A DNA stretch of 64,000 nucleotides from Photorhabdus luminescens subsp. luminescens. Lineage in GTDB: Bacteria > Pseudomonadota > Gammaproteobacteria > Enterobacterales > Enterobacteriaceae. The stretch's first letter is position 1. Each line of letters starts with the position of its first letter. The notes under the pieces were generated by a model that saw only the letters and a list, made by a program, of their open reading frames with translations, had not been told where the DNA came from and did no database searches. A program made the translations under genes and the position numbers. Where the stretch lies: NCBI RefSeq assembly GCF_001083805.1, contig NZ_JXSK01000002.1, positions 248,001 through 312,000 of the forward strand, written 5' to 3'. Positions 1 to 64,000 of this stretch are shown here, piece by piece.

Positions 1-2362
1 CCTGACGTAGGTAATCCATTGCTGCCAGATGCTCTTTCCACAACATATCCAGAGTCTGCAACATGATACCTTTTTCGAAGTTACGCATCATTTCAACGCC
101 GACAATCTCTTCTTTACGTTTATAGACTTCAACAGCCTGTTCAAGGATACGCTCACGCAACGTCTCTTCATGTAGTTCAGGCTCTTTGTCCAACCACTCT
201 TTGATCGGCAGCTCTAAATCGAAATCAGCCGCTAAACGTTGCTGCAAACCTTCCACATCCCACATCTCTTCCAGAGATTGAGGGGGAATATAAGCATCAA
301 TGGTTGCTTTAAATACATCTTCACGAATGCTACCAATGGTTTCACTAACATCTCTCACATCCAGCAAATCGTTACGCTGAGCATAAATAGCGCGGCGCTG
401 ATCGTTAGCAACATCATCGTATTCTAGCAATTGCTTACGTATATCGAAGTTACGGCTCTCTACTTTACGTTGAGCATTGGCAATGGCTTTAGTCACCCAC
501 GGATGTTCAATCGCCTCACCCGGTTTCATACCCAATTTACGCATCATGCCTGTGACACGATCAGAGGCAAAAATACGCATCAGCGAGTCTTCCATTGATA
601 AATAGAAACGGGACGATCCCGCATCCCCTTGACGACCAGAGCGCCCACGTAACTGATTATCAATACGACGAGATTCATGACGTTCCGTACCGATAATATG
701 CAAACCACCTGCGGCCAGAACCCTATCATGACGTTCCTGCCATGCAGCTTTAATCTCTTCAATCTGAGCTTCTGTTGGCTCTGCCAGTTTAGCAATTTCT
801 GCCTGCCAACTACCTCCTAGCACAATATCCGTACCACGACCAGCCATGTTAGTCGCAATGGTTACCGCGCTTACTTGACCAGCCTGAGCAATAATATCCG
901 CTTCCATTGCATGAAATTTGGCGTTAAGTACGTTGTGCTCAATACCCGCTTTAGTCAGTTCACGGGAAACCAGTTCAGATTTTTCAATAGAAATAGTTCC
1001 CACCAATATAGGCTGCCCTTTATCGGTACGTTCGCGGATATCTTCAATAATAGCTTCAATTTTTTCAGCTTCGGTCATATAAACCAAATCCGGCAAATCA
1101 TTACGAATCATTGGACGGTTTGTCGGCACCACAATGGTATCGAGCTTATAAATAGAGCTAAACTCAAATGCTTCGGTATCTGCTGTACCAGTCATACCCG
1201 CCAGTTTTTCATACAACCGGAAGTAGTTTTGGAAAGTGATAGAGGCCAGGGTCTGGTTCTCATTCTGAATTTCTACACCTTCTTTAGCCTCAACAGCCTG
1301 ATGCAATCCATCAGACCAGCGACGCCCCTGCATGGTACGGCCAGTATGCTCATCAACAATAATGACTTCACCATCTTTCACAATATAATCAACATCACGA
1401 GTAAACAGCGCATGGGCACGTAACGCAGCGGTAACATGGTGCATTAACATGATATTGGTTGGTGAATATAGGGATTCACCCTCTTCCATCAATTTGGCTT
1501 CCGCCAGCAATTGTTCAATCAAAACCAAACCACGTTCCGTCAAGTTAACCTGACGGGACTTTTCATCAACTGAAAAGTGGCCTTCTCCCTGGAAAGTCTC
1601 TGAATCGTCTTTTTCCTGACGAATCAATTTAGGGATCAACTTATTGACTTTGATATAAAGTTCGGAACTATCTTCAGCGGGACCAGAGATAATCAACGGC
1701 GTCCGCGCTTCATCAATCAGAATGGAGTCAACTTCATCCACTAGCGCATAATGTAGTTTGCGCTGAACACGCTCTTCCGGACTAAATGCCATGTTGTCAC
1801 GAAGATAGTCAAAACCATATTCGTTATTAGTACCATAGGTAATATCCGCAGCATATGCCTGGCGTTTAACCGGTGCCGGCATACCTGGCAGGTTAATACC
1901 AACACTCAATCCCAGAAATTCAAACAATGGGCGGTTATTTTCAGCGTCGCGTTGCGCCAGATAATCATTCACTGTGACTACGTGAACGCCACGCCCAGTT
2001 AATGCATTCAAATAAGCCGGCAAAGTCGCTGTCAATGTCTTACCTTCACCAGTACGCATTTCAGCAATACAACGTTCATTTAGAACCATTCCCCCCAGTA
2101 ACTGAACGTCGAAATGGCGCATAGCAAATACGCGCTTACTTGCTTCACGTACTGTTGCAAATGCTTCAGGTAACAAATTTTCCAGCGATTCCCCCTTTTC
2201 CAAACGGGCACGAAATTCGGCTGTTTTACCCTTCAATTCGTCATCAGACAATTTCTCAAACTCTGGCTCCATGCGGTTGATCACATCAACAACTTTACGC
2301 ATACGACGCAGTGTACGGTCATTACGACTACCAAAAACCTTTGTTAATAATTTAATCAGCAT
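1..2362 (-). CDS. secA: Preprotein translocase ATPase SecA (3' end cut by window edge)
   Basis: SecA is the ATPase motor that pushes unfolded preproteins through the SecYEG channel at the inner membrane. The start is the ATG whose complement lies at 2360-2362, giving the typical enteric N-terminus [20 protein letters not shown]. Walker A (MRTGEGKT) is encoded near 2040-2065 and the [15 protein letters not shown] helicase segment near 1690-1745. The frame is open to base 1, where it reads [14 protein letters not shown] of the helical scaffold domain. About 787 codons are present of roughly 900, so the C-terminal linker and zinc-binding tail are outside the window. It lies 82 nt downstream of secM, the arrangement in which SecM stalling controls secA translation. 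Confidence 0.97.
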
Positions 2363-2377
2363 AGTTAATTACATCTC

Positions 2378-2394
2378 AGATAAGGCCGTTATCT
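2378..2394 (-). promoter_or_regulatory. Short hairpin just upstream of the secA ribosome binding site
   Basis: On the minus strand AGATAA pairs with TTATCT across a 5-base loop, immediately before the GAGATG that serves as the secA Shine-Dalgarno region. In E. coli the secM-secA mRNA folds so that the secA ribosome site is hidden until a ribosome stalls in secM. This small stem is a candidate part of that fold; the full structure was not computed. Confidence 0.35.
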
Positions 2395-2444
2395 CGCAGC
2401 CAGCAAATAGTTATTTATTTCGGAATTTGTAAAAAAACGAAGAT

Positions 2445-2969
2445 TCAGAGGTAGGCAGTAGGACCTGCACGGATACCTTGGGCTTTAGCAATCCAAAACG
2501 TCGGAGTATAAGAAGATTGTGATGAAACATTCAGGAACGGTATATCTGAAACGGGTTCAGGTGGTTTAGGTTCCTGAGTTAATAGTGCATTCAGGGTTTC
2601 TAGCACAAGCTGCTGAATACTGGAAGAACTTAACCGGATACTTTGTTTTGCTGTTTCATCGCTCACAGGTTGGGAAATAGAAAAAATAAAAGAAAGCTGC
2701 CTGATCACATTACGTACAGCATGTTGTTGCCAGTAATTAATGCCATTAGCAGGCTGGTGTTGAACATTCTGCAATGAGAATAGATTATCAAAAGCTGATA
2801 AAGCCTGATTTTGCCAACTTTGGCTAGGCGAGGTATTCGCTTGTGAAATATTATCGGTAACACCCGCTGCAATGGCAGGAACGCCAATACTTGCCGCAAC
2901 CACCCCTAATAATAGATGTGACCAGAAATAACGTCTGCCAAATTGTCGCCAAAGATTTAGAATACCCAT
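2445..2969 (-). CDS. secM: Secretion monitor SecM
   Basis: SecM is a secreted peptide whose C-terminus stalls its own ribosome when Sec export is slow, exposing the secA start. The 174-residue product begins with a long basic signal peptide (RRYFWSHLLLGVVAASIGVP) like that of E. coli SecM. It ends with the arrest motif WIAKAQGIRAGP, four codons before the stop (2460-2510). The position of E. coli Phe150, five residues before the Trp, is Tyr here. The middle is poorly conserved, as usual in this family. An AAGGA ribosome site lies just before the ATG. It is directly upstream of secA; unlike in E. coli, a divergent gene separates it from lpxC. Confidence 0.93.
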   Translation of the reverse strand: MGILNLWRQFGRRYFWSHLLLGVVAASIGVPAIAAGVTDNISQANTSPSQSWQNQALSAFDNLFSLQNVQHQPANGINYWQQHAVRNVIRQLSFIFSISQPVSDETAKQSIRLSSSSIQQLVLETLNALLTQEPKPPEPVSDIPFLNVSSQSSYTPTFWIAKAQGIRAGPTAYL

Positions 2970-3001
2970 TAATCCTTCATCATACCGGAGCTACTTTTAT
3001 T

Positions 3002-3520
3002 ATGCGCGATAGCCGCCCACAATCATTAGATGTTCTTTTTGAAGACGCCGCTGCCGTTGAGAAAAGCCCGCTTCATGTTATCCAGCAACGTGCCGTCGCT
3101 TTGTTAAAACTTAACCGTGCCGTTATTAGCTTGCTTCCCGCACAATTACATCCTTGGTGCCGGGTCGCTAATTATCGCAAACAAATTCTGGTACTGGAAG
3201 CAGGAAACGCCAGTTGGATGACCAGATTACGTTACGAGCTGCCAATACTGCTCTCTGCACTAAGAAGCGAAATTCTACCATCATTGTCATCTATCGACAT
3301 CAGGATTAACCCATCACTTATGATTAAGCATGGCAATAGTGCGCAAAGCTTCGCAAAAACGATGAGCAATGATCACAAAACGTTACCGACGCGTCAGTTA
3401 AGTCAAGAGAGTGCGAAAGAATTAATAGTGCTAGCGAACCGTAGTCCAAAAAAGCTGAAGGAAAGATTAGAGCGATTAGCTGCACTGGCCGGAGAGAGTG
3501 CCAGTACAGCTAAAAAATAA
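3002..3520 (+). CDS. DUF721/DciA-like protein
   Basis: The 172-residue product starts MRDSRPQSLDVLFED and has the DUF721 (DciA) layout in its first ~100 residues: a helical start, then a beta segment around ANYRKQILVLEAGNASWMTRLRYELP, where the W-x-x-x-L-R signature is clear. The tail is basic and helical (RSPKKLKERLERLAALAGES). DciA proteins load or operate the replicative helicase DnaB in most bacteria, while E. coli uses DnaC. The job of the enterobacterial version is not established and I infer none. The ATG at 3002 is preferred over an in-frame upstream start at 2891 because GGAG lies 11 nt before it. It diverges from secM with only 32 nt between start codons and converges on lpxC. Confidence 0.8.
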   Translation: MRDSRPQSLDVLFEDAAAVEKSPLHVIQQRAVALLKLNRAVISLLPAQLHPWCRVANYRKQILVLEAGNASWMTRLRYELPILLSALRSEILPSLSSIDIRINPSLMIKHGNSAQSFAKTMSNDHKTLPTRQLSQESAKELIVLANRSPKKLKERLERLAALAGESASTAKK

Positions 3521-3615
3521 GCGCTAACGCTGAGTAAAAAACATCAGCGAGAACAAAACCACTGATAACATAACCCACTGATACATCATTGAATTATTCT
3601 CAGCACATCAGAGAG

Positions 3616-4569
<954 letters not shown>

Positions 4570-4631
4570 CTATACACTATGGTTGGCGGGCAAGTTTAGC
4601 ACAAAAAGCGGAGAATCCAATTTTTTAGCTA

Positions 4632-5792
4632 TTAATCGGCTTGTTTACGCAAAAATGCAGGAATATCCAAATAATCAGGCTCCTTGCTAGTTTGTACGCT
4701 TTGGTCATTCACCACTTTCGCTGCTGGTTTATTTTCTTCAGACAATGAAGACATACCGCCGGACATTTGCTGATGACGGTGTTCCATTACACTTGACTGA
4801 GAAGACTTATTGGTAACCAGCGTAATTTCAGGACGTTTATCCATACCAATACCGGTGGCAACCACTGTCACACGCAACTCATCGTTCATGTCTGGATCCA
4901 GAGAGGTACCGATCACGACGGTTGCGTTATCAGACGCAAATGCGCGGATCGTGTTACCCACTGTTTCGAACTCATCCAAACGCAGATCAAAGCCAGCCGT
5001 AATGTTAACCAAAACACCACGAGCGCCTGACAAGTCGATATCTTCCAGTAACGGACTAGAAATCGCCATCTCAGCGGCCTCTTCTGCACGATCTTCACCC
5101 TGTGCAATACCAGAACCCATCATAGCGTAGCCCATTTCGGACATCACGGTACGCACGTCAGCAAAGTCAACATTCATCAGACCTGGACGCGTGATCAGTT
5201 CAGCAATACCCTGAACCGCACCTTTTAAAACGTCATTAGCTGCGCCGAAAGCATCCAGTAATGAAATGCCGCGACCAAGCACTTTCAACAGTTTGTCGTT
5301 AGGGATAGTAATCAATGAATCTACATGCTTGGATAATTCAGTGATCCCTTGTTCGGCAAACGCCATACGTTTCTTACCTTCGAAATTGAAAGGCTTAGTC
5401 ACCACAGCAACTGTCAAAATCCCAAGCTCTTTTGCAATTTCAGCTACCACAGGCGCTGCGCCAGTACCAGTACCACCACCCATACCGGCAGCGATAAATA
5501 CCATATCCGCACCATCAAGCGCGGTGCGCAATGCATCCCGATCTTCTTGAGCAGCAGTACGACCCACTTCCGGGTTTGCCCCAGCGCCCAAACCTTTGGT
5601 AATACCATTACCAATTTGGATAGTCTGGCCGACAGCCGTTTTACGCAATGCCTGAGCATCCGTGTTTACTGCAAAGAATTCAACACCTTCGATGCGTTCA
5701 CGCACCATGTGCTCAACAGCGTTACCGCCGCCACCGCCGACGCCGATGACCTTAATCACCGCGTCATTGGTTAATTCTATTGGTTCAAACAT
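4632..5792 (-). CDS. ftsZ: Cell division GTPase FtsZ
   Basis: FtsZ is the tubulin-like GTPase that polymerises into the cytokinetic Z ring. The 386-residue product carries the tubulin signature [12 protein letters not shown] near residue 105 and the GTPase T7 region [15 protein letters not shown]. After a variable linker comes the conserved C-terminal peptide [16 protein letters not shown], which binds FtsA and ZipA. The globular domain is nearly identical to the E. coli protein, while the linker (about residues 318-368) diverges. It lies 63 nt downstream of ftsA on the same strand and about 100 nt upstream of lpxC. Confidence 0.98.
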
Positions 5793-5855
5793 ATAGTTTC
5801 TCTCCGCTTTGTGCCTTTATATCGAGGCTAAAGAAGATGCAGCCTCTGTATAAAA

Positions 5856-7112
5856 TTAAAACTCTTTTTTCAGCCAGCTACTGACTCTCTTAAACCAGCG
5901 ACTCACTGAAGCATGTTTTTCAATATCCGCATCACCATTAAGGTGAGAGGCTTTCCCGTAATGCAGCAACCCCACTGCTGTTGAATAATAGGGTTCCTGC
6001 GCATAGTCCGTCAGACCAGTAATATTAAGAGGTTGACCAATACGCACCTGAGCGTGGAACACACGCTGAGCACATTCAGCCAAGCCATCAATCTGAGCAC
6101 CGCCGCCAGTCAAGACAATACCCGCAGCCAAATGGTGTTTAACCCCCTGCTGGCGTAACTGTTCCTGCAATCGCAAGATTTCATCATTCACTAAATTCAG
6201 TAATTCGATGTAACGCGGCTCAATGACCTCAGCCAACGTCTGACGTTGTAAGCTACGTGGTGGACGTCCACCGACACTTGGTACCTCCACACTTTCATCT
6301 TTGCTGACTAGCGAACCTAGCGCACAACCGTGGCGTACCTTTATTGTTTCTGCATCGCTTGGCGGCGTACCAAAGGCATAAGCAATATCACTGGTGACAA
6401 CGTTGCCCGCATAAGGGATAACTTTGGTATGACGCAGCGCTCCGCCGGTATACACCGCAATATCCATCGTCCCGCCGCCAATATCTACCACGCAAACGCC
6501 CAATTCACGCTCGTCTTCGGTCAAAACAGCATAGCTGGCAGCCAACCCGGAAAAAATAAGCTGGTCGACTTTTAAACCACAGCGTTCAACGGCTTTTGCA
6601 ATATTTTTCGCCATATCATTATGACAAGTAATCAAGTGAACTTTCGCCTGCATGCGCACCCCAGAAAGCCCTACCGGATTTTTAATGCCTTCCTGATAAT
6701 CGATAGCATATTCTTGCGGAATAACATGCAGTATTCGGTATTCATCACGTACACGAACCGATTTGGCAGTATGAACAACATTGTCTACATCTTCCTGAGT
6801 GACTTCCTCTTCGGAAATAGGAACCATCCCGATTTCATTCTGACAACTGATGTGTTTTCCAGATAACGCCAGATAAACAGAGGAAATTTGACAATCTGCC
6901 ATTAATTCAGCCTGATCGATAGCCCGCTGTACACATTTAACAACCGACTCCAGGTCGTTTACACCGCCTTTATCCATACCGCGGGATGGACAGCTTCCCA
7001 CCCCGATAATATTAACCATACCATCGGGCAGAATTTCACCAACAAGGGCAGATACCTTTGCTGTGCCAATCTCTAGGCCAACTACTAATTTTCTGTCCGT
7101 CGATTTGATCAT
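5856..7112 (-). CDS. ftsA: Cell division protein FtsA
   Basis: FtsA is an actin-like ATPase that anchors FtsZ to the membrane and recruits later division proteins. The 418-residue product has the ATPase motifs VGLEIGTAKVSALVGE at the start, VVDIGGGTMDIAVY in the middle and IVLTGGGAQIDG late. It ends in the amphipathic membrane-targeting helix SRWFKRVSSWLKKEF. Length and order match the enteric protein. It sits between ftsQ and ftsZ. Confidence 0.98.
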   Translation of the reverse strand: MIKSTDRKLVVGLEIGTAKVSALVGEILPDGMVNIIGVGSCPSRGMDKGGVNDLESVVKCVQRAIDQAELMADCQISSVYLALSGKHISCQNEIGMVPISEEEVTQEDVDNVVHTAKSVRVRDEYRILHVIPQEYAIDYQEGIKNPVGLSGVRMQAKVHLITCHNDMAKNIAKAVERCGLKVDQLIFSGLAASYAVLTEDERELGVCVVDIGGGTMDIAVYTGGALRHTKVIPYAGNVVTSDIAYAFGTPPSDAETIKVRHGCALGSLVSKDESVEVPSVGGRPPRSLQRQTLAEVIEPRYIELLNLVNDEILRLQEQLRQQGVKHHLAAGIVLTGGGAQIDGLAECAQRVFHAQVRIGQPLNITGLTDYAQEPYYSTAVGLLHYGKASHLNGDADIEKHASVSRWFKRVSSWLKKEF

Positions 7113-7153
7113 CGTTGTTCTGCCTGCCTCATATAATTATTGCCAGTAATTGT

Positions 7154-7960
7154 TTATTGCCCTTTGGCCGGAACATTAGGATCACCAATTGGTAAAGGCG
7201 CCCAACCTACCGCGGCGCCACTGTCATAGCGCAAATCCACGTAATCTATCCTTTTCTCTGTGTTCTGCTGTAACAGCGGATAAAGCTCGATAAAACGTTT
7301 AATACGGCCTGTTGTATCCATTCTTCCCAGCTTTAGCTGGACACCATTATCCAACGTCAGTTGCCAGGAACGACGCGCAGTCATTGCCGCCGCTTTTAAT
7401 TTCAGTTTATTGGCAGCCAGAAGTTTAGCCATAGCTCGGTAACCATCAAGTACTTCTTTTTCACTGCCTTGTGGGCCATAAAGCATCGGGAAATACCCTT
7501 TAGCTCCCCATTCAGGCGGAACGCTGAATACTTGACCTTCGGCATCCAGCATCTGTGTTTCATTCCAACGCACATAAGGGACATATTCTACCAGATGAAT
7601 TCTCAGTTCATCAGGCCACTGTTTACGGACAGTGACTTGCCTTATCCACGGCATCCGTTCAATTTGTTGCTGAATGATATTCACATCCTGCGTCATGAAA
7701 GTTCCCGGTTGCCCTAATGACAAAATTGCCTGTCGGATATCATCGTTGGTCGTGTAGTGACGCTCACCCGTTACCACCAGTTTTGAAATCGGCAATCTGT
7801 TAGCATCTTTCATCCAGTTAAGGACTGCCCAACCTCCCCAAATAATGGTCCCAATTACCATCAGGAAGAAAATAAGCCCTGCCAGGTAAGAGCCGTTACT
7901 AGGACGGGAACTGCTATTTTTATTATCCCGCCCCCTTACTTTCAGGGCCGCTTGAGACAT
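7154..7960 (-). CDS. ftsQ: Cell division protein FtsQ
   Basis: FtsQ is a bitopic inner-membrane protein that links early and late divisome parts by binding FtsB and FtsL. The 268-residue sequence has a short basic cytoplasmic tail, one membrane span at about residues 28-48 ([20 protein letters not shown]), a POTRA domain beginning [20 protein letters not shown], and the beta domain ending near [14 protein letters not shown]. The start lies immediately after the ddlB stop, which suggests translational coupling. Confidence 0.96.
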
Positions 7961-7961
7961 A

Positions 7962-8882
7962 TCAATCAGCCAACTCCAAAATCTTCGCCACTAACTGTGA
8001 AAAACTTAATCCAGCCTGACGCGCAGCCATCGGCACCAAGCTGTGACTGGTCATCCCTGGCGATGTATTCACTTCCAACAGATAGAAACCACCATCAGTA
8101 TCCATCATGACATCTACCCGTCCCCAACCACTACATCCCACTGATTGATAAGCTTTAAGCGCCAGCTCTACCAATTGCCGCTCTTTTTCATCACTTAATC
8201 CGCTTGGACAAAAATACTGTGTTTCTTCAGACAGATATTTTGCCTCATAGTCATAAAAAATAGCAGCGGGTTGAATACGAATAGAAGGTAAAGCCGTATC
8301 ACCAAGGATGGCTACCGTGTATTCCGGGCCGTACAACCATTTTTCTATCAGCAAATCAACGTCATAACGAAACGCTATCTCTAATGCCCCACGCAACTCC
8401 GAAATTTCATTAACCTTAGTCATACCAACACTGGAACCTTCCAGACTTGGCTTAACAATTAATGGCAGACCTAAATCTGCTACATATTCTTGGAGTTGAA
8501 AATCCGTCAATCGTTCAAATTGCTGAGAATTCATTGCAACATATGGCGAAACAGTCAATCCAATCCCTTGCCATAACTGTTTTGTGCGCAATTTGTCCAT
8601 TGACAGTGCACAGGCCATCACGCCACTACCGGTATAGGGTAACTGCAAAAACTCTAATACACCTTGCAAAGTACCATCTTCCCCACCACGCCCATGAAGC
8701 GCGATAAAGACTTTCTCAAATCCGGCCTCTTTAAGTTGAGTTACAGAAAAATCTTTTGTATCAACTGGATGTGCGTCAATACCTGCTTCTCTCAATCCAG
8801 CCAACACGGCGTGTCCCGATAACAGAGAAACTTCACGCTCAGCGGAAGTTCCCCCCAACAGTACCGCGACTTTCTCAGCCAT
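7962..8882 (-). CDS. ddlB: D-alanine--D-alanine ligase B
   Basis: This ATP-grasp enzyme makes the D-Ala-D-Ala dipeptide that MurF adds to the peptidoglycan precursor. From the ATG at 8882 ([20 protein letters not shown]) it has 306 residues, the same as E. coli DdlB; GAGG lies 9 nt before this start, so the 5-codon longer frame is not used. Visible motifs are [12 protein letters not shown], the ATP-binding segment [11 protein letters not shown] and the metal-binding end [17 protein letters not shown]. The start codon lies inside the end of murC (8-nt overlap). Confidence 0.97.
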
Positions 8883-10350
8883 TGCGTTTTTCCTCATTCA
8901 AAGATGGCTGTAATTTTGTTTCAGCCAGGTTACGCGCTATTTTGCCTATATTGCCGGCCCCTTGAACCAGAACTAAATCATTACCATCCAGCACCTGTGA
9001 CAACGCAGTGGTTACCTTTGCTGGATCAGATACTAAAATCGGATCTAACTTACCGCGGCTACGGATAGTACGGCATAACGAACGACTATCCGCCCCCGGA
9101 ATAACCGCTTCACCCGCAGAGTAAACATCCAACATCAGTAATACATCTACCTGATTCAATACATTGGCAAAGTCATCGTACAAATCACGGGTTCGGGTAT
9201 AACGATGAGGTTGAAATATCATCACAATACGTTTATCCGGCCAGCCAGCACGAGCGGCTTTAATCGTTGCATCCACTTCCGTTGGATGATGGCCATAATC
9301 ATCAACCAACATTGCACTGCCGCCTTTGCCGTTAACGTGTTCCAGAGAAAAATTGCCCAAAAAATCAAAACGGCGACCAGTTCCCTGAAAACTAGCCAAC
9401 GCAGCCAAAATATCACTGCCAGAAATCCCTTCCTCAGTGGCAACGGCTACTGCCGCCGCTGCATTCAGCGCATTATGGCGACCCGGCGCATTCAATATGA
9501 CTTTCAGATCCGCCATATCTTGACGGCTGACAGTAAAATATCCCTGAGCGCCCTTTTGCTCATAATGGGTAATACGGACATCTGCTTCTTCACTAAAACC
9601 ATAGGTCGTGATATAGCGCCCCACACGAGGGATTAACTCTTTGACAACCGGATCATCAATGCACATAACTGCACGCCCATAGAAAGGTAAGTTGTGCAAG
9701 AAGTTAATAAACGTCTGTTTCAGGTTTTCGAAGTCACCATGATAGGTATCCATATGGTCTGCTTCGATATTCGTAACGACCGCCACCATCGGCTGCAAAT
9801 GCAAGAAAGAGGCATCACTTTCGTCAGCTTCCGCAATTAAATAACGGCTACTGCCAAGACGAGCATGTGTTCCTGCTGCTTTAACTAAACCACCATTAAC
9901 AAAAGTGGGATCTAAACCAGCCTGTGCATAGATGCTAGAAATCATCGCCGTTGTGGTTGTTTTACCGTGAGTCCCGGCAATAGCAATACCATGACGGTAG
10001 CGCATTAATTCTGCCAACATCTCTGCTCGGCGAATAACCGGAATTCGGGCCTCACGAGCAGCAACAATTTCCGGGTTATCCGCCAGGATTGCGCTTGAAG
10101 CCACAACAACACTGGCATCCAGTATATTTTCAGGACGATGGTTAAAATAAATCTGAGCACCTAACTTAGTCAGTTGCCGAGTTACCGGGTTTGGCGCCAA
10201 ATCAGATCCACTAATTTGATAACCTTCATTAGCCAACACTTCGGCGATCCCACCCATGCCAGCACCTCCAATGCCAACAAAGTGGATATGCCTGACTTTT
10301 CTCATCTCAGGCACGAAAGCTCTTAATTTCGCCAGTTGCTGTGTATTCAC
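8875..10350 (-). CDS. murC: UDP-N-acetylmuramate--L-alanine ligase MurC
   Basis: MurC adds L-Ala to UDP-MurNAc, the first amino acid of the stem peptide. From the GTG at 10350 ([20 protein letters not shown]) the product has 491 residues, exactly the usual enteric size. Motifs are [17 protein letters not shown] (nucleotide sugar binding), [12 protein letters not shown] (ATP P-loop), [12 protein letters not shown] and [11 protein letters not shown] second in-frame GTG at 10395 has a stronger-looking AAAGGGG site 5 nt upstream and would add 15 residues, so the start is not fully settled. It follows murG and overlaps ddlB. Confidence 0.96.
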
Positions 10351-10418
10351 GTTTTTTTCTTCACTATATATGGTTGCTTCATATGTTTGCTTCACCGCCC
10401 CTTTTAAGACGGTCTAAA

Positions 10419-11486
10419 TCATTTTTTCGCCGCATCGATTAATGCCGCCGATACTCGCTCAGTTGCATCAACAATTGCTGCTGAACGGGCTTTTTCCGCC
10501 ATTTCCAACAATTGCGGCCGTTGCCACTGAGTTAACAATTCGATGACTGCATCAACCGTAAATTGTGGTTGCTCCAGTATTTTTGCTGCGCCAACCTTTT
10601 CTAGAGGTAACGCATTCCAGTATTGCTGACGATCTTTATGCTGAAATGGCACAAAAATCCCAGGTAATCCCGCAGCAGACACTTCACTAACCGTCAACGC
10701 GCCAGAACGACAAATCACCACATCAGCCCAAGCATAAGCTTGTGCCATATCGTCAATAAATTCAGTAATCTTATGTTCACATTTAACTGAGTTGTTGTAG
10801 GCATTCTGAACACTTTCTTTCGCCCCTTTGCCTGTCTGATGCCAAAGCGTAATTTTATCACCCATACGGGCAGCAATTTCAGGCATTGTCTGGTTAAGAA
10901 TTCTCGCCCCCTGACTGCCGCCAACAACCAGAACCCGAATCGGACCTTCACGCCCTGTTAAACGCTGTTTAGGTATAGGCAGCGCCAACACATCTTCGCG
11001 GACAGGGTTGCCAACAACGGGCGCTTTTGGAAATGCGCCAGGAAATGCTTGTAAAACAGTTGTAGCAATTTTAGCCAGCCACCGGTTTGTCAGGCCGGCA
11101 ATACCATTCTGTTCATGCAATACAACCGGAATACCGCACATCCATGCAGCAATACCGCCGGGACCAGAAACATATCCTCCCATGCCAAGCACGACATCTG
11201 GCTGATAGCGACGTATAATCGCCTTTGCCTGACGAATTGCTTTGAAAATTCGGACCGGGGCAGCTAACAATGCTTTGATCCCTTTACCTCGCAGACCAGA
11301 AATCTGAATAAATTCAATGTCAATGCCATGTTTCGGTACTAAATCGGCTTCCATACGATCCGCTGTTCCCAACCAGAGAACGTCCCAGCCTTGGTCTTTT
11401 AAATGATGAGCGACAGCCAGCCCTGGGAAGACATGTCCTCCGGTTCCACCAGCCATCACCATCAAACGCCGGGTTTTGCCACTCAT
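10419..11486 (-). CDS. murG: UDP-GlcNAc:lipid I N-acetylglucosaminyltransferase MurG
   Basis: MurG is the peripheral inner-membrane glycosyltransferase (GT28) that turns lipid I into lipid II. The 355-residue product has the glycine-rich N-terminal loop [19 protein letters not shown], the second loop [13 protein letters not shown] and the UDP-GlcNAc site [20 protein letters not shown]. The start overlaps the ftsW stop by 4 nt, an ATGA-type junction suggesting translational coupling. Confidence 0.97.
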
Positions 11487-12676
11487 CGGGGGCTCCTTAC
11501 AAACGCCTGAGCTTTTGCCAAGCGTGTTTCAAAATCAATTCTTAATAACAATACGATAGCTGTCGACATAATCAGCAAACTTGAACCACCGTAACTAATC
11601 AAAGGTAAAGTCAAACCTTTAGTCGGTAACATACCTGCGGCGGCCCCAACGTTAACCAGAGCCTGGAAACTGAACCAGATACCCACCGAACAAGCGAGAA
11701 AACCCGAAAAACGCTGATCCATCTGTAATGCGCGACGACCTATCGTCATTGCGCGAAAAGCGACGAAGAATATCATTAACAACACCAAAACCACACCTAC
11801 GTAACCTAATTCTTCTGCCAAAACAGAGAAAATAAAGTCAGTATGCGCTTCCGGCAGGTATTCCAGTTTCTGCACTGAATTTCCTAGTCCTTGCCCTAAA
11901 AATTCCCCACGACCAAAAGCCATCAAAGATTGCGTTAATTGATAACCTTTACCATATGGATCTTCCCAAGGATCCAAAAAGGAAGTCACACGGCGTATAC
12001 GGTAAGGTTCCGCAATGATTAACAAAACCACCGCGAATACCCCCGAACCAATAATCGCCAGAAATTGCCATAACTTCGCCCCGGCCAGAAATAGCATTGC
12101 CAACGTTGTTACAAACAGTACAACCACCGTTCCTAAGTCAGGTTGAGCCAGAAGTAATACCGCTAGCACGACCATCACGCCCATTGGCTTACAGAACCCC
12201 CAAAAGTTATTCCGCACTTCCTCTACTTTGCGCACCAAATAGCTGGCGAGATAACAAAATAGAGAAAGTTTCGATAACTCAGCCGGTTGAATTCTTAAAG
12301 GCCCAATGGCAATCCAACGCGATGCGCCATTTACTGAATTTCCCACCACCAGGACAACCAACAACAAAATAACGGAAATAAGCAGCATCAGGTTGCTATA
12401 ACGTTGCCAGAAATCCATCGGAATACGCAGTGTGATCAATGACACCCCGAAAGCCAGCAAGAGATAAATCGCATCACGCTTAGCAAACAAAAACGGATCT
12501 TCTGCAAGACGCTGCCCAACCGGCATTGATGCTGATGTCACCATAACAAAGCCGATAATTCCCAATCCGAGTGTCAGCCAAACCAGTGTGCGATCATACA
12601 ACACCATATTGGCGGCATCAGTTTCACGGCCGCCAATAACCCAGTCTTTTAATCTACTGAATCCCGGAATCGACAT
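11483..12676 (-). CDS. ftsW: Septal peptidoglycan glycosyltransferase FtsW (SEDS family)
   Basis: FtsW is the SEDS-family polymerase that works with FtsI to build septal peptidoglycan. The 397-residue product is almost wholly hydrophobic with about ten membrane spans. It shows the family motifs [59 protein letters not shown] and the final loop [14 protein letters not shown]. It is slightly shorter than the E. coli protein at its N-terminus. Start and stop overlap with murD and murG. Confidence 0.97.
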
Positions 12677-13986
12677 CAGCCCAACTCCTCTGCCAAACGG
12701 ACAAACTCATGACCACGCTGTTCAAAATTGCGGAATTGATCAAGGCTCGCACAAGCAGGAGATAACAGCACCATGTCACCCGCCGCCAGCCGTGGAGCAA
12801 TATCACGTATCGCCTGTTCCATAGTTTCAGTCAATGTCGCTATTTCCGGGCGTAGTTGCGTCAGTCGTTTCCCATCCCGACCAAAGCAATAAAGCCGAAT
12901 TTTATCCCCACAAAGGAGAGGCTTGAGCGGAGAAAAGTCTGCCGACTTACCATCACCACCTAACAGCAAATAAAGTATGCCTTCCAGGTTTAGACCATTA
13001 AGCGCCGCCACCGTACTGCCAACATTGGTTGCCTTAGAATCGTTAATCCAACGCACTCCGTTGTTCAGATGAACAAGCTGGAAACGATGGTCAAGCCCCG
13101 GATAAACCGTCAATGCTGTCAAACTGGCTTCACGAGGAATACCAACCGCATCAGCTAAAGCCAATGCAACCAATCCATTGATGTAGTTATGCCGTCCAGT
13201 CAACTTAATTTCATTTGTCGCCAATAGTGATTGGTTGTGAATTTTCAAACAGGCATTTTCACTATCAAGCTGGTAGTCGCCACAATCGACGCCAAAGCTC
13301 ACACAACGACTATCCATACCCATTTCAGGCCGTGTCAGGGGATCTTGAGCGTTCACAATGCATCTTTTCGCCTGGCGATAAATCCTCAGTTTAGCCGCCC
13401 GGTACTGAGATACTCCCTGAGGATAGCGATCCATATGGTCCTCAGTCACATTAAGTACAACGGCGGCTGTTGCGCTCAGGCTATATGTGGTTTCCAACTG
13501 GAAACTGGAGAGTTCTAAGACATAAAGCTGACAAGATTTCTTCAACAATTCTAATGCAGGCAGGCCAATATTACCGCCAACACCCACCTGCCAATTAGCC
13601 GCTTTCGCCATTTCACCGACAAGACTGGTAACAGTACTTTTACCATTAGAGCCTGTAATGGCGACTATCGGAGCTGTTGCTTCACGGCAAAACAACTCAA
13701 TATCACCAACAATTTCGATACCTGCATTAGCCGCAGCCTGCAATTCCGCCGTTGCCAAAGCAACGCCTGGGCTGACAACAATCAAGTCAGCATCCATCAA
13801 CCAACCAGTATTCAGGCTTCCATTGTGACACTCAACACCATCGGGCAGTTTATCCTTGCCGGGTGGCGCCGCACGAGTATCCATCACACGCGGGATCACG
13901 CCTCGTGCCATAAAAAAGTCAACACAGGAGAAACCTGTCAGCCCCAACCCGATAATGACAACTTTTTTACCCAGATAATCCGCCAT
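12676..13986 (-). CDS. murD: UDP-MurNAc-L-alanine--D-glutamate ligase MurD
   Basis: MurD adds D-Glu to UDP-MurNAc-L-Ala. The start at 13986 ([18 protein letters not shown]) gives 436 residues, close to the E. coli 438, and places the gene 2 nt after mraY; a 20-codon upstream extension would run into mraY. Motifs are the Rossmann loop [15 protein letters not shown], the ATP loop [31 protein letters not shown], and [17 protein letters not shown] with its late Mur ligase Asp and Lys. Confidence 0.97.
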
Positions 13987-13988
13987 GA

Positions 13989-15071
13989 TTAACGTACCTT
14001 CAATGTTGCCAGGCCAATCAGCACTAGCATCAGAGAAATAATCCAAAAACGCACAATAACGCGCGGTTCTGGCCAGCCTTTCAACTCATAGTGATGGTGA
14101 ATAGGCGCCATACGGAAAATACGCTGCCCGCGCAGCTTAAAAGAACCCACCTGTAAAATAACTGACAGGGTTTCTACCACAAATACACCGCCCATAATCA
14201 CCAGTAGAAACTCCTGGCGTAACAACACCGCAATCGTTCCCAGCGCGCCGCCTAATGCCAAAGAACCGACATCCCCCATGAAAACCTGAGCCGGGTAAGT
14301 GTTAAACCATAAGAAGCCTAACCCCGCGCCTACAATCGCAGTACAGACGATAACCAGCTCTCCAGCATGGCTCAGATAAGGGATATGCAGATAGTTAGCA
14401 AAATTGACGTTACCTGTTGCCCATGCCACCAAAGCAAAACCCGCTGCAACAAAAACGGTTGGCATAATTGCCAAACCATCCAATCCGTCCGTCAGATTCA
14501 CTGCATTACTGGTTCCGACAATCACAAAGTAGGTCAACAGAATGTAAAGCACACCCAGTTGCGGCATCACATCTTTAAAGAATGGCACGACCAATTGCGT
14601 TGCCGGCGTATCTTTACCGATGCTATACATGGCAAACGCCACACCCAATGCCAAGACGGACTGCCAGAAATACTTCCAGCGGGCAATCAACCCCTTAGTA
14701 TCTTTGCGCACAACTTTGCGGTAATCATCTACAAAACCAACAATGCCGTAACCAATCAGCACAATCAGCACGCACCAAACATAAGGGTTATTCAATCGAA
14801 CCCACAACAGTGTAGAAATCGTAATTGAAAGTAAGATCAGCAAACCACCCATCGTCGGCGTACCACGTTTGCTAAAGTGAGATTCCGGCCCATCGTTGCG
14901 AACAACCTGCCCAATTTGTAATTTTTGCAGGAAGGCGATCATGCGCGGCCCCATCCACAATGCGATAGCCAGAGCAGTCAGCAGGCTGACGATAGCCCTA
15001 AACGTCAAGTAAGAAAAGACGTGAAAGCCAGTGTGATATTTGACCAAATATTCGGCCAGCCAAACTAACAT
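13989..15071 (-). CDS. mraY: Phospho-MurNAc-pentapeptide transferase MraY
   Basis: MraY attaches the soluble MurNAc-pentapeptide to undecaprenyl phosphate, forming lipid I. The 360-residue polytopic protein has the family motifs [31 protein letters not shown] with the metal-binding Asp pair, [29 protein letters not shown] and [14 protein letters not shown]. The length equals that of the E. coli protein. The start overlaps the murF stop by 7 nt. Confidence 0.98.
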
Positions 15072-16444
15072 GTGAAGCTCTCCTGTAATGCGTGAACAAC
15101 ATCTTCCATTTTGGTATTGCGCGAACCTTTAACTAGCACTGAAATGACTTTGTGTTGCTGTAATAGTGGAATCAATGTTGCGATCAATGCGGCTTTATCC
15201 GCAAAATGCTGACCACAGCCACTTGCCTCACTAACATGAATGCTTAATTTACCCACACTGAACACGCTATCGATACCGCAAGAAGCCGCGGTTTCACCAA
15301 TCTGACGATGGTAATCTTCTGACTGTTCACCCAATGCCCCTATATCGCCAACAATCAACACTCGGTAACCCGGCATCTGTGATAACACCTGAACAGCAAC
15401 GGTCATTGAACCGACATTGGCGTTATACGTGTCATCAAGCAGCAATTTTCCCTCTGCCAGATTGATTGGAAACAATCGCCCTGGTACCGCTTTCAGCTCC
15501 GACAAACCCAGACGAATATCTTGTAAAGTTGCACCAACAGAAATTGCCAACACACTAGCAGCTAACGCATTGGCGACATTGTGTTTCCCAGGCAACGGCA
15601 AGTTGATTTCTGAGCTACCAATTGGCGTGTGCAGGCAAAAATCCGTCGTCAGTTGTTTAACCTGAATATCCGTGGCGTAAAAATCAGCCCCTGATGCTTG
15701 TTGCATGGAAAAACGCTGTACTGTTTTGTCACCAATCACTTGTTGCCAGTGATCCCAATCATTACTTTCCACATTGATAATGGCCGTACCTTTTTCTGGA
15801 AGGCCGGTAAAAATTTCGCCCTTAGCTTTTGCAATGCTCGCGAGAGAACCAAAATCCGCTAAGTGCGCGGCAAACAGGTTATTGATTAATGCCGTTTCTG
15901 GCCGAACCATTTCTACGGTATAAGCGATTTCACCAACATGACTTGCACCTAATTCAACCACAGCAAACTCATGTTGTTCTGTCAGTCTGAACAATGTCAG
16001 CGGTACGCCAATATCATTATTCAGGTTACCCGCGGTATAGAGGGTGCTACCACACTGGCGCAAAATCGCCGCAGTCATCTCTTTCACCGATGTTTTGCCG
16101 GACGACCCCGTCAACGCAATGACACGAGCGTTACTCTGCTGGCGAACCCAACCCGCTAATTTACCCATTGCTAAACGAGTATCTTTAACCACGACCTGTG
16201 GAAAGTTAACATCCAACACACGGCTGACAAGCAAAGCACCGGCACCGGCTTTTACTGCATCAGCAAAAAAATCATGAGCATCAAAACGCTCACCTTTCAA
16301 GGCAATAAACAGACTGCCATTTCCAACCTGACGGCTGTCAGTAGTCACATCACTGATACAAATATTTGCTGCCTGCTGTTCAGTCACCTGATTCAATACG
16401 CCATTCGTTACTTGCGCCAGTTGTTGCAAAGTGAGGGAAATCAT
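15065..16444 (-). CDS. murF: UDP-MurNAc-tripeptide--D-Ala-D-Ala ligase MurF
   Basis: MurF adds the D-Ala-D-Ala made by DdlB, completing the pentapeptide. The 459-residue product has the ATP loop [18 protein letters not shown], the segment [20 protein letters not shown], the adenine-binding [15 protein letters not shown] and [18 protein letters not shown]. The start shares an ATGA with the murE stop. Confidence 0.97.
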
Positions 16445-17928
16445 GCAATCACCCTCAATAACCGAGCAACAGTTAACCGGTCCGAGTAATCCAGACGACG
16501 ATGGCCGACCAATTGATAATCTTCATGGCCTTTACCCGCTATCAATACAACATCATCTGCTTTTGCCTGCATAATAGCGTTGGTTACCGCCTCAACACGG
16601 CCATGAATCGCTATCGCCCTGCCCGGATCAAGAAAACCCGTCAGAATATCAGCAACAATTGCCTGTGGCTCTTCATTGCGCGGATTATCATCAGTCACAA
16701 TCACATAATCGGCCCACTGTTCTGCAACGCCCCCCATCAATGGACGTTTACCTTTATCACGATCACCGCCACAACCAAAAACACACCAAAGCTTACCTTG
16801 ACAATGCAAACGTGCAGCCATTAAAGCCTTTTCCAGCGCATCAGGCGTGTGAGCATAATCAACAACGACAACGGGTTTGCCCGGCGCAGTAAATACTTCC
16901 ATTCGCCCACAGACAGGTTCCAGGCAGGAAGCTGTTTCAAGCAGTTTTTCCAGCGGATAATCCAGAGCTAATAGGGTGGAAAGCGCCAACAATAGGTTAC
17001 TGACATTAAATGCCCCCATTAGCGAACTATCAATTGTACCGCCTCCCCAACTGGACTCGAAGGCGATAGATACCCCTTTATCGTGATACTTTATTTCATG
17101 CGCCGCCAACCAACGGCCCTGCCAATTTTCCGGCAGACGATTTTCCATCGTTACAGCAACCGCTTGTGGTAAATGGGATAACCATTTCAATCCAATCTCA
17201 TCATCAGCATTAATGATTTGTTGCTTCACATTATGAGTGGAAAATAGCAGCCATTTAGCTGCTTCGTAGTGTTCCATATCACCGTGATAATCAAGATGGT
17301 CACGGCTCAAATTGGTAAACACTGCCGCCTCAAACGGCAACGCAGCCACACGCCCCTGGACCAGCCCATGAGAAGAGACTTCCATTGCTGCAAAAGTCGC
17401 CCCTTGCTGAATAAGTTGTTGCAAATCCAGTTGGATATCAACGGCAGAGCCTGTGGTATTTTCACTTGGCGCCACACGCCCCAGTAAACCATTACCAACA
17501 GTTCCCATCACCGCACTGGTTTCACCTAATCCGTGGCTCCACTGAGCAAGTAATTGAGTTGTGGTTGTTTTACCATTGGTTCCGGTTACACCAATCAAGC
17601 GCAATTTATCACCAGGGTGACAGTAAAACTCACCAGTTAACTGTGACAACTTATTATTCAAATCGTTCACATAAACAACCGGAACACCATGCATAATTTG
17701 TACGGTTCCGTTATCAGCCTCGCCCTGGGCTTCTGCAATAACCGCCGCAACCCCCTGTGCTATGGCTTGAGGAATGTAGTGTCGACCATCTGTCTGGTGC
17801 CCTTTAATCGCAACAAACAGATCTCCGGCAGACGATTTACGGCTGTCCAATGTCATTTCGCGTAACTCACGCACTGGGGCATCAATACCCAATGGCGCGA
17901 GTAAATCGCGTAGATTACGATCTGCCAC
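16441..17928 (-). CDS. murE: UDP-MurNAc-dipeptide--meso-diaminopimelate ligase MurE
   Basis: MurE adds meso-diaminopimelate as the third residue of the stem peptide. The 495-residue product carries the ATP loop [18 protein letters not shown], the conserved [10 protein letters not shown] and the DNPR motif ([11 protein letters not shown]) that marks diaminopimelate rather than lysine specificity, followed by the C-terminal AGKGHEDYQ. The start lies 14 nt inside the end of ftsI. Confidence 0.98.
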
Positions 17929-19681
17929 CTGTATCCTCTTTCTTATTAATCACAAATTCGTTTTTATCACCTGCCGCCAAAGCATCTGGCTCCACATTCA
18001 TGATGCGTAGAGCACCCCCCATAATGGCACCAAATACCGGCGCAGAAACCACACCACCGTAATACTTACCTGTCAGTGGATCATTAATGACCACAACCAG
18101 TGCAAATCTTGGGTTACTTGCAGGGGCAACACCTGCGGCGTAAGAAATATATCGATTAGCGTATTTACCATCCGGCCCAACTTTCTTAGCTGTACCCGTC
18201 TTGATTGCAATCCGATAACCTTTTATCGCAGCCCGCACTCCGCCACCGCCAGGCAAAGCCACACTTTCCATCATATGAACGACTGTTCGCATGATAGGCT
18301 CAGGAAATACTCTTGTGCCTGGCACAGGCGGATCAACTTTGGTAATTGACAGAGGACGATAAATACCCAAGCTACCAATCGTTGCATAAACCCGCGCTAA
18401 CTGTAATGGTGTTACCATCAGCCCATAACCGTAAGAAAAGGTCGCTCTCTCAAGATCTGACCACCGTTGTTTTCCGATTGGATATAAGCCGCTGCTTTCT
18501 CCAACCAACCCCAGATTGGTCGCCTTTCCTAACCCAAAGCGTGAATAAACATCCACCAATTCTGTCGCGGGCATTGCTAACGCTAGTTTAGAAACACCGA
18601 CGTTACTCGATTTTTGCAAAATACCAGTGATAGATAATTCTGAATAACGGGATACATCTCTAATTTCTTTGCCGCTTATCCTAAAAGGTACTGTATTAAT
18701 AACCGTATTTTCTTTGATAATACCATCATTGAGCGCAGCCATTACCACCATCGGCTTAACCGTGGAACCTGGCTCGAAAATATCGGTGATAGCTCGGTTA
18801 CGCATCACTTCTTTTGGCGTATTGATGCGATTATTTGGGTTATAAGATGGGCTGTTCGCCATTGCCAGCACTTCTCCGGTATTAACATCTACCAATACTG
18901 CCGTACCGGATTCTGCTTTGTTAAAGGCCACTGCATTGGTTAATTCGCGGTAAACTAACGCCTGTAAACGCTCATCAATACTTAATACCAAATTGTGCGC
19001 CGCCAGACTATCAACAGATGAAATATCTTCGATAACACGGCCAAAGCGGTCTTTACGTACAGTCCGCTCGCCCGGTTGACCCGTCAGCCAACGATCAAAA
19101 CTTTTTTCTACACCTTCAATACCCTGACCATCAACGTTGGTCACGCCAATAATATGTGCCGTTACCTGACCTGACGGGTAATAACGCCGGGATTCCTGGC
19201 GCAAATAAATCCCCGGCAATTTCAGTTTATGAATGTAATCGCCAACCGATGGGTTAACTTGACGCGCTAAATAAACAAAACGGCCTTTCGGATTAGTACT
19301 AACTTTGTCGGTAAGTTGCTCAAGAGGTAAATTAATGGCATCAGATAAAGCCTTCCAGCGAGTATCATCCGTAATTCCGCCTTTTTCAAATACCTCTTTC
19401 GGATCTGCCCAAACAGCATTGACTGGAACGCTGACAGCCAGAGGTCGCCCCATACGGTCACTGATCATACCGCGAGCGGTAGGGATTGATTGCACACGCA
19501 GAGAACGTAAATCACCTTCTTTAACCAGTTTATCCGGGTTGATGACCTGCAAATAAGTCACTCTCAGCAATAAGCCAATTAAAGCCACGGCAATCCCCCC
19601 GCACAACAAAGCAAAACGCCAGCTAACAAAACTGGCTTTATCTTCTTGGCGTTTTAATTTCACGGAGCGTGCTGCTTTCAT
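17915..19681 (-). CDS. ftsI: Septal transpeptidase FtsI (PBP3)
   Basis: FtsI is the class B penicillin-binding protein that crosslinks septal peptidoglycan with FtsW. The 588-residue product has a basic cytoplasmic start, one membrane anchor near residues 24-44 ([19 protein letters not shown]), the dimerisation segment [16 protein letters not shown], and the three transpeptidase motifs in order: STVK (in [12 protein letters not shown]), SSN ([12 protein letters not shown]) and KTGT ([13 protein letters not shown]). It follows ftsL by 27 nt and overlaps murE. Confidence 0.98.
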
Positions 19682-19708
19682 CGCTTACCTTTTAATAATT
19701 AAATTAAC

Positions 19709-20026
19709 TCACTGTGAAACAACAATGTTTTCCTGAGCAGGATTAACATGCTGCATATGCATTTTTTCAACAGCTATCCGCTCAACTCGACTGTGATCAC
19801 CTAAGGCATTTTCTTCGAGGATCAGATTGCGCCACTCGATATCTAATGCATCTCTTTCCACGACCAGATGTTCTCTTTCAGCCGTCAACAAGCGGGTTTC
19901 ATGTGCAATGGTTACAACGACTATGGCCGAAACCAGTACAGCGACTAGAAGAATTAACGGTATTTTGGCATTTTTGAGTAAATCGTTGCCGATAATACCG
20001 GTTAATCCGTGACGTTCACCTGCCAT
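19709..20026 (-). CDS. ftsL: Cell division protein FtsL
   Basis: FtsL is a small bitopic protein that forms a complex with FtsB and FtsQ and activates FtsWI. The 105-residue product has a short cytoplasmic tail, one hydrophobic span ([20 protein letters not shown], about residues 22-41) and a periplasmic coiled coil ([20 protein letters not shown]). It is somewhat shorter than the 121-residue E. coli protein, mainly at the N-terminus. The ATG overlaps the rsmH stop by one base. Confidence 0.95.
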
Positions 20027-20970
20027 TATTCACTAACTTTTTCAGCAAAACGCAAAACAGAACTGCGAGCCCGTGGGTTATCAGCCACTTCTTCCTCTGA
20101 AGGTTTCATTTTGCCAATCGATTTCAAACTACGCCCACCTTGTGCTTTCAGTTGCTCTTCTGTTAATGGCAATCCTGCTGGTACCTGTGGTCCTCGACTA
20201 TTCTGACGAATAAATCGTTTAACAATACGATCTTCCAGCGAATGGAAACTGATAACTGACAGTCTCCCTCCTGGGGCAAGCACTTGTAACGCTCCCTCCA
20301 GCGCTTGTTCAATTTCTTCCAGCTCACTGTTGATATAAATCCTAATAGCCTGGAAGCTCCTAGTTGCTGGATGCTTATGTTTTTCTTTTACTGGGCTAGC
20401 TTGAGCAATCAAATCAGCTAGCGCTTTTGTTCGGGTAATTGGATCTTCCTGATTGCGGGCCACAATTGCTCTGGCAATACGTTTGGCGAAACGCTCTTCA
20501 CCAAATGTTTTCAATACCCAGGCAATATCATCTGCTGTCGCATGCATCAGCCATTCTGCTGCTGACTGCCCGCGAGTCGGGTCCATCCGCATATCTAGCG
20601 GCCCATCACGCATAAAAGAAAAACCGCGTTCTGGATCATCCAACTGAGGCGAAGAAACACCTAAATCCAGTAATACACCATCAATTTTGCCAGTCAGCCC
20701 GGCTTTTTCTGTATAGTGAGCTAATTTAGAAAACGGCCCATGCACAATTGAAAAACGGGGATCTGTAATCGCTTTTGCCACTTCAATCGCCTGTGGATCG
20801 CGATCAATTGCAATTAAACGACCTGCCGTCCCTAATTGCGACAAAATCAGACGTGAATGCCCGCCACGGCCAAATGTGCCGTCAATATAGATTCCATTTT
20901 CACGGATATTCAATCCGTTGACTGCTTCATCCAGCAATACGCTGGTATGTTTAAAATGACTATTTGCCAT
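20026..20970 (-). CDS. rsmH: 16S rRNA (cytosine-1402-N4)-methyltransferase RsmH
   Basis: RsmH (MraW) methylates the N4 of C1402 in 16S rRNA, at the ribosomal P site. The 314-residue product begins with [19 protein letters not shown] and has the SAM-binding loop [14 protein letters not shown], the acidic [11 protein letters not shown] and [14 protein letters not shown]. The late motifs [15 protein letters not shown] and [13 protein letters not shown] are also present. It lies 2 nt after mraZ. Confidence 0.97.
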
Positions 20971-20972
20971 AT

Positions 20973-21431
20973 TTATAGTGATAATTCCTGTAGCCGTACT
21001 GATAAAGGTTCCTGTGTGGATTGCTCAGTCGCAATATCATCCTTAACCTGTTGATACCAAGTCTGCTCATCCCACAGTTCAAATTTGTTGAACTGGCCAA
21101 CCAGCATAACCTCTTTGACTAGCCTTGCATGCTGGCGCAATGTACTGGCTAGCAAAAGACGCCCTGCACTATCCATCTGACATTCACTGGCATGACCTAA
21201 AAGCAAACGTTGCACCCGACGCTCCGCCGGATTCATGCTGGATAAGCGAGAAAGTTTTTCTTCAATAATTTCCCATTCAGATAATGTATAGAGCAACAAG
21301 CACGGTTGATGAAGGTCAATGGTACAAACCATTTGCCCTTGCGATTCCTCATTTAGCATAGTCCGATATCGGGTAGGTACGGTGAGCCGCCCCTTGCTAT
21401 CGAGATTAATCTGCGTTGCTCCACGAAACAT
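20973..21431 (-). CDS. mraZ: Transcriptional regulator MraZ
   Basis: MraZ is an AbrB-fold regulator that binds repeats upstream of its own gene and represses the dcw cluster. From the ATG at 21431 ([20 protein letters not shown]) the product has 152 residues, as in E. coli. The two SWI-type halves are visible: [13 protein letters not shown] near residue 10 and its repeat [16 protein letters not shown] near residue 90. A 14-codon longer frame would run through the operator and is rejected. Confidence 0.97.
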
Positions 21432-21469
21432 CGAAACATCCTCAGGTCGCCCCTGGTGATCACAAATTA

Positions 21470-21493
21470 CCACTTTATCCCACTAATCCCCAC
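21470..21493 (-). promoter_or_regulatory. MraZ-type operator: three GTGG repeats at 10-bp spacing
   Basis: Reading the minus strand toward mraZ, GTGGGG, GTGGGA and GTGGTA occur with their GTGG cores at 21493-21490, 21483-21480 and 21473-21470, exactly 10 bp apart. This is the repeat architecture bound by MraZ in E. coli. The repeats sit between the promoter and the mraZ start, consistent with autorepression. Confidence 0.85.
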
Positions 21494-21500
21494 AATAAGG

Positions 21501-21530
21501 AGTTTACGGATGGGACGAAAACCTTGTCAA
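21501..21530 (-). promoter_or_regulatory. Pmra promoter of the dcw cluster
   Basis: On the minus strand a perfect -35 TTGACA (21530-21525) is followed after 18 bp by TAAACT (21506-21501). The placement just ahead of the MraZ repeats matches the E. coli Pmra promoter, which drives the proximal dcw genes. Confidence 0.8.
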
Positions 21531-22040
21531 GCCAGAGCCGATGCGCTTTAGCTATATTTGATGGCAGGATTTTGGCAGTTGGGAGGCATAATTATTAAAT
21601 TTAGCAATATCAATAATAATTAACACCATGATAATTCTGAATAATTTTACAAGCACAAGGAAAATAAATGTTTACGACAAAATAATGAAAAAATAGTTGT
21701 GTGATTAATTTATTTACATAATTTACATTTCATTACTATTTGACCATTGTGCAGCAATGTTTATCGTTTTATTTGATTCATTAAGCATTGAAACTAACTA
21801 GCAACAAAAAATTACAAGATAAACATTATTAAAATCAATTTAATATATAAAAGACGATAAAAAAACGGGGCTAAATAGACAAGTCTCAAACTCAAATAAG
21901 TGCTGTTCCATGCTCTTCTTCCTACTGAATAATTTATGTATGAACGAAATTGCTATTTGATCTCGCTAAAACACCCACGTAAGGACTGCTTGAAAGTTGC
22001 CCTTACACACTTCTTTTTAAGACAAATCTGACAACCAAAA
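21531..22040. other. Intergenic region between mraZ and cra, no gene seen
   Basis: About 510 bp of AT-rich sequence with no plausible reading frame on either strand. A short inverted pair GTAAGG/CCTTAC occurs near 21980-22010. Apart from the Pmra promoter at its left edge I see no assignable feature. Confidence 0.5.
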
Positions 22041-22066
22041 CCCCTCATCAGAAAATTAATGAGGGG
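22041..22066 (-). terminator. Rho-independent terminator downstream of cra
   Basis: CCCCTCAT and ATGAGGGG form a perfect 8-bp stem with a 10-base loop, six bases after the cra stop. On the minus strand the stem is followed by TTTTGG, and on the plus strand by CTTTTAT, so it may work in both directions. Confidence 0.8.
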
Positions 22067-22072
22067 CTTTTA

Positions 22073-23080
22073 TCATATTTTTCGACTCAGGCTTCCCCGA
22101 CGACATAAGTCACGATGTATCCGTGTAATACCTGGCCCTGGCTTCTGCTTTTCATCCAAACTTGCTAACACCAATTCCAATACCCGTTCAGCAATTTCAC
22201 GATGACGCTGCGCTACAGAGAGCACGGGACATTCAAGGAAATCCAATAATTCATGATCGCCAAAAGTCGCAATAACCAATTGATTTGGTAAACGGCCGCT
22301 GTGTTTCAGGGTAACATCCATGACCCCTTGCAACAGGGCAAAAGAGGTGGTGAACAACGCTTGCGGCATTGAATGAGTTTCTAACCATTTGGAGAATACT
22401 TCAGCCGCCGCATCACGTTCATAGCTGTTTGAATAGAGGTACATCACTTCGCGAGGATCATCTTTCCACGCTTCACGGAACCCCTGCTCTCGCAGAAAAC
22501 TGACTGATAATTCAGGTAACGCGCCTAGATAAAGCACAGATTCAGCAGGGAATTGACGAAATTCTTGCGCCAACATCTTTGCATCTTCAAAATCATCACC
22601 CACTACGCTGATAAAATGTTCATTTTCGAGTGCCCGATCGAGAGCAATAATAGGCAAAGAACGACTTGCCCAACGTTGATAAAAAGGATGCTCCGGCGGT
22701 AATGCGGTAGAAACAATAATTGCATCCACCTGACGTTGTAACAGGTGTTCAACACAACGCATTTCATTATCAGGCTGGTCTTCCGAACAGGCTATCAATA
22801 ACTGATAACCACGTTGACGAGCCTGACGTTCCAAATAATTAGCAATACGGGTATAGCTGGTATTTTCTAAATCTGGAATAACCAAACCAATAGAACGGGT
22901 ACGTCCTGCACGGAGACCGGCTGCCACAGCATTAGGATGGTAATTATGCTCTCTAACCACTGCCATCACTTTTTCTACCGTTTTATCACTGACACGGTAT
23001 TGCTTGGCTTTACCATTAATTACATAACTGGCCGTTGTGCGTGAAACACCTGCAAGGCGGGCGATTTCATCCAGTTTCAC
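22073..23080 (-). CDS. cra: Catabolite repressor/activator Cra (FruR)
   Basis: Cra is a LacI-family regulator that senses fructose phosphates and sets the direction of carbon flow. The 335-residue product has an N-terminal helix-turn-helix ([19 protein letters not shown]) with the family hinge region up to about residue 60, then a periplasmic-binding-type effector domain beginning [14 protein letters not shown]. Length and sequence match enteric Cra. The order ilvH, cra, mraZ on one strand is as in E. coli, with an ERIC element between ilvH and cra. Confidence 0.96.
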
Positions 23081-23142
23081 ATTAACTCCTTATAGACCCC
23101 ACAAAAGCTCTACTTTATCGCAGAGCCTGATAAATGTATGCA

Positions 23143-23269
23143 TATACCCGTCATCTTTCAAGTTGCCTCTTTGTTGGCTGCACTCACTCACCCCGGTCAC
23201 ATAGTTATCTATGCTCCCGGGGATTCGCTCCCTTGCCGTCGCGATGCATCTTGAAATCCATAGGGTATA
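23143..23269. repeat. ERIC repeat, full-length copy A (127 bp)
   Basis: An imperfect palindrome from TATACCC to GGGTATA, exactly 127 bp long. Its centre carries the ERIC hallmarks: CTCACCCCGGTCACATAG, matching the complement of the ERIC2 primer region, and ATGCTCCCGGGGATTC, matching the ERIC1R region. The arms TCTTTCAAGTTGC and GCATCTTGAAAT are complementary. It lies between the ilvH stop and the cra start, so it would fold in any ilvIH read-through transcript. Confidence 0.9.
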
Positions 23270-23291
23270 TAGTCCCGCAGTTTGCGATCTT

Positions 23292-23783
23292 TCATCGCAT
23301 AATTTTATCCCCGCGAGATACGCCGACAATACCTGAACGAGCAACTTCAACAATTTCCGCAACATCTCGAACCGCATCGAGAAATGCATCCAATTTATCG
23401 CTGGTTCCTACCAATTGCACGGTATATAAAGTCGAAGTCACATCAACTATCTGCCCACGGAAGATATCAGTACTGCGTTTGATCTCTTCACGTCCATAGC
23501 CGCTGGCCTGTAATTTGACTAGCATAACCTCACGCTCTACATGAGAACCCGATGCCAACTCGCTGACTCGTAACACATCCACCAGCTTGTGCAACTGTTT
23601 TTCAATCTGTTCAAGTACTCTTGCATCGCCCTTAGTCTGAATTGTCATCCGCGATAATGTCGGATCATCAGTTGGGGCGACAGTTAAACTTTCAATGTTA
23701 TAGCCACGTTGGGAAAACAGGCCAACAACACGGGACAAAGCCCCTGATTCGTTTTCAAGTAATACAGATAAAATCCGGCGCAT
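23292..23783 (-). CDS. ilvH: Acetolactate synthase III, regulatory subunit IlvH
   Basis: IlvH is the small subunit that activates IlvI and confers valine feedback inhibition in branched-chain amino acid synthesis. From the ATG at 23783 ([20 protein letters not shown]) it has 163 residues, as in E. coli. An N-terminal ACT domain ([31 protein letters not shown]) is followed by a C-terminal domain ending [17 protein letters not shown]. It starts 2 nt after the ilvI stop. Confidence 0.97.
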
Positions 23784-23785
23784 AA

Positions 23786-25513
23786 TCAGGTTCTCTCCGT
23801 TTTGCTTAACCACATCTCATCCATTGCTCCTCCACGGATCTGCATAGGATATACATGTTCAGTTTCATCCACTGTGACATCAACAAATACCAGCCGCTGA
23901 TTTTCAGTCACCTCTTTCAAGGCTTCCGCCAATTTACTTTCCAATTCGTCATAACGCTGGATAGAAATGCCAACATGACCATAAGCCTCAGCCAGTTTGA
24001 CAAAATCAGGTAGAGATTCCATATAGGACTGAGAGTGACGGCCAGCATAAATCATGTCTTGCCACTGTCTTATCATTCCCAGGAAACGGTTATTCAAATT
24101 CAGAACCAGTACCGGCAACCCATATTGCAATGCTGTAGATAGCTCCTGAATATTCATCTGAATACTGCCATCCCCCGTAACACAGACCACCGTCGCTTCC
24201 GGTTTCACCAGTTTAACGCCCAAAGCAGCCGGTAAACCAAATCCCATCGTTCCCAAACCACCGGAACTGATCCAACGTCTTGGTTTATCAAATGGGTAAT
24301 GCAATGCAACAAACATCTGATGCTGTCCAACATCTGAAGTGATATAAGCTTCCCCCTTCGTCAGACGATAGAGAACTTCGATAGCAGCTTGTGGTTTAAT
24401 TTTTTCGCCGCCGCGATCAAAATTGAGACATTTACGGCTACGCCATTGCTGAATAGATAACCACCAATCTTTTAGCGCATCTGGGTCCTGGGTGTCTTCT
24501 ACTGTCTCCAGCAACGCCAGCATTTGTCCAAGCACCTGTTTAGCATCACCAACAATAGGTACATCTGCGGAAACCGTTTTCGAAATTGATGTTGGATCAA
24601 TATCAATATGCAATACCGTTGCTTCTGGACAATATTTTTCCAGATTATTGGTAGTGCGATCATCAAAACGTACACCGACAGCAAAAATGACATCTGAATT
24701 ATGGATGGCTTTGTTAGCTTCAAATGTACCATGCATACCGAGCATACCCAGGCTTTGCGGATGAGTTGCCGGGAAACTGCCCAATCCCATCAAGGAACTC
24801 ACCACAGGGATATTGAATTTTTCTGCCAATACCAATAATTCTGTTGAACAATCTGCGTTAATCGCCCCTCCGCCCACATATATGACCGGTTTTTTCGCAT
24901 TCAATAGTTTTCTCAATGCCCGCTTAATCTGCCCTTTATGTCCTTGAATCGTTGGATTATAAGAGCGCATACTTATCTGATCGGGATAAATATAAGGTAA
25001 TTTTACTGCCGGATTTACCGTGTCTTTCGGTAAATCAATAACTACTGGCCCCGGACGACCACTGGAAGCTAGGTAAAAGGCTTTTTTCAGTACCTTCGGA
25101 ATATCTTCCGCTTTTTTCACTAAAAAACTATGTTTCACGATCGGGCGGGATATCCCTACCATGTCACATTCCTGGAATGCATCATTACCAATCAGGGAAC
25201 TAGCGACTTGACCGGACAACACAACCATCGGAATTGAATCCATATAAGCGGTGGCAATACCTGTAATGGCATTAGTTGCGCCTGGACCGGAGGTAATCAA
25301 TACCACCCCCACCTTCCCGGTAGAACGAGCATAACCATCAGCCATATGAACGGCCCCCTGCTCATGACGTACCAGGATATGCTCAATACCTCCAACCGTA
25401 TGCAGGGCATCGTAAATATCGAGAACTGCCCCTCCCGGATAACCGAATATATGCTCAACGCCCTGATCAATTAACGATCGGACGACCATTTCAGCTCCTG
25501 ATAACATCTCCAT
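23786..25513 (-). CDS. ilvI: Acetolactate synthase III, catalytic subunit IlvI
   Basis: IlvI is the thiamine-diphosphate enzyme that condenses pyruvate, or pyruvate with 2-oxobutyrate, in the first common step of branched-chain amino acid synthesis. The start at 25513 ([18 protein letters not shown]) has GGAGG upstream and gives 575 residues. Motifs are the activating Glu in [16 protein letters not shown], the FAD-binding middle domain ([16 protein letters not shown]) and the ThDP motif [19 protein letters not shown] ending in NLNN. E. coli ilvIH is Lrp-controlled; no such site was assigned here. Confidence 0.97.
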
Positions 25514-26485
25514 AGGTTTTCCTCCAGGCTCTGTTTGCAAGTTAATAAATCAGAAGTTACTTCCACTTTTATTTTAGTAAGACGAATGGCCTCTCAGCGA
25601 TATATTGATGCTGAGTCAATTAACATAACGCTAGAAACGGGTGTTAGCAATGTGAGTACAAGGAAGAATAACCACTTTCTGACAATTCAAGATGTCTCTT
25701 GCAAGCGTTATCTTGCTATCAAGAAGCTAAGGACAAGCAGAATATGAGCGGCTATACCTAAAAAGAATGACAACGTATAGGTATTATCCAGTATATATAC
25801 GATAAAAAACTAAAAAACAGTTTTCAAAATCATTTAAGTCATCGAAGTATAAATTTGATAAAGGAAATCCAAACAAAATTCCTCAGATAATTTGACCGTC
25901 ATTTCCTCGCTTTTGATGTCCATTGAAAATAATTCATTCGGATAAAATCCATTTACCCCATTTTAATTAGAGAATGCACTACAAATCATTGTTTATTCTT
26001 GGAATACCAGTCCCATACATACAACACTTGCCTAGAGATGAAATTATTACCCAAACAACCAAATTCAATAATATACCCTTCATCTTTCAAGCTGCTGCTT
26101 TGTTGGCTGCTTTCACTCACCCCAGTCACATCGTTATCTATGCTCCTGGGGATTCGTTCACTTGCCGCCGCGCTGCAACTCGAAATCTATTAGGTATAAA
26201 TCAAATGACGATTTAAAATAGGAATAAATCATTTGCACAACTCAGGAGATAGCCCTCAATATTTATAAAAAAACACAATGCAAAAAGGAATGTCTTAAAA
26301 AACAATTAATCACTAAGATGACTATTAACTCTTATATTTTTCTTATTCAAGTAGCAGTTTAATTCATATCACCATGAATTTATTTTTTATCCACCATAAG
26401 TTATACTGATTAAAATAATCCACTAAAATAGCCAAGCTCTCAATGCAAACAAACTTGGCATATTTAAAACAACCAAGGTATTTAT
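25514..26485. other. Long intergenic region upstream of ilvI, one ERIC copy, no gene
   Basis: Nearly 1 kb without a convincing gene. Short frames such as the one at 25535-25747 have no family resemblance or ribosome site. It holds ERIC copy B at 26072-26198 and presumably the ilvIH promoter. The rest is AT-rich. Confidence 0.5.
26072..26198. repeat. ERIC repeat, diverged full-length copy B (127 bp)
   Basis: Runs from TATACCC to the degenerate end GGTATA, again exactly 127 bp. The core ATGCTCCTGGGGATTC is closer to the published ERIC1R consensus than in copies A and C, and the arms differ at several places (CTGCTGCTTTGTTGG, CGCTGCAACTCGAAAT). It is in the same orientation as copy A. Confidence 0.88.
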
Positions 26486-27055
26486 TTACAACATTGAATT
26501 ATCTTTTAATACCTTTTCTAGCTTAGGAAAAATAGTAAAACCGTCGCGATCTAAAAAGTGCCCACCGTCTGGAACCCCATATAATTCAGCCTGAAGTTGC
26601 TGACTTAAACTTAATGTAAACTGCGGGGGTACAATCTCATCATTAAGCGATAATATCGCTATTCGTTGATTTATTTTTTGTATGAGGGGACGAAAATCCA
26701 AGTTCTCCTCTGTAAATATACTTAATTCAGGTAAAGTTGATAGCTTTTCATAAAATCCTGAAATCAATACAATCCCCCCAATATTTACATTATCAGGTAA
26801 AGATGAGATATAACGGAGTGTGGCAATACAACCCAGACTATGCCCGATAAAAAGCGTTTTTTCATCAGGATTAGGCACACTTTCCTGCAACTTTTCTTGC
26901 CATAAATGAGGTGAAGGAGCATGAGATTCAGGCAGTTCCGGCACAATCACATCGGCATTTAACCGTTCATATTGACCTTTAAGCCAAGGAAACCAATGAT
27001 GATCAGGAGTCGCCATAAGACCATGAACAATAACTACATTATTAAAATTCATCAA
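26486..27055 (-). CDS. RBBP9/YdeN-family alpha/beta hydrolase
   Basis: A 189-residue putative serine hydrolase of the small RBBP9/YdeN group. It starts with the family strand VVIVHGLMATPDHHWFPWL, carries the nucleophile elbow GHSLGC near residue 72, a late Asp in LSLNDEIVPPQ and the catalytic His in DGGHFLDRDGF. There is no signal peptide, so it should be cytoplasmic. The substrate is unknown for nearly all members. It stands alone between ilvI and an acyl-CoA synthetase gene, with AT-rich flanks. Confidence 0.85.
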   Translation of the reverse strand: MMNFNNVVIVHGLMATPDHHWFPWLKGQYERLNADVIVPELPESHAPSPHLWQEKLQESVPNPDEKTLFIGHSLGCIATLRYISSLPDNVNIGGIVLISGFYEKLSTLPELSIFTEENLDFRPLIQKINQRIAILSLNDEIVPPQFTLSLSQQLQAELYGVPDGGHFLDRDGFTIFPKLEKVLKDNSML

Positions 27056-27412
27056 TTCACCTAATTATATTTTATTTACCATATAAACTTTACCATTATC
27101 TTATTAACATATTCATTACAGGAATAGAACAACATTGTCAACCGATATATTCTCTATAATTAGCCAAGAAAACAATGCTAATTTAATAAAATTATATTCA
27201 TTCGATCTGCAATATTTAATAATTACAGAATAATCTTAGATAATATAATTTATCTGTGATTTTAAGGCGAAAAAAAATTTTATTAGTCCAATATTGAATT
27301 CTTTAAAATTGGGTATTCATGGGGCAAACCAAAAGTGGGATATTACTACAATATCCCCCAAACTTCGTCTGAACAACCGGCAACACTAACTCTTTGTATA
27401 AGATCCCAAAAA
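27056..27412. other. AT-rich gap, nothing assignable
   Basis: About 360 bp of very AT-rich sequence between the hydrolase and the acyl-CoA synthetase gene, with no reading frame, repeat or hairpin that I can support. Confidence 0.45.
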
Positions 27413-29215
27413 TCAATCTTGATACATAGATTCAATTTCTTTATGGTAACGCTGCATAATAATTTTCCTCCTCAATTTCAATGTTGGCGTTAATTCACCC
27501 GTTTCCATTGAAAATGGTGTTGGCAATAATATGAAACGCTTTACCTGATCGAAGTGAGCAAAGTTTTTCTGCATCTCTTTCAAGCGTTGCTCAAACATAT
27601 TGATAATCTGACTATGACGCAGTAATTCAACCCGGTCATGATATTTGAGATTAATTGATCTTGCATACTCTTCCAATATATCATAACAAGGCACGATAAG
27701 GGCGGATACAAATTTACGAGCATCAGCAATAACAGCAACATGTTCAATAAAACGATCTTGCCCCAGAATACTTTCAATCATTTGAGGAGCAATATATTTG
27801 CCAGTCGATGTTTTCATCAAATCTTTCAAGCGTTCAGTAATGAACAAATTACCATTTTCATCCAGCTTACCGGCATCACCTGTGCGCAACCAACCGTCTT
27901 GAGTAAATGCTTTTATGGTCTCTTCCTGATTATTGAAATAGCCTTTCATTACAATCGGGCCACGCACTTGTATCTCATCTTCTTCACCGATACGGACATC
28001 AATGCCAGGCAGTGGTGTACCAATAGAACCAAGCACATAACCTTGCTCTTCCCAACAGGAAACCGTGGCACAGGTTTCTGTCATGCCATAGCCATATTTG
28101 ATATTTACCCCAACAGCGAGAAAGAACAGGATAATCGTTTCGTCCAGACGTGCGCCAGCAGCAGGTAAAAACCGAACTCTGCCCCCCAATACATTGCGCA
28201 ATTTACTCAACACCAATTTATCAGCCAGTCGATGCATCGCTGTTGACCAGGGACAGCTTTTTTTACCTTGCAACTTACGTGAAAACTGACGTTCACCACA
28301 TTTAATCGCCCAATTAAAGAGTTTTCTTCGATGCCAAGGAGCCTGAGAAACTTTTTCAAAAATCGCACTGTAAACTTTTTCGTAAAATCTCGGCACTGCG
28401 CACATCACCGTCGGGCAAACATCCGCCATTGCTTGACGAACAGAATTAGTGTCAGTCAGATAAACATTTTGTGCCCCTACATGCATGACATAGAAACTCC
28501 ATGCACGTTCAAAAACATGGGATAACGGCAGAAAACTTAAAGAAACATCCTGATCAGTTAACGCCAGGACACGATCATGTGAATACAACTGATAGGCTAA
28601 ATTACGGTAATCAAGCATAACCCCTTTAGGCTCGCCGGTTGTACCAGATGTATAAATAAGCGTAAAAAGATCATCCAGATCGTGGTTAGCAATACGGCTT
28701 TCCAACTCCGACTGATATTGTAATTTATCACCAGCCATAAAATCAGATAAATGTTGAGCTAATGAACAATCCCGCAAATCTACTGATTCATCTAAGACAA
28801 TAATGTGACTTAACTGAGGACAATGTTCTGTCAAAGTAATAGCAACATCATACTGCGCCTGCTCACCAACAAACAAAATACGCACACCAGCATCATTAAG
28901 TATGAAACCAGCCTGTTCCTGACTACTGGTTGCATACAGAGGGACAGTGATCGCCCGAAGTTGTAATACAGCGATATCTGCCAATGACCACGCCATGCTG
29001 TTATGTGCAAAGAGACCAACTTTTTCTTGCACATCAACACTCATCTCCAACAACGCCCGGCTAATAGCGTTGGTCTTTTTGCCAATATCATTCCAGTTTA
29101 GTTCGAGTTGCTCAGCCGGAGACCATTGGCGAAAAGCAATTTTCTCTGGGTGTTGTTTGATTTGTTGTTGTAACCGGTTTATCAAGTGATAAGGATGTAA
29201 ATTTTTAGTTATCAC
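27413..29215 (-). CDS. AMP-binding long-chain acyl-CoA synthetase (FAA1 type)
   Basis: A 600-residue adenylate-forming enzyme of the long-chain fatty acid:CoA ligase group, activating a carboxylate as acyl-AMP and then passing it to CoA. Motifs in order are the P-loop YTSGTTGEPKGVM near residue 188, FLPLSHVFERAW, the A5 motif GYGMTETCA, GWLRTGDAG and the hinge ERLKDLMKTSTGKYIAPQ with the late Lys of the adenylation step. There is no signal peptide. It is more like FAA1/COG1022 enzymes than E. coli FadD. Its true substrate could be a fatty acid for breakdown or for a secondary metabolite; the neighbours do not decide. Confidence 0.88.
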   Translation of the reverse strand: MITKNLHPYHLINRLQQQIKQHPEKIAFRQWSPAEQLELNWNDIGKKTNAISRALLEMSVDVQEKVGLFAHNSMAWSLADIAVLQLRAITVPLYATSSQEQAGFILNDAGVRILFVGEQAQYDVAITLTEHCPQLSHIIVLDESVDLRDCSLAQHLSDFMAGDKLQYQSELESRIANHDLDDLFTLIYTSGTTGEPKGVMLDYRNLAYQLYSHDRVLALTDQDVSLSFLPLSHVFERAWSFYVMHVGAQNVYLTDTNSVRQAMADVCPTVMCAVPRFYEKVYSAIFEKVSQAPWHRRKLFNWAIKCGERQFSRKLQGKKSCPWSTAMHRLADKLVLSKLRNVLGGRVRFLPAAGARLDETIILFFLAVGVNIKYGYGMTETCATVSCWEEQGYVLGSIGTPLPGIDVRIGEEDEIQVRGPIVMKGYFNNQEETIKAFTQDGWLRTGDAGKLDENGNLFITERLKDLMKTSTGKYIAPQMIESILGQDRFIEHVAVIADARKFVSALIVPCYDILEEYARSINLKYHDRVELLRHSQIINMFEQRLKEMQKNFAHFDQVKRFILLPTPFSMETGELTPTLKLRRKIIMQRYHKEIESMYQD

Positions 29216-29411
29216 AATTTTTTTCCTGTTCGAAAAACTTTTTTCTTAATCGGAGAAAAAACAGTAATTTTATTCTCTGATAATACCTCTTCGCATCACT
29301 TATTCGCTTTTCAGCTTACAGGTGTTAGCTATTTCCTTGCAGTCTACCGATTCCTGAACAACAGGAAAAGCCTATTTATCAAAAGTTGAAAAATTTGTGA
29401 TAAAATAAAAA

Positions 29412-29440
29412 AACTCACCACCCTTATCCAGTAGTGAGTT
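29412..29440 (-). terminator. Rho-independent terminator of leuO
   Basis: On the minus strand AACTCAC pairs with GTGAGTT, extended by further pairs inward, and the stem is followed by TTTTTTATTTT. It starts 10 nt after the leuO stop codon. Confidence 0.75.
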
Positions 29441-29449
29441 TCAAATTAA

Positions 29450-30394
29450 TTATCTGCCGCTAAGTTGACTCAACAACGATTTCATCCATTGATGCCCTTT
29501 ATCTTTCGCTGTAGATTCGTGCCAAATCAAGTAACACGGACGACTTACTTTATCCCACGGTAATGAAACCGCTCTTATTGCTAATTGTTCGCTATAGTGC
29601 TCAACCAACCATTTTGGCGCAATCGCAACCAAATAGGTTTGAGAGACAATATGCAACACACTATTCAAGTCGGTGCCCTGATAAACAACCGAACGCAAAC
29701 GTTCACCACCATCATAATAGGGAACGCTAAATGAGCATATATTATCCAATGATACAACTGCATGATGTTCCTCATACAATTGCTGCTCACTAATACTATT
29801 TTCAATTCTTGGATGATGATTAGAAACAGCCAAGACCAACTCATCATTGAATAACGGGTAATGATGAAAATCCATACGTTCTAGCTGCGTATAGCTAATG
29901 ACAAACTCAGTTTCCTGATATCTGAGCTGATGCTCAATATTATCATGCAAATATGATCTAATCGTCACACCCAGATTGGGTGTATTTTGTTTTACCTGTT
30001 CAACTATTTTTGCAGCGAGTCTAATATCTAGCGGGCTACAAATTGAAAGACTAAAAACCCTATCACTATTATCAGGTTCAAACCCAACCCCAGGTAACTC
30101 ATTATATACCAGTTGTAATGCCTGACGGACTGGACCAAATAATTGATGAGCTCTTGCCGTCGGTTGTATTCCACGCCCATAACGCACAAATAATTCATCA
30201 TTGAACATTAGCTTCAAACGAGAAACCGCATTACTGACAGCAGGTTGTGACATTCCTAATATCTGTGCCGCACGTGTCACATTCTGCATTTGCATAACTG
30301 CATCAAAAACAGTCAGCAGATTGAGATCCACATTACGTAAATGAATTTCATTTGGATCTTTTTTGGTTGCAGTTACTGAGGTGTATTCAGCCAT
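29450..30394 (-). CDS. leuO: LysR-type global regulator LeuO
   Basis: LeuO is a LysR-family regulator that counteracts H-NS silencing and in Photorhabdus and Xenorhabdus affects secondary metabolism. The 314-residue product has the LeuO-specific start [20 protein letters not shown], with the helix-turn-helix [19 protein letters not shown] and [14 protein letters not shown], then the effector domain with [14 protein letters not shown]. It keeps the enteric position divergent from leuABCD, separated by a long AT-rich control region. Confidence 0.94.
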
Positions 30395-31078
30395 TGTTTA
30401 ACTCCACTAAACTCATGCAGATGATCCCGGCTAATAACAAAACATCGGAAATACCTTCATTTATTACTCAGATATTACGATGACTATAACTATTAACGAG
30501 ATCAATTGTCTCAATCATTTCGATAACAAATAATTAAGACTCGTCCTTGTACAAATCTGAATACGCATAGCTAACCCGCGCATCCCCTTATTAGTGTTAA
30601 AAATATATAATTTCAATTAGTAGACAATGTAGAGCTCATTATTCATTCACAAAAAAGTACAATTATGTTAACAATTTATTCACCCTGCTATTCTGTATAT
30701 GATGATAAATCAAAGAATGACACAATTCACAATAAAATCACTGACTTATTATTATTAAACAATTTTATCAGAGTTATTATATTATAGAATTATTTTTTCA
30801 AAGATATATAACATAACTTCCTATTTGCATCTATTTTTTCAATAGCAAATGATGTTTCTCAGAAAAATACAAATCCACTTCCAGCCTACCACATAAAAAA
30901 TACTTAATTTTAATTAATCAGTATAATGCGCTATTTTTATATAAATCTTAGCTTTTCATTAAAGTCAAACCCGAACAAAAAAGAATAAAATAAAATCTTT
31001 TTAAATATAAACAGATCAACACTTCAATTTACTGCTATGAGAAAAGTGAAACCAAGAATCATATGCCTAAATGAATTC
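30395..31078. other. AT-rich control region between leuO and the leu operon
   Basis: About 680 bp of strongly AT-rich sequence with runs of A and T and no reading frame. In enterics this interval is an H-NS-bound silencer and LeuO autoregulation zone; the base composition here fits that, but no specific site was assigned. Confidence 0.5.
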
Positions 31079-31107
31079 TTGACATCACTTTTAAGATAAC
31101 GTATCAA
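31079..31107 (+). promoter_or_regulatory. leu operon promoter
   Basis: TTGACA (31079-31084), a 17-bp spacer and TATCAA (31102-31107) give a good sigma-70 promoter. It lies about 55 bp before the leader peptide start. Confidence 0.7.
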
Positions 31108-31161
31108 TAAAAGCATACGAATCACGAACACTCATTAATACTACTGAAAGGTTGGATCGAT

Positions 31162-31245
31162 ATGATTCACTCAATTTGTCTATTAAACCTACTACTTATC
31201 GTATCTGATACGCGCGGTATGCTGGTGGACAGAAAACAGAGTTGA
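31162..31245 (+). CDS. leuL: leu operon leader peptide LeuL
   Basis: A 27-codon frame starting MIHSICLLNLLLIV, containing five leucine codons within six positions (CTA TTA AAC CTA CTA CTT) and ending in TGA. A GAAAGG ribosome site lies upstream. Position, size and leucine density mark it as the attenuation leader. Ribosome stalling at these codons when charged leucyl-tRNA is scarce should prevent the terminator at 31283-31309 from forming. It is too short for most gene finders and its sequence differs from E. coli LeuL. Confidence 0.85.
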   Translation: MIHSICLLNLLLIVSDTRGMLVDRKQS

Positions 31246-31282
31246 TTCAAAACAGAGTTGGTCCAAACCAGACATAAACAAG

Positions 31283-31309
31283 AACCCGCGCCATGCGCGG
31301 GTTTTTTTT
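31283..31309 (+). terminator. leu operon attenuator terminator
   Basis: AACCCGCGC-CAT-GCGCGGGTT followed by a run of T. A GC-rich 7-9 bp stem with a 3-base loop and a long U-tract, 37 nt after the leuL stop and 41 nt before leuA: a textbook attenuator. Confidence 0.92.
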
Positions 31310-31350
31310 ACCTGCTGGGCGCAAAAAATAACCATGAGAGGAACATCCAT

Positions 31351-34007
<2,657 letters not shown>

Positions 34008-34008
34008 C

Positions 34009-35418
34009 ATGGCTAAGACTTTATATCAAAAATTATATGACGCTCATATTGTCCGGGAAGTGCCGAATGAAACCCCGTTACTCTATATTGATCGTCATCT
34101 GGTTCATGAAGTAACTTCCCCGCAAGCCTTTGATGGTTTGCGCACTAAAGGCCGCCCAGTGCACCAGCCAGGTAAAACGTTCGCAACAATGGATCATAAC
34201 GTATCTACGCAAACGAAAGATATTAATGCCTGTGGTGACATGGCACGTATTCAAATGCAGGAGTTAATGAAAAACTGCGCCGAATTCGGCATTACATTAT
34301 ATGACCTCAACCACCCTTATCAGGGGATTGTCCATGTCATCGGACCTGAACAGGGTATAACCCTGCCAGGCATGACGATTGTTTGTGGCGATTCTCATAC
34401 CGCAACGCATGGAGCATTCGGCTCATTGGCTTTCGGTATTGGCACTTCTGAAGTTGAACATGTACTCGCCACCCAAACCCTAAAACAAGCCCGCGCCAAG
34501 ACGATGAAAATCGAAGTGATGGGTGATGTCGGTGATGCCATTACCGCCAAAGATATCGTTCTGGCGATCATCGGCAAAACAGGCAGTGCCGGCGGTACAG
34601 GGTATGTGGTGGAATTCTGTGGTAAGGCGATTGAAGCACTTAGCATGGAAGGCCGTATGACTTTATGTAACATGGCAATTGAAATGGGTGCTAAAGCCGG
34701 TTTGGTTGCACCGGATGAAACGACTTTTACTTACATGAAAGGCCGCCAGTTCTCGCCAAAAGAGGAACTGTGGGAACAAGCTGTTGCTTACTGGAAGACA
34801 TTAAAATCCGATCCTGATGCTCAATACGACACCGTGGTTACGATTAATGCAGAAGAGATCTCTCCGCAGGTCACATGGGGAACAAACCCTGGACAAGTGA
34901 TCGCCATTGATCAAACAATTCCAGCGCCAGAATCTTTTAGTGATCCTGTCGAACGCGCATCTGCGGAAAAAGCCTTGGCTTATATGGATTTGAAACCCGG
35001 TATTAAGTTAACAGATGTAAAGATCGATAAAGTCTTTATCGGCTCTTGCACCAATTCCCGGATTGAAGATTTACGGGCTGCCGCAGCCATCGCACAAGGC
35101 CATAAAGTCGCCCCTGGCGTTCAGGCAATCGTTGTTCCCGGATCAGGCCCTGTTCAAGCACAAGCAGAAGCAGAAGGTTTGGACAAAATTTTCATAGAAG
35201 CCGGCTTTGAATGGCGTTTACCCGGATGTTCCATGTGTCTGGCAATGAATAATGACCGCCTGCAACCCGGAGAACGCTGCGCTTCGACCAGTAACCGCAA
35301 CTTTGAAGGACGCCAAGGACGTGGTGGACGCACCCATTTGGTGAGTCCAGCGATGGCGGCAGCAGCAGCGATTAATGGTCATTTTATCGATATACGCCAT
35401 CCAGCACAGAAGTCATAA
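34009..35418 (+). CDS. leuC: 3-isopropylmalate dehydratase large subunit LeuC
   Basis: LeuC and LeuD form the aconitase-like enzyme that isomerises 2- to 3-isopropylmalate. The 469-residue product has the [4Fe-4S] cysteines in [13 protein letters not shown] and in GCSMCLAMN, and the family segments [22 protein letters not shown] and [16 protein letters not shown]. It starts one base after the leuB stop. Confidence 0.98.
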
Positions 35419-35426
35419 AGGAGAGA

Positions 35427-36032
35427 ATGATGGAAAAGCTTATTCAACATACCGGCTTGGTTGCTCCTTTAGATGCTGCAAACGTCGATACTGATGCCAT
35501 TATTCCCAAGCAATTCTTGCAGAAAGTCACTCGTACAGGATTTGGTCAGCATCTGTTTCATGATTGGCGTTTTCTTGATGATGAAGGACAAAAACCTAAT
35601 CCTGAATTCGTATTAAATCAGCCTTGTTATCAGGGCGCTAGTATCCTTCTGGCTCGTGAAAACTTTGGTTGCGGTTCCTCCCGTGAACATGCGCCTTGGG
35701 CATTAACAGATTATGGTTTTAAAGTGGTTATCGCCCCAAGTTTTGCGGATATTTTCTACGGTAACGCTTTCAACAACCAGTTACTGCCAGTAAAACTGAA
35801 CGATAAAGATGTCAATGAGCTATTTGAGTTGGTTCAGCAAAACAAAGCTTGTCGTTTTACTGTCGATCTAGAACAACAGAAAGTCCACGCTGGCAATAAA
35901 AGCTATGATTTCGAAATCGATAGTTTCCGGCGTCACTGTATGATGAATGGTCTGGACAGCATCGGCCTGACATTACAACATCTGGACGCCATAACAGCCT
36001 ACGAGCAGGAACAACCGGTTTTCCTGCGTTAA
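35427..36032 (+). CDS. leuD: 3-isopropylmalate dehydratase small subunit LeuD
   Basis: LeuD is the swivel-domain subunit that completes the LeuC active site. The 201-residue product equals the enteric length and has [32 protein letters not shown] and [16 protein letters not shown]. An AAGGAGAGA site precedes two consecutive ATG codons; the first gives the family length. Confidence 0.97.
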
Positions 36033-36050
36033 TTTTTCCTTTATTAACTT

Positions 36051-36075
36051 ATCCCGTAGTTTTCTACTACGGGAT
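36051..36075 (+). terminator. Rho-independent terminator of leuABCD
   Basis: ATCCCGTAGT and ACTACGGGAT form a perfect 10-bp stem with a 5-base loop, followed by TTTTC, 18 nt after the leuD stop. Confidence 0.9.
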
Positions 36076-36319
36076 TTTTCTATCACAGTGTCAAAGGCAA
36101 GACAATGCCGCCACGTCTATACTCAACACTCATGCAGACAGTCCCTTTTTCAGCCATATATAGTAATTTAACTAACATTTACTCAATCAATATCACATTT
36201 AAAAGAAATTAACAGATGAAACAGCGACAGCGGCTGGACAAAGCGCCACCAATGCCAGATGATTACTCGTTTTAAATTAATATGTAAAAAGAAACAGAGC
36301 GTACATAATGTACAATAAG

Positions 36320-36450
36320 AAAAAAAGCCAGTAAGCTTTCTTACTGGCTGGCAAATCACCATTACTCAAGAAAATTGGGGGAGAAGCCAGATTTCGTCTG
36401 GCCTATTGAGCTACTTTCAATACAGATAATTATCGCTGCAATATAAGAAA
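36320..36450 (-). ncRNA. sgrS: SgrS-like small RNA (5' end not determined)
   Basis: SgrS is an Hfq-dependent small RNA that pairs with ptsG mRNA during glucose-phosphate stress. Upstream of and divergent to sgrR, the minus strand carries TTGAGTAATGGTG (about 36355-36367), one base different from the E. coli SgrS pairing core TGAGTATTGGTG where they overlap. It is followed by a terminator stem GCCAGTAAG/CTTACTGGC (36348-36327) and seven T. A second small stem GCCAGA/TCTGGC lies at 36386-36402. Only about 170 nt separate the terminator from the sgrR start, so the RNA is much shorter than the 227-nt E. coli form. No sgrT-like frame is present. The 5' end given is a guess. Confidence 0.8.
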
Positions 36451-36488
36451 ATAAAAATTGATGAATAATACTCTGGAGTTCCTCTTTT

Positions 36489-38150
36489 ATGCCCAGTTCA
36501 CGTTTACAACAACAATTCATTCGATTATGGCAACACCATCAAGGAAAAGAGGCTGAAACAACGTTACAAGAACTGGCAAATGTACTGCATTGTTCAAAAC
36601 GCCATATCCGTTCACTGCTCAACAACATGCAGAAAGCTGGCTGGTTACAGTGGCAAGCAGAATCCGGCCGGGGGAAACGCTCTCAACTGAATTTCTTACG
36701 TGATGGATGGGAATTTCAGCAACAACGGGCTGAAGAGTTGCTTGAGCAACATAACGTCGAGAAGCTGGTCCAACTGGTTGGTGATAAAGATACAGTCCGC
36801 CATATGGTACTATCCCAGATTGAACGCCGCTTCCGTCAGGGAAAAAACCTACTGCGGATACTCTATTATCGTCCCTTCCCTAATCTTCTACCCGGTTCAC
36901 CGTTACGCCGTTCTGAAATTCATCTGGTCAGGCAGATATTTAATAGCCTAACCCGCATAAATGAGGAAAATGGGGAACCAGAAGCTGACTTAGCTCATCA
37001 TTGGCAACAATTATCCTCAAATCATTGGCGCTTTTATCTACGGCCGGCCATCCATTTTCACCACGGCAGAGAATTACAGATGGCAGACGTCATCGCTTCG
37101 CTACAAAGATTACGCCACCTGCCCCTTTTTTCTCATATTGAAAAAGTCACCACGCCCACACCCTATGTGATTGATATTTTTCTTTCAGAACCCGATCTCT
37201 GGCTCCCTTTATTAATCGGCAGCCCACATGCCATGATCTTGCCTCAAGAGTGGACAAAGTTACCGAACTTCTCTCGTATGCCTGTGGGAACCGGCCCTTA
37301 CCAGGTAATAAAAAACAGTGCTCAGAAACTACAAATTCGTGCCTTTGATAACTACTTTGGCTTTCGGGCGCTGATTGATCAGGTGAATATATGGTTTCTA
37401 CCAGAATTAGCCGAGAAACTGGTTTGTACAACACTGCATCTGGAAAGTGACAGCACAGGTAATAACTCACTAGATAGCAGAATAGAAGAGGGCTGTTATT
37501 TCCTACTACATGACCACCGTTCAACTAAATGTAGAAGAGAAGACGTTCGCCAATGGCTATGTAGCCTGCTAACACCGATAAATCTGCTAGCGCATTGTGA
37601 CCCCTTTTATCAACGCCACTGGTCACCCGCCTATGGTTTATTACTACGCTGGCACCACAGTAAGCTCATATCTGAATTGAACAAACCAGAGGATATTACT
37701 CATCTGACCGTCACGCTTTACCATCAACATCACGAATACCACACAATCAGCCAGATCCTTCAAACCATACTGACTAAATGCGGCGTCGCATTGAAAATTA
37801 ACATTGTGGATTACGACACATGGTTCAATGGCAACGCCGAAAGCGACCTCTGGCTTTCTACCGCCAACTTTTATAATCCTCTGGAATTTTCGCTGTTCGC
37901 GACACTGTACGAAATGCCATTATTGAAAAAGTGCCTTGGTGATAACTTGAATAAAGAAGTATCTCAATGGCGACGACAAGAACTATCCCTTGAAGAATGG
38001 TGCGAAAAAATAATTGATGAGCATTGGCTGCATCCGCTGTTTCACCACTGGCTTGAGTTGCAGGGACAAAGAAGCATGCGCGGAGTCAAAATGAACACCT
38101 TTGGTTGGTTTGATTTCAAATCCGCCTGGTTTAACCCACATGAAGGATAA
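36489..38150 (+). CDS. sgrR: Transcriptional regulator SgrR
   Basis: SgrR activates sgrS when sugar phosphates accumulate. The 553-residue product has an N-terminal winged helix (TTLQELANVLHCSKRHIRSL) and a long solute-binding-protein-like domain starting near LLRILYYRPFPNLLPGSPLR, the SgrR/YbaE family architecture. GGAG lies about 10 nt before the ATG. The pairing with an SgrS-like RNA on the opposite strand supports the call. Confidence 0.93.
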   Translation: MPSSRLQQQFIRLWQHHQGKEAETTLQELANVLHCSKRHIRSLLNNMQKAGWLQWQAESGRGKRSQLNFLRDGWEFQQQRAEELLEQHNVEKLVQLVGDKDTVRHMVLSQIERRFRQGKNLLRILYYRPFPNLLPGSPLRRSEIHLVRQIFNSLTRINEENGEPEADLAHHWQQLSSNHWRFYLRPAIHFHHGRELQMADVIASLQRLRHLPLFSHIEKVTTPTPYVIDIFLSEPDLWLPLLIGSPHAMILPQEWTKLPNFSRMPVGTGPYQVIKNSAQKLQIRAFDNYFGFRALIDQVNIWFLPELAEKLVCTTLHLESDSTGNNSLDSRIEEGCYFLLHDHRSTKCRREDVRQWLCSLLTPINLLAHCDPFYQRHWSPAYGLLLRWHHSKLISELNKPEDITHLTVTLYHQHHEYHTISQILQTILTKCGVALKINIVDYDTWFNGNAESDLWLSTANFYNPLEFSLFATLYEMPLLKKCLGDNLNKEVSQWRRQELSLEEWCEKIIDEHWLHPLFHHWLELQGQRSMRGVKMNTFGWFDFKSAWFNPHEG

Positions 38151-38201
38151 TTCACAGAAAAGGCCAGAGTTATGAACATACACAGGTACACAAACTCGCT
38201 T

Positions 38202-38692
38202 TTATTCACTTTTTCTGTGGATATCTATGTGAAAAAAGCAGGGGTAATTCAGGTATAGCTTTATATTATGAATTATCAATCTATAAACAAAAAATGAAAT
38301 AGTATTTATTTTTCATTGAAATAGCGGCTATTTACCTCGGTATTTCTAGCGTTAATCACGGCTATAATAGACAACGTTAGTTGATAAGAACAAAAAATAA
38401 CCAAATATCATGTTATCCACAGGTTATGCTTTTTAGTTAAGCAAAAAACAGCGGTTTTTGTAGAAAAAAGTGTGAGTCAAACCTGTAAATCAAACCAGTG
38501 ATCTCATTTTTGTCTACTTATCCCATAAAACTGTGGATAACATGGTGTAAGATCCTGTTCATTATTACCGGCAATAGGTGAACAAGAACGACAGCCAATT
38601 TTACAATATTTGAAACAGCAATAAAAAATGTTTGTATATCATGTTATTATCACTTTTTAGCTATTGTATAAACCTCAGATTTATTATTCACA
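38202..38692. other. Cluster of six DnaA boxes upstream of mutH (candidate DARS2)
   Basis: DnaA boxes (consensus TTWTNCACA) lie at 38202-38210 (TTATTCACT, plus), 38216-38224 (TGTGGATAT, minus), 38228-38236 (TGTGAAAAA, minus), 38413-38421 (TTATCCACA, plus, exact), 38532-38540 (TGTGGATAA, minus, exact) and 38684-38692 (TTATTCACA, plus, exact). The first three are packed in 35 bp, one facing two. An IHF-like TATCAATCTATAA lies at 38274-38286. In E. coli DARS2, which reactivates DnaA by nucleotide exchange, is also next to mutH and contains a three-box core plus extra boxes, IHF and Fis sites. The identification is by position and motif. Confidence 0.65.
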
Positions 38693-38734
38693 GAAACCAA
38701 GGCTGTTTTTTGACCTAAAAAACGGATATCCCAA

Positions 38735-39421
38735 ATGAGCACTCTTTTTTCCCCTCCACCGCCACCAGACAACGAGCAACAATTGCTTGAATGCGCCCAA
38801 CTTCTGGCTGGTCTATCAATGGGAGAACTCGCAGCAAAAGCAAATTTGCCTATCCCACCCAATCTGAAACGAGATAAAGGCTGGGTAGGCATGTTGCTGG
38901 AATATTACCTCGGTGCGAGTGCCGGCAGTAAGCCAGAACAAGATTTTGAACATATCGGCATTGAACTCAAAACTATCCCCGTAGACAGAAGAGGTTATCC
39001 ACTGGAGACAACATTTGTCTGCGTTGCACCATTAACAGGGAACAGTGGTATTACCTGGGAAAGATGCCATGTTAGACGCAAATTATCGCGGGTGCTTTGG
39101 ATACCCGTTGAAGGTGAACGGGAAATTCCTTTAGCCAAACGCCGAGTGGGTTCCCCTTTATTGTGGAGTCCCAATCAAGAAGAAGAAGAGTTACTGCGTC
39201 GCGACTGGGAAGAATTGATGGATTTCATCGTGCTTGGCAAAGTAGAGAGCGTCACCGCCCGTCATGGCGAAGTATTACAGTTACGCCCAAAAGCGGCTAA
39301 CAGCAAAGCATTAACCGAAGCAATTGGAGTACACGGCCAGCCTATTATGACTCTGCCTCGCGGGTTCTATCTGAGGAAAAATTTTACGGCGCCTCTACTA
39401 GCCCGTCATTTCTTAATTTAA
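38735..39421 (+). CDS. mutH: DNA mismatch repair endonuclease MutH
   Basis: MutH nicks the unmethylated strand at hemimethylated GATC sites after activation by MutL. The 228-residue product, near E. coli size, has the catalytic D-x6-E-x-K cluster in [15 protein letters not shown] and the conserved late segments [30 protein letters not shown] and [16 protein letters not shown]. It is followed by the same TerC-family gene as in E. coli. Confidence 0.97.
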
Positions 39422-39513
39422 CGTTGAGCTCTGACTGATTTTTACATTCCCATGCTTACCTTGCATCTAATCACGCGTATAATTAGATTTTTACCTTAAG
39501 GTTTTAATAAGCA

Positions 39514-40221
39514 ATGTTAGAATGGATTGTTGAGCCCCACGCCTGGATGGCACTTGCCACCCTGACAATTCTAGAAATCGTTTTAGGGATTGATAACATT
39601 ATCTTTTTGTCACTTGTTGTGGCAAAACTCCCTAGCCATCAGCAAAATAGAGCACGCAGGATCGGACTAATGGGAGCAATGCTAATGCGCTTAGCGCTGT
39701 TAGCATCCATTGCCTGGGTTATTCGGCTAACCTACCCAATATTAACAGTTTTTGAACATGACATTTCCGCTCGTGACTTAATCCTATTCTTTGGCGGTCT
39801 GTTCCTGATATGGAAAGCCAGCAAAGAAATCCACGAAGCGATCGAAGGTGACAATGAAGGAGAGCTAAAACGTCCTGTTCACTCCTTCATGGGAGCTATC
39901 ATCCAGATTATGTTGCTGGACATTATTTTCAGCCTGGATTCAGTCATTACCGCAGTTGGTCTATCCGATCATCTATTCATTATGATGGCAGCCGTTATCA
40001 TAGCCGTCGGTGTCATGATGCTCGCTGCTCGTCCTATCGGAGAATTCGTTGACCGTCACCCTTCCGTCAAAATGTTAGCGCTGTCATTCTTAATCCTTGT
40101 AGGCTTTACCCTTATTCTGGAAAGCGTACAAGTGCATATCCCTAAAGGTTACATCTATTTTGCTATGTTCTTCTCAATGGCAGTAGAAACGCTGAATCTG
40201 ATGCGTGGGAAAAAGAAATGA
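39514..40221 (+). CDS. ygdQ: TerC-family integral membrane protein (YgdQ)
   Basis: A 235-residue inner-membrane protein with about seven spans and the TerC signatures LEIVLGIDNIIFLSLV near residue 20 and LLDIIFSLDSVITAVG near residue 135, whose acidic residues within membrane helices suggest metal-ion handling. Family members are linked to manganese export or tellurite resistance, but the role of YgdQ itself is not established. It follows mutH as in E. coli. Confidence 0.92.
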   Translation: MLEWIVEPHAWMALATLTILEIVLGIDNIIFLSLVVAKLPSHQQNRARRIGLMGAMLMRLALLASIAWVIRLTYPILTVFEHDISARDLILFFGGLFLIWKASKEIHEAIEGDNEGELKRPVHSFMGAIIQIMLLDIIFSLDSVITAVGLSDHLFIMMAAVIIAVGVMMLAARPIGEFVDRHPSVKMLALSFLILVGFTLILESVQVHIPKGYIYFAMFFSMAVETLNLMRGKKK

Positions 40222-40328
40222 AAAGTAGCGCTACAATAACGCTAAAAAATACCATGCTTTGATTTAAAAAGTATGCCATAGATGCCCAGTTCAACACTGC
40301 GGCATCTCAATTCCATGCAGCAAAAAAC

Positions 40329-40345
40329 TGCCGGTTATTCCGGCA
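40329..40345. terminator. Bidirectional terminator downstream of ygdQ
   Basis: TGCCGG-TTATT-CCGGCA with ATTTTTG following on the plus strand and GTTTTTTG following on the minus strand. It could end both ygdQ and leftward transcription from speB. Confidence 0.7.
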
Positions 40346-40390
40346 ATTTTTGTTAACTTGGCTAATCTAGCCAAATATAAGCACCTTACT

Positions 40391-40655
40391 ATGACGATCC
40401 AAACAAAATATGCATGAAGTTAAAAGTAACCTAAACCAATTAGCTGACAAAGCTGGCAAACCTTATGTCCAACTTGTACCAATCAACCAACAAGATAGAG
40501 TTCCCGGAGGATTCGAAGATCTTATTACCATAGGCGAGGATTTTTTTGATGCAGATCGGGAAATTCAGTTTATGTTTGCAGGGGATAGCTCTACAACTCA
40601 ATACGAGCTTATTTCACTATCCCCTAAGACTATATTAAGGCTACGTGCTATTTAA
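40391..40655 (+). pseudogene. Phd/YefM-type antitoxin relic
   Basis: The frame from 40410 reads MHEVKSNLNQLADKAGKPYV and then a GFEDLITIGEDFFDADRE segment, which resembles the N-terminal helix, the AGKP strand and the acidic tail of Phd/YefM antitoxins. About ten residues normally found between the first helix and AGKP are missing. The likely original start, MTIQT at 40391, is out of frame with the rest by one base. The last 20 residues match nothing I know. No toxin gene follows; speB ends convergently on it. Best read as a decayed antitoxin. Confidence 0.55.
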
Positions 40656-41575
40656 AGTTTCTTAGACGCCTGTAAATAAAGCATCTCCAGCGCAATAGTC
40701 GCACCTGCCAGAGCCGTAATTTCAGACTGATCATAAGCTGGGGCCACTTCAACCACATCCATACCGACAATATTGAGCGGTTGCAAACCACGAAGTAATT
40801 TCAGTGCCCGATCGGTTGTCAGACCACCAATAACAGGCGTCCCCGTACCCGGTGCAAAAGCAGGATCAAGACAATCGATATCGAAGGTCAGGTAAACCGG
40901 CATATCACCAACCGTCTCTTTTATCTGAGCAAGCAAATCATCCACACTACGGTCATTAACCTGATCAGCATCCAGCACCGTAAAACCATTGTCCCGCCCA
41001 TGTTCAGTACGAATACCAATTTGTACTGAATGATGTGGGTCGATCAACCCCTCATTTGGCGCATGATAGAACATGGTACCGTGATCAAATTGGCTACCGT
41101 TTGGATAGGTATCAGCATGAGCATCAAAATGAACCAGAGCCATTTTGCCGAAATGTTTGGCATGAGCGCGCAGCAAAGGCAAAGTGATAAAGTGGTCGCC
41201 ACCAAAAGAGAGCATACGCTTACCGGAAGCCAGCACCTTTTCAGCATGAGCTTGCAACTTATCACTCATATCCTGAGCATCGCCAAAGTTGAAGACCAAA
41301 TCACCACAATCCACAACGTTAAGGCAATTGCGTAATTTAAAATCCCACGGCCAACGGCGGCTTTCCCATGCCAGGTGAGTAGAAACCTGACGAATAGCCG
41401 CAGGCCCGTGGCGACTACCTGCACGGCCTGATGTCGCCATATCGAATGGCACCCCAGTAATTACCCACTCTGCATCGCTAGAATATGGCTGGAAATTCAA
41501 CGGAAAGCGCAGGAAACCGAAGGCATTAGAAACCAGAGAGTCATCTTGTTGGTTGCCCAAGGTACTTATTGTCAT
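40652..41575 (-). CDS. speB: Agmatinase SpeB
   Basis: SpeB hydrolyses agmatine to putrescine and urea. The start at 41575 ([20 protein letters not shown]) follows a GAGG site and gives 307 residues. The dimanganese ureohydrolase motifs are clear: [22 protein letters not shown] and [17 protein letters not shown]. It lies 169 nt downstream of speA on the same strand, so the two-step arginine-to-putrescine route is encoded together. Confidence 0.97.
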
Positions 41576-41744
41576 GAGATATATCCTCAAAAGTTTCCCG
41601 ACAAAACAACGCTATTTAATTCCAGAATACCCATGCCATGACGAAATGGGGTATTTCTAAGATAACCCCATTTCTCTGCATTCCGCATCTGATTGATATA
41701 AATAACATTATCTGTATACAGGAGGCTTAATTAACACCAGAAGA

Positions 41745-43649
41745 TCATTCATCTTCCAGATATGTGTAGCCATAAAGACCACTTTCAAATTCCAGTAAAA
41801 ATTGCTCTTGCAAACCTGTATCCAAATCCGCGCCTTTTACTTGATCACGGAAGCGAGCCATCAATACGTTAGGGTCCAATTTCACATATTGCAGCATATC
41901 GGCGACTGAATCCCCCTCTTCACTTTGGTTATAGGTCACTTCGCCATTATCGAATACATAAACATCAATAGCCGCTGTATCGCCAAACAGGTTATGCATA
42001 TTGCCAAGAATTTCCTGATATGCTCCCACCATAAAGAAACCAATCATTGGCGGGCAATCGGGGTCATAAGCGGGCATCGGCATTGTCGCTGCTACACCAT
42101 CGCCATCCACATAATGATCAATAATACCATCGGAGTCACAGGTGATATCTAATAACACAGCACGGCGTTCCAACGGCTTATCCAACCCCTCAATAGGTAA
42201 AACAGGAAACAACTGGTCGATACCCCACGCATCCGGCAGAGACTGGAACAGAGAGAAATTCACATAGAATTTATCTGCCATACGCTCTTGCAGCTCATCA
42301 ATAATCGGCCGGTGAGCACGGTTGCTTGGGTCAAGATCCTGTTGAATACGGCGACAAATATTCAGATATAATTCTTCCGCCCATGCCCGTTCCGTCAAAT
42401 CCAGCATGCCATGCGCATATTGTGTGTGAACATCATGCAGATCAAGCTGGCTGTCATGCAACGATTCACGTAGAGAGCGTCTATTTCCTTCAGAATGCAT
42501 CTCCTGCCACGTTTCCCACAGACTGGCGAGCGGACGGGAAGCATCCTCTGCCGGTGGCGTGGTCTGCGTAAATTCATTACGCTCAACCCCGATAACATTG
42601 GAGACCAAAACAGTATGATGAGCCGTCAGGGCACGCCCGGATTCCGTGATAACGGTCGGATGAGGTAAACCATGTTCATCACAAGCATCGCCAATCCCCC
42701 AAATGACATTGTTGGCATATTCATTCAACCCATAATTCACAGAACAATCCGATTGAGAACGGGTCCCTTCATAATCGACACCCAATCCACCACCAACATC
42801 AAAACATTGAATATTTACCCCGAGTTTATGTAACTCGACATAAAAACGCGCAGATTCACGGACACCTGTTGCGATATCACGGATATTCGCCAATTGTGAG
42901 CCAAGATGAAAATGCAATAATTGCAGACTATCAAGTCGATCCACGGCGCGCAAAGTCTCAACCAATTGCAATACCTGAGTCGCCGCCAGACCAAACTTCG
43001 ATTTTTCACCGCCGCTGGCCTGCCATTTACCTGAACCTTGAGACGCCAAACGTGCACGGACCCCCAAGCGAGGGATCACATTCAGTCGTTCAGCCTCTTC
43101 CAGTACCTGGGCAATCTCAGACATCTTTTCGATCACCAAATAAACCTTGTGACCTAACTTCTCACCGATCAGCGCCAGACGAATATATTCACGATCTTTA
43201 TATCCATTACACACGATGACGGTACGAGTCATACCCGCATGGGCTAGCACCGCCATTAGCTCCGCTTTGGAGCCAGCCTCAAGCCCTAAAGGTTCGCCGG
43301 AACTGGCCAGTGATTCAATAACGCGGCGTTGTTGGTTAACTTTAATAGGATAAACTAAAAAGTAATCGCCTTTATAACCATATGACTCTCTGGCACGTTT
43401 AAATGCAGCATTGATTGAACGCAAACGATGTTGCAGGATTTGAGGAAAGCAAAATAGCGCTGGCAAACGCAAATTTTTCTGCTCCTGCTGAACTCTTTTC
43501 ACCAATTCCGCAAGATCGATTCTTGCTCCCGGCAAATCAGGATTTGGACACACACTAACATTGCCAAGATCATTGACGTAGTAGTAACTCCCTCCCCAAT
43601 ATGCAATATTGTAAGTCTGTTGCATTTTACGAGCGATATTATCATTCAT
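41745..43649 (-). CDS. speA: Biosynthetic arginine decarboxylase SpeA
   Basis: SpeA is the PLP enzyme that converts arginine to agmatine, which SpeB processes. The 634-residue product lacks part of the N-terminal extension of E. coli SpeA (658) but is otherwise colinear. The PLP-binding lysine is in [16 protein letters not shown], with the barrel motifs [25 protein letters not shown] and [13 protein letters not shown] and the C-terminal [15 protein letters not shown]. It ends [11 protein letters not shown] as in E. coli. Confidence 0.97.
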
Positions 43650-44211
43650 GGCAGTCTCCTTAAGGGAGTGAGAGTTTTTCGCCTGTAATTAATAAATAAC
43701 CCAAAACGCTATAATCTCGCGTATTGAGAAATATCAAGGAACAGCATGCTCTCAGGTTGTAAAAAGCGTTTAGTTACTACTAAACAATGACAAAATTACC
43801 GAGTGACAATACGCCTGTACGATATATCCGGCCTGTTTGCAGACAACAGATAACATCGAATTAAAGACATATTGAAAAGAAAGGAAAAAGACGCGGATAC
43901 ATCCGACGACAAGTGTGGCTGTTGGCCATTAGCAATCAGCAGATAATGGTTCATTACCCCATTCACCCCCACACATGACTCATATTTAAGGAGCCATTTT
44001 CTCGATTGAGAAACAGAAGCTATTTAGCTTTCTGCGAATCTGTAGCACAAATACTTCAACTACGGCCGCTGTTTATACTCGCAATCACACAAAATTGCAA
44101 AATGAAATTGAACAAAACCGACATATAAACCAAGAAATTATTCATTCCTCTGATGAAAATTACTCGCTGAACTAAAAAAATCTAGCGCATGGATAAGAAT
44201 TACCCTAAAAT
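43650..44211. other. Intergenic region between speA and metK, no gene seen
   Basis: About 560 bp between divergently transcribed speA and metK. No frame resembling E. coli yqgB or another small gene was found. It must hold the speA promoter; a TATAAT occurs at 43710-43715 on the plus strand with no clear -35. Confidence 0.45.
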
Positions 44212-44235
44212 AGCCATCTAGATGTTAATCCATCC
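44212..44235 (+). promoter_or_regulatory. Possible MetJ operator (tandem met boxes)
   Basis: Three adjacent 8-mers AGCCATCT, AGATGTTA and ATCCATCC match the met box AGACGTCT at about 6, 5 and 4 positions. They lie 41 bp before the metK start. MetJ binds such imperfect tandem boxes, and metK is a known MetJ target in enterics; the matches here are modest. Confidence 0.4.
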
Positions 44236-44275
44236 ATTCCCAAACTGAAATTATATTTTAAGGTAACGTTATATA

Positions 44276-45448
44276 ATGACCACATACCTTTTCACTTCCG
44301 AATCTGTTTCCGAAGGGCATCCTGATAAAATTGCAGACCAAATATCTGATGCCGTTCTTGATGCTATCCTGGAACAAGATCCAAAAGCACGAGTTGCCTG
44401 CGAAACCTATGTTAAAACTGGCATGGTCATGGTTGGTGGTGAAATTACTACCAGCGCTTGGGTTGATATTGAAGAAATTACGCGACAAACAGTTCGAGAG
44501 ATTGGTTATGTTAATTCTGAAATGGGTTTTGATGCAAACTCATGCGCAGTATTAAGCGCCATTGGTAAACAGTCACCGGATATTAACCAAGGTGTTGATC
44601 GTGAAGATCCCCTGCAACAAGGCGCAGGCGACCAAGGGCTAATGTTTGGTTATGCAACCAACGAAACTGACGTACTCATGCCTGCGCCGATCACCTATGC
44701 GCACCGTCTGGTTCAGCGTCAAGCTGAAGTTCGGAAAAATGGTGTACTTCCGTGGTTACGCCCTGATGCTAAAAGCCAAATCACTTTCCAATACAATAAC
44801 GACAAAATTGTCGGCGTTGATGCGGTTGTACTTTCCACACAGCATGCTGAAAATATTAGCCAGAAAGATCTGCAAGAAGCGGTCATGGAAGAGATCATTA
44901 AGCCGGTTTTGCCTGCTGAATGGTTAAATCCAACAACCAAATATTTCATTAACCCAACCGGTCGTTTTGTCATCGGCGGCCCAATGGGAGACTGTGGTCT
45001 GACTGGCCGTAAAATTATCGTAGATACTTACGGCGGCATGGCGCGTCATGGCGGCGGGGCATTCTCAGGTAAAGATCCATCCAAGGTGGACCGCTCAGCG
45101 GCTTATGCTGCACGCTACGTAGCAAAAAACATTGTTGCTGCCGGCTTGGCTGATCGTTGTGAAATTCAAGTTTCTTATGCTATCGGCGTTGCAGAACCCA
45201 CTTCCATCATGGTGGAAACATTCGGTACTGAAAAAGTTTCAACAGCAACTCTGACTCTGCTAGTACGTGAATTCTTTGATTTACGCCCTCACGGTTTGAT
45301 TCAGATGCTGGATCTATTACACCCAATCTATCGTGATACTGCGGCTTATGGTCATTTTGGTCGTCCACAGTTCCCGTGGGAAGCCACTGATAAAGCAGAA
45401 GCGCTGCGTGATGCTGCGGGTCTGAAACTATCAGCTATGAATATGTAA
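44276..45448 (+). CDS. metK: S-adenosylmethionine synthetase MetK
   Basis: MetK makes S-adenosylmethionine from methionine and ATP. The 390-residue product has the start [20 protein letters not shown] with catalytic His and Asp, the signature [12 protein letters not shown], and the phosphate loop [19 protein letters not shown]. An AAGGTAA site precedes the ATG. A strong terminator follows. Confidence 0.98.
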
Positions 45449-45461
45449 AAATATAACAGCA

Positions 45462-45495
45462 AAAAGTCTGGTTTAGATAACTAAACCAGACTTTT
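45462..45495 (+). terminator. Rho-independent terminator of metK
   Basis: AAAAGTCTGGTTTAG and CTAAACCAGACTTTT form a perfect 15-bp stem with an ATAA loop, 13 nt after the metK stop. The A and T ends make it usable in both directions. Confidence 0.92.
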
Positions 45496-45599
45496 CTTAG
45501 CATTAGCTGACGATTAAAAAATCCCTAAAAATATTATTATCGGTTGTTCACGGATTTCTAATAGAATTCACCAATCCTTACCTATTTTATTTTCAACAC

Positions 45600-46124
45600 A
45601 TGAAATCAGCTAGCGTTCCAATTTCTCTACAACAAGCCGTTATAAATACTTTGCAGCAAAAACTGCAACAAGCAAACTTATATCTTAACTGTGATTTTCC
45701 TGAGCCTACAATAAACTACCGCCAGCGGGGAACTACAGCAGGCAGTGCCTATATAAAAAATTGGGAAATCCGCCTTAATCCAGTATTATTGATTGAAAAT
45801 CAACAAACTTTTATTGATGAAGTTGTGCCTCACGAATTAGCTCATCTATTGGTTTATCGCTACTTTGGGAAAGTACCTCCACATGGGAAACAATGGCGTT
45901 GGATGATGGAAGAAGTATTGAGTGTTCCGGCTAACCGTACACACAAATTTAAAATCGACTCAGTACGTAGTAAAACTTTTATTTATCACTGTGGTTGTCA
46001 ACAACATAAGCTAACGCTACGTCGCCATAATAAAATTCTGCGCGGAGAAAGTCATTATATCTGTCAAAAATGCGGAGAGAAGCTTATTGCTAAATCAATA
46101 GATTCTCTCAATCCTAATTTATAA
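45600..46124 (+). CDS. sprT: SprT family zinc-dependent protein
   Basis: A 174-residue SprT protein. The zinc-metalloprotease-like motif [16 protein letters not shown] is near residue 78 with a following HGKQW His, and a zinc ribbon is formed by CGC in [10 protein letters not shown] and CQKCGE at the C-terminus. The eukaryotic relative SPRTN degrades DNA-protein crosslinks; the bacterial role is not settled. In E. coli endA follows sprT, but here the neighbour is an accessory region. Confidence 0.92.
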
Positions 46125-46389
46125 TAATAAAAATGTGATTTAATTATTCCACTATCTAAATATAAATCACACAACTTCTGAGCAGGGAAGAAAGGAAGAA
46201 AATTTATGACTAATTAAAAAATAGTCAAATGTTGAAAAGAAAGGATATTTACTGCCGTTTCTTCCTTAAAACGGGCAGCAAAGGAGTCATCGTGTAAATA
46301 AGTCATGCCCGATATTCCCGATAAATGGAGCATATAACGATAATTCAATTCGGCCATTTCCTGTCACGAACCTCGCTAAGATTTGAGAT
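46125..46389. other. Intergenic region after sprT with a possible 47-codon frame
   Basis: No recognised gene. On the minus strand a 47-codon frame runs from 46357 to 46214, starting MAELNYRYMLHLSGISG with AGGAA just before the ATG. I do not recognise it and its spacing to the ribosome site is poor; it may be a fragment or chance. Confidence 0.25.
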
Positions 46390-46467
46390 TCAAACCAAAA
46401 TGCTGCTTCCAGGATGTAAAAATCTTTCTGGTACATAAAGATCATAATCATTTAAACGACAGTATTC

Positions 46468-47070
46468 CTACAATTGCTGAGCAAACCTAACACCAACCTT
46501 TCGGTATATTTGTGCCGTATAATGTTCAATAGTACGGTAGGAAACATTTAATATTCTGCCAATTTGTTTACTGGTATATTTATGTAAAGAGAGAAAAATG
46601 ACATCCCATTCTCGTTGGGTAAATAAATTCGTCGGTGGCTGAAATATAATGGAAGCGGGTAGTTTTCCATAAAATAGACGGGTTAATGAGAAATCCTGAG
46701 CTTCCCATCCGTGGAAAATGACTCCGACACATTCGTTTTCATCATTATATAATGGGTATTTTTCACAAAAATGAGATGATAAGAATTTATCGCTCCCATA
46801 CATATGTGTTTCAAGCGAACATACTGTTGTTTCGCTCTCCATTACACTTTGATCATGAAGAACAAATTCTTTTGCAAACTCAGCGCCATCCCAAGGAAGT
46901 TCATAATCATACCGCCCTTCGTAATCAAATGAGTCTGGAAGATTTTCAAGACGTTTAAGTGCCAGATTGCCATAAATAAAGCACGAATTTTTATCTTTTA
47001 TTCCCCAAGGATCGTTACTGATTGCTAATGTGTTAATAACTTGGGGTGAAATGATTAACTTATTATTCAT
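46468..47070 (-). CDS. PAS4-LuxR family regulator, C-terminus cut by an amber codon
   Basis: A 200-residue LuxR-type solo regulator. The N-terminal half (INTLAISNDPWGIKDKNSCF, YDYELPWDGAEFAKEFVLHD, SLETHMYGSDKF) is the PAS4-like sensor shared with the product of 51633-52298. The C-terminal half has a LuxR helix-turn-helix (LFTQREWDVIFLSLHKYTS, QIGRILNVSYRTIEHYTAQI). The frame stops at TAG after RFAQQL. Past that codon the same frame continues EYCRLNDYDLYVPERFL to a TGA at 46390, matching the paralogue tail EEYCRVNNLYHYIPEKFLLT, so one sense codon has become TAG. The DNA-binding helices are complete, so it may still work. Such regulators are numerous in Photorhabdus. Confidence 0.85.
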   Translation of the reverse strand: MNNKLIISPQVINTLAISNDPWGIKDKNSCFIYGNLALKRLENLPDSFDYEGRYDYELPWDGAEFAKEFVLHDQSVMESETTVCSLETHMYGSDKFLSSHFCEKYPLYNDENECVGVIFHGWEAQDFSLTRLFYGKLPASIIFQPPTNLFTQREWDVIFLSLHKYTSKQIGRILNVSYRTIEHYTAQIYRKVGVRFAQQL

Positions 47071-47760
47071 GTCATCGTTCCTTTATTATATTTGACATAG
47101 TAACCACTTAATTACTATTAAGGCATTATCTGAACAAATTGTTGTCTAAATTATACTTGGAATAACTTAATTATATAATATAGCACAACAATTACCCAGT
47201 CAAAAAGTGTATATTTATCTACGATAACATTATAAATAAAGTTATTATTTAGGTGATTTATTTTATCGGTTAAGAAATATTTTAAAAATTGAACGTACCT
47301 AACCTCTCAACTCATTAAGATTAATTGTCCATAAGACAGACGACTGAGTAAATAATGACAAGAGATCAAGTGAATTCGCTGAGCTAACTGAGTTGATGCC
47401 ATTCCCTGTAACTGAAAAGCTTAAGACGTTCATTAAGGTATTTCATACGGTTCCAATATCCCCAAAAATAATTAAAATTTTTGGACATTCTAGTATTCAT
47501 AAAAGAATATTTCTGAACATTTAATGTTTATTTTTGAACAATTGAAATTCATTTATGACCTTTTTGTCGTTAGACATAACATTTTCCATTTGGAGAATAT
47601 TTGGCTGTACTTAGCGGGGTTTAATGTCTTAGTACAGCTATTTTTTAGCATTCCGCCCCAGCGCGGACTCAGGGAAAAGGCTGTAACAATATAAAAATAT
47701 TAATTTGAAGAGAATATGAACATAGTGCCTTGAATAACCAAATTGAGAGGAAAAGAAGGA
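47071..47760. other. AT-rich gap upstream of the Nlp-like gene
   Basis: About 690 bp with no supportable gene. Short frames on the minus strand near 47390-47450 begin MKYLNERLKLF and stop after about 20 codons; they may be debris of a mobile element but cannot be assigned. Confidence 0.4.
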
Positions 47761-48018
47761 ATGATTGTAAAAAACGACTGGCGCCCGGCTGAGATTATTG
47801 CGGCATTAAAAAAACAAGGAACAAATCTTTCTACTGTTTCAAGAGAAGCGGGGCTTGCTCCATCCACCTTAAGTAATGCGCTGTACCGTCCGTGGCCCAA
47901 AGGTGAACGGCTTATTGCTGCCTCTTTAAATTGTGATCCTTGCGAAATATGGCCGAGCAGATACTTTAAATTAGTTGCCATTTTCAAAATCAACATGAAC
48001 TCTTCATATAAAAATTAA
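47761..48018 (+). CDS. Nlp/Ner-family DNA-binding protein (SfsB-like)
   Basis: An 85-residue protein related to E. coli SfsB/Nlp and phage Mu Ner repressors. The family core is NDWRPAEIIAALKKQGTNLS, EAGLAPSTLSNAL, RPWPKGERLIAASL and PCEIWPSRY, a lambda-repressor-like helix-turn-helix. The ATG at 47761 is chosen because AGAGG lies about 10 nt before it; the frame could start six codons earlier. After PSRY the tail (FKLVAIFKINMNSSYKN) differs from SfsB and may have been changed by a late frameshift. It is alone on its strand in an accessory segment, so its targets cannot be inferred. Confidence 0.8.
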   Translation: MIVKNDWRPAEIIAALKKQGTNLSTVSREAGLAPSTLSNALYRPWPKGERLIAASLNCDPCEIWPSRYFKLVAIFKINMNSSYKN

Positions 48019-48033
48019 TGAGAGGAAACTAAT

Positions 48034-48067
48034 TATCTGAAACTTTCCTCATGGAAAGTTTCAGATA
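48034..48067. repeat. Perfect 15-bp inverted repeat
   Basis: TATCTGAAACTTTCC-TCAT-GGAAAGTTTCAGATA, 15 nt after the Nlp-like stop codon. The stem is perfect, but the following sequence (TGATAATAAAATT) is not a T-run, so it is not a classical terminator on the plus strand. Confidence 0.7.
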
Positions 48068-48084
48068 TGATAATAAAATTAAAA

Positions 48085-48103
48085 CAGGGCTATTAACGCC
48101 CTG
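48085..48103 (+). terminator. Weak terminator-like hairpin downstream of the Nlp-like gene
   Basis: CAGGGC-TATTAAC-GCCCTG followed by CTTTGTT. With the 15-bp hairpin just before it, this may end transcription from the Nlp-like gene. Confidence 0.5.
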
Positions 48104-48231
48104 CTTTGTTATTGAGCTCTAGTTAAATTATATAAACAGGCCAATGCAGGATGTTTATCACCGGTTAATTTTTTGTATTGTGTTAACATTTCTCCCCATA
48201 TTCCTACTAATTCCGTAGATATCTTTTTATT

Positions 48232-49410
48232 TTATGATGTTAGCTGAGCTAAACCAGTGATTGCTTTTTCAAGATATTGACGAGGACAACCTAAATTTAT
48301 TCGGATAAACCCTTTGCCACTGTCGCCAAAACCCCATCCCATTGAAACGACTAGTTTGGCTTTTTGTAATAAGGCCTGCTGCAAAGCAGCATCATCCAAA
48401 CCTAAATCGCGACAATCCAGCCAAGCCAGATATGTCCCTTCCGCTTTGGTCATTCGGCACCAAGGAACGGCTGACGTTAAAGCCTGCTCGAACCAACAAC
48501 GGTTTTCCGCCAAATAATGCTGTAGTTCATCAAGCCATATATCCCCATGTTGATATGCTGCTGTAGCCGCAGCCATAGATAGCGCGTTGAATACATCGAG
48601 TCCATGAGCATTCAACCGATCGATAAAGGCATGTCGAAGTTCGGGATTTGGAATGAGAAAATTTGATATACGGAGTGATGAAAGCCCAAATGTTTTACTT
48701 GTTGAGGTGGCGGCAATGACATTGCTATGCCATTCACTCCCCAGATGCAGTATTGAGGTGAATTTTCCCCAAGGCAAAATTAAATCAGCCCAAATTTCAT
48801 CGGAAATTACCGTCGTACCGTACCTTTTGCAAAGCATTAATAACTGGAGCAGTTCGTCACTATCCCAACATCGGCCAGTAGGGTTATGCGGGTTACATAA
48901 CAATAGCAGAGGCGGTCTATGTTGCTCCAATATCTGTTCCAGATGATCATAGTCAATTTTGTAACCTTCTTGACTTTCAAGAAGCGGGTTTTCAATCATC
49001 ATTCTGCTGTTCATAGTAATAATTTTGGCGAATGAAGCATAATAGGGTCCTTGCACAACGATACCTTCCCCCGGTTTACTGAGCATCTGTATCAGTAAAG
49101 CCAATCCGGGTACGACGCCTTCTATCGACGTAAACCAATCGCGGTATAAGGTCAGTTTATGACGCCTCGAAAACCAGTCTATTGCTGATTGATAATAGTG
49201 ATCGTCACGTTCGCTATAACCAAAAATACCGTGGTCAATTCGAGAATAGAGTGTTTGCAAGACTTCTTCCGGGCATTGAAAATCGAAATCAGACACCCAC
49301 ATTGGAAGCAAATCAGCCTTATTTAAGGGCAAGTCACGATTTAAAAAGTCCCACTTAACAGAGCTTGTATTGTGGCGATCGATCATCTGGTTGAAATCAG
49401 GCAATTTCAC
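48232..49410 (-). CDS. MalY/PatB-family PLP-dependent C-S lyase
   Basis: A 392-residue fold-type I PLP enzyme of the MalY/PatB group, most of which are cystathionine beta-lyases. Motifs are LLPMWVSDFDFQCPEEV, GVVPGLALLIQMLSKPGEG, LLLCNPHNPTGRCW, SDEIWADLIL and the PLP lysine in AATSTSKTFGLSSLRIS, with the late Arg in FIRINLGCPR. It starts with GTG, 14 nt inside the end of the NhaC-family gene and with AAGGAAAC upstream, so the two are translationally coupled. MalY in E. coli also modulates MalT; nothing here suggests that role. A sulfur amino acid substrate is likely. Confidence 0.88.
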   Translation of the reverse strand: MKLPDFNQMIDRHNTSSVKWDFLNRDLPLNKADLLPMWVSDFDFQCPEEVLQTLYSRIDHGIFGYSERDDHYYQSAIDWFSRRHKLTLYRDWFTSIEGVVPGLALLIQMLSKPGEGIVVQGPYYASFAKIITMNSRMMIENPLLESQEGYKIDYDHLEQILEQHRPPLLLLCNPHNPTGRCWDSDELLQLLMLCKRYGTTVISDEIWADLILPWGKFTSILHLGSEWHSNVIAATSTSKTFGLSSLRISNFLIPNPELRHAFIDRLNAHGLDVFNALSMAAATAAYQHGDIWLDELQHYLAENRCWFEQALTSAVPWCRMTKAEGTYLAWLDCRDLGLDDAALQQALLQKAKLVVSMGWGFGDSGKGFIRINLGCPRQYLEKAITGLAQLTS

Positions 49411-50851
49411 TTTGGGTTTCCTTGTTATTCAGGGAGTTTTCCGTAGTGATTTTTGCGATACCGAAACCAGTAAAGCCATAAATGAGAGCCAGGAAGACAG
49501 CAGCATAGCACTGGATTGCCCAAGGTAGCAGTTCAAGCGTACTGACACCCAAGGTAGTCGCCATGTAAATACCAGCAGCAGTCCAAGGGATCAACGGTTC
49601 TATGACAGTACAGCCATCTTCTATTGTTCGTGACAGATTTTTATTATCCAGTCCCATCCGGCGATAAGCGTCTTTGAACAATTCTGCCGGGATAAGGAGA
49701 GCCAGCTTTCCGTTGCAGGTTGCGCCCGTTACCAGAATAGTTGTTACTAAGGTTGCAGCGATAAGTTGCCCGGTTGTGTGAACAACTTGTAAAAGCCGGT
49801 TAATGATGATGGTCAAGGCGCCAGTAAGTGCTAAAGCGCCGGCGAACGCGAATGCACAAAATGCAAGCAGAATGGTACTCATCATCGAGAACATACCACC
49901 ACGATTGAGCAGGCGGGAAACATCGCTAACGACTCCGGTGATGTTGTGTCCCTGGTCAGAGAACATCGAAAGATTGAAACCATCTATCAACGCATTAAGG
50001 CCCTGTTTAAGGGTGAGCCCCTGGAGACCTATGCCAAGTACAATAGCTAATGCACATGCAGCAAGCATGACGGGTATCACCGGACGTTTGGTTATTGCTC
50101 CCCACAAAACCAGTATCGGCGGCAAAATCAGCAATAAATTGAAGTGATACAGGCTTTCAAGGGATTGCACGATTTCTGTGACCTTTTCCGGTGTCGCCAC
50201 GTTACCGGTTAAGTTTGTATGACCCGCAATAAAATAAACAATAGCCGCTAAAACAAAGCCGGGAATAGTGGTATACATCAAATGTTGAACATGACTGTAA
50301 AGATCAGTATCGGCAACGATGGCGGCGAAGTTAGTTGAGTCAGATAGCGGTGAAATTTTATCGCCGAAATACGCGCCTGAAACAACCGCCCCGGCTGCCG
50401 CAGCCAAAGACACATCAAGGCCAGCGGCGACTCCCATAAGGGCAACCCCCACTGTTCCTGCTGATCCCCATGACGTACCGGTACAAACTGAGATAACGCT
50501 CGTGATAAAGAAAGCAGCAATAAGTATGTATTGAGGGCTAATCAGTTTTAACCCCCAATACATCATGTAAGGTATGGTTCCGCTGAACATCCAGGTCCCA
50601 ATTAACCCGCCTACGCAAATCAGGATCATGATCACCGGCATCGCTTTAGCCAGCTTTGCCACAATAGCATCGATAATGTCATTCCAGCGATAACCTTGCC
50701 AATACGCTAATGTCGCTGCTATTCCTGCTGATATCAGTAATAGGGATTCGATGCGTAAATTCAATTGACCATACCCAATAACCAACAGTAAAAGCATTGC
50801 TGCAATTGGCAGTATAGCGAGTCCCAGATTAAGCTTTTTCTTATCATCCAT
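49397..50851 (-). CDS. NhaC-family sodium-dependent transporter
   Basis: A 484-residue protein with about twelve membrane spans, of the NhaC antiporter family. Recognisable segments are SVCTGTSWGSAGTVGVALMG, VVSGAYFGDKISPLSDSTNF and TIEDGCTVIEPLIPW. Family members exchange sodium for protons or move organic substrates such as malate/lactate, and some are predicted methionine transporters. The overlap with a MalY-type C-S lyase gene suggests a sulfur amino acid or related substrate, which is inference. Confidence 0.87.
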   Translation of the reverse strand: MDDKKKLNLGLAILPIAAMLLLLVIGYGQLNLRIESLLLISAGIAATLAYWQGYRWNDIIDAIVAKLAKAMPVIMILICVGGLIGTWMFSGTIPYMMYWGLKLISPQYILIAAFFITSVISVCTGTSWGSAGTVGVALMGVAAGLDVSLAAAAGAVVSGAYFGDKISPLSDSTNFAAIVADTDLYSHVQHLMYTTIPGFVLAAIVYFIAGHTNLTGNVATPEKVTEIVQSLESLYHFNLLLILPPILVLWGAITKRPVIPVMLAACALAIVLGIGLQGLTLKQGLNALIDGFNLSMFSDQGHNITGVVSDVSRLLNRGGMFSMMSTILLAFCAFAFAGALALTGALTIIINRLLQVVHTTGQLIAATLVTTILVTGATCNGKLALLIPAELFKDAYRRMGLDNKNLSRTIEDGCTVIEPLIPWTAAGIYMATTLGVSTLELLPWAIQCYAAVFLALIYGFTGFGIAKITTENSLNNKETQSEIA

Positions 50852-51177
50852 ATTAAAATTCCAATTTCAGGTGAGTTGTTAAAACAGAATAATGAATTTA
50901 TTTCGAATGAGATGTGACAGATATTACTTGTTCATGTAATTGGTTTCATGAAGTGTAAAAATGTGACTTGTGTATCGATTTCTGATCTTGCTTATAATCC
51001 ATTGCCAGGCGTCAAAAAGTTTTTAAAGATAAATTAAGTAGAACTCGTATGGAGTATACCGGTTTATCTAAAACACCGGAAATTTAAAGATTATGATTAA
51101 GTAACTAGTCCTATTTAAACATTATACTTAACTTTCCTATAATAAAAAATTACATTAAAATAGATAGATATTCAACA
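50852..51177. other. Intergenic region, no gene seen
   Basis: About 330 bp of AT-rich sequence between the NhaC-family start and the decayed LuxR gene on the other strand. It should contain the promoter of the transporter operon; no clear motif was assigned. Confidence 0.4.
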
Positions 51178-51378
51178 ATGCACCTTATGTCAAATATCAC
51201 ACTACAATTCATTAACACATGGGAAAAAAGTCATGAACCGTGGGACGTAAAAAATAGTTCTCCATATTTTATCTACGTAATTCAGCAACAAAAGGATTTA
51301 TTCATAATATTGAGAAATTATTTGGTTGCAAAAAGCTTCATAATCATGAACTTCCTTGGGATAGGTATGAATGTGTAA
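51178..51378 (+). pseudogene. Decayed PAS4-LuxR family gene (N-terminal remnant)
   Basis: The first 30 residues (SNITLQFINTWEKSHEPW, then DVKNSSPYFIY) match the start of the product of 51633-52298 (CTISPQIINTMEISNEPW). The frame then drifts. In another frame the codons at 51339-51359 spell HNHELPW, matching YDHELPW of the intact copy, and a stop follows. A frameshift and loss of everything after about residue 60 make this a relic. It is 255 bp upstream of the intact copy, suggesting an old tandem duplication. Confidence 0.75.
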
Positions 51379-51632
51379 GATAATCAATTAACCAAAAAAT
51401 GTAATTTTAAACTAATAGATTGCTAAGGATTACTATATAACACGTTATTTTAAACATAATAAACAGGAAATTAAAACAATAAGTTAAATAATAAACAACA
51501 ATTCAGTCTTCCATAACATATAAACTAGAAAATTCTTATGAAAAAAGTCAATTTTATTGCTATATTCCAGAAAAAACCAGGGAATCCCAAAATAGGACGT
51601 TTATTTAATCTTCAAATTATCAAGGAGTTTTT

Positions 51633-52298
51633 ATGAAGAACTGCACAATATCACCTCAGATTATCAATACAATGGAAATAAGTAATGAACCTTGGGGAAT
51701 AAAAGATAGTTCTTCATGTTTTATTTATGGTAATAAAGCGTTAAATGCTATCAAAAATTTCTTACCATCATTTGATTACAATGGATTTTATGATCATGAA
51801 CTCCCTTGGGCCGGCGCTGAATTTGCAAAGGAATATATTCATCATGATCAAGAAGTAATGAAAAAAGGGAAAAAGATATGCTCACTTGAAACACATGTAT
51901 TTGGTAAAGAGCAAATTCTATCATCTTATTTTTGTGAAAAAATGCCTTTTTATCATGAAGATGGAAGTTGTATAGGCATTATATATCATTGTTGGAAGGC
52001 GAAGGACTATTCATTAACCCATCTGTATCAATATCATAATAAACTTCCTTCATCCATTTTACTCCAACCACCAACAGATCTTTTTACTGAGAGTGAATGG
52101 GATATTATTTTCCTTTTCTTACAGAAATACACAAGAAAGCAAATGGGAACAATATTGAACCTTGATCCTAGTGTAATTGAAAACCATATGACCAAGATAT
52201 ATCACAAAATAAATATTAATTCCACTCTTCAATTAGAAGAATATTGTCGAGTCAATAATCTCTATCACTATATACCTGAGAAATTTTTATTAACTTAA
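51633..52298 (+). CDS. PAS4-LuxR family transcriptional regulator
   Basis: A 221-residue LuxR solo with the PAS4-like sensor half (TISPQIINTMEISNEPWGIK, FYDHELPWAGAEFAKEYIHH, SLETHVFGKEQI, IIYHCWKAKDYSLTHLYQYH) and a C-terminal helix-turn-helix region (LFTESEWDIIFLFLQKYTRK, QMGTILNLDPSVIENHMTKI). The recognition-helix segment DPSVIENHM departs from the SYRTIEHYT of the copy at 46468-47070. There is no LuxI-type synthase nearby. CAAGGAG lies 6 nt before the ATG. Genes of this family are thought to sense host or bacterial signals in Photorhabdus; ligand and targets are unknown. Confidence 0.87.
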   Translation: MKNCTISPQIINTMEISNEPWGIKDSSSCFIYGNKALNAIKNFLPSFDYNGFYDHELPWAGAEFAKEYIHHDQEVMKKGKKICSLETHVFGKEQILSSYFCEKMPFYHEDGSCIGIIYHCWKAKDYSLTHLYQYHNKLPSSILLQPPTDLFTESEWDIIFLFLQKYTRKQMGTILNLDPSVIENHMTKIYHKININSTLQLEEYCRVNNLYHYIPEKFLLT

Positions 52299-52675
52299 AG
52301 GGATTATTCTACAGATTCAGTGGCTTTACTTCATTATGACACGCGTCACTGATCATGCCTGAGGTACGAACAGAATTTTCTTTTGTTAAACCCTCAGGCA
52401 TATTCAATATAATAAAAAATACCTATTTTATCACCACAAATAATTTTTAAATTAAAAATCCATCAAATTAATATAGATTAATTACAAATATAACAAACCA
52501 ATTCACTAAAACAGAAAATAACTTTAATGAATTGAATTATTTTAAATATATATTTCTACTATATTAAATTCGTTAATTTAATTCATATTAATTGATGATA
52601 AAACCCAATATTAACTATATAAAAACATTAAATTAATTTAAATAAAAACCTATTTTCACCCCTAATTTAATCAAT
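52299..52675. other. AT-rich gap with a long inverted repeat
   Basis: About 380 bp, very AT-rich, with no gene. ATGCCTGAGG (52355-52364) and CCTCAGGCAT (52392-52401) form a perfect 10-bp stem around a 27-base loop that can extend inward. It lies 57 nt after the LuxR-family stop and may be its terminator, although no T-run follows. Confidence 0.5.
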
Positions 52676-52702
52676 AAGATACCCAATAAATATGGGCATC
52701 TT
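52676..52702 (-). terminator. Probable terminator of mgtE
   Basis: On the minus strand AAGATGCCCA pairs with TGGGTATCTT (one G-U pair) around a 7-base loop, 11 nt after the mgtE stop, followed by ATTGATT. A weak T-tract lowers the certainty. Confidence 0.5.
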
Positions 52703-52712
52703 ATCGGTAATT

Positions 52713-53783
52713 TTAAACGAGTTCTGTCATCACTAATTTAGCTATTTCGAAATAGATAATCAGGCCTGTACCATCAATAAACGTGGCAATAAAAGGAGCC
52801 GATACAACAGCCGGATCAATAGAAAGCCTTTTCAATACCATCGGAATAATGGAAGAAACAATGGCACTCCAGAGGGTGATTGCAATGATGGCCAAACTGA
52901 CAGCAATAGTCACTTCAATACCGACACCTAATATCCAGGCACGGATAAGCGCAGCAAAACCTATCGTTACCGCAACTAAAAATGAAGCGGAAATTTCTTT
53001 ACGTAACACTGCCGATAGATTACGCAAACTCACTTCCCCCAACGCCATTGCTCTAACCAACGTTGAGGTAATTTGTGTCCCACTGTTGCCCCCAGTTCCT
53101 ATTAATAACGGGATAAAAAATGCTAAAGCAATTACCGCTTCCAATTGATCTTCAAATGCTTTCAGCACAGCACCAGTATAAGCTTCCGCAACAAATAGTA
53201 ATAATAACCACCCAACACGCTTACGCCATAATGTTATTGGGCTGGTACTCAGATAAGGCTGCTCCAGAGGTAAAGTTGCCCCCTGTAAATGAGCATCCAA
53301 CGTATTTTCATCTTCAATCAGCTCAGCAATATCCTGCGGTCGTAGCACCCCAACTAATTTGCCAAAATGAATGACCGGAACACTATCCATACCACTGTGA
53401 TTTATCAAACTATAAACATCATGACGCGGCTGCTCCGGTGATACGGAAAAATAGCTTTGCCTCATAATCTCTGACACAAATAAATCATCAGCTACAGTTA
53501 ATAATACTTTCACCGGTAATATGCCATTAAGATAGCCTTCATCATCAATAACATATAGGTAAGTTGGGATCTGTTCACCTTCAAGCTGATCAATTAAATG
53601 ACTTTTTACCGACAACACCGAATCAGCAACAGATACAGAAATGAAACTCTGACTCATATATGCGCTGACAGTAGCATCTTCATTTTTCAATCGCTGTTTC
53701 CGCTGCTGGTCAGCATTTATTTCATTAATAGAATGATTAGCAACCGCTAATGCATCCATTTTTTCATGGGATGTGATGTTCAT
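52713..53783 (-). CDS. mgtE: Magnesium transporter MgtE, short form without the N domain
   Basis: MgtE is a magnesium channel of the inner membrane gated by cytoplasmic CBS domains. The start at 53783 (MNITSHEKMDALAVANHSIN) follows AGGGA and gives 356 residues. After about 40 variable residues come two CBS domains (VSAYMSQSFISVSVADSVLS; SVPVIHFGKLVGVLRPQDIA), a linking helix and five membrane spans with the signature PLLIGTGGNSGTQITSTLVR and the ion-path Asp in FIDGTGLIIYF. Usual MgtE has about 450 residues with a superhelical N domain before the CBS pair; that domain is missing. An M-box riboswitch lies in the 5' leader. Confidence 0.92.
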   Translation of the reverse strand: MNITSHEKMDALAVANHSINEINADQQRKQRLKNEDATVSAYMSQSFISVSVADSVLSVKSHLIDQLEGEQIPTYLYVIDDEGYLNGILPVKVLLTVADDLFVSEIMRQSYFSVSPEQPRHDVYSLINHSGMDSVPVIHFGKLVGVLRPQDIAELIEDENTLDAHLQGATLPLEQPYLSTSPITLWRKRVGWLLLLFVAEAYTGAVLKAFEDQLEAVIALAFFIPLLIGTGGNSGTQITSTLVRAMALGEVSLRNLSAVLRKEISASFLVAVTIGFAALIRAWILGVGIEVTIAVSLAIIAITLWSAIVSSIIPMVLKRLSIDPAVVSAPFIATFIDGTGLIIYFEIAKLVMTELV

Positions 53784-53899
53784 GATATTGGTCCCTATTA
53801 CTGTTGTGAACTTCAAACAGCACTCACATAGGGGCGAAACCAGATGAGAGAATGCAATGACTATCTCTACGTCTCAGTTTTAGCACTATACAACGTATC

Positions 53900-54045
53900 C
53901 TGAATTATCAGAAAGTTACATGGGGATATACCTTGGTTCGATATATCCTGTCCTAATCTTGGGCGTCTCTCGACGTCGTCAGATCAGCAACCTGTGTTTG
54001 TATAGGAGCCTCGCCTAACGAGATACTGCACTTAGAATGCGGCGC
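53900..54045 (-). promoter_or_regulatory. M-box (ykoK) magnesium riboswitch
   Basis: The minus strand contains the M-box hallmarks in order: CGTTAGGCGAGGCTCCTATA (complement at 54020-54001), GTTGCTGATC and GACGTCGAGAGACGCC (complement at 53977-53962). The RNA folds around magnesium and switches off downstream expression when the ion is plentiful. It lies about 120-260 nt upstream of mgtE. Boundaries are approximate. The pairing with a magnesium transporter makes the call firm. Confidence 0.9.
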
Positions 54046-54135
54046 ATATTATAAGCAATAGTTGTCATAATTCAAAATTGAAATCGGGTTTGTTTAAGTT
54101 CCATTTAATTTATTGATGATAATAAAAAAATGGCA

Positions 54136-54262
54136 CATACCCGTTATCTTTCAAGTTGCCTCTTTGTTGGCTACACTCGTTCACCCCGGTCACATAGTTA
54201 GCTATGCTCCCGGGGATTCACTCCCTTGCCGTCGCGATGCATCTTGAAATCCATAGGGTATA
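54136..54262. repeat. ERIC repeat, full-length copy C (127 bp)
   Basis: Runs from CATACCC to GGGTATA, 127 bp, nearly identical to copy A through the core ATGCTCCCGGGGATTC and both arms. It lies between the mgtE leader and the end of the small lipoprotein gene. Confidence 0.9.
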
Positions 54263-54308
54263 GATTTTCACCTTTTGCCGTTTTAATGAGAATAATCCTA
54301 TGAAGGAA

Positions 54309-54641
54309 TTATTCATTTTCTGATCTCTTAGCTTCAATTTTTTCAACTTCAGCAATCAATTGGTCAGCGGTTTTACCATCCAGCAATTTATAGAACTTTT
54401 GTTTCGATTCCTTCATGTCACCATGAGCACCTGATTTAACCAAATCATTAAAATCGATACTATTAAACATAGCCGATTGAATTGATTCATCAAACTTCAC
54501 TTTTTTATCATCAGATAACACATCTCTTACTTTCTCAATGGAGGCTTTCAATACGATTTCATTAGAAGCATCAATTTTAGGTTGGCTATCACAACCAGCT
54601 AATACAAATCCTAACAAACAAACTACTAACAATTTTTTCAT
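54309..54641 (-). CDS. Small secreted lipoprotein (DUF6694-like)
   Basis: A 110-residue predicted lipoprotein. The signal peptide KKLLVVCLLGFVLAGCDSQ has a clear lipobox LAGC with Cys at residue 17. The mature part is hydrophilic and helical, beginning with a Ser/Asn/Glu segment and VREVLSD-like helices and ending EVEKIEAKRSENE. It resembles the DUF6694 lipoproteins, whose function is unknown. The ATG at 54641 is chosen because GGGGG lies 6 nt before it. It is flanked by two ERIC sequences in the same orientation. Confidence 0.8.
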   Translation of the reverse strand: MKKLLVVCLLGFVLAGCDSQPKIDASNEIVLKASIEKVRDVLSDDKKVKFDESIQSAMFNSIDFNDLVKSGAHGDMKESKQKFYKLLDGKTADQLIAEVEKIEAKRSENE

Positions 54642-54692
54642 ATTCATCCCCCACAGAATATTAAACAAGGGAATAATAACAGAAGCAGAAAC

Positions 54693-54729
54693 AATACCCG
54701 TTATCTTTCAAGTTGCCTCTTTGTTGGCT
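54693..54729. repeat. Truncated ERIC repeat, copy D (left arm only)
   Basis: About 36 bp identical to the left arm of copy C (TACCCGTTATCTTTCAAG continuing to TTGTTGGCT), after which the sequence departs abruptly. It has the same orientation as copy C, 556 bp away. Confidence 0.8.
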
Positions 54730-55062
54730 TTGTTATTTCTTCAACAGCATTAAAAAACGACTTTCTGCCTGCTAAATCCATCAGATGACTAAAACACCCG
54801 ACCAACCGACAACATAACAGGCCCAGATAAAATCGCAGCAATTGCCGATATTCAGATCAATAATGTAACTGGAACCATCACAATCCGCCAGAGAATTTGG
54901 CAAATTTAGTCTGCTATTTTCGCCAACCACTATCATAACTCTCCACCAAATGAGAATTATTTTCAACTCATAAAATGCCACTCAACTCATTGTTATTATT
55001 TAAAAATAGTAAAAAATAAAAATATTATTTACCAAAGTCACTAAAACCATTTGATTAATGTA
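54730..55062. other. Intergenic region, no gene supported
   Basis: A 66-codon frame on the minus strand (54981-54781) has no ribosome site or family resemblance and is not called. The right end carries the promoter and Fur box of the next gene. Confidence 0.4.
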
Positions 55063-55063
55063 A

Positions 55064-55084
55064 ATTGTTATCATTATCATTTTA
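55064..55084 (+). promoter_or_regulatory. Fur box overlapping a promoter
   Basis: The sequence GTTATCATTATCATTTTA is three successive hexamers of the NATWAT/ATTATC type bound by the iron repressor Fur. It overlaps a possible promoter TTGATT (55051-55056), 17-bp spacer, TTATCA (55074-55079). It precedes the binding-protein gene at 55258. Confidence 0.75.
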
Positions 55085-55257
55085 AGATTAGTATAAACAA
55101 ATGTGGACCCAATTAGATGTGCTCGTATTTGCGTTTATCGTCTCGCTTAACTATTCAATGGATAGCATATAAAGACTTGCTACTGCACTTTACGACCAAC
55201 CACAACTGTCAAATTATGTGGTTCAACCAAGAACGTTATTTATTCAAAGGAGGAATA

Positions 55258-56394
55258 ATGACAATCATCCACTACACTGCAAAATATTTTCTAACTGCCA
55301 TATTGATGTTACTTCCTGTCTCTGCGCAAGCAAAAGAAATTACAGTCAAAGACGTTGCTGGCCGGAAGGTTAAAGTTAACGCGCCGGTCAATCGGGTTAT
55401 GCTGGCTAACAGCCGAGTATTGATTGCATTGAATATTCTTCATCCTGATAATCCGCTTCAAGGTATTGTCGCCTGGGATAATGCACTGCAAATTAAATCT
55501 CCAGATTTGGCAATTGCTTATGAAAAAGAGTTCCCGCAATTGCGGGATATTCCGGTATTCCCTAATCCTTATCAAAGCGATTTTAGCGTCGAAAAAGCGC
55601 TGACTTATAAACCCGATCTGGTTATTTTTGATATTGGCCTTCAAACTAAGCTCAACGATAGTGGAACCATAATTTTACTGGAAAAAGCGGGCATCCCGGT
55701 TATTTTTATCGATTTCCGTCAATATCCGCTAACAAATACGATTCCAAGTATGGTTTTACTTGGGAAAGTATTTAGTGAAGAAGAAAATGCACAAAAATTT
55801 ATTGCGTTTTATCAAGAGAGGATGAAGATTATTAATCAACGCGTTGGTACGCTAGGTAAAGAACAGCGTCCTCCGGTGTTTATCGAACGCCATGCAGGTA
55901 TGTTAAGTGCTGAATATTGCTGTAAAACTTTCGGAAATGGCAATTTTGGCGAATTTGTTACTGCCGCAGGAGGTGATAACCTCGGTGCTCGCTGGTTCTC
56001 AGGTATGGATGGTGAGGTAAATGAAGAACAATTAATCGTCAGTAATCCTGAATTTTATCTGATGACTGCCGCAGATTGGGATAAAGTCCGCCCCGGAAGC
56101 TTCTCTGTGCCATTAGGCTACACCGGCAATCTAAAACAGTCACAGGAACGACTGAAAAAATTACTGACACGCCCCAAATTAAGCGTATTAAGAGCATTTC
56201 GCGAAAAACAGGTAATAGCACTGTACCACCAATATTACGACACGCCGTTTAACATCATTGCCGTTGAAATCATTGCTAAATTCCTGCATCCGACGTTATT
56301 TGAAGATATCAATCCACAAGCTGATAACCTATATCTGCACAAAACCTTTACCACTCTTGATGGTAACGGGATTTTCTGGGTTACAGCAAAATAA
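55258..56394 (+). CDS. Periplasmic iron-type ABC transporter substrate-binding protein
   Basis: A 378-residue periplasmic binding protein of the FecB/FatB/BtuF type. The ATG at 55258 follows AAAGGAGG and begins a signal peptide (FLTAILMLLPVSAQA, cleavage after AQA). The mature protein opens KEITVKDVAGRKVKVNAPVN, the class III binding-protein start, with LTYKPDLVIFDIGLQ, LLEKAGIPVIFIDFRQYP and VTAAGGDNLGARWF later. The Fur box upstream points to an iron, haem or siderophore ligand. No permease or ATPase gene lies next to it, so it must share a transporter encoded elsewhere. The family is known; the ligand is inferred. Confidence 0.88.
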   Translation: MTIIHYTAKYFLTAILMLLPVSAQAKEITVKDVAGRKVKVNAPVNRVMLANSRVLIALNILHPDNPLQGIVAWDNALQIKSPDLAIAYEKEFPQLRDIPVFPNPYQSDFSVEKALTYKPDLVIFDIGLQTKLNDSGTIILLEKAGIPVIFIDFRQYPLTNTIPSMVLLGKVFSEEENAQKFIAFYQERMKIINQRVGTLGKEQRPPVFIERHAGMLSAEYCCKTFGNGNFGEFVTAAGGDNLGARWFSGMDGEVNEEQLIVSNPEFYLMTAADWDKVRPGSFSVPLGYTGNLKQSQERLKKLLTRPKLSVLRAFREKQVIALYHQYYDTPFNIIAVEIIAKFLHPTLFEDINPQADNLYLHKTFTTLDGNGIFWVTAK

Positions 56395-56732
56395 TATTTC
56401 TTTTCAATCCGTTGGAATACGCCAACGGATACTTAGCTTCACCCTTTATTTATAATTTCCGTTTGTTAATATACGTAATATTTTATATAACATGCTAATA
56501 GACATCTATTATTTTGTACTCTACTATAGTTGGTGATTAAAAAAACATAAAACATGACAAGATAAATTCGATTAAGCAATAAATATAAAGTACAAATATA
56601 TTCACATAATGGAATCATATAAAACCTGATAATTTATCCCAAACAGGGATGATTTATGCGAGGAATCATTCGCTCTTCACTAACAAGAATGAAAAATAAA
56701 ATAACCAGACGAAATAGATTCAAGATGTAACT
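56395..56732. other. AT-rich gap before the aldehyde dehydrogenase gene
   Basis: About 340 bp with no gene. It ends at the three 14-bp repeats that directly precede the ribosome binding site of the next gene. Confidence 0.4.
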
Positions 56733-56774
56733 ATTCTTAAACCAATATTCTTAAACCAATATTCTTAAACCAAA
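56733..56774 (+). repeat. Three tandem 14-bp repeats upstream of the aldehyde dehydrogenase gene
   Basis: The unit ATTCTTAAACCAAT occurs at 56733-56746 and 56747-56760, and as ATTCTTAAACCAAA at 56761-56774. The array ends 6 bp before the GGAG ribosome site. Copy-number change by slippage would alter promoter or leader spacing. Confidence 0.95.
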
Positions 56775-56791
56775 GTACTCGGAGTATGTTA

Positions 56792-58276
56792 ATGAAACGA
56801 TTACATGATATTGAGAAAGAGATGTTGCCCGTTGAATCCTACAAAATGCTTATTGGCGGGCAATGGGTAGATAGTGTATCCAAAGCGACAACCAAAAGTT
56901 ATAACCCGGCGACAGGAGAACTACTGGCTGAATATGCATCTGGTAATGCTGAAGATGTCGATCTTGCTGTCAGTGCCGCGAAAAAAGCCTTCTCCGCCTG
57001 GAGCCAAACCTCACCAATCGAAAGACAATCAATTCTGCTGAAAATTGCTGACTTACTAGAAGCGGAACAAGAGCGTTTTGCTATTCTTGAGTCACTGGAT
57101 ACCGGAAAACCATTAAATGAATCCCTGTATATGGATCTACCCGCTTCCGTTGACCAGTTCCGCTATTTTGCGGGTGTGATCCGTTCCCATACCGATGAAG
57201 CTTCAGTTCTGGATACTAATACACTCAGTTTGGTGATCCGTGAACCCATTGGTGTTGTCGGACAGGTAATTCCCTGGAATTTCCCATTACTGATGGCGGC
57301 ATGGAAACTGGCTCCAGCTCTTGCAGCGGGCAACACCATTGTTATCAACCCTGCAACACTGACATCAATCACTCTGCTTGAATTAGGCCGAATACTGAAT
57401 AAAGTCCTGCCAGCCGGAGTAGTCAACATTGTTACAGGTCGCGGCTCAGTCGTTGGTCAAGCCATTTTGGATCATGAAGATGTCGAAAAAGTGGCATTCA
57501 CTGGTTCCACCAGAGTAGGTTATACCGTAGCCGAGGCCGCAGCCAAAAAGCTGATCCCTGCAACGCTGGAGCTTGGTGGTAAATCAGCCAATATTATCTT
57601 CCCTGACGCCAAGATGAAAAAAGCCGTAAAATATGCGGCCAGAGCTATTTTGCTGAATCAAGGTCAAGCGTGTGAATCAGGTTCCCGCTTATTCCTGCAC
57701 AAAGATATTCATGATGAATTCCTCAAATCTCTGAAAGCAGAATTCGAATCTGTCCAGGTTGGCGATCCACTGGAAAAAGAAACTCAGATGGGAAGCCAGG
57801 TCAGCCAGGAACAAATGGAAAAAATTCTCGGATACGTAGAAGTTGCAAAACAAGAAGGCGCAACCATTCTAACCGGCGGTAAACGCATTACTGGAGAAGG
57901 TTATGATGATGGTTTCTTTATCCAACCAACCATCATTGCCGATGTCACTAATGACATGCGAGTCGCGCGCGAAGAGATTTTTGGCCCTGTATTGACCGTG
58001 ATTCCATTCGACGACGAAGAAGATGTCATCAGAATGGCAAATGATTCTGATTATGGTCTGGCCGGTGCTGTCTGGACACAGGATCTCGACCGTGCATTAC
58101 GCGTCGCCAAAGCTGTCAGAACGGGTCGTATGTGGATTAATACTTACCACGAACTGCCAGCTCACGCTCCATTTGGCGGTTACAAAAAATCAGGCCTTGG
58201 CAGAGAAACACACAAAATGATGTTGGATGCTTACACTCAGGTTAAAAACATCTATATCAAAACCGGTGAAGAATAA
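56792..58276 (+). CDS. NAD(P)-dependent aldehyde dehydrogenase
   Basis: A 494-residue member of the aldehyde dehydrogenase superfamily, oxidising an aldehyde to its acid. Motifs are the cofactor segment VGQVIPWNFPLLMAAWKLAP, the GSTRVG loop, the general base in LELGGKSANIIF, the catalytic Cys in NQGQACESGSRLF and EEIFGPVLTVIPF. The second of two in-frame ATG codons (56792) is chosen because GGAG lies 7 nt before it. It stands alone between an iron-type binding protein and a symporter gene. The substrate cannot be told from sequence. Confidence 0.92.
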   Translation: MKRLHDIEKEMLPVESYKMLIGGQWVDSVSKATTKSYNPATGELLAEYASGNAEDVDLAVSAAKKAFSAWSQTSPIERQSILLKIADLLEAEQERFAILESLDTGKPLNESLYMDLPASVDQFRYFAGVIRSHTDEASVLDTNTLSLVIREPIGVVGQVIPWNFPLLMAAWKLAPALAAGNTIVINPATLTSITLLELGRILNKVLPAGVVNIVTGRGSVVGQAILDHEDVEKVAFTGSTRVGYTVAEAAAKKLIPATLELGGKSANIIFPDAKMKKAVKYAARAILLNQGQACESGSRLFLHKDIHDEFLKSLKAEFESVQVGDPLEKETQMGSQVSQEQMEKILGYVEVAKQEGATILTGGKRITGEGYDDGFFIQPTIIADVTNDMRVAREEIFGPVLTVIPFDDEEDVIRMANDSDYGLAGAVWTQDLDRALRVAKAVRTGRMWINTYHELPAHAPFGGYKKSGLGRETHKMMLDAYTQVKNIYIKTGEE

Positions 58277-58293
58277 TTTCAATCAGTGATGAG

Positions 58294-58319
58294 AAAAGCC
58301 TTCCATTTGGAAGGCTTTT
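58294..58319. terminator. Bidirectional terminator between the aldehyde dehydrogenase and symporter genes
   Basis: AAAAGCCTTCC-ATTT-GGAAGGCTTTT, an 11-bp perfect stem with A and T ends, placed between two convergent genes and 3 nt before the end of the symporter gene. Confidence 0.9.
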
Positions 58320-58321
58320 AT

Positions 58322-59689
58322 TCAAACTCTTGCTTTAATATCAATACTATCCGCATTCACATCTTTGATATGTTCTTTTGTCAGCCGATAAACGACTGGG
58401 CTTAACAATGCTAATGCAATCAGGTTCGGTATTGCCATCATTGCATTCAGTGTATCTGCCAATAGCCAGACAAAGTTCAATGATTGAGTTGCACCTACCA
58501 TCAAAGCAATAATCCATACTACACGGAAAGGCGTAATAGCTTTTTGCCCGAATAGATACTGAATACATTTTTCACCGTAGAAACTCCAGCCAAGAATGGT
58601 GGTAAAAGCAAATATTACCAGAGCACCCGCGACAATATAGTTGCCGCCAGGAATCGCCATAGCGAAAGAAGTCGCTGTCAATGTCGCACCTGTCTGACCA
58701 TTCAGCCAACCACCCGTAATGACGATAGTTAAGCCAGTGATAGAGCAAACAATAATGGTATCAATGAAAGTACCCAGCATAGCGATCAACCCCTGACGAA
58801 TCGGGTTTTGAGTTTTGGCGGTTGCATGAGCAATCGGCGCACTTCCCAATCCCGCTTCATTAGAGAAAATGCCTCGAGCTACACCAAAACGAATTGCCGC
58901 CCATACTGCCGCACCCGCAAAACCACCCTGTGCCGCAACAGGTGTAAATGCAGATTTAACAATCAGAACAAATGCAGCGGGAATCTCACTAAAATTCACC
59001 CCCAGCACAATAACCCCAGCAGCAAGATAGGCAACCGTCATAAACGGCACTAATTTACCTGCTACATCAGCAATACGTTTAATACCCCCGATAAGCACTG
59101 CGCCAACCAGAATCGCTAATACTATGGCCGTTACCGTGGTAGAAACGCCGAAGTTACTTTGCAGCACATCAGCAACAGAATTTGCCTGTACGGTATTACC
59201 GATACCGAAACAAGCAATACTGCCAAATACCGCAAACAGCGTCCCCAACCAAGCCCACTTTTTACCTAAACCATTTTTTATGTAATACATAGGGCCACCA
59301 ACATAGTGACCATTTTTATCAACTTCACGGAAACGGACTGCCAACACTGTCTCTGAGTATTTGGTCGCCATGCCCACTAATGCGGTTATCCACATCCAAA
59401 ACAGTGCGCCTGGCCCCCCCAAAACAACTGCGGTAGCCACACCGGCGATATTACCTGTTCCAATGGTGGCGGAAAGCGCTGTCATCAACGCGTTAAATGG
59501 CGATATCTGCCCTTCTCCCCGTTGATGATTACGCTCAAATAGTAATTTAAAACCCGTTCCCAGTTTACGTATAGGCAGAAAAGAGAGGCGAAGCTGCATG
59601 AACAACCCAACCCCCAGAAGACCGACCATCATCGGTATTCCCAACACTACCCCGTTAACAGCACTCAGCCATTCTGTGATTAATTCCAT
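58322..59689 (-). CDS. Sodium:alanine/glycine symporter family (AGCS) protein
   Basis: A 455-residue inner-membrane protein with about eleven spans. The AGCS signature GGPGALFWMWITALVGM is near residue 90, with FNALMTALSATIGTGNIAGV before it and SNEAGLGSAPIAHATAKT later. These carriers take up alanine, glycine or related amino acids with sodium. The start at 59689 (MELITEWLSAVNGVVLG) follows GAGGGA; a 16-codon longer frame is rejected. A CRP-like site lies about 120 bp upstream. Confidence 0.94.
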   Translation of the reverse strand: MELITEWLSAVNGVVLGIPMMVGLLGVGLFMQLRLSFLPIRKLGTGFKLLFERNHQRGEGQISPFNALMTALSATIGTGNIAGVATAVVLGGPGALFWMWITALVGMATKYSETVLAVRFREVDKNGHYVGGPMYYIKNGLGKKWAWLGTLFAVFGSIACFGIGNTVQANSVADVLQSNFGVSTTVTAIVLAILVGAVLIGGIKRIADVAGKLVPFMTVAYLAAGVIVLGVNFSEIPAAFVLIVKSAFTPVAAQGGFAGAAVWAAIRFGVARGIFSNEAGLGSAPIAHATAKTQNPIRQGLIAMLGTFIDTIIVCSITGLTIVITGGWLNGQTGATLTATSFAMAIPGGNYIVAGALVIFAFTTILGWSFYGEKCIQYLFGQKAITPFRVVWIIALMVGATQSLNFVWLLADTLNAMMAIPNLIALALLSPVVYRLTKEHIKDVNADSIDIKARV

Positions 59690-59806
59690 ATAGTCCCTCG
59701 GACATCTCGTAACAAAATAACAACATACGCGCAGCAACTTAATAAAGAATATTTACAGAAAATATGCGAGAAAAAATTTCGTAAAAATGGAAAAAGATTT
59801 GATACT

Positions 59807-59822
59807 TGTGAGTGATATCACT
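59807..59822. promoter_or_regulatory. CRP-type binding site
   Basis: TGTGA-GTGATA-TCACT matches the CRP consensus TGTGA-N6-TCACA with one mismatch. The nearest start is the symporter gene, 117 bp away on the minus strand; the kinase gene is about 500 bp away on the plus strand. Confidence 0.6.
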
Positions 59823-60303
59823 CGATAGAATTTTAAGATTAGAATGTTCAAAAATTTATCACGCCAAATACATTAAAAAATATTTACATATAAGCCGCTA
59901 TCTTAATCAAAATAATTTACTTAATCATTTGATTATTCCGATTAATTAAAGCAAAACAATAAAATATTACTCTTTACACTCCGTCTTTTGTTAATTAATG
60001 AACTTATTAATATTATTTTTGAAGTCGATTTTTTAAGAAAAAAATCATTACGTAGAAATTGTCAGCGATTTTTCTGAAAATATCTTGCTCGCTCTACCTA
60101 TCATGTTTTTCCTTTTAAACAAACCACTATTCTGGAATGGATTTATTACATCACTCAAAAGAACAATAGAAAATATAGGTGATATTTTTTTATCATCATA
60201 AAATCACCTAATCTTTTTCGAGCCGCTTCACAAGAATTGAATAACCTCATTGTTTTATTGTTCCACTCAACTCATTTTATCAGCCTAGGTTAATGAATGA
60301 ATA
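59823..60303. other. AT-rich gap between symporter and kinase genes
   Basis: About 480 bp with no gene. It should carry the promoter of the kinase gene; no convincing hexamers were assigned. Confidence 0.4.
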
Positions 60304-60316
60304 AAAGGAGAACCTC

Positions 60317-61909
60317 ATGCCGGAACAACAATATTTCATTGGCGTTGATGTCGGCTCCGCCAGTGTCCGTACTGCGGTTTTTGACCAACACGGCAAACGG
60401 CATGCATTCTCCGCTCGACCTATCCAGCAATTTCATCCAAAAACCGATTTTGTTGAACAATCTTCTACAGACATCTGGACGCAAGTGTGTGCAACAGTAA
60501 GAGAAGCTGTTGCACTGGCAAATATTAATCCTATTGACGTTAAATCAATCGGCTTCGATGCCACCTGTTCACTCGTCGCGGTAGCAGCAGAAGGACGCCC
60601 TGTTTCTGTGGCCGAAAATGGTAATCCCGAACACGATATCATCATGTGGATGGATCATCGTGCAATCAAGGAAGCCATTACGATAAATCAAACCAATGAC
60701 CCTGCACTCTGCTATGTAGGTGGTGAAATCAGCCCTGAAATGGAACTACCGAAAATCTTATGGCTAAAAAACCACTTTCCTCAACGTTATCAAGATATAT
60801 GGCGTTTCTTCGATTTAGCGGATTTTCTGGTGTGGAAAGCAACTGCCGCTGATGTAGCCAGTATCTGCACGTTCACCTGCAAATGGAATTATCTGGCCCA
60901 TCAAAAACAGTTCAGCGAAAAACTACTTTATGATGTTGGGTTAGAAGATTTAACAAATAAAGTTCCGCCTACCATCATCGAGCTTGGCGAAAAAGCAGGC
61001 TACCTAACTGCTGAAGTCGCTAAAGATTTTGGGCTGCACACAGGAGTCATCGTCGCTGGTGGTATTATCGACGCTCACGCCGGAGGATTGGCACTGGCTG
61101 GCGCCTATCCAGAGGGCAGCCTGGCCATTATCAGCGGCACCTCAAACTGCCACATGATTGTCAGTCCTTACCCTATCATGGTTCCAGGAGTTTGGGGTCC
61201 CTATTTCGGCGCAATGCTACCCGGTTACTGGCTCAACGAAGGTGGACAAAGCGCCGCCGGCGCATTAGTTGAGTGGTCAATTCGTCAACATAATAGCTGG
61301 CTGGAGCTGGAAACCGAAGCTGAGGAATCTGGTCATCATTACTACCAGCTACTGAATGAAGCTGTCACCCAGTTAGAAAAGCAAGAAAAATACCCGACCG
61401 CACAACTTCATATTTTAGGTGATCATCACGGCAACCGTTCACCAAGGGCAAACCCCAATGCCAAGGGAATGGTAAGCGGGCTAACGCTGGCAGATAGTCG
61501 TGATGCTCTGGCCCGCCATTACTTGGCAACGCTGCAATCTATTGCTTATGGCACCCGCCATATTATTGATGCGCTAATAGAAGCAGGGCATAAGATAAAC
61601 CGGCTAGTTATGTGTGGCGGTGCAACTAAAAACCCACTATGGCTACGTGAATATGCCAATGCCACCGGCCGCGAAATTTATCTTGCTCAGGAAGAGGATG
61701 CTGTTAATCTTGGTTCTGCTTTGCTTGGCGCCGTTGCTTGCGGTTCCTTTGCAGACTTCTCTCAAGCAGCGAAATCGATGGTACGTGACGGTAGCATTAT
61801 CAAACCGGAGAAAGAGACATTTTTATTTCATCAGGCCAAATATCAAGTCTATCTGCAAATGTACCGGGACCAGCAACGATATAACGAAATCATGCAAACC
61901 GGCGATTAA
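60317..61909 (+). CDS. FGGY-family D-ribulokinase
   Basis: A 530-residue sugar kinase of the FGGY family. The N-terminal ATPase loop is IGVDVGSASVRTAVFD and the substrate region DIIMWMDHRAIKEA. The late segments are GTSNCHMIVSP and the adenosine site LVMCGGATKNPLWLREYANA. The motif TCSLV (in GFDATCSLVAVA) is the signature reported for D-ribulokinases, which separates them from L-ribulokinase AraB; they phosphorylate D-ribulose, possibly to salvage misformed sugar. An AAAGGAG site precedes the ATG. No pentose operon surrounds it. Confidence 0.87.
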   Translation: MPEQQYFIGVDVGSASVRTAVFDQHGKRHAFSARPIQQFHPKTDFVEQSSTDIWTQVCATVREAVALANINPIDVKSIGFDATCSLVAVAAEGRPVSVAENGNPEHDIIMWMDHRAIKEAITINQTNDPALCYVGGEISPEMELPKILWLKNHFPQRYQDIWRFFDLADFLVWKATAADVASICTFTCKWNYLAHQKQFSEKLLYDVGLEDLTNKVPPTIIELGEKAGYLTAEVAKDFGLHTGVIVAGGIIDAHAGGLALAGAYPEGSLAIISGTSNCHMIVSPYPIMVPGVWGPYFGAMLPGYWLNEGGQSAAGALVEWSIRQHNSWLELETEAEESGHHYYQLLNEAVTQLEKQEKYPTAQLHILGDHHGNRSPRANPNAKGMVSGLTLADSRDALARHYLATLQSIAYGTRHIIDALIEAGHKINRLVMCGGATKNPLWLREYANATGREIYLAQEEDAVNLGSALLGAVACGSFADFSQAAKSMVRDGSIIKPEKETFLFHQAKYQVYLQMYRDQQRYNEIMQTGD

Positions 61910-62303
61910 TCTTTAAATGATAAAAACAGGTATATACCCTATGGATTTCAAGATGCATCGCGACAGCAAGGAAGCGGGATCTCAAGACAAGCATAAGTCC
62001 CTTCTTTAGTATTATGTCTTTCAGTGAACATTGCAGGAATGGTATTTTTCTGCCAGATTGGTATTCGCTTATAACACATAAGGTTGCTCATAGAAGATCT
62101 CTGATCATAAATTATATTTTAAATGCATCTTATTATGCTATTCCACAACTGTAAAGCCATAAAATCACCAGAGGAAAAGTCCCTGGGTTTCATCATATCC
62201 ATGCTTGCAAGATGAAAGAAAAAACGTCCATTCTTTCTTAAATTGAATGAACTGATTTACCATTAAGAAACATATGAAAGGAAATAAGAACTCATTGATA
62301 AAA
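61910..62303. other. Intergenic region with a truncated ERIC copy
   Basis: About 390 bp between convergent genes. The left part holds the half-ERIC E at 61933-61978. The rest shows no gene or recognised element. Confidence 0.45.
61933..61978. repeat. Truncated, inverted ERIC repeat, copy E
   Basis: Starts TATACCCTATGGATTTCAAG and continues ATGCATCGCGAC-GCAAG, the reverse complement of the right arm of copies A and C. Similarity fades after about 45 bp, before the conserved core. It is the only copy here in the opposite orientation. Confidence 0.75.
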
Positions 62304-62330
62304 TTTCTCCGGCCCTATGAGCCGGAGAAA
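62304..62330 (-). terminator. Terminator of the wzc-type gene
   Basis: On the minus strand TTTCTCCGGC and GCCGGAGAAA form a perfect 10-bp stem with a 7-base loop, followed by TTTTATC, 6 nt after the stop codon. Confidence 0.88.
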
Positions 62331-62336
62331 AGATTA

Positions 62337-64000
62337 TCAATCCTTATAACTATATTGATAATATCCGCCGTAATCATAATAGAGACCAGATTTCTTCTCT
62401 ACCGCATTTAGCAATACACCTTTAATATGAATGCCATTTTGCTTAAATCGGCGAATAGCAATATTAACCTCTTTAACCCTTGTTTTATGATAACGAGCAA
62501 TTAACAATGAAGTTCCTGCATATCTTCCAATAATCGCAGCATCGGTTACAGCTAAAATAGGAGGAGTATCTATCAAGACATAATCATAATGCTCTTCTGC
62601 CCAAGATAATAATTCTTTAAGTTTGTTATGCATAAGCAATTCCGATGGATTAGGCGGAATAACACCTCGATTGACAAAATCAAGCTCAGTAAGATAAGTT
62701 CTGGTAATAATCTCTTTTAACTGATGCTGACCAGCCAAATATTCAGACAGCCCCAGAGATTGAGGACTTTCCAATATTTTATGTAAACGACCTCTTCTCA
62801 TATCTGCATCGATTAAAAGCACGCGTTTATTACTTAATGCCAATACAGCAGCAAGATTGACTGAAATAAAAGATTTTCCTAGTTCAGGAGCAGAACCCGA
62901 AAGAAGAATAATTTTGTTTGCAGATTCCATCATTGAAAAATGCAAGGTTGTTCTAAGGCTGCGTAATGCTTCAATAGCTAAATCAGTGGGATCTTGAATC
63001 GCTAATAACCGCAATTTCTGACGATGAGTTCGCTTTTTCTGTTGTTGCTCAAGTTTAATCTGGGTCCCAGATAATGGAATAGTGGCATAAACGGAAACAC
63101 CTATTTCTTCCAACTGTTCGGGGCTTTCGATTCCTTTACGAAACATGACGCGTATGCAAACCAACCCAGCAGACAATATAAACCCCAATATCATCATAGA
63201 TATAATAATCAGTGACTTCTTCGGTTTTACCGCTGAACTTTCTACAATCGCTTCATCAATAATGCGTACATTACCCACTGTCCCTGCTTTCAAGATGTTC
63301 AACTCTTGCTGTTTATTAAGTAACTGCACATAAATTTCTTGACCAACTTGAACATCTCTGGTTAAACGTAAAATTTCCTGCTGCGTTTTAGGTAACCGTT
63401 TGATTGACTGATTCAGCTCCTTTTTGGTATCAACCAAAGTTTTACGTTTATCAAGCAATGCAAGATAAGCGGGATGTTGTTTGGTATATAATTGCTGTAA
63501 TTCAGCTTCTCTGAAAGTCAACTCATTAATCTGTTTCTCAATTTGGACCAATGTTTCCAGAGCCGATTTTGCTTCAAGTGATAAATCGATAGATTCATTC
63601 GCTTGACGATATTGGTTAAGCAACTCCTCAGAACGATTGAGCTCAATTTTAACTTTAGGCAAATGATTTTTTAAGAAATTAAGACTACTTTCAGCCTCTT
63701 CCGTCTTTCTTGTCACATTTTGTTGCAAGTAATTTTTACCAATACTATCCAGTATTGATTTTATTCTTGCGCGATCATCACCTTCCATTTCAAGCGAAAT
63801 AATACCCGTATTATTACCTTTTTCTTTTACCCGCAAAGTTTGTTGCAGCCCGCGAATAACACCTAACTGCCCTCGTTTAACCAACGTGAAACTTTGCCCT
63901 GGAGAAGCTAAAATATTTGAGATAAGCAGATTTACGCCATCAGTATCAAATACTTTGTTCACTTGCCCGTGGAAAACCAGATCATCAAACAACAATCGAT
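62337..64000 (-). CDS. wzc: Wzc-type tyrosine autokinase / polysaccharide co-polymerase (5' end cut by window edge)
   Basis: Wzc controls chain length and export of capsule or exopolysaccharide through cycles of tyrosine phosphorylation. At least 554 codons are visible and the frame is open to base 64000; the first membrane span and part of the periplasmic domain are missing. Seen are the periplasmic coiled coil (LPLEAKA-like SLEAKSALETLVQIEKQINE), the second membrane span (SLIIISMMILGFILSAGLVC), and the kinase domain with Walker A SGSAPELGKSF, Walker A' LLIDADMRRGRL and Walker B VLIDTPPILAVTDAAI. The C-terminal tyrosine cluster is YYDYGGYYQYSYKD. Being last before a terminator, it ends its transcription unit. 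Confidence 0.93.
   Translation of the reverse strand, partial: RLLFDDLVFHGQVNKVFDTDGVNLLISNILASPGQSFTLVKRGQLGVIRGLQQTLRVKEKGNNTGIISLEMEGDDRARIKSILDSIGKNYLQQNVTRKTEEAESSLNFLKNHLPKVKIELNRSEELLNQYRQANESIDLSLEAKSALETLVQIEKQINELTFREAELQQLYTKQHPAYLALLDKRKTLVDTKKELNQSIKRLPKTQQEILRLTRDVQVGQEIYVQLLNKQQELNILKAGTVGNVRIIDEAIVESSAVKPKKSLIIISMMILGFILSAGLVCIRVMFRKGIESPEQLEEIGVSVYATIPLSGTQIKLEQQQKKRTHRQKLRLLAIQDPTDLAIEALRSLRTTLHFSMMESANKIILLSGSAPELGKSFISVNLAAVLALSNKRVLLIDADMRRGRLHKILESPQSLGLSEYLAGQHQLKEIITRTYLTELDFVNRGVIPPNPSELLMHNKLKELLSWAEEHYDYVLIDTPPILAVTDAAIIGRYAGTSLLIARYHKTRVKEVNIAIRRFKQNGIHIKGVLLNAVEKKSGLYYDYGGYYQYSYKD

Follow-up and report, generated by a model that had tools for sequence, protein, structure and literature searches.

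We aimed to determine whether a cluster of DnaA boxes upstream of mutH in Photorhabdus luminescens subsp. luminescens represents DARS2, the locus that in E. coli sets the rate of ADP-DnaA recharging, and so the time of chromosome copying (PMC4245941, PMC5742627; these and the other papers cited are represented here by the part of their text that was available). The cluster lies in a 64-kb stretch of DNA, hereafter the window (C2:248001-312000), from a 5.46 Mb genome assembled in 16 contigs. As the preliminary description had proposed, the upstream neighbour is sgrR (36489..38150, plus strand; NCBIfam NF010149, 985 bits) and the downstream neighbour is mutH (38735..39421, plus strand; NCBIfam NF003458 and TIGR02248, both above cut-off), with the closest relatives found for MutH being Photorhabdus proteins of 93-98% identity. 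Between the two genes lie 584 bp of non-coding DNA (38151-38734) with a G+C content of 31%, and the interval 36000-39600 contained no Rfam family at gathering score.

Mismatches were counted against the DnaA box consensus TTWTNCACA. Six boxes described earlier were all recovered, at 38202, 38216, 38228, 38413, 38532 and 38684, and the first three are indeed packed in 35 bp (38202-38236) with one facing the other two: box I, TTATTCACT (38202..38210, plus strand, one mismatch), is opposed to box II, ATATCCACA (38216..38224, minus strand, one mismatch), and to box III, TTTTTCACA (38228..38236, minus strand, exact). To the right follow two exact copies of TTATCCACA, one on the plus strand at 38413..38421 and one on the minus strand at 38532..38540, which we take to be boxes IV and VI and whose distances from box I, 211 and 330 bp, equal those in E. 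coli. The site CTTACACCA (38543..38551, minus strand) stands 2 bp from box VI and forms a "double DnaA box" with it, and the position corresponding to E. coli box V (38508..38516, plus strand) has decayed to TTTTGTCTA, with three mismatches. The names of boxes IV-VI, like the places of the E. coli IHF sites IBS1-2 and Fis sites FBS2-3 used below, were assigned from the text of the papers together with the sequence. An additional exact box (38684..38692, plus strand) ends 42 bp before mutH; this position is exact in 9 of 13 Photorhabdus sequences and carries one mismatch in the other four, and the Xenorhabdus locus L014 has a one-mismatch box near the equivalent site. E. coli also has an exact box before mutH, but in the opposite orientation and at a different distance. 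Two one-mismatch sites complete the inventory, a further box at 38459 within the gap and a DnaA-box-like site, TTATGAACA (38170..38178, plus strand), located 32 bp 5' of box I and outside the range originally described. The count of three exact boxes given there needs correction, as four match the consensus exactly and three remain only if TTTTTCACA is left uncounted.

The density of these sites is a local property of the gap (38151-38734). Its four exact boxes compare with a shuffle mean of 0.13, and none of 2000 dinucleotide shuffles reached four; its eight boxes at one mismatch or fewer compare with a mean of 2.7, a count of eight being reached in 6 of 2000 shuffles. The core geometry, a plus-strand box followed by minus-strand boxes at +14 and +26, appeared in none of 2000 gap shuffles and at a single place in the 64-kb window. 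The window as a whole shows no surplus of exact boxes (8 against an expected 9.1); the signal resides in the local cluster. Elsewhere in the window, at 18612-18647, another trio of boxes (one mismatch or fewer) occupies 36 bp without the DARS core geometry.

The E. coli element, which has six DnaA boxes (PMC4585315), was taken from the rppH-mutH gap of K-12 (NC_000913), confirming its place beside mutH; the layout of the DARS core is given in PMC5742627. The K-12 core reads TTATTCACC-TTTTC-TGTGGATAG-AGT-TGTGAAGAA and the Photorhabdus core TTATTCACT-TTTTC-TGTGGATAT-CTA-TGTGAAAAA, with TTATTCAC-N6-TGTGGATA-N4-TGTGAA common to both. In this alignment, which had been suggested as a check, sequence, order, orientation and spacing all agree: as in E. 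coli DARS2, the core gaps are 5 bp (boxes I to II) and 3 bp (II to III) with box I opposed to the other two, and in both genomes the next conserved plus-strand box lies 211 bp and the distal minus-strand box 330 bp from box I. The 33 letters from the distal box onward, CTGTGGATAACATGGTGTAAGATCCTGTTYATT, differ at one position between the window and K-12. Both also have a TTATRAACA box-like site 32 bp 5' of box I (TTATAAACA in E. coli), a copy of CTTACACCA adjoining the +330 minus-strand box, a similar CTGTAAAT...CAGT stretch, and mutH downstream. The two loci differ in the upstream gene, which is sgrR reading toward the element in the window and rppH reading away from it in E. coli, in the decay of the box V and IBS1-2 consensus sequences, and in the extra Photorhabdus box before mutH. 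By blastn (E limit 10), 5374 of 5426 E. coli genomes gave a match, and query coverage stayed below 80% throughout; the five E. coli matches listed (E 8e-6 to 1e-4) consist of two pieces joined over 417 bp and fall under ygdT or a hypothetical protein.

The locus thus shares with DARS2 its intergenic place upstream of mutH, its core and its distal boxes at the fixed +211 and +330 spacings; the consensus box V is not kept, as is likewise the case in some of the species treated in PMC8682772. On the strength of these sequence likenesses, the locus is very probably (roughly 0.95) the Photorhabdus ortholog of DARS2, and the earlier assignment, resting on a core and 211-bp and 330-bp spacings that equal those of E. 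coli K-12, is supported. In PMC8682772, the Figure 8 legend lists Photorhabdus luminescens TTo1 as one of the species with DARS2-homologous sequences, which is the same genus and the same named locus as in the window. DARS2 in Photorhabdus is therefore already known and not new.

To evaluate the breadth of the element, 198 family genomes were searched with the core pattern TTATNCACNNNNNNTGTGGATNNNNNTGTG, using the reversed pattern as control. The core pattern matched in 129 of the 198 genomes and the control in none. No genome among the 69 lacking a match exceeds 2.4 Mb; within that size range, three genomes (1.6, 2.1 and 2.2 Mb) do match. Counted by hand, 111 of the 129 matching genomes have two matches and 18 have one; the pattern is strict (variants in loci L031 and L038 escape it), so that genomes with one match or none may hold a variant site. 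As a side observation, 64 of these 69 unmatched genomes measure less than 1.5 Mb, as if genome reduction costs recharging sites. Among the matches listed, the cores fall into a DARS1-like type, TTATCCAC..., and a DARS2-like type, TTAT[TG]CAC..., and each of the 12 Photorhabdus genomes searched has one of each type.

We then considered every DARS2-type hit from another genome among the matches listed, a set of 70 loci picked on core sequence alone and omitting the window's own. All 70 have mutH downstream, with rppH upstream in 67 and sgrR in three, one of these being Photorhabdus; together with the presence of the window genome's own rppH on a different contig (C4, with mutH on C2, in a draft assembly), this bears out the earlier statement that the element stayed with mutH through rearrangement of the other flank. 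In the same 70 loci, the distal box lies at exactly 330 in 61 and the plus-strand box at 211 in 57, and a box (one mismatch or fewer) at +306, the presumed place of E. coli box V, is found in only 24. Column identities were calculated for 57 ungapped loci (13 of the 70 dropped), which were chosen by spacing, so that this choice itself contributes to the values near 1.0 of boxes IV and VI. A total of 150 columns reach 90% identity or more in these loci; the window agrees at 135 of them and E. coli at 149. The -32 motif has a mean identity of 0.94, the core 0.92 and the presumed FBS2-3 stretch 0.88, and 0.91 is reached to the right of box VI, where the conserved block GATCCTGTTCATT (38551..38563, plus strand) contains GATCCTGTT in 57 of 57 loci. 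The other stretches measured range from 0.47 to 0.69, save +191..+210 (0.81), +316..+329 (0.89) and a left motif (0.83 over -56..-44). This left motif, ATAAYTCACAG in an alignment of 41 sequences and ATAATTCACAG in the window (38147..38157, plus strand), marks the left edge of homology with E. coli, and the sgrR stop codon TAA (38148-38150) falls within it in the alignment, where it is the first conserved motif of the element.

The rearranged flank was followed in a second set of 42 mutH loci. The two sets overlap (L064/L035, L073/L037 and L127/L010, for example, are apparently the same contigs), and their counts are therefore kept unadded. Within the 42 loci, the upstream gene is sgrR in all 12 Photorhabdus loci and rppH in all seven core-bearing loci outside Photorhabdus and the Xenorhabdus type (L031-L035, L037, L038). 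Three of the 42 loci have no core, an Alteromonas locus that does have rppH and two Legionella-type loci that have neither, so that some mutH genes lack the linkage. Among the 20 Xenorhabdus-type loci (L014-L030, L036, L039, L042; L029 is a metagenome-assembled genome named only as Enterobacteriaceae), sgrR is full length in five, split in one (L022, perhaps through a sequencing error) and represented by scraps alone in the other 14. The scraps derive mostly from the last 50 codons, adjoining DARS2; some of the matches are weak (the C-terminal piece of L016 at E 0.61, L026 at E 0.017), and in L025 none of the last 70 sgrR codons was matched. The core and the +330 box are kept in 20 of 20 of these loci while sgrR decays, suggesting that the object selected is the DARS2 element and not the neighbouring gene.

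A further comparison concerned the IHF and Fis sites. E. coli DARS2 is described as having IHF and Fis sites and a length of 455 bp (PMC4245941). An IHF-like site had been noted about 40 bp beyond the core and is present, TATCAATCTATAA at 38274-38286 (plus strand, one mismatch, 37 bp 3' of box III); however, 1006 of 2000 shuffles of that spacer carry at least one such site, which puts it at chance level, and the site by itself is therefore no evidence. The scanned pattern ends in R and the consensus printed in PMC8682772 in A, making the scan slightly looser. A one-mismatch site at this offset (+72) is found in 10 of 13 Photorhabdus. We considered it as a relocated IBS, 21 bp (two helical turns) nearer the core than E. 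coli IBS1, and rejected this, since half of the shuffles hold one. At the presumed offset of E. coli IBS1-2 (38295..38323), placed from two one-mismatch sites 3 bp apart in E. coli, the IHF consensus has decayed in Photorhabdus, the IBS2 position having three mismatches in 13 of 13; across the 57 ungapped family loci, an IHF site (one mismatch or fewer) at +109 is present in only 15. The stretch equivalent to the presumed E. coli FBS2-3 (38482..38501; CCTGTAAATCAAACCAGTGA vs GCTGTAAATGGAAACAGTAG, assigned from the papers' text) has a mean column identity of 0.88 in the 57 loci, and +268..+336 contains no Fis consensus at one mismatch or fewer, E. coli likewise giving none by the same test. The IHF part of the case for DARS2 is thus weak.

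Several other readings of the cluster were weighed. The boxes could mainly serve as an operator for DnaA control of mutH transcription, since they all lie upstream of mutH and the last exact Photorhabdus box ends 42 bp short of its start codon, but we consider this unlikely. In the 70 loci among the matches listed, the MutH alignment begins 510-624 bp beyond box I. Box VI keeps an almost constant distance from box I, whereas conservation is low (mean identity 0.55 in the 57 ungapped loci) over the following 115 bp (+365..+479), which span most of the remaining path to mutH. Promoter-like sites in 38000-38800 number two, against a shuffle mean of 3.1. Somewhat less likely still is a passive site that titrates DnaA with no catalytic effect. 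DnaA ChIP-seq in E. coli places DARS2 with the strongest regions, at coverage ratios of 78, 199 and 213 (PMC11317965), and few parts of the locus are as well conserved as the box pair around box VI, whose full pattern is found in 55 of 70 loci among the matches listed; yet simple titration needs neither a fixed head-to-head core nor a near-fixed 330-bp distance from core to box VI, and ADP release has been measured for E. coli DARS2 (PMC4245941).

That the locus is DARS1 or datA instead of DARS2 is very improbable. The core layout is common to DARS1, which in E. coli also lies upstream of uvrB and has a three-box core, one box facing two, with spacing equal to that in the window (PMC5742627); its regulatory region, however, is far shorter, about 50 bp (PMC5742627), and the mutH-linked locus does not lie upstream of uvrB. 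The window genome has two such cores, this DARS2 and a separate DARS1-type core beside uvrB on contig C4 (G000:C4:88620), which excludes a DARS1 identity, and all 12 Photorhabdus genomes searched have core sequences of two different types. A chance cluster has a negligible probability: the gap is AT-rich and the window as a whole holds no more exact boxes than its shuffles, but no gap shuffle reproduced the four exact boxes or the core geometry, and the arrangement is conserved across genera, so that chance is excluded.

With DARS2 as the preferred reading, the chromosomal position can be compared. In the single-contig Photorhabdus genome G204, the coordinates of dnaA (249), a dif match (2,646,815), DARS1 (1,784,961) and DARS2 (4,341,317) place the two elements on opposite arms, as they also are in E. 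coli. DARS2 lies about 1.36 Mb from dnaA, part-way along one arm (rounded genome size 5.7 Mb), or roughly 45% of the way to the dif match with the arm taken from that rounded size, and 58% of the way in P. thracensis (G198, L009; dnaA 1,891,656, dif match 4,569,989). In P. thracensis, DARS2 (3,439,284; also listed at G198:C1:3439255) and DARS1 (3,529,445) are 90 kb apart on one arm, and short distances were also observed in two further genomes (G145:C1:1437428/1481354, 44 kb; G113:C1:712331/884731, 172 kb); misassembly may account for this close spacing. Among the matches listed, 21 genomes have both elements on one contig of at least 3.4 Mb, and 20 of them space the two by 0.37-0.50 of the circle, G113 being the exception.

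By analogy with E. coli, ADP-DnaA would occupy boxes I and II, which stand head to head in the core, and also box III. IHF and Fis, binding in the 300 bp or so on the right of the core, would bend the DNA and alter this complex. ADP would then leave, and apo-DnaA would be released and take up ATP, the recharged DnaA preparing the next round of initiation at oriC. DnaA is present, as is Fis (99% identical over the 76 aa compared).

Conservation further points to the flanks of the core. A box (one mismatch or fewer) at -32 is found in 63 of the 70 loci among the matches listed and at -31 in five more, and no remaining left-hand offset from -110 to -9 has a box in more than 23 of them. We discarded the notion that this box is a part of the rppH promoter, as it is retained in loci for which no upstream rppH was found (all 13 Photorhabdus; Xenorhabdus type 20 of 20, one at -31). 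In the available text of PMC8682772, PMC4245941, PMC4585315, PMC11317965, PMC5742627 and PMC12371093 we found no reference to a box at this position, and the DnaA-box-like site is possibly new. On the right, three ChIP-seq regions fall at E. coli DARS2, and the entry for the strongest of them gives the pair CTTACACCA-tg-TTATCCACA (PMC11317965), which the window carries letter for letter; a consensus scan gave no support for the right block as a promoter or terminator. Over-initiation in E. coli plasmid tests required neither the right half nor boxes IV-VI (PMC4245941).

The sgrR flank introduces a further element. Transcription through DARS2 is reported to harm its function (PMC5010248), which makes read-through from sgrR worth considering; sgrR reads toward the element, and the consensus scan of 38000-38800 found no terminator-like site. 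An sgrR gene facing the element in this way is possibly new, and read-through into the Photorhabdus DARS2 is conjecture. Exposed to it, DnaA recharging could be modulated by sugar-phosphate signalling. Taken jointly, these points allow a tentative reading, to which we give somewhat less than even odds, in which DARS2 exceeds the published minimal element: the GTTATRAACA site at -32, about three helical turns from box I and kept even where sgrR replaces rppH, and the right block surrounding box VI would both have a function in the native element, and in Photorhabdus and relatives sgrR read-through could tie DnaA recharging to sugar-phosphate signalling.

For the family, the spacing and the tie to mutH were kept while the other flank was rearranged and sgrR decayed up to the edge of the element in many Xenorhabdus, and this outlines a naturally selected element in which conservation highlights two parts, the -32 box and the right block.
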